Shown: one piece after another, positions 1-64,000 of the stretch | How the letters are laid out: each line of letters starts with the position of its first letter | Numbering within the stretch: the stretch's first letter is position 1 | Origin: an uncultured Alphaproteobacteria bacterium | GTDB lineage: Bacteria; Pseudomonadota; Alphaproteobacteria; HIMB59 | Length of the DNA stretch: 64,000 nucleotides | Direction: 5' to 3' | NCBI GenBank assembly: GCA_902616855.1 | Contig: CACMUL010000003.1 | Span: forward strand, 62,001 to 126,000 | The notes under the pieces: model-generated | Seen by the model: the letters and a program-made list of their open reading frames with translations, nothing else | Told to the model about the DNA's origin: nothing | Database searches by the model: none | Position numbers and translations under genes: made by a program

Positions 1-852
1 ATCTTCTTGACACCATTCTAGTCCTGCCTTATTACCATAAATTCTTATTTGTAAATGATTTTCATTTCCTGGGGCTACTTGAGAAGACCAGATAGTACCT
101 TTTGCTCCTCCTTTAAATCGTATAGATATTTGAGCATTATCATCTAATTTTCTCCCAGGCACAAAAGATGTTAACTCTGCAGATATCTCCTCTGTATTAA
201 GATCAGTTATAAACCTAATAAGATTGTAAGCATGAGTTCCAATGTCACCAATACATCCACCAGCACCTGATTGATTAGGATCAGTTCTCCAAGAGGCCTG
301 TTTGTTTCCCCCATCATTAATTCTATTTTCTAAATCTTCGGTCAGCCAATCTTGAGCATACTCTGTTTGAATGACTCTTATCTCACCTAAGTCACCTCTC
401 TTACAAAGAGCTCTGGCATTCCTAATCATGGGATAACCAGTGTAGTTATGAGTTAAAGCAAAAAGAACGTTATTGTCTTTTTTACATTTTATAAGTTCCT
501 CACATTGATTAACATTCATGGCAAGGGGTTTGTCACAAATTATGTTAAAACCTTTCTCCATAAAAGCTTTAGCGATCGGATGGTGCATATGATTTGGTGT
601 CACTATAGCTACAGCATCTATTTTATCCTCTCTGATCAATTCTTTTTCGACCATTTCAAGGTAGTCTTTATAATTCCTTTCATCTGCTATTCCAATATCT
701 CTGCCAGAGGCTTGAGCTTTTTCAGGATTAGATGAAAAGGCACCAGCGACCAGTTCAAAGCGGTCATCAATTCTAGATGCAATACGGTGAACCTCTCCAA
801 TAAATGCTCCTGAGCCGCCACCAACCATTCCTAATTTTAATTTTTTGGTCAT
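1..852 (-). CDS. Gfo/Idh/MocA family NAD(P)-dependent dehydrogenase (3' end outside window)
   Basis: The minus strand is open from an ATG at 852 to the window edge, giving 284 codons without a stop. The N-terminus is a Rossmann fold with a glycine-rich loop (GMVGGGSGAFIGE). It is followed by the family's nucleotide-domain motif 'TPNHMHHPIAKAFMEKG' and the catalytic-type 'CDKPLAMN' (the EKP-like lysine). A later 'GDIGTHAYNL' carries the conserved histidine region of sugar and inositol dehydrogenases. Family members oxidise or reduce sugars, polyols and inositols in the cytoplasm. It starts 4 bases after the isomerase stop, so the two are probably cotranscribed and act in one pathway with the ABC importer across the divergent promoter. 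The exact substrate cannot be read. Confidence 0.93.
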   Translation of the reverse strand, partial: MTKKLKLGMVGGGSGAFIGEVHRIASRIDDRFELVAGAFSSNPEKAQASGRDIGIADERNYKDYLEMVEKELIREDKIDAVAIVTPNHMHHPIAKAFMEKGFNIICDKPLAMNVNQCEELIKCKKDNNVLFALTHNYTGYPMIRNARALCKRGDLGEIRVIQTEYAQDWLTEDLENRINDGGNKQASWRTDPNQSGAGGCIGDIGTHAYNLIRFITDLNTEEISAELTSFVPGRKLDDNAQISIRFKGGAKGTIWSSQVAPGNENHLQIRIYGNKAGLEWCQED

Positions 853-856
853 ATTA

Positions 857-1909
857 TCATTCAATTCCAAGCATTTTTTTGTTCGCATCCTGATCAGTGC
901 CAGCATCGGCAAAATCATCGAAAGCATTCTCGGTAACTCTAATTAAATGATCTTTAATAAATACAGAACCCTCTTTAGCTCCGTCTTCAGGGTGTTTCAA
1001 AGCACATTCCCATTCTAAAACAGCCCATCCATCAAAGCCGTAAGTAGTAAGTTTGGAGAAAATTGACTTGAAATCGACTTGCCCATCTCCTAAAGATCTA
1101 AATCGACCTGCTCTGTTCTTCCAAGATTGAAATCCACTATAGACCCCCTGTTTACCAGTGGGATTGAGTTCTGCGTCTTTGACATGAAACATTTTTATTT
1201 TCTTGTGATAAATATCAATATGCTGCAAATAATCTAAATGTTGCAAAACAAAGTGGCTTGGATCATATAACATGTTGCAGCGTTCATGATTACCTACTTT
1301 ATCTAGAAACATTTCAAAAGTTATTCCATCAAAAAGATCCTCGCCTGGATGAATTTCATAACACAAATTCACCCCACACTCATCAAATTCATTAAGAATT
1401 GGTTTCCACCTTTTAGCTAGTTCATCAAATGCAGTTTCAACTAACCCTTCTGGTCTTTGAGGCCATGGGTAAACATATGGCCAAGCCAATGCTCCTGAAA
1501 AAGTAACATGTTCAGTTAATCCAAAATTTTTTGAAGCTTTAGCAGCCATCATTAATTGATTGACTGCCCATTGCTGCCTTGCAGATGGATTTCCCCTAAC
1601 CTCTGAGGCTGCAAAACCATCAAATACTGAGTCATATGCAGGATGAACAGCTACAAGCTGACCTTGGAGGTGCGTCGATAGCTCAGTTAGATTTAAATTA
1701 AAACTTTTAAGAGTCCCTTTTATTTCGTCACAGTAATCTTTACTTTCAGATGCCTGTTTTAAATTAATTAACCTCTCATCCCAACTAGGTATCTGAACAC
1801 CTAAGTATCCCAAATCACTAGCCCATTTTGAGATATTCTCTAAATTGTTAAACGGAGCATCATCACCTGCAAATTGAGCTAAAAATATAGCTGGACCTTT
1901 AATAGACAT
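857..1909 (-). CDS. Sugar phosphate isomerase/epimerase (xylose isomerase-like TIM barrel)
   Basis: This 350-residue protein belongs to the AP-endonuclease-2/xylose-isomerase TIM-barrel family. Metal-ligand and active-site segments sit in the usual order: 'CYEIHPGEDLFDG' (Glu/His), 'MLYDPSHFVLQHLDYL' (Asp/His), 'FHVKDAELN' (His-x-Lys-Asp) and 'VLEWECALKHPEDG' (Glu). Such enzymes isomerise or epimerise ketoses and polyol-derived sugars using a divalent metal. The start at 1909 has a strong GGAGGGGG ribosome-binding site 5 bases upstream. It is the first gene of a leftward pair with the Gfo/Idh/MocA dehydrogenase, divergent from the ABC importer. That arrangement is typical of a sugar or polyol catabolic locus. 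The substrate is not identifiable. Confidence 0.9.
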   Translation of the reverse strand: MSIKGPAIFLAQFAGDDAPFNNLENISKWASDLGYLGVQIPSWDERLINLKQASESKDYCDEIKGTLKSFNLNLTELSTHLQGQLVAVHPAYDSVFDGFAASEVRGNPSARQQWAVNQLMMAAKASKNFGLTEHVTFSGALAWPYVYPWPQRPEGLVETAFDELAKRWKPILNEFDECGVNLCYEIHPGEDLFDGITFEMFLDKVGNHERCNMLYDPSHFVLQHLDYLQHIDIYHKKIKMFHVKDAELNPTGKQGVYSGFQSWKNRAGRFRSLGDGQVDFKSIFSKLTTYGFDGWAVLEWECALKHPEDGAKEGSVFIKDHLIRVTENAFDDFADAGTDQDANKKMLGIE

Positions 1910-1944
1910 TTTTTTACCCCCTCCTGCGACAAACTATATTATTA

Positions 1945-1954
1945 CAGTTAACTG
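1945..1954. promoter_or_regulatory. 10-bp palindrome in divergent intergenic region (possible operator)
   Basis: CAGTTAACTG is a perfect 10-bp palindrome between the isomerase start (1909) and the transporter promoter (-10 at 2015). Its position would suit an operator for a regulator controlling both directions, but no regulator gene lies nearby in the window and short palindromes arise by chance in AT-rich DNA. Confidence 0.25.
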
Positions 1955-1991
1955 CTATTTAAAATGTTTTTAAAACTATGAATAATCTGCA

Positions 1992-2020
1992 TTTATAAAT
2001 ATGTAAAAAGACTGTATAAT
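1992..2020 (+). promoter_or_regulatory. Sigma-70-type promoter of the ABC transporter-dhaLK operon
   Basis: A consensus -10 hexamer TATAAT lies at 2015-2020. A weak -35 (TTTATA, 1992-1997) sits 17 bases upstream. Transcription would start near 2027, leaving a short leader that ends in a GAGGAGG ribosome-binding site (2041-2047) before the ATG at 2057. A weak -35 with a perfect -10 often means activator dependence, but that is inference. Confidence 0.6.
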
Positions 2021-2056
2021 CAGCCAGTTTTGTTATTAAAGAGGAGGAATAATAAC

Positions 2057-3367
2057 ATGAGAAAAATACTATCTGTATTTCTAGTTCCTGTTTTTGCCTT
2101 ACTTTTTTCTTTGAATGCTAAATCTGAGTCTTTGACTTTGGGCTGGGCCGCTTGGGATCCTGCTAATGCATTACAAGAATTAAGTAAAGAATTTACAGCT
2201 GAAACAGGCGTTGAAATGAACTTCGAATTTGTGCCATGGCCAAATTTTGCTGAGAGAATGCTTAACGAGTTAAATAACCAAGGTAAAACTTTTGACTTGT
2301 TAATTGGTGACTCACAGTGGATTGGACAAGGTGCTGAATATGGTCACTATGTTAAGTTAAATGATTTCTTTGATGCTAACGGAATCTCAATGGATGATTT
2401 TAACCCAGCAACTGTTTACGCATATTCAACATGGCCAAAAGGATCACCAAACTATTACGCTCTTCCAGCAATGGGTGATGCTTTAGCATGGGCTTATCGA
2501 AAAGACTGGTTTGATAGACCAGAGCTTCAAGCTGAATTTAAAAGTAAGCATGGATATGATCTAGGTGTTCCAAAAACTTGGGATGAGTTATATGACATGT
2601 GTACTTTCTTCCAAGGAAGAGAAATTGATGGACAAGTAAGATATGGTGCAGCTATCAATACAGAGCGTGGATCTGAGGGTATCACCATGGGTGTAACAGC
2701 AGCCATGTATGCATGGGGTATGCAGTACGAAAATCCTGATAATCCATACGAGATGGACGGTTATTTTAACTCAGATGCTTCTGTAGAGGCTGTTGAATTT
2801 TATAGAAAAATGTACGAAGATTGTGCGCCTCCAGGGCATTCAGATGCTTATATGGTCGCAAATCTTGATGCATATAAATCAGGACAGGTTGCATTTCAAA
2901 TGAACTGGTATGCTTTCTGGCCTGGTGTTTCTAAAGAAGACAGTGACGGAAGAGTTTCTGGTTTCTTTGCTAACCCATGTCAAAACGTATGTGCAGCAAC
3001 TCTTGGTGGTCAAGGTATCTCAGTTGTGAGTTACTCTGATAAACAAGACTTGGCTCTTGAATACATGAAGTGGTTTGCAAAGCCAGATATTCAACAAAAA
3101 TGGTGGGATTTAGGAGGATATTCATGTCATATGGATGTTCTTGGATCACCTGATTTTGTTGATTCAGCTGTTTACGCACAAGGCTTCCTTGACTCAATGG
3201 GCATCGTCAAAGACTTTTGGCAAGAGCCTACATTTGTTGAATTAATGCTTCCAATGCAGGAGAGAATTCATGACTACGTTGTGAATGGAAAAGGTTCTGC
3301 AAAAGACGCATTAGACAAAATCATTGATGATTGGACTGAAGTCTTCGAAGACGACGGTAAAATTTAA
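2057..3367 (+). CDS. ABC transporter substrate-binding protein, carbohydrate type (family 1)
   Basis: This is a 436-residue periplasmic binding protein with an N-terminal signal peptide (MRKILSVFLVPVFALLFSL, cleavage near NAKSES). The mature region shows the family-1 pattern: 'EFTAETGVEMNFEFVPWPNF' then 'FDLLIGDSQWIGQ' and 'ALPAMGDALAWAYRKDWF'. It is rich in aromatic residues, as expected in a sugar or polyol pocket. The ATG at 2057 was chosen because it follows GAGGAGG with 9-base spacing and begins the signal peptide; an upstream TTG in frame would run through the ribosome-binding site. It leads an operon with two permeases, two ATPases and DhaL/DhaK, so the ligand is probably a polyol or ketose. 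Family assignment is firm; the ligand is inferred. Confidence 0.93.
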   Translation: MRKILSVFLVPVFALLFSLNAKSESLTLGWAAWDPANALQELSKEFTAETGVEMNFEFVPWPNFAERMLNELNNQGKTFDLLIGDSQWIGQGAEYGHYVKLNDFFDANGISMDDFNPATVYAYSTWPKGSPNYYALPAMGDALAWAYRKDWFDRPELQAEFKSKHGYDLGVPKTWDELYDMCTFFQGREIDGQVRYGAAINTERGSEGITMGVTAAMYAWGMQYENPDNPYEMDGYFNSDASVEAVEFYRKMYEDCAPPGHSDAYMVANLDAYKSGQVAFQMNWYAFWPGVSKEDSDGRVSGFFANPCQNVCAATLGGQGISVVSYSDKQDLALEYMKWFAKPDIQQKWWDLGGYSCHMDVLGSPDFVDSAVYAQGFLDSMGIVKDFWQEPTFVELMLPMQERIHDYVVNGKGSAKDALDKIIDDWTEVFEDDGKI

Positions 3368-3383
3368 TCACTAAATTAATATA

Positions 3384-3407
3384 AAGGGCGGGATTAATCT
3401 CGCCCTT
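3384..3407 (+). terminator. Intergenic hairpin after the binding-protein gene (attenuator / mRNA-stability element)
   Basis: AAGGGCGGGATT pairs along its whole length with AATCTCGCCCTT, including one G-U pair, forming a 12-bp stem with almost no loop between the binding-protein stop and the first permease start. No U-tract follows. It is therefore more likely a partial attenuator or 3'-end stabiliser that keeps the binding-protein mRNA more abundant than the permease mRNA, a common arrangement in binding-protein-first ABC operons. Confidence 0.65.
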
Positions 3408-3422
3408 CAATCTAAAATATAT

Positions 3423-4325
3423 ATGAAAAGTGCTGTTAAAAAGTTCAAAGGCTTATCTGATAAAGCAATAGCCTGGATTTTCATAGCACCAACTTTAATT
3501 CTATTACTTGCTATAAATATTTATCCTCTCATCTATGCCATAAGAATGTCATTCACCAATTTTTATGCCAATAAAATAGGTAGAGAAGTAAAATTTGTGG
3601 GTTTAAAAAACTATAAAAAGATTTTAGGAAAAGAAGAGATATGGGAAAAGATGCAGATAACTGCCCACTTCGTTTGTTGGACATTAGTCTTACAAGCATT
3701 AATTGGATTGGGTCTTGCTCTTCTTTTAAACAAAAAATTTAAAGGTAATGAACTACTCACTACTTTAATAGTTTTACCAATGATGCTTTCCCCTGCAGTC
3801 GTAGGTGTATTTTGGACTTACTTATATAATCCTCAAGTAGGTTTGTTTAATTACGTAGTTAATTTTTTCTATGACTTTGGTATTTTTGATATGATTGGTT
3901 CAAGCACTCTAGCTCCTTGGTCAATTGTGATTGTCGACACATGGATGTGGACACCTTTTACCATGTTAATTTGTCTCGCAGGATTAAGATCAATTCCAAA
4001 TTATTTGTACGAGGCTGCAGAAGTTGACAGGGCTAGTAAGTGGCAGCAATTTATACATATAACATTGCCATCTGTCCTTCCTTTTCTACTTCTTGCATTA
4101 TTATTTAGAGGGATTGAGAATTTCAAAATGTTTGATCTGGTAGCTGAGCTTACTTCAGGGGGTCCGGGGTCAGCGACTGAACTAGCATCAATCAATTTAA
4201 AACGCGAAGCATTTGAAAAATGGAAAACAGGTTATAGCTCTGCTTTTGCTGTAATATTATTTGTCACCATATTCGGCTTTGGAAACGTGTATGTAAAAGT
4301 TATGAACAAAATTAAAGAGCGATAA
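3423..4325 (+). CDS. ABC transporter permease, MalF/UgpA-like (CUT1 type)
   Basis: This 300-residue inner-membrane protein has about six hydrophobic segments, beginning with 'AIAWIFIAPTLILLLAINIY', typical of MalF/UgpA-type sugar permeases. The cytoplasmic EAA loop that docks the ATPase is at 'LYEAAEVDRASKWQQFIHIT' (around residues 197-216). It lies 55 bases after the binding-protein stop, behind the hairpin, and its TAA overlaps the start of the second permease by one base, implying translational coupling. With the partner permease it should form the heterodimeric channel of the importer. Confidence 0.93.
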   Translation: MKSAVKKFKGLSDKAIAWIFIAPTLILLLAINIYPLIYAIRMSFTNFYANKIGREVKFVGLKNYKKILGKEEIWEKMQITAHFVCWTLVLQALIGLGLALLLNKKFKGNELLTTLIVLPMMLSPAVVGVFWTYLYNPQVGLFNYVVNFFYDFGIFDMIGSSTLAPWSIVIVDTWMWTPFTMLICLAGLRSIPNYLYEAAEVDRASKWQQFIHITLPSVLPFLLLALLFRGIENFKMFDLVAELTSGGPGSATELASINLKREAFEKWKTGYSSAFAVILFVTIFGFGNVYVKVMNKIKER

Positions 4326-5269
4326 TGGACACTTCAAGATCACCACTAGAAGCAACAGGATTTTCAAGAAAATTAGCTGCAACTATCATCATTGTTTACA
4401 TGATTGTAACCCTTATACCAATCACATGGATGGTTGCTACAAGCTTTAAAAGTGTAGATAGTGCTATCTCTTACCCTCCAGAGGTCTTTTTTGAGCCATC
4501 TTTAGAGGGTTATGTGAATTTATTTACAAATCGATCAAGACAACCAAAGGATTATTTGGACTCTCTTCCACCACCAGATACATGGTATGAGGAGTTAGTT
4601 CGCAGTAGAGAAATGGTCATAACAGGACCATCAAAATTTTTACCGAGGTATTCCAATTCTTTGATAATTGGATTTGGCGCCACCTTCTTTTCGGTATTTT
4701 TAGGCTCCTTAGCTGCCTACGCTCTTTCAAGATTTAAAGTCCCACTGAAAGATGATTTATTATTTTTTATTTTATCTACGAGAATGTTCCCGCCAATAGC
4801 AGTGGCAGTACCTATATTTATTATGTACAGAAAACTTGGTCTTGGTGATACTCACGTTGGCATGATTATTCTGTACACTGTTGTAAATTTAAGTTTGTCA
4901 GTTTGGCTGTTAAAAGGCTTTATGGATGAGATACCGAGAGAGTATGAGGAGGCTGCGATGATAGATGGTTACTCTAGAATGCAAGCATTTTTTAAAGTAG
5001 TCCTTCCGCAAGCAACTACAGGTATCGCAGCAACAGCAATTTTCTGCATGATATTCTCTTGGAATGAATATGCTTTTGCTGTTTTACTTACACAATTTAA
5101 TGCACAAACTGCACCACCATTTATCCCAACTATTATAGGAGAGGGTGGTCTTGATTGGCCCGCTATTGGAGCAGGGACAACATTATTTTTAATCCCAGTG
5201 ATGATATTTACAGTTGTATTGAGAAAGCATCTTCTAAGGGGAATAACATTTGGAGCGGTGAGAAAATAA
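4325..5269 (+). CDS. ABC transporter permease, MalG/UgpE-like (CUT1 type)
   Basis: This 314-residue permease has an N-terminal membrane segment ('AATIIIVYMIVTLIPITWMV'), a periplasmic stretch of about 70 residues and five further hydrophobic segments. The EAA motif is 'EEAAMIDGYSRMQAFFKVVL'. The insert between the first two membrane segments ('SRQPKDYLDSLPPPDTWYEE') is longer than in E. coli MalG and resembles that of polyol-type CUT1 permeases. The start overlaps the upstream stop by one base, and its own stop overlaps the next ATG by one base, so four consecutive cistrons are tightly coupled. Confidence 0.93.
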   Translation: MDTSRSPLEATGFSRKLAATIIIVYMIVTLIPITWMVATSFKSVDSAISYPPEVFFEPSLEGYVNLFTNRSRQPKDYLDSLPPPDTWYEELVRSREMVITGPSKFLPRYSNSLIIGFGATFFSVFLGSLAAYALSRFKVPLKDDLLFFILSTRMFPPIAVAVPIFIMYRKLGLGDTHVGMIILYTVVNLSLSVWLLKGFMDEIPREYEEAAMIDGYSRMQAFFKVVLPQATTGIAATAIFCMIFSWNEYAFAVLLTQFNAQTAPPFIPTIIGEGGLDWPAIGAGTTLFLIPVMIFTVVLRKHLLRGITFGAVRK

Positions 5270-5460
5270 TGGCTGAGAAAAAAAGTTTATTGAGAAGAAT
5301 TTTTAGAAGATCTATTTGGGAAAATGCATCAACTGTTTTAATTCTATTGGGCGTATTTATGCTGATGCAGCCTTTTGCTATGTGGATGTATACATATTCT
5401 TTTATCGTTATTTTGGTGGGAACTATCGGATTTGTGATCACAAGTCATTTCCCAGATTAG
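5269..5460 (+). CDS. Small two-helix membrane protein in ABC operon, function unknown
   Basis: This 63-residue protein starts with a basic amphipathic segment (MAEKKSLLRRIFRRSIW) and then has two hydrophobic helices ('TVLILLGVFMLMQPFAMWMY' and 'FIVILVGTIGFVIT'). The ATG overlaps the permease stop by one base, and the ATPase begins 2 bases after its TAG, so it is certainly part of the transporter operon. Its position matches that of the small GlpU protein in the rhizobial glycerol ABC operon (glpSTPQUV), but I see no convincing similarity to GlpU. It may be an accessory subunit of the membrane domain. The function is not known. Confidence 0.8.
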   Translation: MAEKKSLLRRIFRRSIWENASTVLILLGVFMLMQPFAMWMYTYSFIVILVGTIGFVITSHFPD

Positions 5461-5462
5461 TC

Positions 5463-6545
5463 ATGGCAGAAATAGAAATCAAAAATTTACATAAATCTTT
5501 TGGAGATTTCGTAGCAGTGAAAAACTCCAATCTTATTATTGAAAATAAAGAATTCTTCGTTTTACTCGGTCCTTCAGGATGTGGAAAAACTACCACTTTG
5601 AGAATGATTGCTGGTTTAGAGCTGCCAACTTCTGGAAATATATATTTGGATAAGGAAGATGTGGGCTATCTAAGGGCCTCTCAGCGAGATATAGCCTTTG
5701 TTTTTCAGCTTTTTGCACTCTATCCACACATGAATGTAAGAAATAATCTGGCTTTCCCACTCAAAATGCAAAAGCTCTCTCGAAGCGAAGTAGATGCAAA
5801 AGTTTTGGAAGCCGCAAAGCTTCTTAGAATTGATCACTTATTAAAATCAAAAGTATCCTCTTTAGCAGGAGGTGATCGCCAACGTGTTGCACTCGGAAGA
5901 GCGCTAGTCAGAAGACCTAAAGCATTTTTAATGGATGAACCTTTGGGCACACTTGATGCAGAATTTAGAGAATTGATGTGTTTGGAATTAAGAAAACTTC
6001 ACGATGATATTGATGCAACGACAGTTTATGTAACGCACGATCAACAAGAGGCAATGTCGATGGCTGATCGAATAGCAGTAATGAATGAGGGAGTGGTGTT
6101 GCAGGCAGACTCACCAAAAGTTATTTATAATAAACCTAAAACAAAGTTTGTTGCCAATTTTATTGGATCACCAGGAATGAACTTTATACCAATAAAAGAA
6201 AAAATTTCGCCAAGTCAATCTAGTATTAAGTTATTAGACTCATCATTAAATATCCCTGAACAAAAAGAAGGAACAGACTCAAATGAAAATTTTTTAGGTG
6301 TAAGGCCAGAGAATTTAAAATTAGTTTCTGAAAATGGAGTAAAAGGCAATGTCTTTGGTGTTGAGTATTTAGGTTCAAGAAAAATTCTTACAATTGAAAC
6401 TCAACTTGGAAATATAAAAATTAGAGTTGATAGTGACACACAAGTTAATATTAATGAGCAAATCCAATTTGATACTCTTAATAATAACCAAATAATTTTT
6501 GATGGTTCAAATGATAAGGCACTTCAAAGTGAGTTTATGAGTTAA
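5463..6545 (+). CDS. ABC transporter ATP-binding protein (MalK/UgpC-like), first of two
   Basis: This is a 360-residue ATPase. It has Walker A 'GPSGCGKTT', Q-loop 'VFQLFALYPH', an altered signature 'SLAGGDRQRVALGRAL' (consensus LSGGQ), Walker B 'AFLMDEP', D-loop 'LGTLDAEF' and switch histidine 'YVTHDQQEA'. A C-terminal TOBE-like domain begins near residue 240 ('NFIGSPGMNFIPI', 'GVRPENLKLV'). The ATG at 5463 directly follows the small membrane gene; a longer in-frame start inside that gene is rejected. It is paired with a second, different ATPase, implying a heterodimeric motor. The LAGGD signature makes the two ATP sites non-equivalent. Confidence 0.93.
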   Translation: MAEIEIKNLHKSFGDFVAVKNSNLIIENKEFFVLLGPSGCGKTTTLRMIAGLELPTSGNIYLDKEDVGYLRASQRDIAFVFQLFALYPHMNVRNNLAFPLKMQKLSRSEVDAKVLEAAKLLRIDHLLKSKVSSLAGGDRQRVALGRALVRRPKAFLMDEPLGTLDAEFRELMCLELRKLHDDIDATTVYVTHDQQEAMSMADRIAVMNEGVVLQADSPKVIYNKPKTKFVANFIGSPGMNFIPIKEKISPSQSSIKLLDSSLNIPEQKEGTDSNENFLGVRPENLKLVSENGVKGNVFGVEYLGSRKILTIETQLGNIKIRVDSDTQVNINEQIQFDTLNNNQIIFDGSNDKALQSEFMS

Positions 6546-7555
6546 TGTCTAAAGTAGAACTACAAAATATTACAAAAATATATGATAAAACTATAAAGGC
6601 TTTAGATGATATTAGCTTTACAGTAAATGATGGAGAGTTTTTTGTATTATTGGGTCCAACCGGTGCAGGTAAAACAACAACATTAAGATCAATAGCAGGT
6701 TTAGAAAAAATTGATAAAGGAAAGATCCTTTTTGATGATGAAGATTTCTCACAAGCACAACCTGCAGCAAGAGACACAGCGTTTGTTTTTCAACAATACT
6801 CTTTATACCCTCATTATAAGGTTTACGACAATTTAGCTTTTCCTCTTCGATCCCCTCTTAGAAAAATCCCAGAAGACAAGATTAGGGAAAAAGTCACAAA
6901 AATAGCGGAAATGTTGAAGATTTCAGCTAAATTAGACAACAAAGCTACTGAATTATCAGGGGGAGAAATGCAAAGAGTTGCGATAGGTCGTGCTTTAGTT
7001 AGAGACCCAAGTATATATTTAATGGATGAGCCTCTTTCATCCCTTGATGCAAAATTAAGGGAAAGTTTAAGAGTCGAACTGAAAAAAATTCAATTAAATT
7101 TAGGCTCCACAATTCTCTACGTCACACATGATCAAGCTGAAGCTACAACTATGGCAGATCGCATCGGAGTATTAGAAAATGGTAAGATCGCCCAGATTGA
7201 TAAACCAGAAGATATATATAATAATCCAAAATCTATTTATGTTGCAAATAGATTAGGTTCACCAAAAATAAATATTCTCAACAGAGCTTTTTTAAATACT
7301 TCATCACCAGATAAAACAAGTCAACTTGGTCTAAGACCTGAGCACATTAAGATAGGAGAAGGTGAACTTTCAGGCTCAATTAAAACTGTTGAGTCTCTCG
7401 GTGCAGAAACTGTGGTAGAGTTAGACTTTAATGGAGCAGAAATTTTATCCTTATATCAAGGAGCATTCCAAGGACAAAAAGGGGACAAAGTAAATTTTGC
7501 AATAGATCAAAATAAAATTTTATTTTTTGACGAAAAAGGAATGAGCGTGCAATGA
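6545..7555 (+). CDS. ABC transporter ATP-binding protein (MalK/UgpC-like), second of two
   Basis: This 336-residue ATPase has Walker A 'GPTGAGKTT', Q-loop 'VFQQYSLYPH', canonical-type signature 'LSGGEMQRVAIGRAL', Walker B 'IYLMDEP', D-loop 'LSSLDAKL' and switch 'YVTHDQAEA'. Its C-terminal regulatory/TOBE region is recognisable ('RLGSPKINILNRAF', 'LGLRPEHIKIGEGE'). The start overlaps the first ATPase stop by one base and the end overlaps dhaL by 4 bases. Two distinct ATPase genes in one CUT1 operon is a hallmark of the glycerol (GlpS/GlpT) and some polyol importers. Most sugar importers use a single MalK homodimer. Confidence 0.93.
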   Translation: MSKVELQNITKIYDKTIKALDDISFTVNDGEFFVLLGPTGAGKTTTLRSIAGLEKIDKGKILFDDEDFSQAQPAARDTAFVFQQYSLYPHYKVYDNLAFPLRSPLRKIPEDKIREKVTKIAEMLKISAKLDNKATELSGGEMQRVAIGRALVRDPSIYLMDEPLSSLDAKLRESLRVELKKIQLNLGSTILYVTHDQAEATTMADRIGVLENGKIAQIDKPEDIYNNPKSIYVANRLGSPKINILNRAFLNTSSPDKTSQLGLRPEHIKIGEGELSGSIKTVESLGAETVVELDFNGAEILSLYQGAFQGQKGDKVNFAIDQNKILFFDEKGMSVQ

Positions 7556-8181
7556 GTGTTAATTTTTTAATCCATAGAGCAAAAGAAATTCAAGCTGTAA
7601 TTGATGCAAATGCAAGTGAAATAGAAAAATTGGACCAAGAAATAGGAGATGGGGATCATATTTTTAATGTCCAAAGAGGAATCAAGCTGGTTATAGAATT
7701 AGAAGCTGTAATTAAAGATTTACCAATGTCTAAAGCTCTAAATCAAATAGCAATGAAAGTTCTTTCTGGTATTGGTGGCTCATCTGGAGCCCTGTTTGGC
7801 ACATTATTTATGACCATGGCCAGAGGAAACGATATAGATAATGGTGTTGATTATAAAAAGGCAATCGAAATTTTTGCAGATGGCGTGGAAGCTGTAAAAC
7901 AAAGAGGTAAAGCAGATGTAGGTGAAAAAACAATGATGGATGTTCTCATACCTGTATCTAACAGCCTTAAAAAAGGTGTCGAGGATAACAAAGATGTTAA
8001 AGAGATACTTCAAGAAGCTATAGAAGTGGCGGAAAAAGGGATGTTTTCAACAAAAGATCTTTTAGCTACAAAAGGGAGAGCTTCTTTTTTAGGAGAGCGA
8101 GCGAAAGGTCATATCGATCCTGGAGCCAGGTCTTCACAATTAATGATAAAAACTGTCTGTGAGTCAGTGTTAAATAGTTAG
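7552..8181 (+). CDS. dhaL: Dihydroxyacetone kinase nucleotide-binding subunit DhaL
   Basis: This 209-residue protein has DhaL signatures: the metal/nucleotide-binding 'LDQEIGDGDHIFNVQRG' near residue 30, 'GGSSGALFGTLF' near residue 80, 'RGKADVGEKTMMDVL', and the C-terminal 'GRASFLGERAKGHIDPGA'. DhaL binds the nucleotide and transfers phosphate to the ketose held by DhaK. The start overlaps the ATPase stop by 4 bases (ATGA), so kinase and importer are translationally coupled. No DhaM/PTS gene is present, which suggests ATP is the direct donor. Related kinases act on erythrulose or other ketoses, so the substrate may be dihydroxyacetone or a C4 ketose. Confidence 0.93.
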   Translation: MSVNFLIHRAKEIQAVIDANASEIEKLDQEIGDGDHIFNVQRGIKLVIELEAVIKDLPMSKALNQIAMKVLSGIGGSSGALFGTLFMTMARGNDIDNGVDYKKAIEIFADGVEAVKQRGKADVGEKTMMDVLIPVSNSLKKGVEDNKDVKEILQEAIEVAEKGMFSTKDLLATKGRASFLGERAKGHIDPGARSSQLMIKTVCESVLNS

Positions 8182-8190
8182 GAGGATACT

Positions 8191-9183
8191 ATGAAAAAAT
8201 TTATGAATTCAGCGGATGATTTTCTAAAGGAGAGTCTGCAAGGTTTTGGTGCTGCGCATCAAGATATTGTTAACTGCCACTATGACCCCAACTTCATCAC
8301 CAGAGCCACTCCCACAAAAGAGGGGAAAGTAGCTCTGATCAGTGGAGGGGGTAGTGGACACGAACCCATGCATGGTGGCTTAGTCGGCTACGGTATGCTG
8401 GATGCAGCCTGCCCCGGATTTGTTTTTTCATCACCCACACCTGATCAAATGTTAGCTGCTGCTGAAAAAGTAGACAGCGGAGCTGGAGTTTTATTTATCG
8501 TTAAAAACTATTCTGGAGATGTAATGAATTTCCAAATGGCGGCTGAGATGATGCAAGGTCCAAATGAGTCTGTACTGACAAATGACGATGTTGCTGTGGA
8601 GGACTCTTCATTTACAACTGGTAGAAGAGGTGTTGCTGCTACTGTTGTTGTTGAAAAAATAGTTGGTTCTTTAGCTGAGCATGGAGGTAGCTTACAAGAA
8701 TGTAAAGCCTTAGGAGATAAGGTAAATAAAAATTCAGGATCTATGGGAGTTGCATTTTCAAGCTGTACTGTCCCGGCTGCAGGAAAACCAAATTTTGATA
8801 TAGGTGATGATGAAATGGAATTTGGTGTTGGAATTCATGGTGAACCTGGAAGAAGAAGAGATAAAATGAAATCTGCACAAGAAATTACAAAAGAGTTATT
8901 AGAGGCAATTAATGAGGACTTAAAGCCTGAGGCAAACGAAGAAATACTCTTATTTGTCAATGGTATGGGAGGCACTCCATTAACAGAGTTATACCTAATA
9001 TATGATAATGCTAAAAACATTTTAGACAAAAAAAATATAAAGATATCAAGGTCTCTTGTTGGAAATTATTGCACTTCTCTTGAAATGCAGGGTGCCTCTA
9101 TTACTCTTACAAAGCTTGACGAAGAGCTTTTAAAGCATTGGGACTCATCTGTTCACACAGCAGCTATGAGATGGGGTGTCTAA
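8191..9183 (+). CDS. dhaK: Dihydroxyacetone kinase substrate-binding subunit DhaK
   Basis: This 330-residue DhaK shows 'ISGGGSGHEPMHGGLVGYGM' near residue 50 and 'FSSPTPDQM'. It carries the segment with the histidine that forms the covalent hemiaminal with the ketone substrate ('EFGVGIHGEPGRRR', around residue 215). A good ribosome-binding site (AGGAGG) sits 5 bases before the ATG and 1 base after the dhaL stop. It forms the active kinase with DhaL. A perfect-stem terminator follows, so it is the last gene of the importer operon. The first third of the gene (about 8280-8460) is markedly richer in G+C (roughly half) than the rest and than its neighbours. Confidence 0.94.
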   Translation: MKKFMNSADDFLKESLQGFGAAHQDIVNCHYDPNFITRATPTKEGKVALISGGGSGHEPMHGGLVGYGMLDAACPGFVFSSPTPDQMLAAAEKVDSGAGVLFIVKNYSGDVMNFQMAAEMMQGPNESVLTNDDVAVEDSSFTTGRRGVAATVVVEKIVGSLAEHGGSLQECKALGDKVNKNSGSMGVAFSSCTVPAAGKPNFDIGDDEMEFGVGIHGEPGRRRDKMKSAQEITKELLEAINEDLKPEANEEILLFVNGMGGTPLTELYLIYDNAKNILDKKNIKISRSLVGNYCTSLEMQGASITLTKLDEELLKHWDSSVHTAAMRWGV

Positions 9184-9190
9184 AAACCAT

Positions 9191-9222
9191 AAAGCCTTTA
9201 GAACTGTCTAAAGGCTTTTATA
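9191..9222 (+). terminator. Rho-independent terminator of the ABC-dhaLK operon
   Basis: AAAGCCTTTAGA (9191-9202) pairs perfectly with TCTAAAGGCTTT (9207-9218) around a 4-base loop, followed by TTTATATTTG. It starts 7 bases after the dhaK stop. The A-rich 5' flank could allow some function for the converging gene on the other strand as well. Confidence 0.88.
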
Positions 9223-9243
9223 TTTGTCTTATTACCTTCATCA

Positions 9244-9531
9244 TTAGTGATTATGATGATCTAATGTAACATCACCAACTATTGTCTCGACTGATACCCT
9301 ATTTTCTATGTTAGTATTTAGTCTTTTTTCCCTTGCTGCATCTGCTGCTTTCATGGTTTCGGCATCTGGGTAAATTGTGACAGCCATTAAGGTCACATCG
9401 TCAATTCTAATACCAATTAATTGACTTGCTTGTGGGAATTCAGATGGAGCATTTTGAACGTAGCCTTGTGTTTGATCATCTGCAGCCTCCTTTGAATCCA
9501 TTTTTACTGTGGTTATTCTTGCTATACTCAT
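9244..9531 (-). CDS. Small conserved protein, possibly ferredoxin-like (ABM-type) fold
   Basis: This is a 95-residue soluble protein with alternating beta-alpha character: 'SIARITTVKMDSKEAADDQT', 'LIGIRIDDVTLMAVTIYPDA', 'MKAADAAREKRLN'. Length and pattern resemble dimeric alpha/beta-barrel proteins of the antibiotic-biosynthesis-monooxygenase type, but no catalytic motif is visible. The C-terminus is histidine-rich (DHHNH). The ATG at 9531 has a strong AAGGAGGA site 8 bases upstream. It converges on the dhaK terminator and diverges from the peroxiredoxin-like gene. The function is unknown and the fold is a guess. Confidence 0.75.
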   Translation of the reverse strand: MSIARITTVKMDSKEAADDQTQGYVQNAPSEFPQASQLIGIRIDDVTLMAVTIYPDAETMKAADAAREKRLNTNIENRVSVETIVGDVTLDHHNH

Positions 9532-9705
9532 TTAGAAATCCTCCTTGATCTTGAACTAAATAATTTAATTAATGTTTCAATATTACATCCCAATACCATT
9601 TTAATTAAACATTAAATTTCATGATTAACTTGATTATTTTGCATATCATAAAATTAAAATTATCTTTATCATAAAGTCTAATTTCTAAACGAGAGGAGAC
9701 AATTT

Positions 9706-10242
9706 ATGAAAATTAATGTAGGTGATAAAATAGAAAATATAGAATTACCTGACTCTTACGGAAATATATTTAAACTTTCTAGTACAAAAGGTAAAAAAGT
9801 ATTATTAACTTTTTATAGACACGCTTCTTGTGCTGTTTGTAATTTAAGAATTAATGAGTTTGTAAAAAAATATCAAGAATTTGGTGAAAATTTTACAATG
9901 GTAGGGATCTTTCATGCACCAGTTGATTTTTTAAAGAAAAATATGGATAGACATAATTTGCCATTTACTGTTCTTGCAGATGAAAATTTTGAATATTTTA
10001 AAAAATATGATGTTGAGAGATCTTATGGAAAACTTTTCTCTGCTTTTATTTTTAAAGTTCATAAATTTTTTTTAGCAGGAATAAAAGGTTATTTACCTGT
10101 TAAGTTTAAAGGGTATGTAGATATTGTTCCAGTTGATATTCTAATTAACGAGGATGGGATCGTTGAGGATGTGTATTATGGAGAAAGTGATATTGCTGAT
10201 CACATGCCTTTTGATAAAATTAAGGCATTTTCAATAGCCTAA
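9706..10242 (+). CDS. Peroxiredoxin-like (AhpC/TSA-family) thiol protein
   Basis: This is a 178-residue thioredoxin-fold protein. 'GDKIENIELPDSYGNIFKLS' matches the redoxin N-terminus, and the active-site loop 'FYRHASCAVCNLR' has a CxxC-type pair (Cys43/Cys46 region) like the peroxiredoxin-like/AhpC-TSA_2 group. 'VPVDILINEDGIVEDVYYG' is the expected late beta-strand. It probably reduces peroxides or disulfides in the cytoplasm, since there is no signal peptide. A GAGAGGAG ribosome-binding site precedes the ATG. It is a single-gene unit, with convergent and divergent neighbours. Confidence 0.85.
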   Translation: MKINVGDKIENIELPDSYGNIFKLSSTKGKKVLLTFYRHASCAVCNLRINEFVKKYQEFGENFTMVGIFHAPVDFLKKNMDRHNLPFTVLADENFEYFKKYDVERSYGKLFSAFIFKVHKFFLAGIKGYLPVKFKGYVDIVPVDILINEDGIVEDVYYGESDIADHMPFDKIKAFSIA

Positions 10243-10254
10243 AATTTTTAATAA

Positions 10255-10464
10255 TCAGTTATAAAAATAGATTGCAAAACCAAATATAAATATTCCTATC
10301 AGAAAATAACTAATTGCAGATTTTTTAAAATATATCTCTGATCTAAAAATAATATTAAAGATTTTGTATGATGCATAAGCTATAAAGGCAATTATTAATA
10401 AAGTGATTATCCATTTGCCTAAAAATTCTATTGAAAAAAGTTTATCTAGAGCGCTCTCATTCAT
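10255..10464 (-). CDS. Small membrane protein, unknown function
   Basis: A 69-residue ORF encodes two hydrophobic helices ('WIITLLIIAFIAYASYKIF' and 'SYFLIGIFIFGFAIYFY') joined by a short basic loop. There is no recognisable family and no clear ribosome-binding site. It converges on the peroxiredoxin-like gene with a 12-base gap and lies downstream of the tRNA-Ala gene on the same strand. Membrane topology and the AT-rich codon pattern favour a real gene, but this is not certain. Confidence 0.5.
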   Translation of the reverse strand: MNESALDKLFSIEFLGKWIITLLIIAFIAYASYKIFNIIFRSEIYFKKSAISYFLIGIFIFGFAIYFYN

Positions 10465-10584
10465 TTTGAAAAGAATATATTAATAAATTTTTGAACCAAG
10501 TAGCTTTAATGTGACAAAAAAGGACCGTCAAAAATAAATAAATTTATTTCTATTTTTGTCTATATAAAAACTAAATTGAGGTTA

Positions 10585-10660
10585 TGGTGGAGCCAAGGGG
10601 GATCGAACCCCTGACCTCTACGCTGCCAGCGTAGCGCTCTCCCAGCTGAGCTATGGCCCC
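10585..10660 (-). tRNA. tRNA-Ala (anticodon GGC), CCA encoded
   Basis: On the minus strand the gene begins GGGGCCATAGCTCAGCTGGG and folds as a full cloverleaf. The acceptor GGGGCCA pairs with TGGCTCC. The anticodon arm CTACG-CTGGCAG-CGTAG gives anticodon GGC (Ala, GCC/GCU codons). The T arm contains GGTTCGATCC, the discriminator is A, and CCA is encoded at 10585-10587. A 52-base copy of its 5' part occurs at 12807-12858. The intact gene is therefore one end of an integrated element and its upstream DNA, including the promoter, is element-derived. Confidence 0.97.
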
Positions 10661-10711
10661 GACAGTTCGTTCACGCTTAATTCCTATGTTTTCCAAGCGT
10701 TATCAGACTTG

Positions 10712-10740
10712 ATTCTAGTATGCGCTGAATCCACAATCAA
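10712..10740 (-). promoter_or_regulatory. Probable promoter of tRNA-Ala, located inside the element
   Basis: Reading leftwards, a -35 TTGATT (10735-10740) and a -10 TAGAAT (10712-10717) are separated by exactly 17 bases. The transcript would start about 45 bases before the tRNA. Because this lies on the island side of the 52-bp repeat, the intact tRNA appears to be driven by element DNA. The -35 overlaps the edge of the 43-bp repeat by 3 bases. Confidence 0.5.
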
Positions 10741-10780
10741 TAGAAAAATAAATTTTTGTGATAACATTGTGATAACATTT
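10738..10780 (+). repeat. 43-bp direct repeat, left copy (candidate integrase arm site)
   Basis: This copy is identical to 12709-12751. It contains two head-to-tail copies of the 11-mer GTGATAACATT (10758-10768 and 10769-10779), so the element carries four copies in total. Tandem short boxes near an attachment core are typical of tyrosine-recombinase arm-binding sites. The function is inferred; the identity is directly seen. Confidence 0.85.
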
Positions 10781-10867
10781 CTTGTACCCATGCATGCGCC
10801 ATGGCAGGTGGTGTACCTTATATACCTGAGGTCATGCTAGAATATTCAAATTAGAGTTGAAAGCACT

Positions 10868-11077
10868 TTACTGAAATTGTTGTGCTCCAAGTCCAAATAA
10901 TATTATTGCCATGACTAACCAAAAGGCTGTCATAAATAAAATACCTATAACTCCCCAAAACTTTTTTTCAAAGCCAATCATGTCAGGGTTGTCTCTCATA
11001 GCTATGAATGCTCTAAATGGATAAACTAGCCCATATAGCAAAGAGAGTACTGCTCCAATAATTAATATCCAATGCAT
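10868..11077 (-). CDS. Small two-helix membrane protein carried by the element
   Basis: A 69-residue protein has helices 'WILIIGAVLSLLYGLVYPF' and 'FWGVIGILFMTAFWLVMAII' separated by a polar loop 'RAFIAMRDNPDMIGFEKK'. Amphipathic patterning and clean topology support coding. I recognise no named family. It is the only leftward gene inside the tRNA-Ala element and is separated from other cargo by the LysR remnant. Upstream spacing to an initiation signal is poor, so the start is uncertain. Confidence 0.6.
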   Translation of the reverse strand: MHWILIIGAVLSLLYGLVYPFRAFIAMRDNPDMIGFEKKFWGVIGILFMTAFWLVMAIILFGLGAQQFQ

Positions 11078-11161
11078 AGAATAATTTTAAAATATCTCAC
11101 ATATGTTTGAAAGTACTTCCTTAGATTCTAGTAGACTCCATATTTACTATTAAGGTTAAAA

Positions 11162-11455
11162 GTAGATAAGGTGGTAAAGTCCGCATCATCAACTCTAAAA
11201 CTTACCGCCTTATTAGATTATGAACTTATATGTACTAAGGATAATATTGAACATATTAGCTAAGTTAGGCCCGGGGCAGGGCTTGCTTTATTAGATGTAA
11301 ATATGATTGGGGATTTAACTAAAAATCAGCAGTTGATAAAAGTAAGTGATATTGAGTCTGTTGGGCCATATGCGTATTGGCTTGATATACCGCATGAAAA
11401 AATTGGTCAAAAGAAAATCTCTAACTTTTCGCTATGGCTAGAGAAAGAAGTTTAA
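11162..11455 (+). pseudogene. Remnant of a LysR-type (GcvA-like) transcriptional regulator, C-terminal part
   Basis: In one frame the region from about 11276 to the TAA at 11453 reads GAGLALLDVNMIGDLT, then VGPYAYWLDIPHEK and ISNFSLWLEKEV. This is the C-terminal end of the LysR effector-binding domain (GxGxALL..., then PYAYWL... and a final FxxWLxxE helix). The same frame upstream reads LTALLDYELICTKDNIEHIS and is interrupted by a TAA at 11261. No helix-turn-helix part is present. It is a decayed regulator, probably once controlling the neighbouring dehydrogenase. The left boundary is approximate. Confidence 0.7.
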
Positions 11456-11591
11456 AAGTCTATTTCGAAACGAGTCAAAAAGTGAATAAAATTCAACTAA
11501 ATTCATCTTAAAATCCCTCCAAATTTCTCAAAACTCTAATATGGAAATCTTTGAAATTCTAGTTTAAAAGTGAAAAAAAGGGGTTAGTAAT

Positions 11592-11702
11592 ATGAGTTTA
11601 TTAAAAGATCTAGTTTATATCATTAACGAATGGTTCTTATCTATTCGTCCTTTTTTTTCAATAAATCAAAAATCAATATGCCTGATAGGTGGGGGAAGCT
11701 AA
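11592..11702 (+). CDS. Possible 36-aa leader/small ORF upstream of the dehydrogenase
   Basis: ATG at 11592 opens 36 codons (MSLLKDLVYIINEWFLSIR... ending LIGGGS). The stop lies 1 base before the dehydrogenase ATG. An AAAGGGGTTAG stretch upstream could serve as a weak ribosome-binding site, and the end of the ORF contains the GGTGGGGG site of the next gene. That geometry would allow translational coupling. No similarity is recognised and it may be noncoding. Confidence 0.3.
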   Translation: MSLLKDLVYIINEWFLSIRPFFSINQKSICLIGGGS

Positions 11703-11703
11703 A

Positions 11704-12714
11704 ATGACAAATTCAAAAGTCATAGGAGTAATCGGCTTAGGGAATGCCGGATTACCAATCTTAAATAATTTAAATAAAACAAAAAAATATCAATTGATTG
11801 CTTATGATATTGATGAACATAAACTAAATCTTCTTCCTGAAAATATTACAAGAGCATCTTCTATTAAAGAGTTAGCTCAAAAATGTCATGCCACCATAAC
11901 TTGTTTGCCAAAACCTGAACACGTCTTGCAAGCTGTTGAAGGAAAAGAAGGGTTATTGGAAAATGCCTCACCAGGAATGGTTTGGATTGATACTTCTACT
12001 ACTGACTTTAAGCAATCTCAAGAATTAGAAAAAAAAGCATTAACCAATAATGTATCTATGTTAGAAGCTACTTTGACAGGAGGGGTTCATGCATTGCAAA
12101 ATAATAATATGGTAAGTTTAGCAGGAGGTAATAAAGAGATTTTTAATGAGTGGAAAGAATTAATACAAGATGCAATTGGTGAGGTTGTTGTACTTTGTGG
12201 AGATATCGGAGCAGGTGCGATTGCGAAGGTAGTTTCTAACATGCTTGCTTTCACTAATATGGTGGCAGCTTCGGAATGTATGATGATTGCAAAAAAAGCA
12301 GGCTTAGACTTAGAAAACTTTTTTGATGCCATCAGAGTTTCTGCTGGTAATTCATTTGCATGGGAAACTGTTGTGCCACATATTTTTAATCAAAAATATG
12401 AAGCGGGGTTCACAATGGACTTAGCATGTAAAGATATGAGGTTATGTTATTTATTAGGTGAGCATTTAAAAATTCCATTAGATTTACATATGGAAGTGAA
12501 AAAAAAGATGGAGAAAGCCAAATCTCAATATGGAGATAATGAAGGATGTTATGTATATCCACGAACTCTTGAAGATGAATTAAATGAGCCTTTATCTCTA
12601 AATGGATGGGATAATTGGGGTTATGACATAGAGGTAGTAGATGGCTCAATAGTTGTTAAACACAAGAATCGACCTGAGTCTAAACACCCTCAATACAACA
12701 CACAGTCACAATAG
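11704..12714 (+). CDS. NAD-binding 3-hydroxyacid dehydrogenase (3-hydroxyisobutyrate/tartronate-semialdehyde reductase family)
   Basis: This is a 336-residue beta-hydroxyacid dehydrogenase. It has a Rossmann loop 'GVIGLGNAGLPI' at the N-terminus, 'WIDTSTTD' near residue 95 and the substrate-binding 'EATLTGGVHALQ' near residue 118. The catalytic-lysine helix is 'GAGAIAKVVSNMLAF' near residue 173. These enzymes reduce or oxidise short 3-hydroxyacids with NAD(P). The ATG at 11704 follows a strong GGTGGGGGAAG site; the in-frame GTG 15 bases upstream would bury it. It is the main cargo of the tRNA-Ala element, and its last codons run into the right 43-bp repeat. The exact substrate is unknown. Confidence 0.9.
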   Translation: MTNSKVIGVIGLGNAGLPILNNLNKTKKYQLIAYDIDEHKLNLLPENITRASSIKELAQKCHATITCLPKPEHVLQAVEGKEGLLENASPGMVWIDTSTTDFKQSQELEKKALTNNVSMLEATLTGGVHALQNNNMVSLAGGNKEIFNEWKELIQDAIGEVVVLCGDIGAGAIAKVVSNMLAFTNMVAASECMMIAKKAGLDLENFFDAIRVSAGNSFAWETVVPHIFNQKYEAGFTMDLACKDMRLCYLLGEHLKIPLDLHMEVKKKMEKAKSQYGDNEGCYVYPRTLEDELNEPLSLNGWDNWGYDIEVVDGSIVVKHKNRPESKHPQYNTQSQ

Positions 12715-12751
12715 AAAAATAAATTTTTGTGATAACATTGTGATAACATTT
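12709..12751 (+). repeat. 43-bp direct repeat, right copy (candidate integrase arm site)
   Basis: Identical to 10738-10780, with tandem GTGATAACATT boxes at 12729-12739 and 12740-12750. It overlaps the last two codons of the dehydrogenase and lies 55 bases from the truncated tRNA-Ala copy. The order of repeat and tRNA copy is reversed relative to the left end, as expected if both flanked a single attachment core in a circular form. Confidence 0.85.
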
Positions 12752-12806
12752 TGACTTTGAAGAAGATTAAACTCTTATAAAGCCCAGAACTAAACGATTA
12801 AACAGA

Positions 12807-12858
12807 CCCTGACCTCTACGCTGCCAGCGTAGCGCTCTCCCAGCTGAGCTATGGCCCC
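12807..12858 (-). pseudogene. Truncated tRNA-Ala(GGC) copy, 5' 52 bases only (attachment-site duplicate)
   Basis: The minus strand reads GGGGCCATAGC... through the complete D and anticodon arms and the variable region, identical to the intact gene for 52 bases. It then diverges at the start of the T arm. The missing T arm and 3' acceptor strand make it non-functional. It lies 19 bases after the stop of the small gene at 12878-13132, so it may mark the original position of the tRNA 5' end. Confidence 0.93.
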
Positions 12859-12877
12859 ACAATTAGTTTATGCATTA

Positions 12878-13132
12878 TTACATTTTTTCTAATTTATATA
12901 CATCATCTACATTATTAAATTTGGCATCAAATTCCTTTGATCTTGGATCTTCAAACAATGCATAAAATTTATCCTCATCGGTGACATTTGCTACAATTAT
13001 CACTTTTCCATCTCTGACAAATCCCATCTCAAATCCATCAGTGTATTTTGCAATGTCATCTTTAAAAGACTCATATAATTTTAAGTAGTCCTCTTTAGTT
13101 CCGTTATAAGTAGATACAACACATAAATTCAT
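12878..13132 (-). CDS. Small conserved protein, possible ferredoxin-like fold
   Basis: An 84-residue soluble protein: MNLCVVSTYNGTKEDYLKLY, 'FEMGFVRDGKVIIVANVTDE', 'FYALFEDPRSKEFDAKF'. The beta-alpha-beta rhythm and length suggest a dimeric alpha/beta-barrel (ABM/DUF3764-like) fold, but there is no active-site signature. ATG at 13132 is preferred because GGGGGAA lies 6 bases upstream; the in-frame GTG at 13138 would sit on that site. It diverges from another small protein of the same apparent fold, and just beyond its stop lies the tRNA-Ala fragment. Confidence 0.72.
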   Translation of the reverse strand: MNLCVVSTYNGTKEDYLKLYESFKDDIAKYTDGFEMGFVRDGKVIIVANVTDEDKFYALFEDPRSKEFDAKFNNVDDVYKLEKM

Positions 13133-13242
13133 AATCACTTCCCCCTATATTGAACTATACTAATAGTCCAATTTTAGAGATCAATATCTTTTGAATGAAT
13201 AATTTCAAATAAATTTTATAATAATTTATAGAAAGGATAACT

Positions 13243-13518
13243 ATGAAAATAATTACGAATGCAAAAATAACAAAAGGTTATGAACATTGGAAACAAATGT
13301 TTGAAGAAAATGAAAATCTGAGACAGGAATATGGCCTTAATGTATTAGCCTATGGACATCCAAAAGATAACAATGAAGAAATTTATACGGTTATAGAAGT
13401 AGAGTCGATGAATAAAATGCAAGAAATGTTAAAACTTCCTGAAATGATAAAACTTAGAACAGAAGCCGGAGTTGATCTAGATACACAAAAATTTATTTTA
13501 CTTGAGGGTGGAAACTAA
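13243..13518 (+). CDS. DUF3764-like small protein (ferredoxin-like fold)
   Basis: This 91-residue protein begins 'MKIITNAKITKGYEHWKQMF' and continues 'YGLNVLAYGHPKDNNEEIYT' and 'MLKLPEMIKLRTEAGVDL'. The pattern (short strand, Trp-containing helix, 'AYGH' strand, Met-rich helix, 'EAGVDL') resembles DUF3764 proteins known mainly from marine bacteria, whose function is not established. GAAAGGA precedes the ATG by 6 bases. Its stop overlaps the convergent membrane gene by 4 bases. Family call by memory of pattern only. Confidence 0.75.
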   Translation: MKIITNAKITKGYEHWKQMFEENENLRQEYGLNVLAYGHPKDNNEEIYTVIEVESMNKMQEMLKLPEMIKLRTEAGVDLDTQKFILLEGGN

Positions 13519-13703
13519 GATTGTGTAAGTAAGAAATATAAGCTTAAAAATATTAAAAATATTGATACAGATAAGCCTAATTTAAAAGATTTATCTATAA
13601 TAGAATATTCTTTTTTACCAACATACCTCTTTTTAATAATGTAAATAGCTGCTGTAAAAATCGAAAAAAACCAAAATGTATTTACCACTAATTCTATGTT
13701 CAT
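13515..13703 (-). CDS. Small membrane protein, last gene of a four-gene unknown cluster
   Basis: This 62-residue protein has two hydrophobic helices ('LVVNTFWFFSIFTAAIYII' and 'LGLSVSIFLIFLSLYFLLT') flanking a basic loop (KKRYVGKKEYSIIDK). The start overlaps the upstream gene's stop by 4 bases (ATGA), which supports translation as part of the cluster 13515-14923. It overlaps the convergent DUF3764-like gene by 4 bases. No family recognised. Confidence 0.62.
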   Translation of the reverse strand: MNIELVVNTFWFFSIFTAAIYIIKKRYVGKKEYSIIDKSFKLGLSVSIFLIFLSLYFLLTQS

Positions 13704-14041
13704 GTGCTCTTGTAAGAATTTCTCTCTAAATATTTTTCACCGTTCTCAGACAAATACCAAAGATATCGCTTTTCATTATTTTGATCATCTTCCCATATAA
13801 TTTTATTTGCTAGATTCATTCTTATAAGTTTTGCCCCGGTATCACTCACAATATTGAAATTTAATCCTGTCAAAAATGAAATTTCATCCAAGTCAAAAGC
13901 ATTAATCACATTTTTTGAAATTAAAGATTCATCGTTTATCTGTTTACCTGTTGTTTTTAATGTGACATGTCTTTTACATATTTTTTCCTGGAGACACTTC
14001 ATAAACATGTAATCTTGATTTTCAATATCATCACTATTCAT
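13700..14041 (-). CDS. Unknown 113-aa protein, possible winged-helix domain
   Basis: The N-terminal part contains 'MFMKCLQEKICKRHVTLKTT'. The C-terminal half, 'LTGLNFNIVSDTGAKLIRMN' followed by 'LANKIIWEDDQNNEKRYLWY' and 'LSENGEKYLE', looks like a recognition helix plus beta wing and final helix of a winged-helix protein. That reading is structural guesswork. It could be a small DNA-binding regulator of the cluster. It overlaps the downstream membrane gene by 4 bases and is 9 bases from the upstream one. No clear homologous family is recognised. Confidence 0.62.
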   Translation of the reverse strand: MNSDDIENQDYMFMKCLQEKICKRHVTLKTTGKQINDESLISKNVINAFDLDEISFLTGLNFNIVSDTGAKLIRMNLANKIIWEDDQNNEKRYLWYLSENGEKYLERNSYKST

Positions 14042-14050
14042 AAGATTTGA

Positions 14051-14260
14051 TTATTTAAACCAATCGCTATAAACACTAATTAAAACTAGTGAGAAGGTCC
14101 CATACCCTAAAACGATTATAATGAAATATTTAATATATATTCTTTTGGAAGTAACATTTTTTGTTAATTTACCAAATTTTTTTTGAGTATAGATAAAAGC
14201 TGCCCATAGTAAAATTGCAAAGCCGTATGATGATAATAATACTTTAATTAAATCTGACAT
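14051..14260 (-). CDS. Small membrane protein in unknown cluster
   Basis: This 69-residue protein has helix 1 'LLSSYGFAILLWAAFIYTQ', a basic middle (KKFGKLTKNVTSKRIYIK) and helix 2 'YFIIIVLGYGTFSLVLISVY'. Its start codon directly abuts the stop of the 220-aa gene upstream (14261), so the genes are almost certainly cotranscribed. The same two-helix design as the 13515-13703 protein suggests related roles, but the sequences are not obviously alike. Function unknown. Confidence 0.65.
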   Translation of the reverse strand: MSDLIKVLLSSYGFAILLWAAFIYTQKKFGKLTKNVTSKRIYIKYFIIIVLGYGTFSLVLISVYSDWFK

Positions 14261-14923
14261 TTAAAAAGACAATGATCCTGACAATAAGTTTTCATTCAAG
14301 GGGCCTAAATTTTTAGGGTAGGTTAGTATACCATCAGATATATATTTATCATCAAATTGTGACACACACCAAGATAGCGAAGCTGGTTTGGGTACTAGAG
14401 TTTTATTATCTCTAATAGAGTAAAGTAAATTATCTCTAACAGCTAAGTCACCCATATAAACTAAATAAGCAACTTTTGTCCGCCTTGTAATAAAGTTACT
14501 TTCGCCTTGGTTGAGACTTTTAGGAGGATTGTAGATCACTGGCTTTTTTTTGACATACTCATCTTTGAGTCTCTTTATTAACCAATTTCTCATTATTTTT
14601 CTGACCGCATGATAAGCAGCAAATTGTGGTTTAATTAAATATGTAGATTGGTGCCCAATATTCAAAATTGTATTATTTTCAGAAAACTTGTAAGAGTAGC
14701 CGTCTTTATATCTTTGATGAAACTTTGAGAATTCTTTAGCCCAAGTTACTCCCTCAATTACCCTATCTTTAGTTTGAGAGGTGTACTTTTCTCTTGTTGA
14801 GGTGTCATGTAAAACTACATCCCGGAAAAAAGATAAGTAATCTGACTCATCTTTAAATTTTTCCTTATAAATTTGTTTTAATTCTTCCCAAGGTTTGATT
14901 TTTATATCTTGCACATCCCTCAA
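14261..14923 (-). CDS. Unknown 220-aa soluble protein, first gene of cluster
   Basis: A 220-residue protein without signal peptide or membrane segments. Recognisable local features are an N-terminal acidic/aromatic region ('WEELKQIYKEKFKDESDYLS'), a basic central helix ('VRKIMRNWLIKRLKDEYVKK') and a C-terminal part rich in aromatic residues. No known catalytic motif is seen. It heads the leftward cluster of four (with two small membrane proteins and a possible winged-helix protein) and is preceded by about 295 bases of extremely AT-rich DNA holding its promoter. Function unknown; coding status is supported by length and tight spacing to the next gene. Confidence 0.7.
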   Translation of the reverse strand: MRDVQDIKIKPWEELKQIYKEKFKDESDYLSFFRDVVLHDTSTREKYTSQTKDRVIEGVTWAKEFSKFHQRYKDGYSYKFSENNTILNIGHQSTYLIKPQFAAYHAVRKIMRNWLIKRLKDEYVKKKPVIYNPPKSLNQGESNFITRRTKVAYLVYMGDLAVRDNLLYSIRDNKTLVPKPASLSWCVSQFDDKYISDGILTYPKNLGPLNENLLSGSLSF

Positions 14924-15218
14924 CTTATATTATTTTTAATTTATACACAAACTATTAAATAATTTATGTGTAATTTATGGAAAAAATAAAAAAAATATCA
15001 ATAAAATCAACAATTTTTGAATAAAATTGGAAAATTTGAAAAAATTTTAAATTTAAGGTAAATTTAAAAAAAATCATGATTAATTTTTTTAAATCTTTGA
15101 TTTCGATTTTGAAGATTAAACTGAGATTATTAAAAATTGTATTACACTTAATTTTATTAATTATGTGTGTAAATAAGTTAAAAAAATACTTTCACTTACT
15201 TGTCAATATTTAATTTTT
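14924..15218. other. Extremely AT-rich 295-bp spacer with a perfect DnaA-box consensus
   Basis: G+C is about 15% by manual count over 14941-15220, well below the surroundings, with long A and T runs. TTATACACA at 14941-14949 fits the DnaA-box consensus TTATNCACA exactly, and loosely related TGTGTAA-type stretches occur near 14967 and 15165. It could be a promoter region, an AT-rich regulatory spacer or, less likely, a replication-origin unwinding region. No gene or clear terminator was found. Confidence 0.4.
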
Positions 15219-15626
15219 TCAGAGATAACCCCTAAATTTACTAGGTTTCCATTTTTTGGGAGCAATTTCTAAATCCTCAAATTCAAAAGCTGGAGCAACT
15301 GTGCAACCAATTAAACTAAATAATCCAGTCGACTCTAAAGAAAACCATGTATTACTTTCGACGCTATAAATAAATCTATTTTTAGATCCAATTTCATTTA
15401 TTTCATATTCTTCGCCATTTTTCGATGTATATATTCTCAAAGGACTTCCAGTATAAAAGTGTATTGTTTCGTTCTTTTTAATGCGATGCCAATGTGAATA
15501 TTGCCCTTTTTCTAACAAATAGTATATGTGACTAACATCCTTATTTTTGTAAACTTCGACGTAATGACCGCCTTCAGGATGAGGTATCATTTTATGGCTT
15601 TTTATTAGAGATTTAATTGTGTCCAT
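15219..15626 (-). CDS. Cupin_5 (DUF985) family protein
   Basis: This 135-residue protein has the DUF985 cupin pattern: 'IPHPEGGHYVEVY' at the N-terminus, 'HIYYLLEKGQYSHWHRIKKN' with the metal-site histidine region, 'ETIHFYTGSPLRIY', and the late 'SLIGCTVAPAFEFEDLEIA'. Family members are small cupins of uncertain biochemical role; some have been linked to sugar-like ligands. The N-terminal spacing places 'MIPHPEGG' at residue 13, as usual. A single gene, with AT-rich spacers on both sides. Confidence 0.85.
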   Translation of the reverse strand: MDTIKSLIKSHKMIPHPEGGHYVEVYKNKDVSHIYYLLEKGQYSHWHRIKKNETIHFYTGSPLRIYTSKNGEEYEINEIGSKNRFIYSVESNTWFSLESTGLFSLIGCTVAPAFEFEDLEIAPKKWKPSKFRGYL

Positions 15627-15764
15627 CCAAATTAAAAGTACATTTTTATTTTATGCATACAAAATATAAATTTATTTTATTAAAAATACTGAATTTATTG
15701 ATTATTTTCTATTTTTAGGAATCAATTCCATTTTTCATCTAAAAATGTATAATTACAGTAATAT

Positions 15765-15950
15765 ATGGCAATGGAAAATTTACAAACAATATCTTGTCCA
15801 AAGTGTGACTTATCCGTTTCTTCTATTTGTTCAAAGTGTAACAAAGAAGTGGAGGTATCTCAATTAGCTGATGGCTGTGTAGTTCAAATCACTAAATGTG
15901 TTGAGTGCACAAATACGCCAGTTATCAAAGATGTCTGCGTAGAAAACTAG
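15765..15950 (+). CDS. Cysteine-rich zinc-ribbon-like small protein
   Basis: This 61-residue protein contains paired cysteines: CPKC near residue 11, CSKC near residue 22, and further cysteines at 'CVVQITKCVECTNT' and 'DVCVEN'. This suggests one or two zinc ribbons or knuckles. No ribosome-binding site is obvious; the second Met (15771) is an alternative start. Function unknown. The CxxC spacing supports a real protein. Confidence 0.6.
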   Translation: MAMENLQTISCPKCDLSVSSICSKCNKEVEVSQLADGCVVQITKCVECTNTPVIKDVCVEN

Positions 15951-16040
15951 CTCTCACTAAACCGACATTAATCCTTAAATAATTCTTTTAAGATCCAAAT
16001 ATTACTTTGAGACTAAAAAGTAATATTGGAGATTTTTTTA

Positions 16041-16232
16041 ATGAAAATACTAAAAATATTGGATAAGGCTGAGCTAATACTTGTAGATTTAGAAGTGAAC
16101 TTAGGAAAAGAAGTTAGAAACGCCCCAACTTTATGTGTCAGATATAAAGGTAAAATTATACCCTTAAACACCGCACATGACGGTAGACCTATACTAATGA
16201 ATGAAGAAAACGCCATACCAATTCAAAATTAA
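16041..16232 (+). CDS. Unknown 63-aa protein
   Basis: Begins MKILKILDKAELILVDLEVN and continues 'APTLCVRYKGKIIPLNTAHD' with a charged C-terminus. ATG 16041 follows TTGGAGA with 8-base spacing; an in-frame TTG upstream overlaps that site. No recognised family. It lies in a run of short rightward genes (15.7-17.3 kb) with small gaps, which suggests a transcription unit. Function cannot be assigned. Confidence 0.55.
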   Translation: MKILKILDKAELILVDLEVNLGKEVRNAPTLCVRYKGKIIPLNTAHDGRPILMNEENAIPIQN

Positions 16233-16238
16233 AATTAG

Positions 16239-16325
16239 ATGTTTACCGGTACTCTTTGGGTAGATTTAACAATCTCTCTTATACTTCTAGCTACTTTTTT
16301 TATGTGGATAATGAGAGGGGATTAA
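16239..16325 (+). CDS. Possible 28-aa single-helix membrane peptide
   Basis: ATG at 16239, 6 bases after the previous stop, opens 28 codons: a hydrophobic helix (WVDLTISLILLATFFMWIM) ending RGD. It runs in a different frame from the alternative TTG-started extension of the next gene. There is no ribosome-binding site, so it is weakly supported. The membrane-like composition in a plausible operon slot is the only evidence. Confidence 0.35.
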   Translation: MFTGTLWVDLTISLILLATFFMWIMRGD

Positions 16326-16342
16326 ATAAGATTATTTCCTTA

Positions 16343-16630
16343 ATGGAGATATTAAACAATAAAGAGGAAGTAAGAGAAAAACTCAAAAACAACCCCTTAC
16401 AAGCTGCCCATTTACTGAGACTCAATGGATATGGTTCTATTAAATACGAATGTGCCTGTGGTGAAACACATGATGCTAATGGTAAAGATGTAAGTTGTAA
16501 AGGATCTGCTAAACCTTTTAAAGCTCTTCTTAAATGTTCAAACAATTTTGTAACGATGATAAAAATTGAGGGTTTTTTTCGAAAAAAAGCTATCTCAGAG
16601 TATGGATTTAAAGCAAGTATAATGGATTAA
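16343..16630 (+). CDS. Unknown 95-aa protein with a cysteine cluster
   Basis: From ATG 16343 the protein reads MEILNNKEEVREKLKNN, 'AAHLLRLNGYGSIKYECACG' and 'ETHDANGKDVSCKGSAKPFK'. The CAC-(x10)-C arrangement with His and Asp could bind a metal. A longer version from a TTG at 16256 is possible, but its extra residues look noncoding and overlap a 28-codon ORF in another frame. It ends 3 bases before the next gene. No family recognised. Confidence 0.6.
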   Translation: MEILNNKEEVREKLKNNPLQAAHLLRLNGYGSIKYECACGETHDANGKDVSCKGSAKPFKALLKCSNNFVTMIKIEGFFRKKAISEYGFKASIMD

Positions 16631-16633
16631 ATT

Positions 16634-17026
16634 ATGAGGTTTTTTTTTATATTATTTTTTATTCCAACTTTATCTTTCGGCCAGAGTATAAAATTAGCCT
16701 GTCAAGAAACATCTCTTATTGATTACTCAAAAGTACAAATTATTGAATTTAAAAATGAGGATATAAATGAATTTGAATACTCATTTGACCAAAACCTCTT
16801 TGTATTAAAGGAGAGATTTCAAGATTTACAATATGAGTACATGGGGGAAGATGACGTAAGCTATCATTTTAGAATTGAAACAGACTTCTCCTTTAATACC
16901 CTTATCCTTTATAAAAAAATCCTTAGATATGAGAGAAACATATTTTATCCTGATAGTGTAAATTTGAAAAAAACTTATTACGGCGATTGCAATAAATCAG
17001 ATAGTTTTTTTGCTGCTTTGAAATAG
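16634..17026 (+). CDS. Secreted/periplasmic protein, unknown
   Basis: A 130-residue protein with a short classical signal peptide (MRFFFILFFIPTLSFGQS, cleavage after SFG). The mature part has an early cysteine ('IKLACQETS') and a late one ('YYGDCNKSD') that could form a disulfide, and beta-rich segments 'EYMGEDDVSYHFRIETDF' and 'NTLILYKKILRYER'. Three bases separate it from the upstream stop. Small export proteins of this type often have beta-sandwich folds. Function unknown. Confidence 0.7.
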   Translation: MRFFFILFFIPTLSFGQSIKLACQETSLIDYSKVQIIEFKNEDINEFEYSFDQNLFVLKERFQDLQYEYMGEDDVSYHFRIETDFSFNTLILYKKILRYERNIFYPDSVNLKKTYYGDCNKSDSFFAALK

Positions 17027-17114
17027 AATACAGAAAAATCCCCTTTTATTAATTTTTAGGTAATACATTTCCACGAACTAGACTTAAATACTATTTTTTG
17101 TATAGTTTTCATGT

Positions 17115-17321
17115 ATGTCGGATGTTTATAGTTTAATGAAATATTTAACACCCTATGAATTAGATCATATTAAATTCTTGGCACATAACGACGAGATACC
17201 ATATCAAATAATAAATTCGCAATATAATATTGATAAAAATGATGTTAAAAATTTGATGAGATTTATGTTAAATGACCAAGACTATTTAAAATGGAAAAAA
17301 ATTTATAACAAAACGCATTGA
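17115..17321 (+). CDS. DUF2805/TIGR03643-like small protein
   Basis: This 68-residue protein, 'LDHIKFLAHNDEIPYQIINS' then 'NIDKNDVKNLMRFMLNDQDY' then 'LKWKKIYNKTH', keeps the layout of the DUF2805 family (a helix with a D..P pair, a VxxLMR helix and a final K-W-[KR] helix). This resembles a small helix-turn-helix. Sequence agreement is moderate. It is the last rightward gene of the small-gene cluster and converges on the renalase-like oxidoreductase gene. Confidence 0.6.
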   Translation: MSDVYSLMKYLTPYELDHIKFLAHNDEIPYQIINSQYNIDKNDVKNLMRFMLNDQDYLKWKKIYNKTH

Positions 17322-17356
17322 AGAACTTCCTAATTTTTATTTTTCTCAACCTTTAT

Positions 17357-18337
17357 TTAATTTTTTAGCCTTATTTCACTAAAATGTTGTGCTAATTTCT
17401 TACCAGATAACCAAGCATCCTGCATACTTGGACCTTCACACCAATCCCCAAAGGCATATAGCCGTTGATCTATGGACTCAATGAATCTTTTTGAATTTTG
17501 ATCTCTTAGACTTTTCTTTGTATAAGAGTATCTCCATCTATGTGACTTCTTAAAAACAGCATCAGCTTTTGATTGAAAAGACTTTTTCATTTGGTTTACT
17601 ACATAATCCTCTAAAACATAATTTTCTATGTTGTAATACTCTTTTGTCCAATCAGCCCTCATATTTACAACCCAGCACTCTTCATTAAAAAATTCGTGTT
17701 TAAAATTTTGATTCATTAAGAAACTAATTTCAGGTGTTAAGTGATATCCAAATTGAAACGGAGCTCCCAATCTTTTATTAAATGCAATCATGACTGTCCA
17801 AATGGAGTCAAACTCTATTTCAGGAATATCGCTATAATCTATAAATTGATCTAACAATTTTTTTGATTGTTCAAAGGGCATGCTACAAAAAACATAATCA
17901 TAAGGTCCAAATTTCTCATCCGCTGCGATTAAGAAATATTCATTATTATGGCTTTCAATGTTGGTTATCTGTTTTGAAAAATGCGTAGGGTAGTGTAGTG
18001 ATTTATGTATCTTTATAGGAATTGATTCATTTCCATCTTTACCAACAATGACCTCTTTATCTTCAATTGGAGAATTTTGTGAGATATTTGAACAAAATTG
18101 ACCTTTTAAAACTTTAATAGCATCAATTTTTTTTAAAAATTCATTTAAGCCAATAACACCATGATCTAATTTCAAATAGTGAGCACCATGATCAAAAGCA
18201 TATTGCTCATGTTTTCTTGTGCTTATTCTTCCACCTGGTCTCCAGGATTTCTCAAAAAATGTAATATCAAGTGCAGGCAAGTGATATGCTAGAGAAAGCG
18301 CACTAAGCCCAGTTCCAATGACTGCAATTTTTTTCAA
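17357..18337 (-). CDS. FAD-dependent amine oxidase/renalase-like oxidoreductase
   Basis: This 326-residue flavoprotein has an N-terminal dinucleotide motif (IAVIGTGLSALSLAYHL). 'FFEKSWRPGGRISTRKHEQY' (the R-x-GGR-x-S flavin contact) and 'AFDHGAHYLKL' follow. A C-terminal 'LYAFGDWCEGPSMQDAWLSG' closes the FAD site. Gene order and length match the bacterial renalase-like group rather than phytoene desaturases. The substrate is unknown; some relatives oxidise dihydronicotinamide isomers. It lies 5 bases downstream of the PsiE-like gene and is probably cotranscribed with ung and psiE. Confidence 0.88.
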   Translation of the reverse strand: MKKIAVIGTGLSALSLAYHLPALDITFFEKSWRPGGRISTRKHEQYAFDHGAHYLKLDHGVIGLNEFLKKIDAIKVLKGQFCSNISQNSPIEDKEVIVGKDGNESIPIKIHKSLHYPTHFSKQITNIESHNNEYFLIAADEKFGPYDYVFCSMPFEQSKKLLDQFIDYSDIPEIEFDSIWTVMIAFNKRLGAPFQFGYHLTPEISFLMNQNFKHEFFNEECWVVNMRADWTKEYYNIENYVLEDYVVNQMKKSFQSKADAVFKKSHRWRYSYTKKSLRDQNSKRFIESIDQRLYAFGDWCEGPSMQDAWLSGKKLAQHFSEIRLKN

Positions 18338-18342
18338 TTTTA

Positions 18343-18765
18343 TTACTTTTTTGTGCTTCTAGGTTTAATTTCATCAACATCTTCAATAGGACGAAGTATT
18401 GGGACATACCTAAGTCGAAGAATGATGACTGCAATCGCAACTAAGACTATTGCTCCTGCTTCGTAAAGAAGAAGCTCCGGGTTTGAGTCTTTACCTTGAA
18501 GTATAATAAGACGAGATAAAGCGGTAATAGCAATAAATAAAGGATATGTCATTCTAACACGATTGGAAACATAGTAGACTCGAACCATTCCAATAACCTC
18601 AACATAAATAAACAAGAGGAGTAGATCAGCTAACTCTACATACTGAACTTCTATCATTCTCATTATCTCAAACATAATGGCTGTAATAGTAGCTACTAAT
18701 ATTATTGCAATAACTGCTTTTTCAATAAACCCTACGAGATTTTCAACATCAGTCTTCATTACCAT
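18343..18765 (-). CDS. PsiE-family (phosphate-starvation-inducible) membrane protein
   Basis: This 140-residue protein has four hydrophobic helices. The PsiE-type central signature is 'YVELADLLLLFIYVEVIGMV', followed by 'RVYYVSNRVRMTYPLFIAIT' and 'LSRLIILQGKD'. Members are inner-membrane proteins of unclear role, induced by phosphate starvation in E. coli. Two starts are possible: ATG 18765, inside the ung stop region, or ATG two codons later, which overlaps the ung TAA. Either implies coupling to ung. Confidence 0.85.
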   Translation of the reverse strand: MVMKTDVENLVGFIEKAVIAIILVATITAIMFEIMRMIEVQYVELADLLLLFIYVEVIGMVRVYYVSNRVRMTYPLFIAITALSRLIILQGKDSNPELLLYEAGAIVLVAIAVIILRLRYVPILRPIEDVDEIKPRSTKK

Positions 18766-19436
18766 TCAACCATATCAATTTGTTTTGATTTTAGAAAGGT
18801 ATTTGTCTTAGAAAAAGGCTTACTCCCAAAAAAACCGCGGTGAGCCGATAATGGGGAAGGGTGCGGTGCTGATAAAATAAGATGTTTATTCGAATCAATT
18901 ATCTCTCTCTTTGATTGAGCAAACGAACCCCATAATATGAAAACAATATTTTCTAATTCATTATTGATAACTGAGATAACTTTGTCTGTAAAAATATCCC
19001 AACCAAACTTTTGATGTGAGAGGGGTTTGGATTTTTCTACTGTAAGAGTTGTGTTTAAAAGAAATACTCCCTGCTTAGCCCACTTATCTAAATTACCATT
19101 GTTGTAATTCACCTCTTTTTTTAAGTCATCTTGAAGTTCTTTATAAATATTCAACAGTGAGGGTGGTGGTTTTATATTTTCTGGTACAGAAAAACTGAGC
19201 CCATGAGCTTGGCCAGGTCCATGGTAGGGATCTTGACCTAATATCACTACCTTCACCTTGTCTAAAGGAGTTAAATTAAATGCATTAAAAATTTGTTTTC
19301 CTGGAGGATAAAAAATAATCTTATTTTTTTTTAATTCTAAAAGTTTTCTTTTGAGTTTAATCATATAATCTTGATTAAATTCCTCTTTTAAATGTTCAAG
19401 CCAAGTATCAGGAAGTTGAATGGTAGATTTTTCCAT
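18759..19436 (-). CDS. ung: Uracil-DNA glycosylase (family 1)
   Basis: This 225-residue enzyme removes uracil from DNA in base-excision repair. The catalytic water-activating motif 'VVILGQDPYHGPGQAHGLSF' is near residue 60. 'WAKQGVFLLNTTLTV' contains the uracil-binding region, and the C-terminal leucine-loop/His motif is 'APHPSPLSAHRGFFGSKPFS'. Length is normal for bacterial Ung. It sits between a small TPR-like gene and psiE. Confidence 0.97.
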   Translation of the reverse strand: MEKSTIQLPDTWLEHLKEEFNQDYMIKLKRKLLELKKNKIIFYPPGKQIFNAFNLTPLDKVKVVILGQDPYHGPGQAHGLSFSVPENIKPPPSLLNIYKELQDDLKKEVNYNNGNLDKWAKQGVFLLNTTLTVEKSKPLSHQKFGWDIFTDKVISVINNELENIVFILWGSFAQSKREIIDSNKHLILSAPHPSPLSAHRGFFGSKPFSKTNTFLKSKQIDMVEW

Positions 19437-19447
19437 TCAGATTTTAT

Positions 19448-19720
19448 TTAATTTAAAGTTGCGTCTTTACTTCTGCCATATTTTTCAAGCTTGTAAATAA
19501 TCTTTTCCTTAAGTTCATGATTTTCTTCTAAAGCCATGACTAAGGCTTGTGTATAGAAAAAACATGCCGCTTCAATATCAGCCTTATCTTCGAAGTAATT
19601 TGCTGCTTCATAGTATAGAGAACATACTTTATCCATTTGCTTTTTTTGAAAAGCATCAGCAATATCGCTATCTAATTGAAAAGTGTCTTTCATAAGTATT
19701 CTGAAACTAGCACATTTCAT
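19448..19720 (-). CDS. Small helical (TPR-like) protein, unknown
   Basis: A 90-residue, mainly helical protein ('DIADAFQKKQMDKVCSLYYE', 'DIEAACFFYTQALVMALEEN') whose helix pairs resemble one and a half TPR repeats. There is no convincing ribosome-binding site at the first ATG; an internal Met (MKDTFQL, residue 10) is an alternative start. It lies between gloB and ung on the same strand with short gaps. It may act as a protein-protein adaptor, but no role can be given. Confidence 0.6.
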   Translation of the reverse strand: MKCASFRILMKDTFQLDSDIADAFQKKQMDKVCSLYYEAANYFEDKADIEAACFFYTQALVMALEENHELKEKIIYKLEKYGRSKDATLN

Positions 19721-19746
19721 TAAAACACCAAGATTAAAATAATTTT

Positions 19747-20508
19747 CTAGTAATTATCCTTTGCAGAGCGCATTTTAGCAAATACCTCTGTTGCATCTTG
19801 CGTGTCAAAAAATTTCATAAATTGATTTGTGTCACATCTCAAAAATGGATTACAGAGCAATTGGTCTGAGAGAGTTGTTGGAATTGTTGGTCGATGCTCT
19901 TTTTCTTGGTGTGAGGCCCATTTATAATATTCATTAAGCTTTTCATTATCAGGGTCTATGTTTAGGGCAAATTTTAAATTAGCCATAGTATATTCATGCC
20001 CACAATATACTTTTGTATCTTCAGGTAATTGTTTTAACTTAGACAAACTGTTCCAAAAAACTTCAGGATTTCCCTCAAACATTCTTCCACATCCAATGCT
20101 AAATAGAGTATCCCCAGAAAATAAAATATTATGTTTTAGCATAAAATAATTTATGTGTTGAAGCGTATGCCCAGGAGTATGTATGACTTTATATTCATTT
20201 CCATGTATTTCAAAAATTTCCTGATCCTCAACTTCTTTATCTGGTTTTGGTATTTTGGAGTCATTTTTGTACCCTATGACTAAAGATTTAAATCTTGATT
20301 TAATTTCATCAACAGCACCAATGTGATCATCGTGATGATGTGTAATGATTATGTGAGAAGCACTGCAATCATTTAGTTCAAGTATCTTCAAACACATATC
20401 TAGATCTGAGGGATCAACTAGCACTCCTTTTGTTTCATGAGGATTTTTAATTAAATATCCATAGTTATCATCTAATTGGGGAAACAAATACACATTAGGT
20501 TTTTGCAT
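19747..20508 (-). CDS. gloB: Hydroxyacylglutathione hydrolase (glyoxalase II)
   Basis: This is a 253-residue metallo-beta-lactamase-fold enzyme that hydrolyses S-lactoylglutathione in methylglyoxal detoxification. Metal ligands are 'THHHDDHIGA' (residues 56-65), 'HTPGHTLQH' and 'FSGDTLFSIGCGRMFEG'. The glyoxalase-II-specific 'YCGHEYTMANLKFAL' and C-terminal substrate domain 'LLCNPFLRC' distinguish it from other beta-lactamase-fold enzymes. It is divergent from a methyltransferase gene, an arrangement common in alphaproteobacteria. Confidence 0.96.
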   Translation of the reverse strand: MQKPNVYLFPQLDDNYGYLIKNPHETKGVLVDPSDLDMCLKILELNDCSASHIIITHHHDDHIGAVDEIKSRFKSLVIGYKNDSKIPKPDKEVEDQEIFEIHGNEYKVIHTPGHTLQHINYFMLKHNILFSGDTLFSIGCGRMFEGNPEVFWNSLSKLKQLPEDTKVYCGHEYTMANLKFALNIDPDNEKLNEYYKWASHQEKEHRPTIPTTLSDQLLCNPFLRCDTNQFMKFFDTQDATEVFAKMRSAKDNY

Positions 20509-20548
20509 AAGAAATAGAATGTTATGTAAATCTCGTTAAAATACAACT

Positions 20549-21256
20549 ATGGATATCAACGCATCCGATATTTATAGTTTTTATAATTCAAGACTAGGCA
20601 CTATTGTTAAACGCAACATACGTCATCAATTAAACACCCATTTAAATTCCGTAAACGATAGTGTTATTTGTGGATATGGTTATACAAACCCTTTTCTTTC
20701 TTTTCTTAGTAAGCAAAATAAAAATTTACAAATATCCTCTATGCAGCCAGAATTTTTAGATGGTAATGTTAAAGAGAAATACGATTTCGAACACCAAACA
20801 ATACATGAATATTTCTTACCTTTGGATCCAAGTTCAGTTGATGTGGTAATATCAACTCATTTACTTGAGTTCGTTGATAAGCCCCAGAGTAGTATTGAAG
20901 AAATATGGAGAATACTTAAGCCAAACGGTTTATTTTTATCAATTATTCCCAGAAGATCAGGTATATGGACTCGGTATGATAACAACCCTTTTGGGTTTGG
21001 TCGATCTTACTCAAACAAGCAATTTAAATCACTAATACAAGACTTTTTGGTTCTTGATTATAGAAAAACATTTTTGCACTTTCCTCCATGGAATCATTAT
21101 TTAAATTACAAGTCACATCGAACAATTGAAAAAATAGGTAAATTATTTTTTCCTTATATGGGAGGACTAATGATTTGCGTATGTAAAAAGATTGTTTACG
21201 CAAAGAGTTCAAAAAAACAAAAAAAAATACCTATTAAAAATTTTGTGCCGACTTAA
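20549..21256 (+). CDS. SAM-dependent methyltransferase, class I
   Basis: This 235-residue protein keeps a Rossmann-type methyltransferase core: 'VICGYGYTNPFLSFL' (degenerate motif I), 'LPLDPSSVDVVISTHLLEFV' (motifs II/III) and 'EIWRILKPNGLFLSIIPRRS' (the Methyltransf_11 'RxLKPGG' strand). Motif I lacks the usual DxGxGxG, as in the group found next to gloB in alphaproteobacteria. The target is unknown. It is divergent from gloB, 40 bases away. The C-terminus is basic (KKIVYAKSSKKQKKI). Confidence 0.85.
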   Translation: MDINASDIYSFYNSRLGTIVKRNIRHQLNTHLNSVNDSVICGYGYTNPFLSFLSKQNKNLQISSMQPEFLDGNVKEKYDFEHQTIHEYFLPLDPSSVDVVISTHLLEFVDKPQSSIEEIWRILKPNGLFLSIIPRRSGIWTRYDNNPFGFGRSYSNKQFKSLIQDFLVLDYRKTFLHFPPWNHYLNYKSHRTIEKIGKLFFPYMGGLMICVCKKIVYAKSSKKQKKIPIKNFVPT

Positions 21257-21295
21257 TATTAATTTATATTGAGATTTAAAATATAGGATAAATTT

Positions 21296-22048
21296 TTGTT
21301 AGATATTAGTTATTACTTAATAGTTTCTTTTTCTATTCTTTTATTTGCGATTTCGAAATCAGGTTTTTCCGGGGGTGGATTGGCTTTAATTTCAGTAACC
21401 CTTTTATCCATAACTTATGGTCCTTTAACTGCAATAGCTATATTAATGCCAATGTTAATTGTATGTGATGTAATCGCTTTGTTTTTAAATAGAAAACATT
21501 TCGAATATAAAATTTTATGGTCAATTGCACCATATTCTTTATTGGGGGTCATTATTGGAACAATCTTGTTTAAATTTATCAATTTATCAATGATAAGTAT
21601 TTTTATTGGATCAATTTCCTTACTATATGTTTTGCTTAATTACTTAATCGCAGATAACAGAAATTTAAAAAAAATACCCTTTTATGGAAGTAAATCTTTT
21701 TGGGGAGCACTAGCGGGGTTTACTAGTTTTGTACTCCACTCTGGAGGATTGCCATTAAATATATATTTTATGGCAATTTATAATAAAAAAGTGCAGTTTG
21801 TTGCAGGCGTAGTTTTTTCTATTGCTTTAATAAATTTATTTAAATTAATCCCGTATTTCTATTTGGAAATATTAAACTTTGAGAAGTTATATAGTTATTT
21901 AATTTTTTCACCAATTGCAGTAATAGGAGTAATTTTGGGACACTGGATGAATAGTAAACTTTCAGATAATTCTTTTTTTACCATTATCAATATTTTTGTA
22001 GTGATAGGCTCGCTTCGATTAATTTATTTGGGTTTAGTCGGTTTATAA
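21296..22048 (+). CDS. Sulfite exporter TauE/SafE family membrane protein
   Basis: This 250-residue protein has seven to eight hydrophobic helices. The first TauE/SafE repeat 'SKSGFSGGGLALISVTLLS' (G-rich) and the second repeat 'LAGFTSFVLHSGGLPLNIYF' are clear. Members export or import small anions such as sulfite or organosulfonates, so the direction and substrate are uncertain. It starts with TTG at 21296, with AGGATAA 7 bases upstream; no better ATG exists near. It overlaps the convergent gene by 6 bases. Confidence 0.88.
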   Translation: MLDISYYLIVSFSILLFAISKSGFSGGGLALISVTLLSITYGPLTAIAILMPMLIVCDVIALFLNRKHFEYKILWSIAPYSLLGVIIGTILFKFINLSMISIFIGSISLLYVLLNYLIADNRNLKKIPFYGSKSFWGALAGFTSFVLHSGGLPLNIYFMAIYNKKVQFVAGVVFSIALINLFKLIPYFYLEILNFEKLYSYLIFSPIAVIGVILGHWMNSKLSDNSFFTIINIFVVIGSLRLIYLGLVGL

Positions 22049-22399
22049 TATCTTTTCTAAAATATTGATTAATTCAAATTCATTTTTAAATTCATTCATT
22101 TGTTTCTTATCTATCAATAATTTGTATTTACCTTCTTTTTCCTCAAGACATATAGGCAGGTCATCTTTGTAATTTAGAAGATTAAATTCTTCCAATTCTT
22201 CAGAATGTAAAAACTTAAAATTATGTGGTGAGCTCTCTATAAATTTCTTCCACGTCTCGCGCATTTTCAGGTCGTGAGTAATTTTACATAAATTGCAATC
22301 ATAGGTGCTGGGGGAGGCATATTTATGGACTGTATCAAGAATATAGTTCCATTTACCACCTTTGGCGTTATAGACAAAAATTATATTTTTATTGTTCAT
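22043..22399 (-). CDS. Conserved protein of unknown function with CxxC motif
   Basis: This 118-residue protein begins '[20 protein letters not shown]' and contains 'VHKYASPSTYDCNLCKITHD'. The YNA-x-G, HK, SP-x-TY-x-CNLC-x-T string is shared by a widespread uncharacterised bacterial family. ATG 22399 is chosen because it fits that N-terminus; a longer ORF from 22483 runs through metW. It overlaps the metW 3' end by 11 bases, so translation is coupled. The CNLC pair could bind metal. Function unknown. Confidence 0.72.
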   Translation of the reverse strand: MNNKNIIFVYNAKGGKWNYILDTVHKYASPSTYDCNLCKITHDLKMRETWKKFIESSPHNFKFLHSEELEEFNLLNYKDDLPICLEEKEGKYKLLIDKKQMNEFKNEFELINILEKIL

Positions 22400-22985
22400 T
22401 AGTAATATGGAAGAGAACTTCTTTACAAAATAAATTTGAAGGAATTTTACCGTTTTCAAATTTCTTTTGAGAAAGGACATCAAAAGTTGAAATTATTTTT
22501 AGATCTAAATCTGTTGCTAATTTTTTAAAATCTTTGATGCTACATGGGTGAATATAATCAGTATTATACCAGTGATCACTATTTGCTTTTTTTAAAAGTG
22601 AGTCAAAACTTCCTGTTAAAAGAAAATTTGAAATTTTACTCAGACGTGCCGAATTATTAAAGCTCACAATGATATTTTTACTTACTTTTTTGAGGGTGTT
22701 TAATAATTGGTCTGGTTCTTGAACTGCCTGAATTGTCTGAGTCAAAAGACAATAATCGAATTGATTAAATGGAAAATCTTCAACTATTAAATTTATATCA
22801 CCGTGTATTACATCTAATCCTTTTTCCAAACATTTGATTACTTTTTCTTGACTCAATTCCACACCTTGAGCACTTATTCCTTTATTTTCTAAGTAAGTGA
22901 TTAGCTCTCCATCAGAACAACCAATATCCAACACCTTTGAGTTTTCTGGAATTAAATTTAAAATGATCTCATAGTCTTTTCTCAT
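22389..22985 (-). CDS. metW: Methionine biosynthesis protein MetW
   Basis: This 198-residue methyltransferase-like protein has '[20 protein letters not shown]' (motif I with DxGC-DG), 'GVELSQEKV', '[20 protein letters not shown]' and the MetW-specific '[15 protein letters not shown]' and '[15 protein letters not shown]'. MetW pairs with MetX; in several bacteria the complex is needed for efficient homoserine acylation. Its ATG overlaps the metX stop by 4 bases. It is probably under the same riboswitch as metX. Confidence 0.95.
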
Positions 22986-24103
22986 TTTATTCCCTTTAAA
23001 AATCCCTGAGCAACTTTAAAAAATTGTGGCTCATCTAATAAAAAACTATCGTGACCTCTATCTGATACGACTTCAGCAAAACTAACATTGGACCCAATAG
23101 AATTTAATAAAGATACTATCTCTCTTGACTCTTTTGTTGGAAATAGCCAATCACTGGTAAATGATAAAACTAGAAATCGGATCGAATTATCAATTATAGT
23201 TTTTTTATTTGCAATAATTTCATCTTTCACGTCAAAATAATCCATTGCTCGAGTCATATATAGATAGCTATTAGCATCAAATCGATCAACAAAAGATCTA
23301 CCTTGATAACGAAGATAACTTTCGACCTGAAAGTCTATTCCAAAGCCAAAAGATAAATCATTTTTTTCTTGTAAATTTCGACCAAATTTATTTTGAAAAG
23401 CTTTCTCAGATAAGTAAGTAATATGTGCTATCATTCTAGCAACAGAGAGACCATTCTCAGGTTTTTCATTACTCTCCAAATATCTTCCATTTTGCCATTT
23501 AGGATCCAACATAATGGATTGTCTTCCTGCCTCGTCAAATGCAATATTTTGGGCAGAGTGTTTCAATGAACCTGCTATACTCATAATAGACCTCACACTT
23601 TCCGGATAAGTAGCAGCCCATTGTAGAACTTGCATTGCACCCATTGAACCACCTGCTACAGAAAGCAATTTGGATATTCCAAGCTCGTCAACAAGTATTT
23701 TTTGTACTCTCACCATATCTCTAATCGTTATGGTGGGAAAATCTAAACCATATATTTTTGAGGTATCAGGATTAGTATCATTAGGACCTGTCGTTCCAAC
23801 ACAGCCCCCAAGAACATTCGAGCAGATAACAAAGTATTTATTCGTATCAATAGGCTTATCGGGTCCAATCATTAATTCCCACCATCCATTTTTTTTAGTT
23901 ATAGGATTTTCCTCTGCAGGGAATTGATCACCAGTTAATGCATGACAAACCAAAATTGCATTATTTTTTTGAGCATTAAGACTTCCATATGTTTGATAAG
24001 CGATTTGAAAATTCTCTATTTTTTTACCAGAGTCCAATAATAGCTCTTCTTGGCATTTCAGTAAGAAACCTGGATATTCAGTATTTGCAATTATTTCTCT
24101 CAT
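22982..24103 (-). CDS. metX: Homoserine O-acetyltransferase (MetX)
   Basis: This is a 373-residue alpha/beta-hydrolase-fold acyltransferase that activates homoserine for methionine synthesis. Evidence: '[14 protein letters not shown]', nucleophile elbow '[14 protein letters not shown]' (Ser in GGSMGG-like context), catalytic Asp in '[16 protein letters not shown]' and His in 'DRGHDSFLL'. Start at 24103 with AACAGG upstream. A probable SAM-II riboswitch and a TTGAAA-17-TAAATT promoter lie directly upstream, implying repression when S-adenosylmethionine is plentiful. Some MetX-like proteins use succinyl-CoA; that cannot be decided by eye. Confidence 0.96.
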
Positions 24104-24138
24104 TTTTAAACCTGTTCGAAAGATAACTGCGGGAGATA

Positions 24139-24184
24139 CGCTTTAGCTGTTTTACACCCGCAAGCTGCTATCAAATCGGTGAAA
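24139..24184 (-). ncRNA. SAM-II-type riboswitch upstream of metX
   Basis: The minus strand contains CACC, then GATTTGATAGC, AGCTTGC, GGGTG, TAAAAC and AGCTAAAGC in order. This fits the SAM-II layout: stem P1 (CACC with GGTG), a U-rich L1 after 'GATTTG', and a pseudoknot P2 between TAGC of the loop and GCTA of the 3' tail (AGCUAAA). SAM-II riboswitches are known mainly from alphaproteobacteria, upstream of met genes including metX. The predicted transcription start lies only a few bases before P1. Identified by pattern, not by covariance model. Confidence 0.8.
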
Positions 24185-24188
24185 CTGG

Positions 24189-24217
24189 AATTTAAGGCTT
24201 TTTGGATTAATTTTCAA
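24189..24217 (-). promoter_or_regulatory. Promoter of riboswitch-metXW
   Basis: Leftward -35 TTGAAA (24212-24217) and -10 TAAATT (24189-24194) are spaced by exactly 17 bases. Transcription should start near 24182, right at the 5' edge of the SAM-II aptamer, leaving a leader of about 80 bases before metX. Confidence 0.65.
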
Positions 24218-24267
24218 TATAAAATGATGATATTTTCTTTATATAGTTTATTTATTATCGAAAAATT

Positions 24268-25323
24268 ATGAAAAATAGCCAACCAAAAAATACCTACAAG
24301 GGTGGAGCAGAAGTATTTAAAGGGTATGTAAGGCTTTCATCAAATGAGAACAACTATGGCCCAGCTAAATCTGTAAAGTCATTAATAAAAAAAAATATTA
24401 AATTTTCAAATATCTATCCTGAGCTTGATGGAGAGAGTTTAATTAATCAAATTGCTAAAACTTATAAAATAAATAATAAACAAATTATATTAGGCGCAGG
24501 CTCAGATGAAGTTCTCCAAATGATATATGCTACTTTTTCAAAACCCAATGATGAAGTCGTTTTTACTAAATATGCTTTTGCTATGTATTCAATCTATGCA
24601 AAACACTTTAGATGCAAAGTAAAAAAATATGATGATAAAGAGTTTCAATTTAAATTAGAAAATTTAAGTAAAATGATCAGCTCAAAAACAAAAATTGTTT
24701 TTTTAGCTAACCCCAATAATCCTACAGGGTCTATTTTTTACAAAAATGAATTAATTAAATTTTTAAATAAAATAAGTAAAAAAACAATTGTTGTATTAGA
24801 CTCAGCATACTGTGAATATATTAGAGATAAAAAATATGATGATGGAATGCAATTAGTTAAAAAATATTCTAATTTGATTATAACAAGGTCTTTTTCAAAA
24901 ATATTTGCTTTAGGCGGCTTAAGAGTAGGTTGGGGATATGCTAATTCAAAGCTTATTTCTCAACTCTATGAATATAAAAAGCCTTTTAATGTATCTAGAT
25001 TATCATGTATTGCAGCTCAAGAGTCTTTGAAAAATAAAAAATGGATTAATGACTCTGTAAAAAATAATTTTGTAAACAAATCTCTTACTTGCAGAGGCTT
25101 AAATAACAAATTATTTGAAACCATTGATACTCAGGCCAATTTTATCCTTTTAAAGTTTAAAAGTTCATCAATAACTCAAAAATTTGTTGATTTTTTACAC
25201 TCCAATAAAATTACAGTCAGATCATTGTCATCATATGGATTACATAATTTTGTTAGGATGACCATTGGAACAAAAAGTGACATGAAAAAGGCATTAAAAA
25301 TAGCCAATAAATTTAATGTTTAA
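24268..25323 (+). CDS. hisC: Histidinol-phosphate / aromatic aminotransferase (HisC-like)
   Basis: This is a 351-residue class I/II PLP aminotransferase. The N-terminal 'VRLSSNENNYGPAKSV' is the HisC hallmark (LSxNExxxGP). The cofactor site is 'GAGSDEVLQMIYATF', 'FLANPNNPTGSIF', 'DSAYCEYI' and the PLP-lysine region 'RSFSKIFALGGLRVGWGYA'. A late 'RSLSSYGLHNFVRMTIGT' binds substrate carboxylate. Being fused by overlap to tyrC (8 bases), it probably serves tyrosine/phenylalanine synthesis, or both histidine and aromatic pathways. Divergent from metX; the shared 164-base gap holds the riboswitch. Confidence 0.92.
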   Translation: MKNSQPKNTYKGGAEVFKGYVRLSSNENNYGPAKSVKSLIKKNIKFSNIYPELDGESLINQIAKTYKINNKQIILGAGSDEVLQMIYATFSKPNDEVVFTKYAFAMYSIYAKHFRCKVKKYDDKEFQFKLENLSKMISSKTKIVFLANPNNPTGSIFYKNELIKFLNKISKKTIVVLDSAYCEYIRDKKYDDGMQLVKKYSNLIITRSFSKIFALGGLRVGWGYANSKLISQLYEYKKPFNVSRLSCIAAQESLKNKKWINDSVKNNFVNKSLTCRGLNNKLFETIDTQANFILLKFKSSSITQKFVDFLHSNKITVRSLSSYGLHNFVRMTIGTKSDMKKALKIANKFNV

Positions 25324-26212
25324 AAATATTCTCATAATTGGTTTTGGAATGATTGGATCATCAATAGCAAGATCAGTAATTAAAAAATACAAAAATGTTA
25401 ATATTTTTGCCTTTGATAAATCCAATAACCTCAAAATTAGAATTAATAAATCAAAAATAAATTATGTAAAAGTTTTGAAATCACTTCAAGAAATCAACAA
25501 TTTAAATATTGATCTTATAATTATTTGTGTACCTATGCTCCAGTATCAATCTATATTCAAAAAACTTAGCAACATTAATTTAGATAAAACAATTGTTACA
25601 GATGTGGGCTCAACAAAAGTAAATATAGAAAAATTATATAATCAAAAAAAATATAAATTTAATTTTATTCCCTCACACCCAATAGCAGGTATTGAAAAAG
25701 CTGGACTGGAGAATGGAATTGATGGACTATTTACAAATAGATATAATATTATTTGTCCTTTAAAAAAAACTTCCAAGACAAACATAAATAAGATAGTTAG
25801 GTTTTGGAAGTCACTAAATATGAAAATAGAAATTATGTCTGCAAAAGAGCATGATAAAGTGCTTAGCTTGACTTCGCATTTGCCTCATTTAATTTCCTAT
25901 TCATTAGTTTTGACGGCGATGAAAAAAGAATCTTCACTAAATTCAAAGCTTGTAAAATTTTCTGCTGGTGGATTTAGAGACTTTACTAGAGTAGCAGGAA
26001 GTGATCCAGAAATGTGGAGGGATATATTTTTAGCAAATAATTCTCAAATTCAAAAATTAACTAATAATTTCATAAGTGAATTAAAAAAATTTTCTAAAAC
26101 CCTCAATCATGGAAATTCTAAGAATTTATTAACAAAATTAAAGAAGACCAAAAACGTAAGAGATAGAATTGTTAAGGCAAGACAGGCAGGAAAGTTTATT
26201 CCTAATGATTAA
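25316..26212 (+). CDS. tyrC: Prephenate/arogenate dehydrogenase (TyrC)
   Basis: This 298-residue dehydrogenase of tyrosine synthesis has an NAD-binding loop 'ILIIGFGMIGSSIARSV', 'ICVPMLQYQ', 'VTDVGSTKVNIEKL', and the substrate-binding histidine motif 'FIPSHPIAGIEKAGLENG'. Then come 'LTSHLPHLISYSLVL' and 'SAGGFRDFTRVAGSDPEMWR', all typical of cyclohexadienyl/arogenate dehydrogenases. ATG 25316 lies inside the last codons of hisC, giving an 8-base overlap. Its 3' end overlaps the convergent plsC gene by 11 bases. Whether prephenate or arogenate is preferred cannot be told. Confidence 0.93.
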   Translation: MFKNILIIGFGMIGSSIARSVIKKYKNVNIFAFDKSNNLKIRINKSKINYVKVLKSLQEINNLNIDLIIICVPMLQYQSIFKKLSNINLDKTIVTDVGSTKVNIEKLYNQKKYKFNFIPSHPIAGIEKAGLENGIDGLFTNRYNIICPLKKTSKTNINKIVRFWKSLNMKIEIMSAKEHDKVLSLTSHLPHLISYSLVLTAMKKESSLNSKLVKFSAGGFRDFTRVAGSDPEMWRDIFLANNSQIQKLTNNFISELKKFSKTLNHGNSKNLLTKLKKTKNVRDRIVKARQAGKFIPND

Positions 26213-26873
26213 GACTATTTATCTCCATTTTGAGTTTATTTAAAAATTCTTGCTTGCTTAACCCTGGAGGTATCGGCTCTTTAAACTCTACTGTTATGGA
26301 GCCTTTATGAATCTGATTATTTTTAGGCCAAAATTTTCCAGAATTTAAAGCAATAGGCACAACTGGCTTGTTTAAAGACTTGTACATAGAATAAATTCCA
26401 GGTTTTAAATCAGGTTGATCCTTAAAGGTTGTTCTGGTTCCCTCGGGAAAAATTATTACAGGTCTATGATCTAAATATTCAGCTGTTTGCTGATTTACAT
26501 AACGAAGGCTATGGATTCCTTGTTTTCTATCAATAGCAATCATTCCCAATTTTTTAAGGTAGGTCCCAAATAATGGAATATTCAATAATTCTTTTTTTAA
26601 AATATATGCAGGATTATAAAAGAGCTCATTAAAGTATATAGTTTCAAACATTGACTGATGTTTACTTGCATAGAGATAACCTTTTTTGTGAGCTAAATCA
26701 GAATTAATTACTTCTATATTAATTCCGAACAGTTTTAAAATTACTGTCATGTTCCTTGTAAAGAAAAGCACAAAAAATCTAAATTTTGTATATTTGAAGG
26801 GAAGGCCTAACAAAGAAATAATTAATACAATAGCTGTTGTAAAATAAAATGTTATTAAAAAACTAAATTTCAT
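26202..26873 (-). CDS. plsC: 1-acyl-sn-glycerol-3-phosphate acyltransferase (PlsC family)
   Basis: This 223-residue membrane-associated acyltransferase of phospholipid synthesis starts with a hydrophobic N-terminal segment. Motif I is 'ASKHQSMFETIYF' (HxxxxE rather than HxxxxD, a variant common in alphaproteobacterial PlsC). Motif II is 'GMIAIDRKQG', motif III 'IIFPEGTRTTF' and motif IV 'KPVVPIALNSG'. The start overlaps the ydcF-like gene's stop by 11 bases. It likely converts lysophosphatidate to phosphatidate. Confidence 0.9.
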   Translation of the reverse strand: MKFSFLITFYFTTAIVLIISLLGLPFKYTKFRFFVLFFTRNMTVILKLFGINIEVINSDLAHKKGYLYASKHQSMFETIYFNELFYNPAYILKKELLNIPLFGTYLKKLGMIAIDRKQGIHSLRYVNQQTAEYLDHRPVIIFPEGTRTTFKDQPDLKPGIYSMYKSLNKPVVPIALNSGKFWPKNNQIHKGSITVEFKEPIPPGLSKQEFLNKLKMEINSLNH

Positions 26874-27429
26874 ATTTTTTTATAAAAACTAATTTTGAGA
26901 CAATTAACTTAATGTATTCCTCTACCAATTTTTCAAAAGGAATGACTATGTCATTATTGCTTACAGAATAAGGAGTTACTTTTAAACCTGATAGTTGATT
27001 AAATAAAAATTCTGCACGTTGCATATGTAAATCTGAAGTAATTAATAAAATCGATTTTATTTTTTTTTCTAAGGCCCAATATCTTGTTTCTAATGCATTT
27101 TCATAAGTATTTTTTGATAAATATCCAACCTCAATACAACATTCAACAATGTTTTGATCAAAGTTAAGAATATTCACTAATACAACTTCTGAATTAAAAG
27201 TATTATCGACACCAGAAATAAACAACTTATTTTGATTAGAATTTTCTATTTGTTTATAACCCTCAATTATTCTCTCTCCTTTCCCTCCTGTTAAAACAAC
27301 AATCGCATCAACATTAAAGTTACTTACAGGATCATGAGGTAAATTATTTTTAAATTTAATTAAACCAAGAGTTAAAAATAATAAAATTAAGGCGATTATA
27401 ATATTTACACGCTTTAAAAATATTATCAT
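26863..27429 (-). CDS. YdcF/SanA-family (DUF218) envelope protein
   Basis: This 188-residue protein has an N-terminal membrane anchor ('VNIIIALILLFLTLGLI'). The DUF218 core follows: 'VDAIVVLTGGKGERIIEGYK', 'LFISGVDN', 'NTYENALETRYWALEKK' and 'SILLITSDLHMQRAEFLF'. DUF218 proteins act in the envelope, but biochemical roles are poorly defined. It lies between lysA (1-base overlap) and plsC (11-base overlap), an order seen in other alphaproteobacteria. Confidence 0.88.
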   Translation of the reverse strand: MIIFLKRVNIIIALILLFLTLGLIKFKNNLPHDPVSNFNVDAIVVLTGGKGERIIEGYKQIENSNQNKLFISGVDNTFNSEVVLVNILNFDQNIVECCIEVGYLSKNTYENALETRYWALEKKIKSILLITSDLHMQRAEFLFNQLSGLKVTPYSVSNNDIVIPFEKLVEEYIKLIVSKLVFIKKYEI

Positions 27430-28616
27430 TACATGATCTCATTTTTACATAGATCTTCTAAGGTATCACGAGACCGGATTACACGATACTCATCTTTGTT
27501 GAATAATACCTCTAGAGGTCGAGGTCGACTATTATATGTTGAGGACATAGAGGATCCATAAGCACCAACATTCATAAATATTAAATTATCTCCAACTTTT
27601 ATCTTGGGTAGTTCAATATCTTTTACAAAATAATCAGTAGACTCACAAATTCCACCTGCGATATCATAAATTTCAACATCTTTTGAATTGTTTGAAACTT
27701 TTATTGGAGGTTTTATGTCATACAAAGCTGGACGAATGTATTCAGAAAATGAACAGTCAATAATAGCAATTTTCTTATTGCCACTATTTTTTATATATAA
27801 AACTTTACTGATAAGTTCACAGCTATCAGCTACTATAAATCTTCCAGGTTCAAAAATAATATTATAATTTTTACCACTAAGTATTTTGTTACAATTATTT
27901 TTCCAACTATCAAAATTGATCTCTTTATCTGAGTGATCAAGAACAGCAAATCCTCCACCAAAATCTAAAGTATCAATATTTATATTATTTTTATGATTTT
28001 GCTCATCTGCAATTTTGATTAGATTTTCATATGAACCAAGTAACTTCTGATAATCAGTTATTTGACTCCCTATATGAACAGAAAGTGTTTTTAAGTTTAC
28101 CCCCTCTAAATTAGAGATTGTATCGAAGTCAATTTGATTAATTGAAATACCAAATTTACCTCCTGATAAACCAGTAGTAATCTTATCCATGGTCGACCCA
28201 TCAATATCGGGGTTTATTCTGATACCAATATTTGTTTTTAGCCCCTTACTTAAAGAGTAATCATTAATGAATTCAACTTCCTCAATATTTTCAACATTTA
28301 TAGAGCGAATTTTCTGCGTGATTGCGTACTTTAAATCGAAATCAGTTTTTCCTGGCCCATCAAATATGATATCCTCAGGTTCAAATCCGGCTTTCAATGA
28401 TTTAAATAGTTCACCAGCAGAGACAACTTCAGCACCAAAACCACAACGATGAATAAGGTTTAAAATTGCAAGGTTAGGATTAGCTTTGACGGCAAAATTA
28501 AATTTTCTAGGAAACTCTAATTCTAAATTATTTAGAAAACTTATCTTATTTTTAATTTTATCCTCATCATACAGATAAAAAGGACTAGAAAACTCTTTTA
28601 ATATTTTATCCAGCAT
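27429..28616 (-). CDS. lysA: Diaminopimelate decarboxylase
   Basis: This is a 395-residue fold-III PLP enzyme for the last step of lysine synthesis. PLP-lysine is in 'FNFAVKANPNLAILNLI', followed by 'GFGAEVVSAGEL'. 'LDFGGGFAV' binds phosphate. 'IFEPGRFIVADS' and 'ICESTDYF' (active-site cysteine from the partner subunit) and 'AYGSSMSSTYNSRPRPLEV' complete the family pattern. Its ATG overlaps the lipoprotein TAA (TAATG). Part of the argH-lipoprotein-lysA-ydcF-plsC unit. Confidence 0.97.
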   Translation of the reverse strand: MLDKILKEFSSPFYLYDEDKIKNKISFLNNLELEFPRKFNFAVKANPNLAILNLIHRCGFGAEVVSAGELFKSLKAGFEPEDIIFDGPGKTDFDLKYAITQKIRSINVENIEEVEFINDYSLSKGLKTNIGIRINPDIDGSTMDKITTGLSGGKFGISINQIDFDTISNLEGVNLKTLSVHIGSQITDYQKLLGSYENLIKIADEQNHKNNINIDTLDFGGGFAVLDHSDKEINFDSWKNNCNKILSGKNYNIIFEPGRFIVADSCELISKVLYIKNSGNKKIAIIDCSFSEYIRPALYDIKPPIKVSNNSKDVEIYDIAGGICESTDYFVKDIELPKIKVGDNLIFMNVGAYGSSMSSTYNSRPRPLEVLFNKDEYRVIRSRDTLEDLCKNEIM

Positions 28617-28765
28617 TATTCGCTCTCAGGGTAATCATAGTCATCATTAGGAGGAAATGGATATTGAGATTTATCTACAACACCCTCCGGTAATTTATTA
28701 GGTTTTTGGTTTCCACAGCCAATGATAAATATAGGTAATAATATTATTAATAAAAACTTGATCAT
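28616..28765 (-). CDS. LptM-like (YifL) small lipoprotein between argH and lysA
   Basis: This 49-residue lipoprotein has a lipobox (MIKFLLIILLPIFIIGCGNQ, lipidated Cys17) and a short acidic, proline/tyrosine-rich tail (FPPNDDYDYPESE). Its ATG overlaps the argH stop (ATGA) and its TAA overlaps the lysA ATG (TAATG), so it is locked into the operon at both ends. Small lipoproteins of this size in the argH-lysA gap are widespread in Proteobacteria and relate to LptM/YifL, reported to help LptD assembly in E. coli. Homology here rests on position and form, not sequence identity. Confidence 0.75.
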   Translation of the reverse strand: MIKFLLIILLPIFIIGCGNQKPNKLPEGVVDKSQYPFPPNDDYDYPESE

Positions 28766-30153
28766 CTTACTCTAAGAAATTTAATATATTTTTTTATCAC
28801 TCTAGAAACCTCTTTTGGATTTGAGCTCATGGGTGTTTTTTTTCTTAATATACTGTTATTTATATCAACATATTTATAAATATTTTTATCAATTGATTTT
28901 TGAAATTTTTGGTATTCATCAATTTTTATTTGTGAGAGATTTTTATTTTTTTTCTGAGCATAATTTACTATATCAGCAATAATTTTATAAGAGTCTCTGA
29001 AAGGTATTTTCTTTTCTATAACTAGATAGTCTGCTAAATCTGTAGATGTAGCAAAATAATTATTGCATAAATCTCTTCCAATAGATTTTTCAAAATTAGA
29101 TTTGTTAATAACTTTTTCCATAATTTTAATACAGCTTATTAACTCATCATAACAATCAAATATTATCCTTTTATCCTCCTGAAAATCTTTGAAATAAGTT
29201 AAAGGAAGGTTTGAAATGATATTTGAGAGTTCTATTGACTTAATTCTAATGCTATTCGTTTTTGATCTTACAAGTTCTAATGAGTCGGGATTTCTTTTCT
29301 GAGGCATTATGGAACTACCTGTAGAATATTCACTACTTATATTAAATAACTTCATGAAATTACTTGACCATAAAATTAGCTCAGATGATAATTTACTTAA
29401 ATGCGTCGCAGTTAAAGAACTAGCATGTAGAAAATACATGCAAAAATCACGATCACTTACACCATCCATAGAATTATTTTTAGATTTTGAAAAATGTAAA
29501 CTTTTATTTAATAAACTTATATCTAAATTATAATTACTACCTGCTAAAGCAGCACTGCCTAATACATTTTCATCGCTGTTATTTATACAAAAATCAAAAT
29601 AATTTAAGTCTCTTTTAAACATCTCTAAATATGCAATTAAGTGATGAGCCAAAGATACAGGTTGTGCAACTTGCAAATGAGTAAATCCAGGAATAATAGT
29701 TTTTTCATTTCCGCGAGCTTGATTTAAAATAGACTTCATTAAATTCTTGATCTCTTCTTGTAAATTTTTGGAGGCTTTGATTGTCCATAATCTAGTATCA
29801 GTTGCTACCTGATCATTACGAGACCTTCCAGTATGGATCTTATTAGCTACATTACCTATTTTTTTATTAAGGAAAGACTCTACATTCATGTGAATATCCT
29901 CATTTTTCTTTGAAAATTTTAGTCTACCTTTTTTATGATCATTCAATATTGAATTTAATCCTTTTTGAATAGTAAGAGATTCTTTTTTTGAAATAACTTT
30001 TAGTTTTACTAAAGCTATTACATGTGCACTTGTAACAGCAATATCCTCTTCAATTAATCTTTTATCAATATCAATTGAGCTATTAAAATCATCCATTAAA
30101 CTGGAAGTGCTTTTATTAATCGTGGTTGATAGTATTTTACTTTTCTTATTCAT
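28762..30153 (-). CDS. argH: Argininosuccinate lyase
   Basis: This 463-residue enzyme releases arginine and fumarate from argininosuccinate. The fumarase/aspartase-family signature 'GSSIMPQKRNPDSLELVR' is near residue 280. The argH-specific 'EDIHMNVESFL', 'KIHTGRSRNDQVATDTRLW' and 'PGFTHLQVAQPVSLAHHLI' carry catalytic His and substrate contacts. Full length. It is the first gene of a leftward unit with the lipoprotein, lysA, ydcF-like and plsC genes. Confidence 0.97.
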   Translation of the reverse strand: MNKKSKILSTTINKSTSSLMDDFNSSIDIDKRLIEEDIAVTSAHVIALVKLKVISKKESLTIQKGLNSILNDHKKGRLKFSKKNEDIHMNVESFLNKKIGNVANKIHTGRSRNDQVATDTRLWTIKASKNLQEEIKNLMKSILNQARGNEKTIIPGFTHLQVAQPVSLAHHLIAYLEMFKRDLNYFDFCINNSDENVLGSAALAGSNYNLDISLLNKSLHFSKSKNNSMDGVSDRDFCMYFLHASSLTATHLSKLSSELILWSSNFMKLFNISSEYSTGSSIMPQKRNPDSLELVRSKTNSIRIKSIELSNIISNLPLTYFKDFQEDKRIIFDCYDELISCIKIMEKVINKSNFEKSIGRDLCNNYFATSTDLADYLVIEKKIPFRDSYKIIADIVNYAQKKNKNLSQIKIDEYQKFQKSIDKNIYKYVDINNSILRKKTPMSSNPKEVSRVIKKYIKFLRVR

Positions 30154-30170
30154 GATTTTAGTAATTTAAA

Positions 30171-30371
30171 TTATCTTGATAAATATATTATCGCAGCGAA
30201 TACTAAAACAGCAATACCTTGAAACAATACTCGCATTCGCATAAGTTTGTTACTGTGTTTTTTATTAAAACTTCCATTTTTTGCCATAGCTATTACACCA
30301 ATTACAACCATGAGAAGAGCTAAAATCATGGATACAACTAAAACAAAAGGCAATACAGTAGATGAAAACAT
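30171..30371 (-). CDS. HIG1-domain twin-transmembrane protein
   Basis: This 66-residue protein has two hydrophobic helices ('PFVLVVSMILALLMVVIGVI' and 'VLFQGIAVLVFAAIIYL') around a basic loop 'NKKHSNKLMRMRV'. The 'NKLMRxRVxxQ' string is the core of the HIG1 (hypoxia-induced gene) domain. Bacterial HIG1-like proteins occur in alphaproteobacteria; the mitochondrial relatives bind respiratory supercomplexes. It lies just upstream of argH on the same strand. Confidence 0.83.
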   Translation of the reverse strand: MFSSTVLPFVLVVSMILALLMVVIGVIAMAKNGSFNKKHSNKLMRMRVLFQGIAVLVFAAIIYLSR

Positions 30372-30428
30372 GGTAAATAGTTATCAAATTATCTATAAAT
30401 GTCTAATTATTAAATTTAAGAAGAATTG

Positions 30429-31031
30429 ATGAAGAAAATTGTATTATTTTTGCATGGTTATGGGTCTAATGGAAATGACCTAATTTCCTTAAAAGATTAT
30501 ATATCTTTGGAAAAAGAAGAAACTGAGTTTATATCTCCTAATGCCCCGGAACCCTGTGAATTCAATTATTTTGGGTATCAGTGGTTTCCATTAAAAGAAA
30601 GATCAATTGAAGAATTAAAAGATGGTCTAAAATCAGCCTTCTTTCATCTTGAAAAAATAATTGAGAAAATAATTCATGAACACGCAGTTGATGAAACTCA
30701 GATTTCTATCATTGGTTTCTCTCAAGGCTCTATGTTGGCGACATATTATGCTCTTCAAAAAAATTTAAATTTTCACAGTATCATTTCATTATCAGGATCA
30801 TTGCCAAAAGAAATTTTAAATGATTTGAAAATATCTGAAAATAAATCTAGTTTTTTAATTTTTCATGGAAAAATGGACGACGTCGTACCATTTAATAGGG
30901 CAGTTGAGACAAATTCGTTTTTGGAATCAAAAAAATTTTCTAGTAAACTGGTCTTAGATGATAACTGCGCACATTCAATTAGCCCAATTGCTTTAGATGA
31001 GATTAACAAGCTGTATGAACACTGGAATTAA
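30429..31031 (+). CDS. Phospholipase/carboxylesterase-family hydrolase
   Basis: This 200-residue alpha/beta hydrolase (Abhydrolase_2) has an oxyanion region 'IVLFLHGYGSNGNDLI', nucleophile elbow 'SIIGFSQGSMLATYYAL' (GFSQG), catalytic Asp in 'FHGKMDDVVPF' and His in 'CAHSISP'. It resembles E. coli YpfH and eukaryotic acyl-protein thioesterases. A natural ester substrate is unknown. ATG 30429 is taken over the TTG immediately upstream. It is 57 bases from the divergent HIG1 gene. Confidence 0.9.
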   Translation: MKKIVLFLHGYGSNGNDLISLKDYISLEKEETEFISPNAPEPCEFNYFGYQWFPLKERSIEELKDGLKSAFFHLEKIIEKIIHEHAVDETQISIIGFSQGSMLATYYALQKNLNFHSIISLSGSLPKEILNDLKISENKSSFLIFHGKMDDVVPFNRAVETNSFLESKKFSSKLVLDDNCAHSISPIALDEINKLYEHWN

Positions 31032-31076
31032 TAAACTATTAAACACTCTCTTTTTTGGATATGTTAATATCAAACC

Positions 31077-31637
31077 ATGATTAACTCGAATCATTGTCCA
31101 TCTTTAGTATTAAATGCAGACTACCGGCCACTTAGCTATTTCCCCTTATCCATCTGGAGTTGGAAGGATACGGTAAAAGCAGTTTTTCTTGATAGAGTTA
31201 ATATAGTTGAAGAATATGATCAAAAGGTTTCATCCCCATCATTTGAAATAAAACTCCCTAGCATTATTGCACTCAAAGACTACATACCACATAGTCATAA
31301 ACCTGCATTTACAAGATTTAATGTTTTTTTGAGAGACGATTTCACATGTCAATATTGCAATGATAAATTTTCAACAAAAGAATTAACTTTCGATCATTTG
31401 ATACCTCGTTCAAAAGGTGGATTGACAAATTGGGAGAACGTTGTGACTGCATGTTCAAAATGTAATTGGACCAAAGGAAGTAGGGATTTAAGTCAAGTTG
31501 GTTTTAAATTACTTAGAAAACCTAAAGAACCCTCTCAATATTCTTTAAGATTAAAAAGTAAAAATTTCCCCTCTGATTATCTTCATTCGAGTTGGAGAGA
31601 TTATTTATATTGGGATAGTGTCTTAGAGAAGGATTAA
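31077..31637 (+). CDS. HNH endonuclease domain protein
   Basis: This 186-residue protein has a C-terminal HNH nuclease. 'FTRFNVFLRDDFTCQYCNDK' carries the first zinc CxxC, then 'LTFDHLIPRSKGGLTNWENV' (His-Asn catalytic region) and 'VTACSKCNWTKGSRDL' (second CxxC and final N). The N-terminal part ('VLNADYRPLSYFPLSIWSWK') is the standard leader of this chromosomally common, uncharacterised HNH family. It is probably a nicking or repair-type nuclease rather than a mobile-element gene. It converges on coq7 with a 4-base overlap. Confidence 0.92.
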   Translation: MINSNHCPSLVLNADYRPLSYFPLSIWSWKDTVKAVFLDRVNIVEEYDQKVSSPSFEIKLPSIIALKDYIPHSHKPAFTRFNVFLRDDFTCQYCNDKFSTKELTFDHLIPRSKGGLTNWENVVTACSKCNWTKGSRDLSQVGFKLLRKPKEPSQYSLRLKSKNFPSDYLHSSWRDYLYWDSVLEKD

Positions 31638-32191
31638 TATTTTTTAGTTATTTTTATCGCAGTATAGCATAGCTGTTTTATTGTTTTAGCTAAAAGAACA
31701 TATCCAGTTGTCATTTCAGCTTGGTGTTCAACACCTGTATCATGATGCTCTAGCTCATCTTCTCTAAACTTTTTTACAGTCTTCAATAAATCTGGTTTTA
31801 ATTTTCTTTTAGATAGTTCCTTGGCTTGTTCCTCATAGTGTTGACCGATGACCTCTTCAACAGCAACGGTACATGCCATTGCAGCTTTTTTCCCCATTAA
31901 TGCAGTGCCTAATCCAAGGGCATAACCTGCTAAATTCCAAAATGGAAATAAAGCGGTTGGTTTCACATTCTCTTTTACTATGTACTCATCAAAAGTAGAT
32001 TTGTGGATTTCTTCTTGGTCAGCCATCTCCTTAATTTCTTTACCAAATTCTGTGTTTTCTTTAAAAATAGCTAATTGTCCTCGATATATTTGCGTTGCTC
32101 CATGCTCACCTGCGTGATCAACTCTGATAATTTCTTCAATTAATTTTTTATCTTCACTGCTCAGTGATTTATTTTTCTTTTTTGTAGGCAT
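31634..32191 (-). CDS. coq7: Demethoxyubiquinone hydroxylase Coq7
   Basis: This 185-residue di-iron membrane-associated hydroxylase performs the penultimate step of ubiquinone synthesis. Iron ligands appear as 'RVDHAGEHGATQIYRGQL' (Glu), 'MADQEEIHKSTFDEYI' (E-x-x-H), 'TVAVEEVIGQHYEEQ' (Glu) and 'FREDELEHHDTGVEH' (E-x-x-H). It has a basic N-terminus. It overlaps dsbB by 23 bases, an arrangement found in related alphaproteobacteria. The product would feed the cytochrome-dependent respiratory chain encoded at 55.6-61 kb. Confidence 0.96.
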   Translation of the reverse strand: MPTKKKNKSLSSEDKKLIEEIIRVDHAGEHGATQIYRGQLAIFKENTEFGKEIKEMADQEEIHKSTFDEYIVKENVKPTALFPFWNLAGYALGLGTALMGKKAAMACTVAVEEVIGQHYEEQAKELSKRKLKPDLLKTVKKFREDELEHHDTGVEHQAEMTTGYVLLAKTIKQLCYTAIKITKKY

Positions 32192-32639
32192 TGAAAATAA
32201 TTAATAACAGAAAAGTCATTGAAAACAAGAAGTTATAAACTGATAATGGAATACCAAAGTAAGGTAAGTTGGCATCAGAGCATGTGGTAATTAATGTATT
32301 AGACATTAATTCTTCTTTTAATTTTGTAATATCATTTGGAAGCGTGGCAGCTTCACATCCGGTGTACTCAATTATTCCAAATGTTGTAAGAGAATGATAA
32401 CCGGAAATTCCTAATTCAACAAGAAGTAAGATAGTTAGTAATATATAAATTAAATTGAAATATCTCTTAATAAAAAAATAAAATACACCCAATATCAAAA
32501 TTGAATAATATGGAACTCGTTGATATACACACAATTTACATGGGCTATGACCATATGAATATTGTAATATTAAAGCAAAAGACATAGCTACCAGCGAAAA
32601 CAAAAAAACAAGAAATAAAATATGAGTTTTTTTAATCAT
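32169..32639 (-). CDS. dsbB: Disulfide bond formation protein DsbB
   Basis: This 156-residue inner-membrane protein with four helices reoxidises DsbA with quinone. The first periplasmic cysteine pair is 'YGHSPCKLCVYQRVPYY' (CxxC). The second pair is split between 'YTGCEAATLP' and 'LITTCSDANLPYFGIPLSVY', matching the E. coli Cys104/Cys130 arrangement. It overlaps both yqaA-like and coq7 neighbours. No dsbA lies in the window. Confidence 0.93.
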   Translation of the reverse strand: MIKKTHILFLVFLFSLVAMSFALILQYSYGHSPCKLCVYQRVPYYSILILGVFYFFIKRYFNLIYILLTILLLVELGISGYHSLTTFGIIEYTGCEAATLPNDITKLKEELMSNTLITTCSDANLPYFGIPLSVYNFLFSMTFLLLIIFNAYKKEK

Positions 32640-33201
32640 GATAAAAAAATAAATAAATAAAAAAGACTATTCCAAGAGGTATGATTATAAAAATTAATAG
32701 TTTATTTCTTTGTAAAATTTCCATACCTAATTTTCCAAATTGTTTAATGATAAAAGCAATAATAAAAAACCTCAACCCCCTAGATAACAATGAAAGGAGT
32801 ACAAAATAGATAAAATTAAATTGAGCATATCCACTTGTTAAAGCTATAACTTTGTAAGGTATAGGTGTAAAACCACCCAAAAAAACTGCAAAAATACCCC
32901 AATCATTATAAAAATTCATAAATGCACCCTGCTTGCTTATATCAAAATAAGATTGGGCAATATCAAAAATGAAATACCCTATGATATATCCAAAAGCTCC
33001 ACCAATGACTGAAAATATCGTACAATTGAGTGCAGTCGCTAAAAACTTTTTAGGGTTAAAATAAACGATTGGTATTAAAATTAAATCCGGAGGAATTGGA
33101 AAAAAAATACTTTCTATAAAAGCAACTAAAGATAAAAAATATTGTGAATATTTTGATTTAGATTTTTTTTCAACAAATATATGTAAGTTCTTCCAAATCA
33201 T
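32632..33201 (-). CDS. YqaA/DedA-family (VTT-domain) membrane protein
   Basis: This 189-residue protein has the VTT/DedA core 'AFIESIFFPIPPDLILIPIV' (E...PIPP), 'SVIGGAFGYIIGYFIFDIAQ' and 'AVFLGGFTPIPYKVIALTSG' (F/TPIPYK). It belongs to the YqaA branch. DedA proteins have been linked to lipid-carrier or lipid flipping and to proton-motive-force maintenance. Its 3' end overlaps dsbB by 8 bases. Confidence 0.9.
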   Translation of the reverse strand: MIWKNLHIFVEKKSKSKYSQYFLSLVAFIESIFFPIPPDLILIPIVYFNPKKFLATALNCTIFSVIGGAFGYIIGYFIFDIAQSYFDISKQGAFMNFYNDWGIFAVFLGGFTPIPYKVIALTSGYAQFNFIYFVLLSLLSRGLRFFIIAFIIKQFGKLGMEILQRNKLLIFIIIPLGIVFFIYLFFYHD

Positions 33202-33224
33202 ATCGATTAATTAATATTTAGTAT

Positions 33225-34352
33225 TTAACCTATAAGGTAATACCAGAGATAAGCAATTATAATAGCTGGGATCGCACTGTAGAGTGTTGCAACTATTGCT
33301 GCCTTTGCAGATATGGCTATCGCAGGGAAAAGTGCATCACCGTCGTTAGATATAGAGTTTCCTATTTGTGCGGACATAGGAATTTGACCACCCACATACA
33401 TGGATGTGATCATAATTTGAGGACCACATCCAGGAATAAAACCAATTAGTATAGCCATAAGTGGAATAAATGGACCAAATAGTATTAATGATTCAAATAT
33501 TAAACCATTAGTTGACAAATCAATTAATTCGTAGACAACAAATGAAATAATCACCCAAACAGTAACAAAGCAAGTTGTATCTACAACTTTTCTATAGGAA
33601 TTTTCGTGTATTGATGCCATTTGAATATCTGTTAATGGATTCAAAACCCACAACAAGACACAATATATCGCCAAAATAAATGCCATTACTTCAACCACAT
33701 TAATTCCGATAAAATTAAAGTTTAGTTCAATGTTAAAAGCATTTAACATTCCCAAAATAAATCCAGGTGCTAAAAATAAAAACCAAATATAATAAAACTT
33801 ATTTGATATTTTGTTTTTAGGTAAATGGGTTGTATTTACATTCTTATTAATTTTATTTTGTAAAAAATTTTTTGTAAAAGGTTGAGCAACATATCCAGAT
33901 ATTATTCCAACTATAAAGGTTACTGGTAGTATGATTAAAGCAGCTTGGGGTTTTGTTGCAATGAGAAGAAAGGCTGCATCGCCCATAGTACTAATAAGTG
34001 CTGCGAGCACACCCCCAAAAGAAACTACTTTTCTAGTAAATAAGCTCATTACCATTATTGCTCCACCACAACCAGGTATAACTCCTAACATAGAGCAAAT
34101 GGGAATTTCAAATTTCTTATTTTGTAAAATTAATTTTTGTAAATTAAAATTTCTCTTTTCAAGAATAACGAATAGAAGAAGTGTCACTCCAACAAAGCTA
34201 GATACAGCTATGTAGGCGTCACTAGATGATGAAATTAAAATACTTCTAGTCTGTTCAGAAAATAAAAGAAGGAGAATACATATAAAGAGGAAAATTTTTG
34301 AGAATCTTAAATATTGAAATTTTCTACTTAATTCTAATACTAATTCTGTCAT
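33225..34352 (-). CDS. Putative manganese transporter (MntR-linked, about 10 helices)
   Basis: This 375-residue polytopic membrane protein has an internal duplication: 'CSMLGVIPGCGGAIMVMSLF' in the first half and 'ILIGFIPGCGPQIMITSMYV' in the second, each followed by a 'GDA' segment ('TMGDAAFLLIATKP', 'NDGDALFPAIAISAKAA'). This is the family annotated as putative manganese transporter (older name: arsenic-efflux-like). Divergence from mntR across a strong palindrome strongly supports a manganese role. It has almost no leader: the operator begins one base upstream of the ATG, and no ribosome-binding site is seen. Confidence 0.85.
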   Translation of the reverse strand: MTELVLELSRKFQYLRFSKIFLFICILLLLFSEQTRSILISSSSDAYIAVSSFVGVTLLLFVILEKRNFNLQKLILQNKKFEIPICSMLGVIPGCGGAIMVMSLFTRKVVSFGGVLAALISTMGDAAFLLIATKPQAALIILPVTFIVGIISGYVAQPFTKNFLQNKINKNVNTTHLPKNKISNKFYYIWFLFLAPGFILGMLNAFNIELNFNFIGINVVEVMAFILAIYCVLLWVLNPLTDIQMASIHENSYRKVVDTTCFVTVWVIISFVVYELIDLSTNGLIFESLILFGPFIPLMAILIGFIPGCGPQIMITSMYVGGQIPMSAQIGNSISNDGDALFPAIAISAKAAIVATLYSAIPAIIIAYLWYYLIG

Positions 34353-34378
34353 ATTGTTAGCCTAGGCTAAACAATATA
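34353..34378 (-). promoter_or_regulatory. MntR operator overlapping the transporter's promoter and transcription start
   Basis: ATTGTT-AGCCTAGGCT-AAACAAT (34353-34375) is a near-perfect inverted repeat with a 10-bp symmetric core (34359-34368). A leftward -35 TTGACT (34395-34400) and -10 TATATT (34373-34378), 16 bases apart, put the start inside the palindrome. A repressor bound here would block transcription. Its place between mntR and a manganese-transporter gene makes MntR the obvious ligand. The assignment is inferred from context. Confidence 0.68.
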
Positions 34379-34407
34379 GATATAACTAAATATTAGTCAA
34401 ACAATTC

Positions 34408-34436
34408 TTTACTTTTAATTGTTAACAAAATAGATT
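34408..34436 (+). promoter_or_regulatory. Promoter of mntR
   Basis: TTTACT (34408-34413) and TAGATT (34431-34436) are spaced by exactly 17 bases, starting transcription only about 3-5 bases before the mntR ATG (34446), so the mRNA may be nearly leaderless. The spacer contains a perfect palindrome TTGTTAACAA (34419-34428), a possible autoregulatory half-similar site. Confidence 0.45.
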
Positions 34437-34445
34437 GAACCAGCT

Positions 34446-34853
34446 ATGAAAAACACTAGATCTAGTGAGCCATATCAATTTTCAAATATCAGAAGTCAAA
34501 ATAAGAACGAAATACTAGAGGATTATGTTGAGGCTATTCAAGAAATTTTAAAAAATAAAGGTGATGTTAAAAATGCTGATTTAGCTCAACATTTTGGGGT
34601 ATCACAAGCTACTGTTAATAAAAATTTGAAGCGTTTAATAAGTTTTAATTTAGCAAAATCTGAACCATACCGTTCGATTTTTTTGACAGAAAAGGGAGAA
34701 AAGTTAGCCACACAGTCAAAACAAAAGCATGAAATTGTTTATAATTTCTTAATTAAGTTAGGTGTCTCCAGAAAGACTGCAGAAAATGACAGTGAAGGTA
34801 TTGAGCATCACGTTAGTGATGAAACACTAAAGTTAATGAAAAAATTTAAATAA
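34446..34853 (+). CDS. mntR: Manganese-responsive transcriptional regulator MntR (DtxR family)
   Basis: This 135-residue regulator has an N-terminal winged helix ('ADLAQHFGVSQATVNKNLKR', 'SIFLTEKGEKLA') and a dimerisation/metal domain. 'ILEDYVEAIQEIL' contributes early ligands, and 'HEIVYNFLIKLGVS' and 'DSEGIEHHVSDETL' carry the classic E-x-x-EHH manganese ligands of Gram-negative MntR. It lacks the SH3-like domain of DtxR, as expected. Divergent from the transporter it probably controls. Confidence 0.93.
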   Translation: MKNTRSSEPYQFSNIRSQNKNEILEDYVEAIQEILKNKGDVKNADLAQHFGVSQATVNKNLKRLISFNLAKSEPYRSIFLTEKGEKLATQSKQKHEIVYNFLIKLGVSRKTAENDSEGIEHHVSDETLKLMKKFK

Positions 34854-36422
34854 TTATTTTTTCGTTTTTGACAACATTCTTTTTTCTAGTACATTATCGA
34901 ACAAATAAATTACGATAGAAAGAAAACAAATAATTGTTAAAGCATGCAAACTTCCATATTCAAACATTTCATTTGACGAATATTCGTATAGGCTAGTAGC
35001 AAGCGTATCAAAATTAAAAGGTCTTAGTAGTAAAGTAATAGGTAACTCTTTAACAGTATCGACAAATACTAAAAAAAATCCTGCTAATATACTCAACTTT
35101 ACCTGAGGTAAAATTATTCGAAAATATGTTGTTGACGATCTTCTTCCAATTAATCTTGAGGCATCATCAATTGATTTTCCAATTTTTTCCATACCTGAGT
35201 CTAAAGAATTATTTGATAAAGCAATTAATCTAATTATCAGAGCTAAGGACAAGCCAAATAAAGTGGTAGACAAAGATAATGTTGTCAATCGATCAAAATA
35301 AAATAAAAAGAAAAGCACTCCTAAAGCTATTACTACACCTGGTATTGCATATCCAATATTTATTATTTTTTTGTAATATATAATTTGATTTTTTTTAGTA
35401 AATCTTGAGTAATAACTAATAAATACTGAGATTATAGCACATCCAATTCCAGCAATAACTCCAAGCACGATTGAATTATATAGTGAGTTAAAATAGTTAT
35501 TAAAATCAATAAAATTTAAATTATTTAAAAAAGTATAAATTACAAAAATAAAAGGCAGAATAAAGCCAAACATAATAGGTAAGGCTCCTAAGATTAATGT
35601 AATTATTCCAATGAACTTTCCTAATTTATATTTTGACCACTGAATATTTTCATAAGTATTATTATTGAATTTCCTTTTACCTCTTAATTTTTGCTCAAAA
35701 AAATATAAGAAACCCATTACTAAAATAATAATTAAGGCCAATAAGAAAGCTAAAGGTAAGTCATTTAATATCGCTATATAATGAAAAACTCCAACTGAAA
35801 GTGTTTGTAGACCAAAAAAATCAGCAACACCAAAATCATTTACTGTTTCCATCAAAACTAATGCTAGTCCCGCAGCTATTCCAGGTAGGGCCATGGGTAA
35901 TCCAATTTTAAAAAAACATTGATAGGGATTTTTACCAAGAGTTTTTGCAGCCTCTATATATCTTGTTGAGAAATTTATGATCGCAATCCTAGTTAGGATA
36001 TAAACATATGGAAAAAAAGATAAAGAAATTATTAGCGAAGCCACAATACTATTTCTTATTGAGAAACCATCGTAAAACAAAAATTTGAGATTTATAAAAC
36101 CACCTGGCTCCAAAATTTCGGCATAAGTATATGCTGAAATATAGGCTGGAACTGCTAAGGGCAGTATTGCAAATATTTGTAGAAATTTTCGCCCCCAAAA
36201 TTCGGTCATTGTATTTATCCATGCCAATGGCACACTGATGATTGTTGTAAAAATACTTACCATTACTATGAGTTTAGTAGACCCAATTAAATATCTATTA
36301 ATGTAAAGCTCATTGGCTAAAAAAATTGCACTCAAACCATTTGTTATAACTAAGGCTATAGGGGTAAGTAGTAAGAAGCTAATAAATAAAAAGAAAAATA
36401 ATTTAAATAAATTTACTGTCAT
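34854..36422 (-). CDS. Fe(III)-type ABC transporter permease (FbpB/AfuB-like)
   Basis: This is a 522-residue fused permease with about twelve helices and two copies of the inner-membrane ABC domain. Each has its own ATPase-docking EAA loop: 'IEAAKTLGKNPYQCFFKIGL' in the first half and 'DDASRLIGRRSSTTYFRIIL' in the second. This architecture is typical of ferric-iron importers. Neither a matching periplasmic binding protein nor an ATPase lies next to it, so partners must be encoded elsewhere. It overlaps the LysE-like gene by 4 bases and abuts mntR's stop. Confidence 0.92.
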   Translation of the reverse strand: MTVNLFKLFFFLFISFLLLTPIALVITNGLSAIFLANELYINRYLIGSTKLIVMVSIFTTIISVPLAWINTMTEFWGRKFLQIFAILPLAVPAYISAYTYAEILEPGGFINLKFLFYDGFSIRNSIVASLIISLSFFPYVYILTRIAIINFSTRYIEAAKTLGKNPYQCFFKIGLPMALPGIAAGLALVLMETVNDFGVADFFGLQTLSVGVFHYIAILNDLPLAFLLALIIILVMGFLYFFEQKLRGKRKFNNNTYENIQWSKYKLGKFIGIITLILGALPIMFGFILPFIFVIYTFLNNLNFIDFNNYFNSLYNSIVLGVIAGIGCAIISVFISYYSRFTKKNQIIYYKKIINIGYAIPGVVIALGVLFFLFYFDRLTTLSLSTTLFGLSLALIIRLIALSNNSLDSGMEKIGKSIDDASRLIGRRSSTTYFRIILPQVKLSILAGFFLVFVDTVKELPITLLLRPFNFDTLATSLYEYSSNEMFEYGSLHALTIICFLSIVIYLFDNVLEKRMLSKTKK

Positions 36423-37015
36423 AAAATTATATAAAAAACACAGCCTAGTAACAATACAGCCATAATTTTATTAAAATAAATAATTTTTCTTTTATCATTA
36501 AGATATTTTCTAAATGAGTGCCCAATAGCAGCCCAAACTACAGCACTAGTTGATGTTGAAATTATAAAACAAAAAAAGATTAAAATAAATTCCTCAAAAT
36601 ATGAGAATTTATTTTGTATAAAAATTGCAGAACTAGACATGGAAACACTTACAGCTTTAGGATTTATTAATTGAAAAAAATAAATATCTCTAAATGTAAA
36701 TCTTCTTTTATTATTATTGTCTGAAAATTCAGTTGAAATAAAAATTTTATAAGCCAGATAAGTTAAAAAGATCGTGGCTACAATTTTTATAAAATTCTTA
36801 AAATATGGATAGTTTTCATAAATCTCTCCTATTCCTAATAAGCAAAGAGTTAAAACCGATAAAAATCCAAAAAAGACACCTAACATAAGTGGAATTGTTG
36901 CTTTAAAACCATAATTAACAGCGTTTGTTGAAAGAATTATATTATTAGGTCCCGGTGTAATGGCAGCAGTCATTGCAAAAGTAAGTATGGGCGCCATAAA
37001 ATAAATGTATTCCAA
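36419..37015 (-). CDS. LysE/RhtB-family amino-acid exporter
   Basis: This 198-residue membrane protein has about six helices. The family start 'FAMTAAITPGPNNIILSTNA' (TPGPN) and 'GVFFGFLSVLTLCLLGIGEI' are diagnostic, followed by 'TYLAYKIFIS' and 'QLINPKAVSVSMSSSAIFI' (NPK motif). Members export lysine, threonine, homoserine or other metabolites; the substrate cannot be told. Its stop overlaps the iron permease start by 4 bases, so the two are cotranscribed despite apparently unrelated roles. Confidence 0.9.
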   Translation of the reverse strand: MEYIYFMAPILTFAMTAAITPGPNNIILSTNAVNYGFKATIPLMLGVFFGFLSVLTLCLLGIGEIYENYPYFKNFIKIVATIFLTYLAYKIFISTEFSDNNNKRRFTFRDIYFFQLINPKAVSVSMSSSAIFIQNKFSYFEEFILIFFCFIISTSTSAVVWAAIGHSFRKYLNDKRKIIYFNKIMAVLLLGCVFYIIL

Positions 37016-37112
37016 AGTATCGAGATATTATTCTTAAATTTAAATAAATACACAATTAGTTATCAATTTGCCTAATTTGTCTTAATAATATAAGTAAATA
37101 AGATTATTTTAA

Positions 37113-37198
37113 GGCGTTGTGGCGGAATGGTAGACGCGCCGGATTCAAAATCCGGTGAGGGCAACCTCGTGAGAGTTCGAGTCTCTCCAGCGCTACCA
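37113..37198 (+). tRNA. tRNA-Leu (anticodon CAA), CCA encoded
   Basis: This is an 86-base class-II tRNA. Acceptor GGCGTTG pairs with CAGCGCT (two G-U pairs). The D arm contains GGCGGAATGGTAGACGC. The anticodon arm CCGGA-TTCAAAA-TCCGG gives anticodon CAA (Leu, UUG). The long variable arm TGAGGGCAACCTCGT is diagnostic of leucine tRNA. The T arm holds GAGTTCGAGTCTC and CCA is encoded. UUG is a common leucine codon in this AT-rich genome. Confidence 0.97.
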
Positions 37199-37213
37199 AC
37201 AATAAATAAAATT

Positions 37214-37684
37214 ATGAAAAATATTAAAAATTTAACGGCCGTTTTCTCATTATTTGCCACAGGTATTACGATTGTAACAAATGGAACAAATAGAAAACAA
37301 TTTTTTGGTTGTACAGTCAACTCTTTCTCAAGCCTTTCTCTTGTCCCTCCAAAGTTTTTATTTTGTCTTGGAAATGAAAATTTAAATTTAAAAAGTTTTA
37401 AATTAAATAGTCCTTTAAATGTAAATTTTTTAGCTAAATCTCAACTTAATTTATCTAATAAATTTGCTGGATCATTAGAGAAGAGGTGGGTGAATACAAA
37501 ATATAAAATTGCGAATAATAAAGTTCCTTTCTTTCCGGAGTCTTTGGGACTATTAGAGGCAAAAGTTGAAAAAAAAGTTATATCAGGCGATCATACAATA
37601 ATCATATGTTTAATAACAAACTGTATAAAATTAAACACCAAAAAACCCCTTATTTATTATAAGAGCAAATATCACACCGTTTAA
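37214..37684 (+). CDS. Flavin reductase-like FMN-binding protein
   Basis: This 156-residue split-barrel flavoprotein begins with 'LTAVFSLFATGITIVTNGTN' (the 'TGVTVVT' strand), then 'FFGCTVNSFSSLSLVPPKFL' (the T-x-NSF-x-SLSL-x-PP core that binds FMN). The C-terminal 'GLLEAKVEKKVISGDHTIII' contains the GDHT motif. Such enzymes supply reduced FMN to monooxygenases or reduce flavins. ATG 37214 is preferred; the longer frame runs back into the tRNA. It begins only 15 bases after tRNA-Leu and may share its transcript. Its flavin link fits the next gene, ribF. Confidence 0.9.
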   Translation: MKNIKNLTAVFSLFATGITIVTNGTNRKQFFGCTVNSFSSLSLVPPKFLFCLGNENLNLKSFKLNSPLNVNFLAKSQLNLSNKFAGSLEKRWVNTKYKIANNKVPFFPESLGLLEAKVEKKVISGDHTIIICLITNCIKLNTKKPLIYYKSKYHTV

Positions 37685-37692
37685 TTCTTTCT

Positions 37693-38628
37693 ATGAAATA
37701 TATCAATAGTAGTTTTGAAGAAATTAACATTGATGAAAAGCTGTGTTTAACAATAGGTAACTTTGATGGTATTCACAAAGGCCATAGAGAGATAATTAAA
37801 AACTTAATACAAAAAACTAAAATATCAAAATCTAAATCTGCTATTTTATCATTCACACCACATCCAAAAATTTATTTTAAAAAACAAAATAATTTTATGA
37901 TTAATTCTCAATTAAAAAAAAAAGAGATTTTAGAGAGCTTAGGTTTAGACTATTTAATTGACTTACATTTTAATAAAAAATTTACTCAACTAAATCATCT
38001 AGAATTCGAAGATAAAATTTTATTAGGAAAACTTAATACCAAAAAAATTTTAATAGGAAGAGACTTTCAGTATGGGTATCTTAGAAAAGGAAACATAGAG
38101 ACCTTAAGGATATTTTGTGAGAAAAATAATATTCAACTAAACGAAATTGATCTCATTTTCGATGAGCAAAATAATAACAAAGTTTCTTCAAGTAAAATAA
38201 GAGAAAATCTTAATTTAGGAAATATTGAATTGGCAAATAAAGATTTGAGAAGAAAATTTAGTATTTCTGGTAAAGTTATTAAAGGCGATCAGAGAGGTCG
38301 TTCGATTGGTATTCCCACAGCCAATATTGAGTACCCTCTCAATACAATCATTATTCCATATGGTGTCTATGCTGTAGAGACCACGATTGATGGAAATACT
38401 TATTTTGGTATTGTTAATTTTGGTATAAGACCAACCTTTAATAAAGAAAAGCCAATTGTTGAGGCCTATTTGTTTGATTTTGACAATAATATTTATGATA
38501 AGAATATAGAATTATTTTTTTATAAACAGATTAGACAAGAGAAAAAATTTAATGGTATAAAAGAATTATTAAATCAAATCAATTTAGATATCGCTGAAGC
38601 AAAAAAAATATTAAATTATGGAAATTAA
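37693..38628 (+). CDS. ribF: Bifunctional riboflavin kinase / FAD synthetase
   Basis: This 311-residue enzyme makes FMN then FAD. The N-terminal adenylyltransferase domain has 'CLTIGNFDGIHKGHREII' (HxGH-type site) and 'KKILIGRDFQYGYLRKGN'. The C-terminal kinase domain has 'GKVIKGDQRGRSIGIPTANI' (the G-x-x-x-G-x-PTAN phosphate site) and 'YFGIVNFGIRPTFN'. It starts 8 bases after the flavin reductase stop and overlaps ileS by 11 bases. ribF-ileS-lspA order is conserved in many Proteobacteria. Confidence 0.96.
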   Translation: MKYINSSFEEINIDEKLCLTIGNFDGIHKGHREIIKNLIQKTKISKSKSAILSFTPHPKIYFKKQNNFMINSQLKKKEILESLGLDYLIDLHFNKKFTQLNHLEFEDKILLGKLNTKKILIGRDFQYGYLRKGNIETLRIFCEKNNIQLNEIDLIFDEQNNNKVSSSKIRENLNLGNIELANKDLRRKFSISGKVIKGDQRGRSIGIPTANIEYPLNTIIIPYGVYAVETTIDGNTYFGIVNFGIRPTFNKEKPIVEAYLFDFDNNIYDKNIELFFYKQIRQEKKFNGIKELLNQINLDIAEAKKILNYGN

Positions 38629-41398
38629 AGACTCTATTACTCTTCCAAAGACTGGATTTTCTATGAAAGCTGACTTGCCTAAAAAAGAGCCAGGAATTCT
38701 AGATGAATGGCTTAAAAATGACATATATAAAAAATTAAGAGAACAATCCAATTCTAAAGAAAAATTTATTCTTCACGACGGACCTCCTTATGCAAATGGC
38801 CATCTTCATATGGGTCATGCCCTTAATAAAATTTTAAAAGATATAATTGTAAAATATCAACAACTTCTAAATAAAAACTCTATTTATGTTCCAGGATGGG
38901 ATTGTCACGGACTACCCATTGAATGGAAAATAGAGGAGGAATACAGAGCTAAAAAGAAAAATAAAGACGATGTACCTGTGATTGAATTCAGAAAACAGTG
39001 TAGAGATTTTGCTAATAAGTGGATATCTATTCAAAAAAAAGAATTCCAAAGATTGGGTGTAATTGGCGATTGGGATAACCCATACACAACTATGCATTTT
39101 CATGCAGAGGCACAAATAGTAAGAGAATTAGGAAAGTTTCTCAAAAATGGTGGTATTTATAAAGGACACAGACCTGTTTTATGGTCAGTTATAGAAAAAA
39201 CAGCACTTGCAGATGCAGAGGTTGAATATCATGATCATAAATCAACAACAATATATGCTTGTTTTCCAATTTCAAAAACTGATAACGATAAATTAAAAGA
39301 GCACTCTATTGTAATTTGGACAACTACTCCTTGGACAATACCAGGGAATAGAGCTCTGGCAGTTCATAACGATATTGAATACAAATCTTTAAATTTAAGA
39401 ATAAATGATGGAAACAAAAACATTATTATAGCTAGCGATTTAATTGAGTCATTTATTAAAGAAAATAAAATTGAAGAATATAAAGTTAATTTTTCCATCA
39501 AAGGTCATGAATTAACAAATACTTTTTGTAAACACACTTTATACGACTCTGGATATAATTTTGAAGTTCCTATTCTTCATGGTGATTTTGTAACTACTGA
39601 ACAAGGTACTGGTATAGTTCATATTTGTCCAGTACATGGAATGGATGATTTTATTTTGGGTAAACAACATGATTTAGAACTACCCATGACAATAAATGAA
39701 AGTGGAATATATTATGATCATATTCCTGTATTTAATGGCCAACACATTTTTAAAGTTGATCAAAATGTTTGTGATGAAATAAAAAAAAATAATAACCTAA
39801 TATCACAAGGTATTTTAGTTCATAGCTATCCTCATTCTTGGAGATCTAAAGCCCCCTTGGTATATAAAAATACATCACAATGGTTTATCTCAATGGACAC
39901 AAACGATTTAAGAACAAAAGCACTTAAAGCTATTGATGAAACTGATTTTTTCCCAAAACAAGGACAAAAAAGATTAAGAAGTATGATACAGGACCGTCCG
40001 GATTGGTGCGTGTCGAGACAAAGAGTTTGGGGTGTGCCTTTGCCAATATTTGTCAATAAAAAAACAGGTGAACCTCTACGCGATCAAAATATTATTGAAA
40101 AAATTGCAAAGATTTATGAATTAGAGGGAGGCGATGCCTGGTTTAATTCCGAACCCTCAAGATTTTTATCACCTGAATATGACCCAAATGATTTTGAACA
40201 AGTAAAAGATGTCGTTGAAGTTTGGTTTGATAGTGGTTCAACTCATTCTTATGTATTAGAGGCTAGAGAGGATCTTCACTGGCCAGCATCGATGTATTTA
40301 GAGGGCTCTGACCAACATAGAGGTTGGTTTCACTCCTCATTACTTGAGTCGTGCGGAACAAGAGACAAGGCACCTTTTGAATGTATTTTATCACATGGCT
40401 TTGTTGTGGATGGTAAAGGTAGAAAAATGTCTAAGTCAGTCGGAAACGTTATTTCCCCAGATGAAATAATCAATAAATACGGCGCAGATATATTGCGTAT
40501 TTGGGTTGTTGCATCAGATTATTCTGAGGATTTAAAAATTGATAATCAGATTATCAACTACCAAATAGACTCATACAGAAAAATAAGAAACACACTAAGA
40601 TTCCTTTTAGGAAATCTTAATAACTTTAATAAACAAAATTTAGTTGACCCAGAAGAAATGCCTGAATTAGAAAGGTATCTCTTAACTCGAATTTCAATCC
40701 TTAATGAAAAACTTAAAGAATTAGTTTCAAAACATGATTATCATGCGATTTACACTGCTTTACTAAATTTCTGCACTCTTGAGCTATCAGCATTTTATTT
40801 TGATATTAGAAAGGACTCCTTATATTGTGATGATATAAAAAGCATAAAAAGAAGATCAACTTCAACATGTTTACATATAATATTTGAGTTTTTAACAAAA
40901 TGGCTTTCACCCATAGTTTCATTTACATGTGAAGAAGCATGGAAGTCTAGGAGTTATAGTAACGAAGAAAGTATTTTATTACAAAATGTTAAAGATGACG
41001 AATTTACTTATAAGGATATTTCACTTGAAAAAGTTTTTGAAGAACTAAAAAGAGTAAGAAAAAGTGTTACCTCCGCCTTAGAGCTAAAAAGAAATGAAAA
41101 ATTAATTGGCTCAAGCCTTCAAGCCAAAGTAATTTTATTTTTATCGAAAGATACACAAAAAATAATATCAGATTTAGATTTGGCTGAAATGTGCATTGTC
41201 AGCAATGTTGAAACACACGATATTTCAAATAGGTCACAGGAATCTATCAGTATTGAAGATGAGGAAATATATGTAGAGATAAAATTAGCTGATGGAAAAA
41301 AATGCGAGCGATGCTGGGCTGTATTACAAGAAGTATTATCTAGTAAGAATAATTTATGCAATCGATGTGATGATGTTTGGAAAACTTTTCAAAAATAA
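38618..41398 (+). CDS. ileS: Isoleucyl-tRNA synthetase
   Basis: This 926-residue class-Ia synthetase has its HIGH-type site at 'DGPPYANGHLHMGHALNKIL' (around residue 48-67) and an editing domain with 'VIWTTTPWTIPGNRALAVHN'. The KMSKS loop is 'GRKMSKSVGNVISP', and the C-terminal zinc site is 'KKCERCWAVL' with 'CNRCDDV'. The length matches bacterial-type IleS. It overlaps ribF at the 5' end and lspA at the 3' end. Confidence 0.98.
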   Translation: MEIKDSITLPKTGFSMKADLPKKEPGILDEWLKNDIYKKLREQSNSKEKFILHDGPPYANGHLHMGHALNKILKDIIVKYQQLLNKNSIYVPGWDCHGLPIEWKIEEEYRAKKKNKDDVPVIEFRKQCRDFANKWISIQKKEFQRLGVIGDWDNPYTTMHFHAEAQIVRELGKFLKNGGIYKGHRPVLWSVIEKTALADAEVEYHDHKSTTIYACFPISKTDNDKLKEHSIVIWTTTPWTIPGNRALAVHNDIEYKSLNLRINDGNKNIIIASDLIESFIKENKIEEYKVNFSIKGHELTNTFCKHTLYDSGYNFEVPILHGDFVTTEQGTGIVHICPVHGMDDFILGKQHDLELPMTINESGIYYDHIPVFNGQHIFKVDQNVCDEIKKNNNLISQGILVHSYPHSWRSKAPLVYKNTSQWFISMDTNDLRTKALKAIDETDFFPKQGQKRLRSMIQDRPDWCVSRQRVWGVPLPIFVNKKTGEPLRDQNIIEKIAKIYELEGGDAWFNSEPSRFLSPEYDPNDFEQVKDVVEVWFDSGSTHSYVLEAREDLHWPASMYLEGSDQHRGWFHSSLLESCGTRDKAPFECILSHGFVVDGKGRKMSKSVGNVISPDEIINKYGADILRIWVVASDYSEDLKIDNQIINYQIDSYRKIRNTLRFLLGNLNNFNKQNLVDPEEMPELERYLLTRISILNEKLKELVSKHDYHAIYTALLNFCTLELSAFYFDIRKDSLYCDDIKSIKRRSTSTCLHIIFEFLTKWLSPIVSFTCEEAWKSRSYSNEESILLQNVKDDEFTYKDISLEKVFEELKRVRKSVTSALELKRNEKLIGSSLQAKVILFLSKDTQKIISDLDLAEMCIVSNVETHDISNRSQESISIEDEEIYVEIKLADGKKCERCWAVLQEVLSSKNNLCNRCDDVWKTFQK

Positions 41399-41858
41399 GT
41401 TTAACTTAAATTTATTTTTTTTATTTTTATTCCTTGTCACTTTGGACCAAATCACTAAGGCTTTAGTTATCAATTTCTTTGATCTTTATGAGTCAGTGTC
41501 TTTATTCCCAATTATAAATTTAACATTTGTTGTAAATTACGGTTTTGCATTTGGACTATTGAATGATCCAACTCTTAATCAAATAGTAGTTTCAATAGTA
41601 ATATTGCTAATTATTTCATATTTTTTATATTTGCTCATAAAAACACAAGATAAGGTTTTTCAATTTACTTTGACTTTGATTTTGTCTGGTGCATTGGGCA
41701 ATTTTATAGACCGAATATTTAGGGGTTTTGTTATTGACTTTATTGACATATACATAGGAAAATATCACTGGCCAGCTTTTAATATTGCTGATAGCTGTAT
41801 TACTGTTGGTTTTGTTATTTTGATGATGAATATCTTGTTTTTGAATAAAAAATTATGA
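41370..41858 (+). CDS. lspA: Lipoprotein signal peptidase II
   Basis: This 162-residue membrane aspartyl peptidase cleaves lipoprotein signal peptides. It has four helices and the conserved 'VVNYGFAFGLL' (N-x-G-x-AFG), 'LSGALGNFIDRI' and 'VIDFIDIYI...WPAFNIADSCI' regions, carrying both catalytic aspartates (Asp in NFID and in NIAD). The true start is one of two adjacent ATGs (41370/41373) inside the ileS 3' end, giving a 29-base overlap. The next gene encodes a lipoprotein that would be its substrate. Confidence 0.94.
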   Translation: MMFGKLFKNKFNLNLFFLFLFLVTLDQITKALVINFFDLYESVSLFPIINLTFVVNYGFAFGLLNDPTLNQIVVSIVILLIISYFLYLLIKTQDKVFQFTLTLILSGALGNFIDRIFRGFVIDFIDIYIGKYHWPAFNIADSCITVGFVILMMNILFLNKKL

Positions 41859-42187
41859 AAAGTATATTTATAGTCTTATTAGTGCTTTTGGTATCTTGCC
41901 AAAGAGAAATAAGAAACGAAGTTGGTGTCGGATATAATAAAGAACTTATTATACCTCCAACAAATGATTTACCCCTGCCAAATAGTGCAGATGAAAACAC
42001 AACGAATACTGAAATCTCAAATAATCCAGTGATAGAGTCAATACTTAACCAGACAAATGCAAATGAAGCAAATCCAAATATTATTGAACAAATTGATAAT
42101 GGAAATGAGATTATAATAGAGGAAAACGATACTGAAGAGGAAGAAGGAAATTTTTTCCAGAGGCTTTTTAAGGGTAAAAAAAAGTAG
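41855..42187 (+). CDS. DUF3035-like lipoprotein downstream of lspA
   Basis: This 110-residue protein has a lipoprotein signal (MKSIFIVLLVLLVSCQ, Cys15). The segment 'VGVGYNKELIIPPTNDLPLP' resembles the start of DUF3035 lipoproteins that follow lspA in alphaproteobacteria. The rest is a low-complexity, Asn/Glu-rich linker ending in a basic helix 'FFQRLFKGKKK'. It overlaps lspA by 4 bases. Function unknown; probably an outer-membrane or periplasmic assembly lipoprotein. Confidence 0.8.
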   Translation: MKSIFIVLLVLLVSCQREIRNEVGVGYNKELIIPPTNDLPLPNSADENTTNTEISNNPVIESILNQTNANEANPNIIEQIDNGNEIIIEENDTEEEEGNFFQRLFKGKKK

Positions 42188-42221
42188 TTACAAGAATTTT
42201 TATTATTGAGTCAATTATTTC

Positions 42222-43379
42222 ATGAAAATAAAAAATAATTCTAAAAACTTAAGGTTTATTAAACAAACAAATACCAACTATTCAATTAATGAATTCTTTT
42301 CATTAGATATGTTTAATCCAATATTACAAAAAAATTATTTTAATAGTTATGATCTAAGTATATTCAAAAATAAAAAATTTAGAACTCACGTATTTGGAAT
42401 GGGAGGGTCTTCATTAAGTACGAAATTACTATGCCAATTCTTAGATCCCTATAGCCTTGATAAAAATATTTTTATTTATGATAACCCCTCATTGGTTAAG
42501 ATCGAAAACACACTATTGGATTTAAATATTAATAAAAATGATAAATTTATATTCATTTCTAAATCAGGTAACACTATTGAGACTAAATATTTTCTAAATT
42601 TAGTCATAAAAATTTTCAAACAAAAAAAAATTTCAACGCTTGTAAAAAAATTTATTTTTATTACAGAAAATAAAAATAATTACATGAGAAAATTTGCCCT
42701 AAAAAATAATATTTTATGTTTTGATCATGACCCAAATATAGGCGGAAGATTTAGTATATTTTCAATAACATCACTACTCCCACTTTTATCGATAGGACAT
42801 TCATTACCTTCAATCATAAAGTCATTTAATAAAGCAAAAAAAATATTTGAAAAAAATCATATTAAACTATCAAAGTATATTAACTACTCTATTGCCCATG
42901 AAAAAAAATTTAACTTAAACATTCTTGTAGGCCTTAGTTATCACGATAAGGTAAATGCTATTAATGAGTGGTATAGGCAAATTTTTGCAGAAAGCTTAGG
43001 TAAAAATAAAAGAGCAAAAAATTACATATCCTCTTATGGCTCAATTGATCAGCATAGTCAATTTCAACTCTATATTGATGGCCCGCATGATAAACATTTT
43101 TATTTTTTTAAAATTGAAAATAGAAATAAAACAATCATTTCCAATGCAAGTTTAATTAAAGGTTACAATTTAATGAGTACATTAGAGGAGGGTGCTATAA
43201 AAACCCTAATGCAAAAAAAATTTTTAGTTACACAGTTTTCAATTAAAGATGATTTTACTAGTTATTGTTATCTGATTTTCTTCTTAATTTTTGACATATA
43301 TTTAAGGTCTAAATTTGAAAAAATTAATTTTCTTGATCAACCAGCTGTTGAAATTTTAAAGAAAAATACGAAAGCATAA
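42222..43379 (+). CDS. pgi: Glucose-6-phosphate isomerase (short form)
   Basis: This 385-residue SIS-fold isomerase shows the sugar-phosphate sites 'HVFGMGGSSLSTKLLCQF' and 'FIFISKSGNTIETKYF' (S-x-S-GNT-x-ET). 'DHDPNIGGRFSIFSITSLLP' (GGRxS) and the catalytic Glu/His stretch 'EWYRQIFAESLGKN...SIDQHSQFQLYIDGP' follow. It is much shorter than E. coli Pgi (about 550 residues), as in other streamlined alphaproteobacteria. The final lysine motif is weakly conserved ('LDQPAVEILKKNTK'). The short distance to the lipoprotein gene suggests readthrough. Confidence 0.92.
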   Translation: MKIKNNSKNLRFIKQTNTNYSINEFFSLDMFNPILQKNYFNSYDLSIFKNKKFRTHVFGMGGSSLSTKLLCQFLDPYSLDKNIFIYDNPSLVKIENTLLDLNINKNDKFIFISKSGNTIETKYFLNLVIKIFKQKKISTLVKKFIFITENKNNYMRKFALKNNILCFDHDPNIGGRFSIFSITSLLPLLSIGHSLPSIIKSFNKAKKIFEKNHIKLSKYINYSIAHEKKFNLNILVGLSYHDKVNAINEWYRQIFAESLGKNKRAKNYISSYGSIDQHSQFQLYIDGPHDKHFYFFKIENRNKTIISNASLIKGYNLMSTLEEGAIKTLMQKKFLVTQFSIKDDFTSYCYLIFFLIFDIYLRSKFEKINFLDQPAVEILKKNTKA

Positions 43380-43380
43380 A

Positions 43381-43674
43381 TTGATAAATAATTTGATTAA
43401 TTTTTTTGGTGCAAATTCTAAGTTACATCTATTAAAAATTTTTGTAATTTTTGGATTAGCAGGTTCTCTTTCTGTTATTTTATCTGAACCATTACTTCAA
43501 CTTGTATCAATAGAAAACTATATTACAAATAAATTTTTATATTGGTTAATTAGATTAATATTAATTTTTCCTTTATATCAATTTGTACTAATTGGTGTTG
43601 CTTGTGCATTTGGTGAATTTAGATATTTTAAAAAATTTTTTATTAAATTCATTAATTATTTTAAAATATATTAA
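43381..43674 (+). CDS. DUF6787-like small membrane protein
   Basis: This 97-residue protein has two or three hydrophobic segments: 'LLKIFVIFGLAGSLSVILSE' and 'FLYWLIRLILIFPLYQFVLI', then 'GVACAFGEFRYFKKFF'. The pattern (F-x-x-xG-S, YW-x-x-R, P-Y-Q, FG-x-F-x-FF) is that of DUF6787, a bacterial family of unknown function. It starts with TTG one base after the pgi stop and overlaps rsmD by 4 bases at the 3' end. Confidence 0.75.
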   Translation: MINNLINFFGANSKLHLLKIFVIFGLAGSLSVILSEPLLQLVSIENYITNKFLYWLIRLILIFPLYQFVLIGVACAFGEFRYFKKFFIKFINYFKIY

Positions 43675-44198
43675 GTTCTAAAAAAAAATAAATTTTTATT
43701 TTTGTATTGTTTTTTTAATATGAGATTATCTAAATTTATTAAATTTGAACTTTCCAATATGACTAAGATATTTGATTGAATATTTATCAATATTTTTTTT
43801 TGAATTAATTCAAAAGCATGATCATACGGAGGATCAATATAAATTACGTGGCAATTATTTAAAATATCTATTTTTTGTTTATAAGGATCAAAATTAGTTA
43901 TTTCATAATTTATTTCATTAATTTCTTTTAGAAACTTTTCAATTTTATTAGTATGATTTTTTTCGATATCGTTAAATATTACTTTTTTAACACCCCTAGA
44001 TAATGCCTCTATACCAATTGAACCTGTTCCTGCAAACAAATCACATAAAATAACTTCATTAATGTCTAAATTCAGATCATTATTATGCAATAATAAGTTA
44101 AATATATCCTCTCTAATTCTTGTTAAGGTTGGTCTGTAATCGCTTTTAGACTCAACTATTATCTTTCTCCCCTTATATTTACCGCTGATAACTCTCAT
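43671..44198 (-). CDS. rsmD: 16S rRNA (guanine966-N2)-methyltransferase RsmD
   Basis: This 175-residue methyltransferase has 'MRVISGKYKGRKI', then 'RPTLTRIREDIFNLL' (the R-P-T-x-x-x-RE-x-x-F signature). The SAM site is 'LCDLFAGTGSIGIEALSRG' and the catalytic DPPY is 'VIYIDPPYDHAFE'. The start at 44198 (MRVISG) was chosen over an upstream in-frame ATG because the family starts there and GTGGGGG lies just upstream. It overlaps rluB by 20 bases, a coupling common in alphaproteobacteria. Confidence 0.95.
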   Translation of the reverse strand: MRVISGKYKGRKIIVESKSDYRPTLTRIREDIFNLLLHNNDLNLDINEVILCDLFAGTGSIGIEALSRGVKKVIFNDIEKNHTNKIEKFLKEINEINYEITNFDPYKQKIDILNNCHVIYIDPPYDHAFELIQKKILINIQSNILVILESSNLINLDNLILKKQYKNKNLFFFRT

Positions 44199-44871
44199 TA
44201 ACCCCCACTTCTTTGTATTCACCATAGGTTATAGACTTTAATAGGAAACGTCCGTAAGAGATCCTTTTAAGCTTTTCTACCTTTAAATTGAATAATGCAC
44301 AAATATTTCTGATTTCTCTATTTTTTCCCTCAGTAAGATTAAATCTCAGTACATGTTTGTTTGTATTAGAGTGAACTAATTTTACATTAGGTTTTTTATA
44401 AATTTCTTTTCCATAAATTTTTTTATTAATTGATTTAAGCTTATTTTGATCAAATGTACCCATTACACTAACAAGATAAGATCTTTTAATATTTGATTTA
44501 GGAAGTTCCATATATCTTTTAAAAGAGGTCTCATTTGTAAATAGTAATAAACCCTCAGAATTGTAATCTAATCTACCAATATAGTGATACTGGTGATATT
44601 TCTTAGGAAGAAAATCATAAACAATTTTTCTATCTTTTTCATCTTTTTTGGAAGTGATACAACCTCGAGGTTTATGAAATAGTATTATATTAAGTTTATT
44701 TGATTTAAGTTTTTCAAATTCAAAAATATCTTTATCAGTTACTGATATAAACGGTCTTGTTTCAATATTACCATTTAAAGTAACTTTTTTATTTTTTATT
44801 AAATTTTCTGCTTGGTTTCTCGAAATTTTAAATTGAATTGATAATTTTTTACTAAACGTTATTTTTTGCAT
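44179..44871 (-). CDS. rluB: 23S rRNA pseudouridine synthase (RluB/RsuA family)
   Basis: This 230-residue enzyme has an N-terminal S4 RNA-binding domain ('SRNQAENLIKNKKVTLNGNI') and a catalytic domain. 'IILFHKPRGCITSKKDEKDR' begins the fold. The catalytic Asp is in 'YHYIGRLDYNSEGLLLFTNE' (GRLD), and 'FNLTEGKNREIRNICALF' is the family's C-terminal motif. Its partner order with rsmD supports RluB over RsuA, but the exact target uridine cannot be confirmed. It overlaps the amidotransferase gene upstream by 20 bases. Confidence 0.92.
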   Translation of the reverse strand: MQKITFSKKLSIQFKISRNQAENLIKNKKVTLNGNIETRPFISVTDKDIFEFEKLKSNKLNIILFHKPRGCITSKKDEKDRKIVYDFLPKKYHQYHYIGRLDYNSEGLLLFTNETSFKRYMELPKSNIKRSYLVSVMGTFDQNKLKSINKKIYGKEIYKKPNVKLVHSNTNKHVLRFNLTEGKNREIRNICALFNLKVEKLKRISYGRFLLKSITYGEYKEVGVNESYQR

Positions 44872-45559
44872 GATCTGTAAACAGCTTTATTATACTTTTA
44901 TCAAAATCTGTTATTAAAAATTCAGGATGCCATTGAACGCCCATACATAATGGATGTTGATTATGATGAAATGCTTCAATTAGATTATCAGGCGCATAAG
45001 CATCTACTATTAAATTTTGACCGATTTTTTTAATACCCTGATGATGAGCGCTATTCACAAAAATTTTTTGACTATTTTTAAATATCTTTAGATTAGATGT
45101 ATCACTTAAAACTATCTCATGACTAGTCTCATCTCTTGGATTGAGTTGTTCGTGTTCAATAAATGACCCAATATCTTGGATTAAACTACCACCAAAAAAT
45201 ACATTTAGAAGTTGGCAACCTCCACATATTCCCAAAATAGGTCTATTAAGGGGAAAATATTTTTCTAATATTTTAAATTCAAATTTAGTCCTATCTTTAA
45301 TGGTTTGAATTTTATCTGACTGTATTTTTTCTCCGTAGTATTTTGGATCAATATCAAAGTCCCCTCCCGAGATGAGTAAGCCATCTAAAAAATCAATATT
45401 TTCTATAGTTTCTGTTATAGGTAGTACTATTGGTGTACATCCAAACTGATGTAAACAGTCTGAATAATGGCGTCTTAAAGCAAACCAAGGATATTTAGAA
45501 TATGTGTTTTCTTTTTCCTTATAATCAGTTGTAATACCTATGACTGGGGATCTATTCAC
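44852..45559 (-). CDS. Class I glutamine amidotransferase-like hydrolase (PuuD/gamma-Glu-GABA hydrolase family)
   Basis: This 235-residue protein has 'SPVIGITTDYK' at the N-terminus and 'DGLLISGGDFDIDPKYYGE'. The nucleophile cysteine is in 'ILGICGGCQLLNVFFGGSL', and the His-Glu pair is in 'MGVQWHPEFLI'. This is the peptidase C26 family including PuuD. It would hydrolyse gamma-glutamyl amides. A GTG at 45559 gives the natural family N-terminus and leaves a single base before the divergent tadA ATG; a TTG at 45568 is the only upstream alternative. Confidence 0.9.
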   Translation of the reverse strand: MNRSPVIGITTDYKEKENTYSKYPWFALRRHYSDCLHQFGCTPIVLPITETIENIDFLDGLLISGGDFDIDPKYYGEKIQSDKIQTIKDRTKFEFKILEKYFPLNRPILGICGGCQLLNVFFGGSLIQDIGSFIEHEQLNPRDETSHEIVLSDTSNLKIFKNSQKIFVNSAHHQGIKKIGQNLIVDAYAPDNLIEAFHHNQHPLCMGVQWHPEFLITDFDKSIIKLFTDHAKNNV

Positions 45560-45560
45560 A

Positions 45561-45986
45561 ATGAACAACCTAACAAATTTTATACGTATTGTACTTAGTC
45601 AAAGTAAATTAGCTATGGAAAAAGGTGAGATTCCTATCGCATCTGTAATAGTTGACCCGATCGATGAGAGGATTATTGCTAGATCTTTCAATCAAGAAAT
45701 TGCTTCAAATGATCCAACAGCACATGCAGAGATTTTATGTATAAGAAAGGCATGTAAAAAATTAAATCAGAAGAGATTAGATGGTCTCATAATGATATCT
45801 TATTTAGAACCATGTCATATGTGCAAAGAGGTTATAAAATCTTCAAGGTTATCTGAGGTTTATTATTTATTTAAAAATGAAAATCCCAGTAGAAAAACTA
45901 TATCGAAGGTAAAGTATAAATTAATAAAAAATAATGAAGAAAATTTAATAAAAAAATTTTTTAAGAATAAGAGAATTAAATATTAG
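45561..45986 (+). CDS. tadA: tRNA-specific adenosine deaminase TadA-type
   Basis: This 141-residue zinc deaminase converts A34 to inosine in tRNA-Arg(ACG). Zinc and catalytic residues: 'DPTAHAEILCIRKACKKL' (HAE) and 'YLEPCHMCKEVIKSSRL' (PCxxC). 'AMEKGEIPIASVIVD' is the usual early motif. ATG 45561 gives the standard N-terminus. It faces the amidotransferase gene across one base, so its promoter must lie inside that gene. Other nucleoside deaminases share these motifs, hence slight doubt. Confidence 0.9.
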   Translation: MNNLTNFIRIVLSQSKLAMEKGEIPIASVIVDPIDERIIARSFNQEIASNDPTAHAEILCIRKACKKLNQKRLDGLIMISYLEPCHMCKEVIKSSRLSEVYYLFKNENPSRKTISKVKYKLIKNNEENLIKKFFKNKRIKY

Positions 45987-47238
45987 CACCAATATCAGAT
46001 CTGTAATATTTTTCAGGCCAATCGATAATATCTGCTATTTCATATACTTTATTTCTACATTCAAGATAATTATCTCCACGTACAACGATTGATAGAACTC
46101 TACCTCCATTAGAAAAGACTTTGTTGTTAATTAATTTAGTTGCCGCATGAAAAATATAAAATTCATCATTATTTTTTAATTCACTCAAATTTCTGATTTC
46201 AGTATTTTTAGGGTAATTCCCTGGATATCCTTTCGTTGCTAAAATTAAACAAATTGATTTTTTATTTTCAAATAATTCAATATTTGCATAATTTAAATTT
46301 TTTGTTGCAGTTGAATGAAGTAAAGATAAAAAATCTGACTTTATCCTAAGAGAAATACTTTGAATTTCAGGATCTCCAAATCTAGTATTGTATTCCAGTA
46401 AATATGGTTGATTGTGTTCATTGACGATTATCCCAAAAAATATAACACCTTGAAATGCTATGTTGTCATTCTTTAAACCCTCTATAGTTTTTTTTACTAT
46501 TTGATCCTGAATAATCATATCAAGATTATTATCTAAAATAGGGGCAGGGCTGATAGTACCCATTCCTCCAGTATTTGGTCCAGTATCATTATTTCCAACT
46601 CTTTTATAGTCTTGGGCGGAACCAATATTTAAATATTTATCACCGTCAGTAATTGTAAAAAAACTCAATTCTTTTCCCTCAATGAATTCTTCAATAACAA
46701 CTTTGTTGTTTTCTTGATTAAATTCTTTTTTTATAAAAATCCTTTCACAAGCCTCTATTGCTTCATTTGTATTTGTGCATACAAATACTCCTTTACCAGC
46801 AGCTAATCCATCATATTTTACAACTATGGGCCCATCAAAACTTTCGAGATAGTTTTTTGCTTCATCAAAATCAACAAAAGTTTGAGACTTTGCAGTTGGG
46901 ATATTGTGAGATTGACAAAATTCTTTCATGAACTCCTTGGAAGACTCAAGTTTTGCACCATCAGAGTCAGGCCCAAAAACATTTAAACCCTTATTTCTAA
47001 GTTCTCCCGCAAGATTTTCTGATAAATAGTTTTCCGGACCTACAACAACGAGGTCTGGATTAATTTTAATACATTCCTCAACAATATTCTCTTTGGTTGA
47101 GATATCTTTACACTCTGCAATTTGGCTAATTCCATAATTTCCAGGAAAACAAAATACTTTTTCACAAAGGTAGGACTTGTGAAGAATTCTACACAAAGCA
47201 TGTTCTCGGGCGCCAGATCCTACAACTATGACATTCAT
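45976..47238 (-). CDS. purD: Phosphoribosylamine-glycine ligase
   Basis: This 420-residue ATP-grasp enzyme of purine synthesis has an N-terminal 'VIVVGSGAREHALCRIL' (GSGGREHA-like). The ATP-grasp region is 'FDGPIVVKYDGLAAGKGVFV'. The family signature 'GNNDTGPNTGGMGTISPAPI' and 'LLEYNTRFGDPEIQSIS' complete the core. It converges with tadA by an 11-base overlap and diverges from xseA with a 30-base gap. purD next to xseA is a common alphaproteobacterial order. Confidence 0.97.
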   Translation of the reverse strand: MNVIVVGSGAREHALCRILHKSYLCEKVFCFPGNYGISQIAECKDISTKENIVEECIKINPDLVVVGPENYLSENLAGELRNKGLNVFGPDSDGAKLESSKEFMKEFCQSHNIPTAKSQTFVDFDEAKNYLESFDGPIVVKYDGLAAGKGVFVCTNTNEAIEACERIFIKKEFNQENNKVVIEEFIEGKELSFFTITDGDKYLNIGSAQDYKRVGNNDTGPNTGGMGTISPAPILDNNLDMIIQDQIVKKTIEGLKNDNIAFQGVIFFGIIVNEHNQPYLLEYNTRFGDPEIQSISLRIKSDFLSLLHSTATKNLNYANIELFENKKSICLILATKGYPGNYPKNTEIRNLSELKNNDEFYIFHAATKLINNKVFSNGGRVLSIVVRGDNYLECRNKVYEIADIIDWPEKYYRSDIGANI

Positions 47239-47268
47239 TTATATAGCATAATAAAGTATATTTATTTT

Positions 47269-48606
47269 GTGAATAATATTCTTGAGTACACTGTATCACA
47301 ACTGAATAAGTCAATAAAAGATTTATTGGAGGAAAACTATTCTTATTTAAAGTTAGTTGGAGAAGTAGGATCAATAACTATAGCTAGTTCTGGACACGTA
47401 TATTTTTCAATTAAAGAAAACGATGAGGTCATATCCTGCATATGCTGGAAAGGAAGCTATGAAAATTTGCAAGTTCAAATTGAAGAGGGAACTGAATACA
47501 GTTTTTATGGTAGGATATCCTCTTATTCTAAATTTGGTAGATCTGTTTACCAACTCATTATTGATCAGGTTGAGTATAGTGGCACAGGATCAATACTAAA
47601 GCTTATTGAAGACAGGAAAAAAGAATTATCCCTGCTGGGTTTGTTTGATGATGATAAGAAAAAAAAATTACCTAAGTATCCAAAATCTATTGGTGTGTTA
47701 ACGTCATCCTCTGGTTCAGTAATTCATGATATAATTCATAGAATTTCCGAGAGATTTCCAGTTACTCAAATAAAGGTTTTCCCTATTTCTGTTCAAGGTA
47801 AAAATTCTCATAACGAAATTATAGATTTTTTAGATCTTATTGAAAATCATGACTCAAAAGACTTTTTAAAGCCAGATTTAATCATATTTGCTAGAGGGGG
47901 AGGTTCTTTGGAAGAGTTAATGCCTTTTAACGAACCCGATTTAATAAAAAGAGTTTTTAAATTAAAAATTCCTAATATTTCAGCTATTGGTCATGATACT
48001 GACTATACCTTGTTAGATTATGTTTCAGATTTGCGTGCACCAACACCTACTGCAGCAGCTGAAATTGCAGTTCCCGATAAAAATTATTTATTAAATCAAA
48101 CTCAGGATTTACAAGTAAAACTAAATCAATCTATCGAACAAAAATATTTATCAATAGAACAGTTATTATTGAGATTCAAAAATTCTGTAAATTATTTTTC
48201 AAATTCGATCAAAGATGTTGAGAACAAATTAAGTAAAATAAACGGTGAAAATTTAAAGATAGTTAATGATTCCTTTTACGATAAATCAAATTTTTTTAAT
48301 GATATATTGATTAGATTAAAAGACAATAGCCCAAAACAAAAAATATTAGATATACAAAGCAAGATTGGATACATAAATAATAATAACAAAACTTTAATTT
48401 TAAATAAATTTAAGATTTTTTCTCAAAAATTATATTTATTAAATAAGATACTAAATACCTCTTCGATAGAAAAAAACTTAAAAAAAGGGTATGCAATATT
48501 GAAATCAGAAAATCAAATTATTAAAAGTATACAAACTTTAAAAAAATTAAATAAATTTGATGTTACTTTGAAAGACGGAGTAATGAGTATTAAAAAAAAA
48601 TTATAA
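47269..48606 (+). CDS. xseA: Exodeoxyribonuclease VII large subunit
   Basis: This 445-residue nuclease subunit has an N-terminal OB fold: 'LEYTVSQLNKSIKDLLEENY' and 'KLVGEVGSITIASSGHVYFS'. The catalytic domain includes 'YPKSIGVLTSSSGSVIHDII', 'LIIFARGGGSLEELMPFNEP' and 'SAIGHDTDYTLLDYVSDLRA'. A long coiled-coil C-terminal half follows. GTG 47269 fits the family N-terminus; the longer frame overlaps purD. The small subunit xseB is not in the window. It overlaps the LpxL-like gene by 6 bases. Confidence 0.95.
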   Translation: MNNILEYTVSQLNKSIKDLLEENYSYLKLVGEVGSITIASSGHVYFSIKENDEVISCICWKGSYENLQVQIEEGTEYSFYGRISSYSKFGRSVYQLIIDQVEYSGTGSILKLIEDRKKELSLLGLFDDDKKKKLPKYPKSIGVLTSSSGSVIHDIIHRISERFPVTQIKVFPISVQGKNSHNEIIDFLDLIENHDSKDFLKPDLIIFARGGGSLEELMPFNEPDLIKRVFKLKIPNISAIGHDTDYTLLDYVSDLRAPTPTAAAEIAVPDKNYLLNQTQDLQVKLNQSIEQKYLSIEQLLLRFKNSVNYFSNSIKDVENKLSKINGENLKIVNDSFYDKSNFFNDILIRLKDNSPKQKILDIQSKIGYINNNNKTLILNKFKIFSQKLYLLNKILNTSSIEKNLKKGYAILKSENQIIKSIQTLKKLNKFDVTLKDGVMSIKKKL

Positions 48607-49464
48607 TTTCCATCTTTTATGTACCCATAGCCATTGTGATGGAGAGTGTGTAATCCATTTTTCAAAATATTTTTTGTGAATCATCTCAACTAGGCCTTTT
48701 ACACCTAAATTTTTATATTCTTCATAACGTAAAGGGTTTTCAAAAATTATTTGAAATTTGTTATTTTGATTTCTAATGGAGTATACTGGACATATCATTG
48801 TTTTGTATTTAATTGCCAAATTAGCAAAACCATCTGTTGCAAGTACTTTCTTTCCAAAAAAATCTATTTCTAAACCACTACTATCTCTTTGGTCAATTAG
48901 AAGAGCTAAGTCTTCATTTTGTTTAAGGGCCTTAATCATGGATTTAGCACTCTCAGAGCCTTTTTTATAAAAAAAAGCATTATTTTTCTTTCTATTTTTC
49001 TGAATGTAGTTATCGATCTTCTCATTATTTGCATGTCTATAAACTGAATGTAATGTGAAACCATGACGTAAGATAAAATTTCTTGTTAGCTCCCAGTTTC
49101 CAATATGAGCTGATATAAAGATTTTAGGACCTTTGTGCGATTTTATCTCGTCTATGATATGATTATTATCAAAATCTATATTTTTCCAATCAAATTTATT
49201 TAAGTTAAAAAATTCAAAAAAAACTTTACCTGTCTCTTTTAAATTTGCATTTGTTAGTCTTGAACTCTTTTCATCATTAAGGTTTAATACCTTCAAATTA
49301 TTTTTTATTATTTGCTCATATTTTGTAAATTTTCCAAAAAAACCAACTAAAATTCCTCCAACATTTGAGGCAAAATTAAAACTAAATAATCCTAATATAT
49401 TTTTAAGTATAATAAAAAATACAAACTCAATATAATTTCTAAAAACTTTATATATATTTTTCAA
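48601..49464 (-). CDS. Lipid A biosynthesis acyltransferase (LpxL/HtrB family)
   Basis: This 287-residue membrane-anchored late acyltransferase has an N-terminal hydrophobic segment, the catalytic 'IFISAHIGNWELTRNFIL' (HxxxxE) near residue 118, 'LALLIDQRDSSGLEIDFFGK' and the C-terminal 'SPSQWLWVHKRWKL' (W-x-x-R-x-W family ending). It adds secondary acyl chains to lipid A. It is the last gene of the leftward envelope block msbA-DUF374-waaA-lpxK and overlaps lpxK by 17 bases. Confidence 0.92.
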   Translation of the reverse strand: MKNIYKVFRNYIEFVFFIILKNILGLFSFNFASNVGGILVGFFGKFTKYEQIIKNNLKVLNLNDEKSSRLTNANLKETGKVFFEFFNLNKFDWKNIDFDNNHIIDEIKSHKGPKIFISAHIGNWELTRNFILRHGFTLHSVYRHANNEKIDNYIQKNRKKNNAFFYKKGSESAKSMIKALKQNEDLALLIDQRDSSGLEIDFFGKKVLATDGFANLAIKYKTMICPVYSIRNQNNKFQIIFENPLRYEEYKNLGVKGLVEMIHKKYFEKWITHSPSQWLWVHKRWKL

Positions 49465-50413
49465 TTTCCGTAGTAAATCCTAGATTGTTATCAGATACTA
49501 TTTCTCCATGTATTATTCCAACAGAGCTTTTAAATTCATCAGGTATCCTTACATGATCTTTCTCTGTTGTTATTAAAAAAGCATCATTTTTATTTGCTTG
49601 ATCAAGTAATAAAAATATATCATCGACAGTATATTGATGATGATCAGGAAACTCTTTTGTTAATACTAAATTTAAATTTTCAGATTTTAATTGGTCAAAA
49701 AATTTTTTATTAAAACCCAGACCCGCAAAAGCAATTAACTTTTTTTCTTTAAATTCTGGGTTGATTTCTATTTTATATTTTAAAATATGCTTAAAGTGAT
49801 TATCATTTAAATCACTACACACTTCTGTATTAATTAAAAAAAATATTTGTGATTTTCTAATTGCATTTTTTACTGACTCTCTTAGTGGTCCAGAGGGAAC
49901 TAAAAGTCTATTACCAAATGATTGGATAGAGTCATAAACATAAATCGATATATTTTTATATACATTGTAAGATTGAAGTGCATCGTCTAGTACAAGTATA
50001 TTTGCACCATCTTCCTTTGCTGAAATCATTGCGTGAAATTTATTTTTACTAACCCATGTTGGAAAATAATTTGACATCATTAAAGCCTCATCTCCTACAA
50101 AATTAAAGTCCATATGAGGTTTTACTTTTATAACTTCATCTACTGTAGTAGACCCACCATAACCTCTTGAGATAATATGAGGTATGTATCCCATCTTCTT
50201 TAATTCTCTACAAATGTACAATACTGAAGGTGTTTTGCCTGAACCACCAATTATAGCACTTCCAACTGCTATCACTGGTAAGTCAATTTTTTGAACTTTT
50301 GATAGTTTTCTTTTGATTAAATTTCCCACTGACCAAATTATTGATAAAGGAGAGAGAAGAAGTGCATTTAAAGAAATTGTTTTTTGATACCAAAATTTTG
50401 GAGCTTTCAACAT
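49448..50413 (-). CDS. lpxK: Tetraacyldisaccharide 4'-kinase
   Basis: This 321-residue membrane-associated kinase phosphorylates the lipid A precursor. The Walker A-like 'VIAVGSAIIGGSGKTPSVLY' is near residue 55, 'HIISRGYGGST' and 'VGDEALMMSNYFPTWVSKNK' follow, and 'ILVLDDALQS' (normally DDGLQ) is the catalytic DD region. The C-terminal half is recognisable ('FPDHHQYTVDDI', 'FLITTEKDHVRIP'). It overlaps waaA by 7 bases. Confidence 0.95.
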   Translation of the reverse strand: MLKAPKFWYQKTISLNALLLSPLSIIWSVGNLIKRKLSKVQKIDLPVIAVGSAIIGGSGKTPSVLYICRELKKMGYIPHIISRGYGGSTTVDEVIKVKPHMDFNFVGDEALMMSNYFPTWVSKNKFHAMISAKEDGANILVLDDALQSYNVYKNISIYVYDSIQSFGNRLLVPSGPLRESVKNAIRKSQIFFLINTEVCSDLNDNHFKHILKYKIEINPEFKEKKLIAFAGLGFNKKFFDQLKSENLNLVLTKEFPDHHQYTVDDIFLLLDQANKNDAFLITTEKDHVRIPDEFKSSVGIIHGEIVSDNNLGFTTEIEKYI

Positions 50414-51567
50414 TTATCAATCATCTCAGTAATATTTTTTAAACTATTTTTATTATTATTAATAAAATTTTCAATTTCCTTAACATTATGAAAGTCTTCT
50501 TCTATTTGTCTGTTAATTTCATTACTTATATCTTCTAAATTATCACTATTCATTGTTTTGCAAAGGTTAAGTTTCTCTAGATCAAGATAAATTTCCTCAA
50601 AATTTTTATTAAAATCTCCTGAAAGCACAAAGCAACCTCTTGAAATAGGTTCCAGAGGATTTTGTCCACCATGTTTAATTAAAGAACCACCCATAAATAC
50701 TATTTTTGAGCGTTCAAAAATTGACATAATATCCCCAAATTTATTATGCACTTTGATTTTTTCTAAATTTTCAGAAATAATTTTTTCACTTAAATTATTA
50801 GAGAATTGAATGTGACGCGGTATAATAATTACTTCAAATATTTCCCTTAAATTTAATCTTTTTATTATATTTATAACTTTATCATATTCATTTAAGTGAA
50901 TACTTGCAAAACAAACGATCTTTTTTTTTGAGTCTGGTATATTTGGATTAATATTAAATTTTAAGTTCCCAAAAAAATGAACTTTTTTAGAAAATAAATG
51001 ATTTATGTTCACTTGATCCTTTTTACTTTGTGCAAAAATTAAATCGTATTGTTCTCCAATTATTTTACTTAAATTTGGATATTTTGACCATCTGACATAA
51101 CTTGTATCCGATACTCTGCCATTAACTAAGATATTTTTTAAATTTTTCTTTTTTGAAATCATTAACCAATTAGGCCAAATTTCTGAGTCAATCCATAAAA
51201 TTTTTTTAAAATTTGTTTTTGATAAGAAAATATTTACATTCCAAAAAAAATCTAAAGGAAGAAATATACTAATAAGGTTGGGGTATAATTTTTTTGATAA
51301 TTCAAAAGATGACAATGTAGAACATGATAATACAATTTTTTTATTATGAAGCCTATCCACTAAGAATTTAATAGAATTCAATTCGCCTATGCTAGCAAAA
51401 TGTATTAAAAAATCACTTTGTCTGATTTGTGTATAATTTTGCTTTGCTAATATTTTTTGTTTATATGATAAAAAATTTTCTTTTTTATTAAATATCCTAA
51501 TTAAACCAATGAATAAAATCACTGGAAAAAACACAAGTTGTAATAATCTATAGCTAAAAATGAGCAT
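50407..51567 (-). CDS. waaA: 3-deoxy-D-manno-octulosonic acid (Kdo) transferase
   Basis: This 386-residue inner-membrane glycosyltransferase has an N-terminal anchor ('LLQLVFFPVILFIGLIRIF'). 'LIHFASIGELNSIKFLV' replaces the usual 'HxxSxGE' segment, 'ILWIDSEIWPNWL' contains the D-x-E-x-W motif, and 'IVFMGGSLIKHGGQNPLEPI' is the diagnostic GGS-x-x-x-x-GHNP-like motif (here HGGQNPLEP). It adds Kdo to lipid A. Its start overlaps the DUF374 gene by 14 bases. Confidence 0.94.
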   Translation of the reverse strand: MLIFSYRLLQLVFFPVILFIGLIRIFNKKENFLSYKQKILAKQNYTQIRQSDFLIHFASIGELNSIKFLVDRLHNKKIVLSCSTLSSFELSKKLYPNLISIFLPLDFFWNVNIFLSKTNFKKILWIDSEIWPNWLMISKKKNLKNILVNGRVSDTSYVRWSKYPNLSKIIGEQYDLIFAQSKKDQVNINHLFSKKVHFFGNLKFNINPNIPDSKKKIVCFASIHLNEYDKVINIIKRLNLREIFEVIIIPRHIQFSNNLSEKIISENLEKIKVHNKFGDIMSIFERSKIVFMGGSLIKHGGQNPLEPISRGCFVLSGDFNKNFEEIYLDLEKLNLCKTMNSDNLEDISNEINRQIEEDFHNVKEIENFINNNKNSLKNITEMIDKC

Positions 51568-52204
51568 CGATTATTTTTAAATTTTTATTCAAATTGTCTA
51601 TTATGTATTTGTTAAATGAATTTTCGTCGAACTGACTTGGGTTTATTATTTCTTCACCCCAAAAAAAAATACCTTTACTGAAAGGTAATGGTATTTTTAA
51701 TTTATCCCAATTATTAAGACGAAAAAAACGATTGGTTTTAAAAGTTAGCAGAGCGATCTTTAAGTCAAACTTTTTAGCTAATTTGTAAATATTAGTGTTA
51801 ATTTCATAAGGTGGTCCATGAGGTGCATCTGGTGTGATATAAATGCACTCTCCTTTTTCTACGGCTAAAGTGATTTCTTTTATTAAAGCGGTCGGTTTAT
51901 CTTTTTCGCGTAAAAGAGGATCTAAACCAAATTTTCTTTGAACAGAAGTACTTATTTGACCATCTCTGTGAGATGTTGCAACGGGTCTTAATTTTGGTTT
52001 AAATTTCCAACTAAATGTAGAACCCATAAGTTGGTTATGCCAAATAAGTACAATGATTGATTTATTATCTTTTAATTGTTTTTCTATTACCTCTTCGTTT
52101 ACACCTGACCAATTACTTGTTTTTTTTATAAGTGATAATGACAGATAAATTAAATTTACAAAAATAAACTTAAAGAATTTATTCTTAGATAATTTTTTAA
52201 GCAT
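51554..52204 (-). CDS. DUF374 lysophospholipid acyltransferase-like protein
   Basis: This 216-residue protein has an N-terminal hydrophobic helix. 'SIIVLIWHNQLMGSTF' (acyltransferase-like His), 'RPVATSHRDGQISTSVQRKF' (SxHxDG) and 'CIYITPDAPHGPPYEINTNI' (the PDGPxGP motif) are hallmarks of DUF374 proteins next to waaA and msbA in alphaproteobacteria. The role is probably lipid A or lysophospholipid acylation, not proven for most members. It overlaps msbA-like by 8 bases. Confidence 0.9.
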   Translation of the reverse strand: MLKKLSKNKFFKFIFVNLIYLSLSLIKKTSNWSGVNEEVIEKQLKDNKSIIVLIWHNQLMGSTFSWKFKPKLRPVATSHRDGQISTSVQRKFGLDPLLREKDKPTALIKEITLAVEKGECIYITPDAPHGPPYEINTNIYKLAKKFDLKIALLTFKTNRFFRLNNWDKLKIPLPFSKGIFFWGEEIINPSQFDENSFNKYIIDNLNKNLKIIDAHF

Positions 52205-53924
52205 TTTTTTTAATCTGTCTTTGATAAAGATTATAATAATTTTTTTTCTTTGCCATTAAGGTTTTATGACTACCCTTCTCAATTACCTCACCATTTTCTA
52301 GATAGTAAATTTCATCAAAATTTTTGATTGTGCTTAATCTATGTGCAACTACGATCATTGTAATTTTAGGTAAATGATACAAGTTATTGAATAACTTAGA
52401 CTCTGTTTTAAGATCTAAATTTGAAGTTGGTTCATCTAATAATACAACAGGGCTTTTTTGAGCAAGAGCTCTCGCTATTGAAATTCTTTGCCTTTGCCCC
52501 CCAGACAATTTAATTCCATTTTCTCCAATTATAGTATCCAATTTTAAAGGTAGTTTATTTGCAAAATCATTTACACATGCAATATTTGCAAGTTGATTTA
52601 TATTTGATTGATTTAGACCAGAGTTATATTTTATATTTTCTGATATAGTTCCATCAAATAAAACTGTATCTTGGCTAACAAGGCTAAATATATTTCTAAG
52701 ACTATTTAATTTTAATTTTTTTATATCAATTTCATTTATTGTTATTTCACCTTTAGTGATATCAAATAATCTCAAAAATAAAGCCATAAGTGTTGATTTA
52801 CCTCCACCAGAGGGTCCCACAAATGCAACTTTTTTTCCTGCTCTAAGGTTAAAATTAACTCGGTTAATTATATTTTTATTTGTATTTTCGTATTTAAAAA
52901 AAACCTCTTTAAAACTCAAAGTTTTGAAATTTTTAATTATCTTAGACCCTCCAATTGTTTCGTTTTTAAAATCTATAAATTCAAATATTCTGGAGGCAGC
53001 ACCAAGACCGCTTTGAAGTAAAACATTGACATTTATTAGGTTTTTAAGTGGTGCATAAGCTAACATTAGACTTACTAAAAAACTCATCAATTGCCCAGCT
53101 GTCATATTTTCGTTAATTACAAAAATACCCCCTCCAAATATTGCTAAACCAGCTGCCATTGAACCTAATGTTTCCGTAAAAGGTCTTGATCTAGCGGTAA
53201 TTTTTTCCTGTTTAAAATTCAATTCTCTAGCTTGCTCAATTTCTTTATTAACTCTTTTGATTTCAAAATTTTCTGCATTGAAAGATTTTACATTTTTGAT
53301 TCCTCTAAAGACCTCTTCTAAATTTGAGGCTAAAGTTCCAACTTGTTCTTGTAAGTTTTTTGTGACTCTTCTAATTTTTTTACCTAAAACTCTTATTGGA
53401 ACAATAGCTAATGGAAAAATCACTATTGAAATGCATGCTAATTTCCAATTTTGATAAAACATATTTCCTATTAAAACAGTCAAAGTTAAAGAGTCTTTTA
53501 TTAATGCAGTATATGTGTTGGCCATTGCCCCACTTAAATAATAAGTATCTGTAGTAATTCTCGTAATTAATGATCCTATTTTATTTTTAATAAAAAACCC
53601 ATAATGCACATTTATTATATTTTTAAAAACATCACGTCTGAGTTTTTCAATAATCCTATGACTCATAAATTGTAAAGAAGTAATTTGGATATAAGTTACT
53701 AACCCTTTTATTATTCCAGTAATTAAAATAGCAATGGGTATAAAATATAAATAAAACCTATCAGCATTAATCAAAACATTGTCAAGAGCTGGTTTAACCA
53801 ACCATGCGTGAAAACCTGTACATAGAGCTGCAATAATCATACATAAAATAGCAACAAACATTCTTAATTTAAAATTAAGAAATAATTTAGAAATTCTTAT
53901 AAAATGTTCTTTAGACTCAGACAT
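52197..53924 (-). CDS. msbA: MsbA-like ABC exporter (lipid A flippase type)
   Basis: This 575-residue fused half-transporter has six helices ('MFVAILCMIIAALCTGFHAW' onwards) followed by an ATPase domain: Walker A 'VAFVGPSGGGKSTLM', 'SLVSQDTVLFDGTISENIKY', signature 'KLSGGQRQRISIARAL', Walker B 'PVVLLDEPTSNLD' and switch 'IVVAHRLSTI'. The position upstream of DUF374-waaA-lpxK-LpxL supports lipid A export. Other exporters share the fold, so specificity is inferred from context. It overlaps ubiA by 8 bases. Confidence 0.92.
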   Translation of the reverse strand: MSESKEHFIRISKLFLNFKLRMFVAILCMIIAALCTGFHAWLVKPALDNVLINADRFYLYFIPIAILITGIIKGLVTYIQITSLQFMSHRIIEKLRRDVFKNIINVHYGFFIKNKIGSLITRITTDTYYLSGAMANTYTALIKDSLTLTVLIGNMFYQNWKLACISIVIFPLAIVPIRVLGKKIRRVTKNLQEQVGTLASNLEEVFRGIKNVKSFNAENFEIKRVNKEIEQARELNFKQEKITARSRPFTETLGSMAAGLAIFGGGIFVINENMTAGQLMSFLVSLMLAYAPLKNLINVNVLLQSGLGAASRIFEFIDFKNETIGGSKIIKNFKTLSFKEVFFKYENTNKNIINRVNFNLRAGKKVAFVGPSGGGKSTLMALFLRLFDITKGEITINEIDIKKLKLNSLRNIFSLVSQDTVLFDGTISENIKYNSGLNQSNINQLANIACVNDFANKLPLKLDTIIGENGIKLSGGQRQRISIARALAQKSPVVLLDEPTSNLDLKTESKLFNNLYHLPKITMIVVAHRLSTIKNFDEIYYLENGEVIEKGSHKTLMAKKKNYYNLYQRQIKKNA

Positions 53925-54825
53925 TAAGGTGACTTCCTATTATTATACTAAAAAGTATGCTGATACCGTAATAGTTATTGCGACTAAAGTATGAGCTAGC
54001 CTTTTTGGGTATATTTTTCCACATAAAATTGAGATCTATAATGTTTATCAAGAAAATCGTTGTTAATAAGACATAGTATAAAAAACTGAAATTCAAGCTA
54101 CTTCCAAAAAAAGCCAATAAAAAATATTTAAAAAAAATCATTAAATTTAAAATGATCATTCTTCCAGCTCCAAAAAATAATGTGCTAGAGTATAATTTTA
54201 ATTCTTTGTCTTCTTTTTCATCCTGAGTAGCATAAATAGTATCATAAGTAAGCGTCCAAAAAATTAGTGACACATATAAAATGAGAACAGATGAAAAGGG
54301 TATGTTTGAGCCCATTGCTACCCAGCCAATAAAACAGCCCCAATTATAAGTCAAAGCTAAAATTAATTGGGGTAAGAAAAAAAATCTTTTTGCTAAAGGG
54401 TATAAAATAATTAAAGGAGTGATAACAAGCCCTAATACAATAGCTTCATAATTTAATTGTAATAAAATTATTAAACCTATTATTAAAAGAAAAAATAATA
54501 GTATGAGTGAATTCTTTAAACTTATTTGTGATGAGGCTAAAGCTCTATTTTGTGTTCTACTAACTTTCCTATCAATGTCTCTATCAATAAAATCATTTAC
54601 TATGCATCCAGCAGATCTCATAATCATTGAACCTATAAAAAAAACTATAAACAAAATTAAAATATTATTAGACAAACCATTTGTTGAGGATGCTAAAATG
54701 AAACTAATTGGGTAAAAAAGTAGAAGAAAACCAATAGGTTTATCCAATCTAATTAAAAGAATGTATGGGTGTGTGAAAGGTGGAAATAATTTAAAAATTA
54801 AATTATTCTTATAATTGTTATTCAT
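53917..54825 (-). CDS. ubiA: 4-hydroxybenzoate polyprenyltransferase
   Basis: This 302-residue membrane prenyltransferase for ubiquinone has eight to nine helices. 'RLDKPIGFLLLFYPISF' is the standard start. The first Asp-rich Mg site is 'CIVNDFIDRDIDRKVSRTQN' (NDxxDxxxD) and the second is 'YDTIYATQDEKEDKELKLYS'. Only one ATG is available (54825), which overlaps the divergent rsmE ATG by two bases (CATG). No ribosome-binding site is visible. It works with coq7 at 31.6 kb. Confidence 0.95.
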   Translation of the reverse strand: MNNNYKNNLIFKLFPPFTHPYILLIRLDKPIGFLLLFYPISFILASSTNGLSNNILILFIVFFIGSMIMRSAGCIVNDFIDRDIDRKVSRTQNRALASSQISLKNSLILLFFLLIIGLIILLQLNYEAIVLGLVITPLIILYPLAKRFFFLPQLILALTYNWGCFIGWVAMGSNIPFSSVLILYVSLIFWTLTYDTIYATQDEKEDKELKLYSSTLFFGAGRMIILNLMIFFKYFLLAFFGSSLNFSFLYYVLLTTIFLINIIDLNFMWKNIPKKASSYFSRNNYYGISILFSIIIGSHLNV

Positions 54826-55531
54826 GAAGAGAGTTTATTTTAATTCAATTATAAAGCAGGGTAGCACTTATGAGCTAGAAAAAAAGTATTATATCCATCT
54901 TGTAAAAGTTATAAGGCTAAAAATAGGAGATGAGATCTCTTTGTTTAACAATATTTCTGGTGAATGGAAGTGCAAAATAATTGATATAAAAAAAAATTTT
55001 TTAAAAGCGAAATCGATAAGTCAAATCTCAGCACCTCGAGCAGAAACTTTGATAGACTTAATGTTTTCTCCCATAAAATACCAAAACAGTGAACTAATTA
55101 TAAGACAATCAACTGAGATGGGTGTGAGATGTCTATTTCCAACATCATTTAATAGAACTATAAACACAAAGATTAATCTTGATAAGTTTAATACATATGC
55201 CTTAGGTGCTGCTCAACAAAGTGGAAGATTATCAATACCAAAGATAGACAAGTTAATTGACCTTAAAGATAGGTCTAATATCATGTCTAGTAAAACAGTG
55301 CTGATGTTCGACGAAAATCTTAAAGGAGTTCATCTATCACAAGCTAAAATAAAACCAAATAGTGAAATTTTAGTTGTTATAGGGCCTGAAGGTGGTTTTG
55401 AGGAGGAGGAAAGAGCATTTATTTCAGATAGCTCAAAAAATTTCTTTAATGTGAGTCTAGGCCCAAACATTTTGAAAGCTGATACAGCAGTTATTGCCGC
55501 ACTTAGTTTAACATTTCATTATTTTTCATAA
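54824..55531 (+). CDS. rsmE: 16S rRNA (uracil1498-N3)-methyltransferase RsmE
   Basis: This 235-residue SPOUT methyltransferase begins 'MKRVYFNSIIKQGSTYELEK', with 'YIHLVKVIRLKIGDEISLFN' (the H-x-x-x-VLR-x-x-x-GD motif). It then has 'IIRQSTEMGVRCLFPTSFNR', 'VVIGPEGGFEEEERAF' (the knot SAM site GPEGG) and 'LGPNILKADTAVIAALSL' (LG-x-x-ILR-x-ETA-like). ATG 54824 overlaps ubiA's start codon on the other strand. No ribosome-binding site is seen. ubiA-rsmE divergence occurs in many alphaproteobacteria. Confidence 0.95.
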   Translation: MKRVYFNSIIKQGSTYELEKKYYIHLVKVIRLKIGDEISLFNNISGEWKCKIIDIKKNFLKAKSISQISAPRAETLIDLMFSPIKYQNSELIIRQSTEMGVRCLFPTSFNRTINTKINLDKFNTYALGAAQQSGRLSIPKIDKLIDLKDRSNIMSSKTVLMFDENLKGVHLSQAKIKPNSEILVVIGPEGGFEEEERAFISDSSKNFFNVSLGPNILKADTAVIAALSLTFHYFS

Positions 55532-55587
55532 TTATAGCGGGTTTAAGCGACATCCTGTCAATATACTGTACAAAAAAGATTACTAAT

Positions 55588-58043
<2,456 letters not shown>

Positions 58044-58046
58044 TTT

Positions 58047-58973
58047 GTGTTAGAAAAAAAGCATCATCAAACCTTTGTGCAGACAGAACAAAACCTGTTC
58101 TTTTTGCAAGCTGTTAATTTTTTAAAACAACTTTATGTACTAATTAAACCTGGTGTAATCTCGCTTGTAATATTTACGGCTTTATGTGCGATGCTATTAG
58201 CACCATCTGATAAAAGTTTATTTATAAAAGGAATGGCTCTTACCCTTATAGCAATGGGAGCATCTGGTTCAGCTATTTTAAACATGTGGTTTGATCGAAT
58301 AATTGACTCTAAAATGGATAGAACAAAGTTTAGACCTATTCCTTCAGGAAATATCTCAGCAAATACGGCACTTGGTACTGGATTAATTTTTTCTTTTTTT
58401 TCTGTGGTAGGTTTATTTTTCTTTGGAAATATTAAGGCTTCAATCTTATTGGCATTTACAATTCTTTATTACTCTGTTTTTTATACAATGTATCTCAAGC
58501 ACAAAACTGCACAAAATATAGTGATTGGTGGTTTAGCTGGTGCTCTCCCTCCAGTGATTGCATGGATAAGTATTTCAAATGAACAAATTTTCTACCCGTT
58601 AATATTATGCTTAATAATATTTTTATGGACACCTCCACACTCTTGGGCATTAGCTATATTTAGAAACCAAGATTACTCTGACGCTGATATACCCATGTAC
58701 CCCGTTAAACATGGCATAAAAAAAACACTTTTTATGATGAATATTTATACTTTTTTAATGGTTGCATCAGTAAACTCTCTATATTTTTTTAAATACGCGG
58801 GAATGAGCTTTTTTTTAGGCTCCAATCTTCTCAATGCATATTTTATTTACAAACTTTTTAAACTCAATAAGTCACAAAATATTAAGAAAGACTCAATTAA
58901 ACTTTTTGGATATTCAATTGTGTATCTTTTTCTTATTTTTACCCTAACAGTTATTGATAAATATTTATTCTAA
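58047..58973 (+). CDS. ctaB: Protohaem IX farnesyltransferase (haem O synthase)
   Basis: This 308-residue UbiA-superfamily enzyme makes haem O for the oxidase. Asp-rich motif 1 is 'ILNMWFDRIIDSKMDRTKFR' (NxxxDxxxDxxMxRT), followed by 'RPIPSGNIS'. Motif 2 lies around 'FRNQDYSDADIPMYPVKHGI'. About nine helices; 'LKPGVISLVIFTALCAMLL'-type helix 1 starts near residue 34. GTG start at 58047. Its stop shares a base with the next small ORF's ATG. Confidence 0.95.
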   Translation: MLEKKHHQTFVQTEQNLFFLQAVNFLKQLYVLIKPGVISLVIFTALCAMLLAPSDKSLFIKGMALTLIAMGASGSAILNMWFDRIIDSKMDRTKFRPIPSGNISANTALGTGLIFSFFSVVGLFFFGNIKASILLAFTILYYSVFYTMYLKHKTAQNIVIGGLAGALPPVIAWISISNEQIFYPLILCLIIFLWTPPHSWALAIFRNQDYSDADIPMYPVKHGIKKTLFMMNIYTFLMVASVNSLYFFKYAGMSFFLGSNLLNAYFIYKLFKLNKSQNIKKDSIKLFGYSIVYLFLIFTLTVIDKYLF

Positions 58974-59074
58974 TGAAAAGAAAAAATAAAAATTTATTAG
59001 TCTTGGCTTTACTTTTCATGCTCGTAACAGCATTTTATTTCATTACAATATTTAGAATTAAATCTGGTATTTGA
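58973..59074 (+). CDS. 33-aa single-helix membrane protein between ctaB and ctaG (CoxF-like)
   Basis: The ATG overlaps the ctaB stop (TAATG) and the TGA overlaps ctaG's TTG start (TTGA). The peptide is a basic N-terminus (MKRKNKN) and one hydrophobic helix (LLVLALLFMLVTAFYFITIF) ending RIKSGI. A small ORF in this exact place, usually annotated CoxF or oxidase small assembly protein, is typical of alphaproteobacterial aa3 operons. The overlaps at both ends argue strongly that it is translated. Confidence 0.75.
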   Translation: MKRKNKNLLVLALLFMLVTAFYFITIFRIKSGI

Positions 59075-59607
59075 ACGTAACAAATAAAAATAAAACATTA
59101 ATTTTTTTAATGTTGATACTTGGATTTATGGTAAGTCTGGTAATTTTTTCTGTTCCATTGTATAAGCTTTTTTGTGATCTGACTGGATTTCAAGGTTTTA
59201 ATAAAGAAGTAAAAATTCAGGAACAACAACAAAATATCAATTTGGGAGAACTTGATATAAAAGTAATATTTTCAGCCCAGGTAAATGAAGGTTTGGACTG
59301 GATGTTCGAGGCTCCTCAAAAAATGAATATTACAGAAGGTGTAAAGTATGATGTTGTTTTTAAAGCTAAAAATAATACTGACGTTAGCTCAACAGGTACG
59401 TCTATATTTAACATTTTACCACCTAAAATTGGTCCATACCTATATAAGATAGAATGCTTTTGCTTCATTGATCAAACGATAAAACCAAATCAAGTTGTTG
59501 AGTTTCCTGTCACTTTCTATTTAGATCCATTGATACTTGACGATCCTGAGGCAAGTAGGACTAAGAATGTCACTTTGTCATATACCTTTTTTGAGAAAAA
59601 AGAATGA
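59071..59607 (+). CDS. ctaG: Cytochrome c oxidase copper-assembly protein CtaG (Cox11)
   Basis: This 178-residue protein has an N-terminal membrane anchor ('LIFLMLILGFMVSLVIFSV') and a periplasmic immunoglobulin-like domain. 'VPLYKLFCDLTGFQGFN' is the family's first motif. The copper site is 'IECFCFIDQTIKPNQVVEFP' (CFCF). It inserts CuB into subunit I. It starts with TTG at 59071, overlapping the preceding small ORF; 'TTG AAC GTA' is the only in-frame start at the right place. Followed by coxC after 12 bases. Confidence 0.95.
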   Translation: MNVTNKNKTLIFLMLILGFMVSLVIFSVPLYKLFCDLTGFQGFNKEVKIQEQQQNINLGELDIKVIFSAQVNEGLDWMFEAPQKMNITEGVKYDVVFKAKNNTDVSSTGTSIFNILPPKIGPYLYKIECFCFIDQTIKPNQVVEFPVTFYLDPLILDDPEASRTKNVTLSYTFFEKKE

Positions 59608-59619
59608 AATATTGTTTAA

Positions 59620-60462
59620 ATGGTTGATTTAGTATTTAAAGACTCTGAAAAGAAACATAAATTTCATCTTGTAAATCCTAGTCCCTGGCCATTAGTTGGT
59701 GCTTTTTCAGCTCTTTTTCTAGTTTCAGGTGCTATTTTGTATATGCACTATGAGATGCTATGGCCTATGCTAGCAGGTCTTGTTCTAATACTTTTTACTA
59801 TGTTTATGTGGTGGCGAGACATAATAAAAGAGAGTACTTTTTTGAAAGTACACAATTCAATCACTGAGATTGGTCTTAGGTGGGGTATGGCTCTGTTCAT
59901 CACATCAGAAGTTATGTTTTTTGTTGCTTTCTTTTGGGCTTTTTTCGATGCAAGTCTATTACCTAAAACATTTTTAGATGAGTACAAAGAAGTTTTTACA
60001 GGCACTCTTGGAATAGGAGTTTGGCCTCCAAAAGGAATTGAAACTTTTGACCCACTAGATATCCCATACTTAAATACCTTAATTTTACTTTTATCAGGTA
60101 CTACCTGTACATGGGCACATCATGAATTAAGAGAGGGTAATAATAAAGAGGCTCTTAAAGGTTTATATTACACGGTTTTTTTAGGTTTTATATTTTCTCT
60201 TTTACAAATATATGAATACCAACATGCAACTTTTGGTTTCACTGAAGGTATATATCCTTCAACTTTTTTCATGGCAACCGGTTTTCACGGCTTTCATGTA
60301 CTAATAGGTACTTTGTTTTTATTAGTTTGTTTATTGAGAATAAGAAAAGGTCATTTAACCCCAAAAAGACATTTTGGTTTTGAAGCAGCTGCATGGTATT
60401 GGCATTTTGTTGATGTTGTTTGGTTGTTTTTATACATAAGTATCTATTGGTGGGGAAGATAA
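59620..60462 (+). CDS. coxC: Cytochrome c oxidase subunit III
   Basis: This 280-residue seven-helix subunit has 'FHLVNPSPWPLVGAFSALFL' (N-terminal signature), 'MWWRDIIKESTF' and 'GMALFITSEVMFFVAFFWAF' (with the conserved Glu). 'TFFMATGFHGFHVLIGTLF' (GFHG-x-HV) and the final 'EAAAWYWHFVDVVWLFLYIS' close the fold. It stabilises the catalytic subunits and proton uptake. The ctaG stop lies 12 bases upstream and a 43-base gap precedes surf1. Confidence 0.97.
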   Translation: MVDLVFKDSEKKHKFHLVNPSPWPLVGAFSALFLVSGAILYMHYEMLWPMLAGLVLILFTMFMWWRDIIKESTFLKVHNSITEIGLRWGMALFITSEVMFFVAFFWAFFDASLLPKTFLDEYKEVFTGTLGIGVWPPKGIETFDPLDIPYLNTLILLLSGTTCTWAHHELREGNNKEALKGLYYTVFLGFIFSLLQIYEYQHATFGFTEGIYPSTFFMATGFHGFHVLIGTLFLLVCLLRIRKGHLTPKRHFGFEAAAWYWHFVDVVWLFLYISIYWWGR

Positions 60463-60505
60463 ACCAAACATTTATATCTTTTACTTTTAATTCAATTTTT
60501 TATTT

Positions 60506-61177
60506 ATGAATAAGTCATCATTAACATTTGTATTTATAGGAATTTCTATTTTAACCTTTATCTTAGGATCGTGGCAACTTTACCGGCTAAATTGGAAAAA
60601 TGATTTAATGGATAATATTCGTAATTCAATTCTCAATCCCACTTTGTTTTCAGATGTACTGAATTACAATAATTTAGTAACAGTAAAATTAGATGATAAT
60701 TATACAATTCTAAACAAACCAATTTATTTAGAGTCAAAAACATTTAAAGGAAAACCAGGTTATCACCTAATACTTCCGGTAAAGTACAAAAATAGTATAT
60801 ACAGTGTCATTAATTTTGGATGGTTTTTAGACAAAGATGTAGATCAAGTTCAAAATATCATTCAAAGATATCAATCAATCGACAATCCTAAGGTATACAT
60901 AAGAGATTTTAATTCAGATAAACCTTTTTTTACCCCAGAGAATGATTTATCTAATAATACTTGGTACTCTATTAATAAAACTGATTTTAGTCAGTTTTAT
61001 CAATATACATTCCTATCTAAATATTATTTTGTTCTGCTAGATGATAGGGTATCTAAATATACCTTTAATCCTCTTGTATTTTTGAGAAATAATCATTTGA
61101 ATTATTCAATAACTTGGTTTTTGCTTAGCTTGTCAAGTATCGTTATGCTGTTAATTATAAGAAGAAAATATGAATAA
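60506..61177 (+). CDS. SURF1-family cytochrome oxidase assembly protein
   Basis: This 223-residue protein has two terminal membrane helices ('LTFVFIGISILTFILGSWQL' and 'ITWFLLSLSSIVMLLII'). The SURF1 motifs are 'LGSWQLYRLNWKNDLM' (the G-x-WQ-x-x-R-x-x-WK) at the N-terminus and 'PGYHLILPVKYKNSIYSVIN' with 'FGWF' in the middle. SURF1 helps haem a insertion into subunit I. It is somewhat shorter than E. coli-type relatives. It overlaps the M32 peptidase gene by 8 bases. Confidence 0.92.
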   Translation: MNKSSLTFVFIGISILTFILGSWQLYRLNWKNDLMDNIRNSILNPTLFSDVLNYNNLVTVKLDDNYTILNKPIYLESKTFKGKPGYHLILPVKYKNSIYSVINFGWFLDKDVDQVQNIIQRYQSIDNPKVYIRDFNSDKPFFTPENDLSNNTWYSINKTDFSQFYQYTFLSKYYFVLLDDRVSKYTFNPLVFLRNNHLNYSITWFLLSLSSIVMLLIIRRKYE

Positions 61178-62609
61178 ACTTAAAGAGTATTTTAAAAGCT
61201 ACTATGTTTTGAACGATGTCAGCGGTCTTTTATTTTGGGATAATGCAACTAATTTACCAAAAAAAAGTGTTGAATCTAGATCAGAGCAAATGTCTATTTT
61301 ATCTAACTTTACAGATAGAATATTTAGAAGCGAAGAGATTCAAGAAGAAATTCAAAAAGCTGAAAATACAAAATTAAGCGAAGCAGATAGTATATGTTTA
61401 AAATTAATGAAGAGTATTATCGTCAAAGAAAATGCTATTGATCCAGATTTGAAATCTCTACTGATAAAAAAAAAACTAACTTGTGAGCATTTATGGAGAG
61501 AGGCTAGATCAAAAAATGATTCTTCGGTAATTGAAAAAGATTTCAATGATCTATTAGTTTTAGTACATGAGGAAGCTAGTCAATTAGCTAAAGCTACTAA
61601 TCTATCACCTTATGACTCATTAATTTCAAAATTTGATATGGATTATGACTCATCAAAGATAGACAAATTTTTTTCAGTAATTGAGAGAGAAATAATACCT
61701 AAATATTTGGATATTAAAAAAATTAAATCACCTCTTGTTTATAAATCAAATATTTCAGACTCAGAAATATTAAAAATGGTGAAAGTAAAATTAGAACAAC
61801 TCAACTTTGATTTTGACAGAGGTAGAATTGATCAATCTCATCACCCTTTTTGTGGAGGAGCTACAAATGATGTAAGGATAACAACCAGGTTTGAAGACAA
61901 TATATTAGAGTCCTTATCAGCATTATTTCATGAGACAGGCCATGGAGTTTATGAGCAGAATCGACCTAATGAATATCTTTATGAGCCATTGGGTCAATCT
62001 CGTAGTTTAAGCGTCCATGAAAGCCAATCTCTTTTTTTTGAAAATCATATCTTTAAATCAAAGGTTTATTTTAAAATTATAAACAATATTTTTGATAACT
62101 CTAAAGATTTGGAAAAATCGTTTTTAGAGCACTATCATACTGTGAGAGTTAATCCTATAAGGGTTAGTGCTGATGAATTTTCTTACCCGATCCATGTTTA
62201 CATCAGGTATAAAATTGAAAAAGAGATATTTAAAAATAAAATTTACTTTAAAGATATTAAAAATTTATGGAACGAAAACTATTTAAATAATTTGTCAATC
62301 AATCTAATTTCAGAAACAGAGGGGGTTCTCCAAGATATTCATTGGTATGAAGGTATATTTGGTTATTTCCCTACTTATGCACTTGGTGCAATGATAGCCT
62401 CACAAATTAAATATAATTGTCCTTTATTTGATATTTTTTTAGACAACCCTAATGAAGAAAATATAAATAATTTAATCATTTGGTTAAATACTAATATCCA
62501 TCAAAAAGCCTCTTTATATTCATCTGATGAAATGTTAAAAAGCATTTCTGGCGAGAATTTAAACTCAAAATATTATTTAGATCATTTGGTTGATAGATTT
62601 GTTAAATGA
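61170..62609 (+). CDS. Metallocarboxypeptidase, M32 family (Taq type)
   Basis: This is a 479-residue zinc carboxypeptidase. The HExxH site is 'SALFHETGHGVYEQNRPNEY' near residue 253, and the downstream zinc glutamate lies in 'LGQSRSLSVHESQSLFFENH' (HES-Q-S). 'VRVNPIRVSADEFSYPIHVY' and 'QDIHWYEGIFGYFPTYALGA' are M32 signatures. It cleaves C-terminal residues of peptides in the cytoplasm. It is inserted between surf1 and thrC in the operon, overlapping both (8 and 4 bases), where many relatives have surf1-thrC directly. Confidence 0.94.
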   Translation: MNKLKEYFKSYYVLNDVSGLLFWDNATNLPKKSVESRSEQMSILSNFTDRIFRSEEIQEEIQKAENTKLSEADSICLKLMKSIIVKENAIDPDLKSLLIKKKLTCEHLWREARSKNDSSVIEKDFNDLLVLVHEEASQLAKATNLSPYDSLISKFDMDYDSSKIDKFFSVIEREIIPKYLDIKKIKSPLVYKSNISDSEILKMVKVKLEQLNFDFDRGRIDQSHHPFCGGATNDVRITTRFEDNILESLSALFHETGHGVYEQNRPNEYLYEPLGQSRSLSVHESQSLFFENHIFKSKVYFKIINNIFDNSKDLEKSFLEHYHTVRVNPIRVSADEFSYPIHVYIRYKIEKEIFKNKIYFKDIKNLWNENYLNNLSINLISETEGVLQDIHWYEGIFGYFPTYALGAMIASQIKYNCPLFDIFLDNPNEENINNLIIWLNTNIHQKASLYSSDEMLKSISGENLNSKYYLDHLVDRFVK

Positions 62610-63958
62610 AATATATAAGTACGCGAGATGATAAAAAAGAGTACTCTGCTGAGCAGGTACTCAATTTCGGTCTAGCACCAGATGGAGGTCTATTTATTCC
62701 AAATGAAATTCCAAAATTTAGTAATAATCAAATAAATGCATTAAAAGGAAAAAATTATTTTGAAATAGCAAATTTTATTTTAACCCCTTTTTTATCAGAT
62801 ATATTTGAAGCCCCAATAATCAAAAAAATTATTGACGAGGCTTATGGCAAATTTGATAAAGAAATTGTCTCAATATCAAACATAGGTGACAACGATCTCT
62901 TAAATTTATTTCATGGTCCGACACTAGCTTTTAAAGATTATGCTATGTGTTTGTTAGCTAAGATATATGAATACTATTTAAAGAAACTAGATAGAAAGTT
63001 AGTAGTTATCGGAGCAACTTCTGGTGATACCGGTTCTGCTGCAATTCAAGCCTTTAAAGATATTAAAAATATTAGTATTTTTATTTTACATCCTCATAAC
63101 TCCACATCTCTCTTCCAAAGAAAACAAATGACAACTAGTGGAGGTAAAAATGTTTTTAATATTGCCCTAAATGGAAGTTTTGATGATTGTCAAAATTTAG
63201 TAAAAAAACTTTTTAAAGATAAAGATATAAATAATAAATATAGCTTTACTGCAGTGAATTCAATTAATTGGTTTAGGGTGCTACCACAATCAATTTATTA
63301 TGCATGGTCATATCTTAATCATAATATTGATAATTTTGTTGTACCAAGTGGAAATTTTGGAAATATATATTCTGCTCATTTGCTAAAGTCAATGGGATTT
63401 CCAATAAATAAGTTAATTGTTGCGACAAATGAAAATAATATTTTACATCGAATTATAAGCAATAATGATCTACATCTTTACAATGTAGTAAAAACTAATA
63501 GCCCTAGCATGGATATAACAATATCAAGTAATTTTGAAAGACTTTTAGCAGAGCTTCTAGGACCAGGAGCAACAAATGAGCTTTTTCAAAATATACAAAA
63601 CAATGAACATAATAAAAAATTAGAAAGTTCTATTCATAAGTTATTATCTGAGAAATTTTTATCTGAGAGTGCAACTTCTAAAGAGGTTGAAAATCAAATT
63701 AAAATCACATATGAAAATTACAAAATTTTATTAGACCCTCATACAGCTGTTGGCATAGTATGTGCGGAAAAATTAAAATTAAAAAAAGCAATGTGTCTTG
63801 CTTGTGCCCATCCAGTAAAATTTCAGGAAACTGTCCAAAAGGCATTAGGTAACAATGTAAAATATGATAAAAACATAGAATTTCTTAATGATGAAAAATT
63901 TGCAATTTTAGACAACAATTACAAGGAACTAGGAGATTATATAGAAGCACATGCCTAA
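62606..63958 (+). CDS. thrC: Threonine synthase
   Basis: This is a 450-residue PLP enzyme converting phosphohomoserine to threonine. The N-terminal 'MKYISTRDDKKEYSAEQVLN' and 'GLAPDGGLFIPNEIPKF' are typical of the long bacterial form. The PLP lysine is in 'LFHGPTLAFKDYAMCLLAKI', 'VIGATSGDTGSAAIQAF' binds phosphate, and 'NFVVPSGNFGNIYSAHLLKS' is the glycine-rich loop. It shares homoserine-derived precursors with metX. It overlaps the M32 gene by 4 bases and the next gene by 8. Confidence 0.97.
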   Translation: MKYISTRDDKKEYSAEQVLNFGLAPDGGLFIPNEIPKFSNNQINALKGKNYFEIANFILTPFLSDIFEAPIIKKIIDEAYGKFDKEIVSISNIGDNDLLNLFHGPTLAFKDYAMCLLAKIYEYYLKKLDRKLVVIGATSGDTGSAAIQAFKDIKNISIFILHPHNSTSLFQRKQMTTSGGKNVFNIALNGSFDDCQNLVKKLFKDKDINNKYSFTAVNSINWFRVLPQSIYYAWSYLNHNIDNFVVPSGNFGNIYSAHLLKSMGFPINKLIVATNENNILHRIISNNDLHLYNVVKTNSPSMDITISSNFERLLAELLGPGATNELFQNIQNNEHNKKLESSIHKLLSEKFLSESATSKEVENQIKITYENYKILLDPHTAVGIVCAEKLKLKKAMCLACAHPVKFQETVQKALGNNVKYDKNIEFLNDEKFAILDNNYKELGDYIEAHA

Positions 63959-64000
63959 TACTCATAAGCTTAAAAATGGTATGACCTTGATAACAGATTA
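63951..64000 (+). CDS. M16-family peptidase, N-terminal fragment (continues beyond window)
   Basis: ATG 63951, inside the end of thrC, opens 'MPNTHKLKNGMTLIT' and is still open at the window edge. The L-x-NG-x-x-x-x-x start is that of mitochondrial-processing-peptidase-like M16 proteases. thrC-M16 is the usual alphaproteobacterial order. Only 16 codons are visible. Confidence 0.75.
   Translation, partial: MPNTHKLKNGMTLITD

What the first reader, a model, noticed from the sequence alone, without database searches (positions are those of the whole stretch)
10585..10740. Functional tRNA-Ala gene is a hybrid whose 5' half and promoter come from the element
The duplicated part is the tRNA 5' half, not the 3' half used by most tRNA-targeting islands. 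The intact gene therefore takes its 5' half and upstream DNA from the element. A TTGATT-17-TAGAAT promoter lies on the element side, while the truncated copy keeps the former chromosomal upstream region. An essential tRNA driven by an incoming promoter would tie cell viability to keeping the element, or at least part of its end.
Basis: partly seen in the sequence, partly recalled or inferred. Interest (0 to 1): 0.55.

Follow-up and report, generated by a model that had tools for sequence, protein, structure and literature searches.

The report
Mobile DNA swaps a tRNA's promoter
In this marine bacterium a small piece of mobile DNA has replaced the front half and the promoter of a tRNA gene, and close relatives carry many different upstream sequences at the same gene, several of them from other mobile pieces, so the switch that drives one host tRNA gene has been exchanged again and again.

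Summary
Confirmed: tRNA-Ala(GGC) at 10585-10660 (-) shares its first 52 nt exactly with a truncated copy at 12807-12858. Between them lie 2.15 kb with no integrase gene; the main cargo is a 3-hydroxyisobutyrate-dehydrogenase-like gene. Polarity tested: the sequence upstream of the truncated copy is the chromosomal upstream in relatives G026 and G021; that upstream of the intact gene is absent from all four ancestral-type loci. The intact tRNA thus takes its 5' half, leader and putative promoter from the element. A 43-bp direct repeat inside both ends, with motifs 11 bp apart, looks like integrase arm sites; truncated copies in four genomes (nt 1-38, 1-40, 1-41, 1-52) point to crossover in the anticodon loop. 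Only 4 of 35 genus loci keep the ancestral upstream; 34 loci form 12 upstream clusters, against one for tRNA-Leu. Three of four truncated copies are preceded by non-ancestral, element-like ends: stacked insertions. The viability claim is not supported: tRNA-Ala(TGC) exists, precise excision would restore the old promoter, and only one of 12 sister-family genomes showed tRNA-Ala(GGC). 5'-half integration is known but rare; serial promoter exchange at one bacterial tRNA, partly by cargo-only elements, is the new part. Promoter activity is inferred.

The parts
10585..10660 (-). intact hybrid tRNA-Ala(GGC)
   Evidence: 76/76 identical in 35 of 52 genus genomes
10609..10660 (-). tRNA nt 1-52: attachment core at the tRNA-proximal end; nt up to the crossover come from the element
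   Evidence: exact repeat D3; polarity
10623..10629 (-). anticodon loop CTGGCAG (nt 32-38), inferred 7-bp crossover region
   Evidence: the shortest perfect truncated copy (G048) ends at nt 38; others end at 40, 41, 52. Inference, no cleavage data
10661..10711 (-). element-derived leader between putative promoter and tRNA
   Evidence: found elsewhere only in G048, 98% over 130 nt
10712..10740 (-). putative promoter TTGATT-17-TAGAAT
   Evidence: 1 found, 1.0 expected in shuffles; identical in G048
10738..10780 (.). proximal copy of a 43-bp direct repeat; contains tandem TGTTATCACAA 11 bp apart (22-mer at 10756-10777, minus), putative integrase arm sites
   Evidence: 22-mer only in G000 x2 and G048 x2 among 162 order genomes
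10868..11077 (-). ORF of 69 aa, hydrophobic, no family hit; same direction as the tRNA
11171..11455 (+). fragmented reading frames resembling the C-terminal part of a LysR-type regulator (by eye, not tested)
   Evidence: ORFs of 30 and 50 aa; resemblance recalled
11689..12714 (+). cargo: 341-aa NAD-binding 3-hydroxyisobutyrate/2-hydroxy-3-oxopropionate-type dehydrogenase
   Evidence: PF03446 1.8e-29, PF14833 3.8e-28; NCBIfam best NF008592, below its cut-off; window 11368-12717 is 99.4% identical to a stretch at the same site in G039
12709..12751 (.). distal copy of the 43-bp repeat (22-mer at 12727-12748, minus)
12807..12858 (-). truncated tRNA-Ala (nt 1-52), distal attachment site
12859..12880 (-). 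former chromosomal sequence immediately upstream of tRNA-Ala
   Evidence: same type as G026, G021, G016, G050
12878..13138 (-). 86-aa chromosomal neighbour gene, adjacent to the tRNA in ancestral-type genomes G026 and G021
   Evidence: G026 99% and G021 87% aa identity, mid-point about 150 nt upstream of the tRNA

Best explanation
10661-12858 is a small integrated element that entered tRNA-Ala(GGC) by site-specific recombination, most likely by a tyrosine recombinase acting in the anticodon loop. Its attachment site carried a copy of the tRNA 5' half (nt 1-38 or more) together with its own upstream region, so integration cut the chromosomal 5' half off (now at 12807-12858 with the old promoter) and rebuilt an intact gene whose 5' strand, leader and promoter belong to the element. 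The element has no integrase gene and was probably moved in trans, the 11-bp-phased repeats at both ends being the integrase arm sites. The site is a hotspot: related and unrelated elements with their own upstream ends have replaced one another at this tRNA many times in the genus, leaving ends that drive the tRNA after the cargo is gone. Shown: duplication, polarity, absence of an integrase gene in the element, diversity of upstream ends, stacking. Inferred: crossover point, trans-mobilisation, promoter activity.
For: 52-nt and 43-nt exact repeats. Empty-site comparison. Same end with other cargo in G048: 206 nt incl. tRNA at 99.0%. A 4.6-kb element with a tyrosine recombinase (PF00589 6.6e-19) next to the tRNA 5' end and diverging from it in G032, truncated copy nt 1-41 4.6 kb upstream. 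Truncated copies nt 1-38 (G048), 1-40 (G033), 1-41 (G032), 1-52 (G000). Tandem repeats 11 bp apart near the proximal end in G000, G048, G032, G049, G011, G007, i.e. 6 of the 13 loci printed. 35 intact genes: 4 with the ancestral type; 10 clusters for -45..-1, 12 for the last 110 nt (34 genomes), against 1 cluster of 30 for tRNA-Leu and 2 of 30 for tRNA-Met; on the 22 genomes shared by Ala and Leu, 10 against 1. Prior state at the truncated copy: ancestral type in G000, T7-type in G048, T3-type in G032, CGG-repeat-like in G033. Parsimony on 25 tips: at least 17 type changes with 12 fine types, 10 with 5 coarse groups.
Against: The promoter site is at chance level, and ancestral-type upstreams have no clear sigma-70 promoter either. 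Full truncated copies are present in only 3 of 34 loci with usable upstream sequence (relics of 19 nt in G013 and G047, a weak one in G011), so for most other non-ancestral ends site-specific integration is inferred from similarity. Several ends (e.g. G034, G038) show one arm motif rather than two; T6 and T7 phasing was seen by eye only. T6 and T7 are 93-96% identical over 430 nt and differ mainly in the arm and leader, which points to homologous recombination or local change as well as integration. G001 and G006 have no recognisable element features. No integrase-bearing element with the window's end type was found in 162 order genomes by its arm 22-mer. Many relatives are single-cell genomes (titles), where amplification chimeras occur.
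Confidence: 0.86

Rival explanations
1. The truncated copy is the inserted one and 10661-10740 is the old chromosomal upstream region.
For: None found.
Against: Upstream of the truncated copy matches G026 (94%, 486 nt) and G021 (82%, 274 nt); upstream of the intact copy hits 0 of 4 ancestral-type loci and its 140-nt end occurs in only 2 of 52 genus genomes, G000 and G048.
Confidence: 0.03
2. The upstream diversity is mainly produced by homologous recombination between flanking sequences (replacement of a flexible locus), with the tRNA as passive anchor; site-specific integration is only occasional.
For: T6/T7 ends nearly identical except arm/leader; the dehydrogenase stretch is shared at 99.4% between G000 and G039 although the proximal ends differ; most loci lack a truncated copy; the type distribution on the locus tree is like shuffled labels (17 changes against a shuffled mean of 18.6, 121 of 1000 shuffles at or below).
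Against: Exact tRNA 5' fragments stopping at nt 38-52 in four genomes, 11-bp-phased repeats at both ends, an integrase next to the tRNA in G032; tRNA-Leu in the same genomes has one conserved upstream.
Confidence: 0.3
3. The tRNA is transcribed by read-through from the element's co-directional 69-aa ORF (10868-11077) or other upstream DNA, not from TTGATT-TAGAAT.
For: The ORF is in the same direction, 207 nt upstream; the predicted promoter is at chance level.
Against: The end shared by G000 and G048 stops 130 nt upstream of the tRNA, so the ORF is not part of the shared end; types T5-T9 keep a -10-like hexamer about 19-22 nt before the tRNA.
Confidence: 0.25
4. The junction is an artefact of single-cell amplification or assembly.
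For: Many genus members are single-cell assemblies.
Against: The same end occurs in G048 with different cargo and 1-2% divergence; repeated architecture in G032 and G033.
Confidence: 0.03

Closest known systems
Islands with a 5' tDNA fragment (Islander database, PMC4383910; passages seen)
   Same: tRNA gene split by a tyrosine-integrase island, displaced fragment is the 5' part; 159 such islands against 3760 with a 3' fragment
   Different: Islander's filters require an integrase gene in the island; the window's element has none. The passages seen report no repeated promoter exchange at one tRNA.
pTN3-like integrases of Thermococcales (PMC8371274 section 18 read; PMC5495485 passages seen)
   Same: [quoted passage not shown] the review says it is expressed from the integrase promoter
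   Different: archaeal; the integrase gene is split on integration; here bacterial, att next to the integrase start in G032, no integrase in the window element
tRNA-dependent lysogeny (PMC10865867, passages seen)
   Same: host tRNA supply becomes dependent on incoming DNA with its own promoter
   Different: there a whole phage tRNA complements a tRNA that is not rebuilt; here a hybrid gene is rebuilt and no viability dependence is shown
Tycheposons and tRNA-bordered flexible islands of streamlined aquatic bacteria (PMC10872708, passages seen; original tycheposon paper not found in the library)
   Same: tRNA-anchored cargo elements with tyrosine recombinase in streamlined planktonic bacteria
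   Different: tycheposons are described there as 4-200 kbp; this is 2.15 kb, cargo-only and uses the 5' half
SXT at the prfC 5' end (recalled, not looked up)
   Same: element supplies new promoter and 5' end of a host gene
   Different: protein gene, large conjugative element

Membership tests
tRNA-targeting genomic island (tyrosine integrase type) | intact tDNA plus displaced fragment in same orientation flanking the interval | tested here: met
tRNA-targeting genomic island (tyrosine integrase type) | element-free relative with the two flanks together | tested here: met
   G021 both flanks; G026 upstream flank
tRNA-targeting genomic island (tyrosine integrase type) | integrase gene inside the island | tested here: not met
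   the long ORF of the interval is a dehydrogenase; one PF00589 place in the whole own genome, on another contig. Hence called a cargo-only or derelict element
5'-half subclass (Islander 5' tDNA fragment, pTN3-like attB polarity) | displaced fragment is the tRNA 5' part, lying upstream of the intact gene | tested here: met
5'-half subclass (Islander 5' tDNA fragment, pTN3-like attB polarity) | rebuilt tRNA transcribed from an element promoter | not testable with these tools
   only a consensus match at chance level
tycheposon | tyrosine recombinase and tRNA border, 4-200 kbp | tested here: not met
   2.15 kb without recombinase; size range from PMC10872708 passages
lambda-like attP with arm-type sites | direct repeats flanking the core on both sides | tested here: met
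   43-bp exact repeat on both sides, 11-bp phasing; binding itself not testable

The most novel reading that the evidence does not exclude
A mobile-element 'promoter roulette': a class of 5'-half-targeting, partly integrase-less mini-elements competes for one tRNA gene, and each newcomer installs its own promoter and leader, so the expression of a host tRNA is a horizontally exchanged, selectable trait that varies among otherwise near-identical cells of one marine population.
Probability: 0.3. Interest if true: 0.8.

Novelty: new variant of a known kind. Interest (0 to 1): 0.6.

Why it matters
A tRNA gene is expected to keep its promoter through vertical descent. Here the coding 76 nt are identical in 35 genomes while the upstream is of the ancestral type in only 4: a ready natural experiment on how much tRNA promoters matter, on host-range limits set by a half-tRNA in the attachment site, and on how integrase-less elements move between streamlined ocean bacteria.

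Tried and rejected
Integrase of the element: expected at 11689-12714, but that ORF is a dehydrogenase. Phage or viral source: the exact 38-nt core gave 0 matches in viral contigs and the G032 integrase gave no relative there. Autonomous partner of the window's end type: 140-bp end and arm 22-mer found only in G000 and G048. Promoter strength by consensus score: background windows reach the same scores often (score >=8.5 in 25%), so not used as proof. Phylogenetic signal: the locus tree is poorly resolved inside the close cluster (10 of 22 supports below 0.9) and the coarse types show no signal (10 changes; all 1000 shuffles at or below), so only lower bounds on changes are claimed. I first took the short T6/T7 inserts for eroded ends; one search shows about 0.43 kb that by similarity holds a 107-aa gene seen elsewhere (read by eye), so they are one-gene inserts without a recognisable distal tRNA copy. 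A family-wide search returned the same 52 genomes as the genus search. Folding the tRNA as RNA added nothing (z -0.98). Williams 2002, the basic survey of tRNA sublocations, is not held; its statement is taken from the review. Literature searches for promoter exchange at tRNA genes: (listings only) plus passages, tycheposons and HIMB59 islands; none of the listings or passages seen described serial promoter exchange at one tRNA, but the library is partial.

Full report
What is there. The window lies in a 1.13-Mb, 26-contig, 76%-complete genome. Named loci found with the neighbouring peroxiredoxin-like protein include single-cell-type assemblies of uncultured marine Alphaproteobacteria (AG- isolates); equal contig lengths link several genus members with them (G032 with AG-390-I07, G030 with AG-901-E23, G047 with AG-916-M14). 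I take the genus to be the HIMB59 group (SAR11 clade V) because G001 is one contig of 1,410,127 bp, which I recall as the size of HIMB59; no call names it.

The element. tRNA-Ala(GGC) at 10585-10660 minus and a copy of its nt 1-52 at 12807-12858 flank 2.15 kb. Just inside each end is the same 43-bp sequence, 10738-10780 and 12709-12751, containing TGTTATCACAA twice at 11-bp spacing. That 22-mer occurs twice in G000, twice in G048 and nowhere else in 162 order genomes. The interval holds a 341-aa dehydrogenase (PF03446, PF14833), a 69-aa ORF without family hit and fragmented frames. There is no integrase; the whole own genome shows one PF00589 place, on another contig, in a 329-aa frame of a kind seen throughout the genus and probably a Xer protein (reading mine).

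Polarity. Upstream of the truncated copy matches G026 (94% over 486 nt) and G021 (82% over 274 nt), and G021 also matches downstream of the tRNA (91% over 759 nt); upstream of the intact copy has no hit in G021, G026, G016 or G050.

How it probably works. Four truncated copies end at tRNA nt 38 (G048; 42 nt with one mismatch), 40 (G033), 41 (G032) and 52 (G000). With the anticodon at 34-36, nt 38 is the last base of the loop, so a 7-bp exchange in the anticodon loop fits all four. Integration at that point leaves an intact gene with element DNA 5' of the loop. In G032 a tyrosine recombinase begins 100 nt from the tRNA 5' end and points away from it, with CGTCGGTAA repeats 11 bp apart in between and a related pair by the distal copy (by eye). 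G048 has the window's end (206 nt incl. tRNA, 99.0%) but other cargo, a HNH-HIT protein and a DUF2130 protein, and none of its four ORFs scanned is an integrase; the search of its whole genome shows one PF00589 place, on another contig. So ends are shared while cargo differs, as expected of elements moved in trans; this step is inferred.

The hotspot. In 52 genus genomes 35 have the tRNA at 76/76. Upstream types named by me: T1 ancestral (G016, G021, G026, G050); T2 (G000, G048); T3 (G010, G011, G015); T4 (G020, G038, G047); T5a (G032); T5b (G014, G017, G034, G036, G044); T6 (six genomes); T7 (five); T8 (three); T9 (G007); T10 (G001); T11 (G006). T2-T4 share TATCACAA-like motifs and T5-T9 share CGG-containing motifs and, mostly, a promoter-like module of the TTGAAC-16-TATTAT kind ending 19-20 nt before the tRNA; counted coarsely there are 8 loci of the first group, 21 of the second, 4 ancestral and 2 unclassified. 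Controls with the same clustering: tRNA-Leu(CAA) 1 cluster of 30 genomes, mean identity 0.94; tRNA-Met 2 clusters of 30 (three genomes replaced: G012, G013, G038); tRNA-Ala 12 clusters of 34, mean 0.66; on the 22 genomes shared by Ala and Leu 10 against 1 (the Leu and Met loci are the 30 best fetched, not all full-length matches listed). On a tree of 11 flanking proteins with 25 of the 35 genomes (those with over 150 aligned residues) at least 17 fine or 10 coarse changes are needed, also when only branches with support of 0.9 or more are kept; labels are about as scattered as shuffled ones.

Stacking and decay. The truncated copies record what was there before: ancestral upstream in G000, a T7-type end in G048, a T3-type end in G032, another CGG-repeat-like end in G033. 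Decayed truncated copies: 19 nt perfect in G013 and G047, a weak 24 of 38 in G011 against 18 for the reversed-query control there. T5b genomes keep roughly 0.1 kb between the flanking 91-aa gene and the tRNA; eight T6/T7 genomes keep about 0.43 kb. Against the reading: 28 of 34 loci show no recognisable truncated copy within the stretch searched (up to 6 kb), four of them ancestral. Thus for most ends integration is inferred by likeness, and homologous replacement clearly contributes (T6 and T7 differ in arm and leader within otherwise 93-96% identical DNA; the dehydrogenase stretch 11368-12717 is 99.4% identical in G039 beside a different proximal end).

Generality. Other genus members have 5'-type elements at other tRNAs: G038 has a truncated tRNA-Met (nt 1-40) 6.9 kb from the intact gene with a recombinase beside the tRNA 5' end; G051 and G003 have two full tRNA-Gly(GCC) copies with a recombinase beside one 5' end. 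G029 and G046 show the usual 3' fragments (tRNA-Thr, tRNA-Arg).

Viability claim. Within the genus all 10 genomes of 90% or more completeness have a match to the gene, but a tRNA-Ala(TGC) is present too, and of 12 sister-family genomes tested (89-96% complete) only G155 showed tRNA-Ala(GGC). Essentiality is therefore doubtful.

Comparison with known things. Islander lists 159 of 3919 islands with a 5' fragment (passages). The archaeal review says the rebuilt bacterial tRNA is 'with very few exceptions' expressed from its original promoter and that pTN3-like elements are the archaeal exception (section read). tRNA-dependent lysogeny (passages) is a different way of making tRNA supply depend on incoming DNA. 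A mechanism of this polarity is therefore known; its repetition at one bacterial tRNA across a genus, partly by elements without integrase, was in none of the listings or passages seen.

Noticed in passing
L036 (G039:C6:69456-69526): A second, degenerate full-length tRNA-Ala-like sequence (88% over nt 1-74) at another locus, preceded by a T8-like element end: possibly an off-site insertion or a moved gene.
   Followed up: partly
L129 (G038:C11:3256-10224): 5'-half element of about 6.9 kb at tRNA-Met with recombinase beside the tRNA and truncated copy nt 1-40; tRNA-Met upstream replaced in G012, G013 and G038.
   Followed up: partly
L127 (G051:C1) and L128 (G003:C4): Two complete identical tRNA-Gly(GCC) genes about 6.1 kb apart with a recombinase between them; L128 also has a 3' fragment (nt 25-75) on the other side.
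   Followed up: no
L132 (G050:C2:59041-59110): A tRNA-Met-like sequence whose anticodon reads CTT instead of CAT and whose first nine nt are lost, beside a recombinase, with an intact tRNA-Met 3.3 kb away.
   Followed up: no
sister family f2: tRNA-Ala(GGC) appears to be missing from most genomes of the sister family of the same order.
   Followed up: partly
PMC10872708, Fig. 4F legend: The recurring 20-bp repeat reported for an additive island as the end of tRNA-Lys(ctt) reads, reverse-complemented, like a tRNA 5' end; it may be another array of 5'-half elements (my reading).
   Followed up: no
L034 (G048:C2:17259-17280): A further copy of the arm repeat inside the G048 element, about 1.1 kb from the proximal one, suggesting a composite of two elements.
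   Followed up: no
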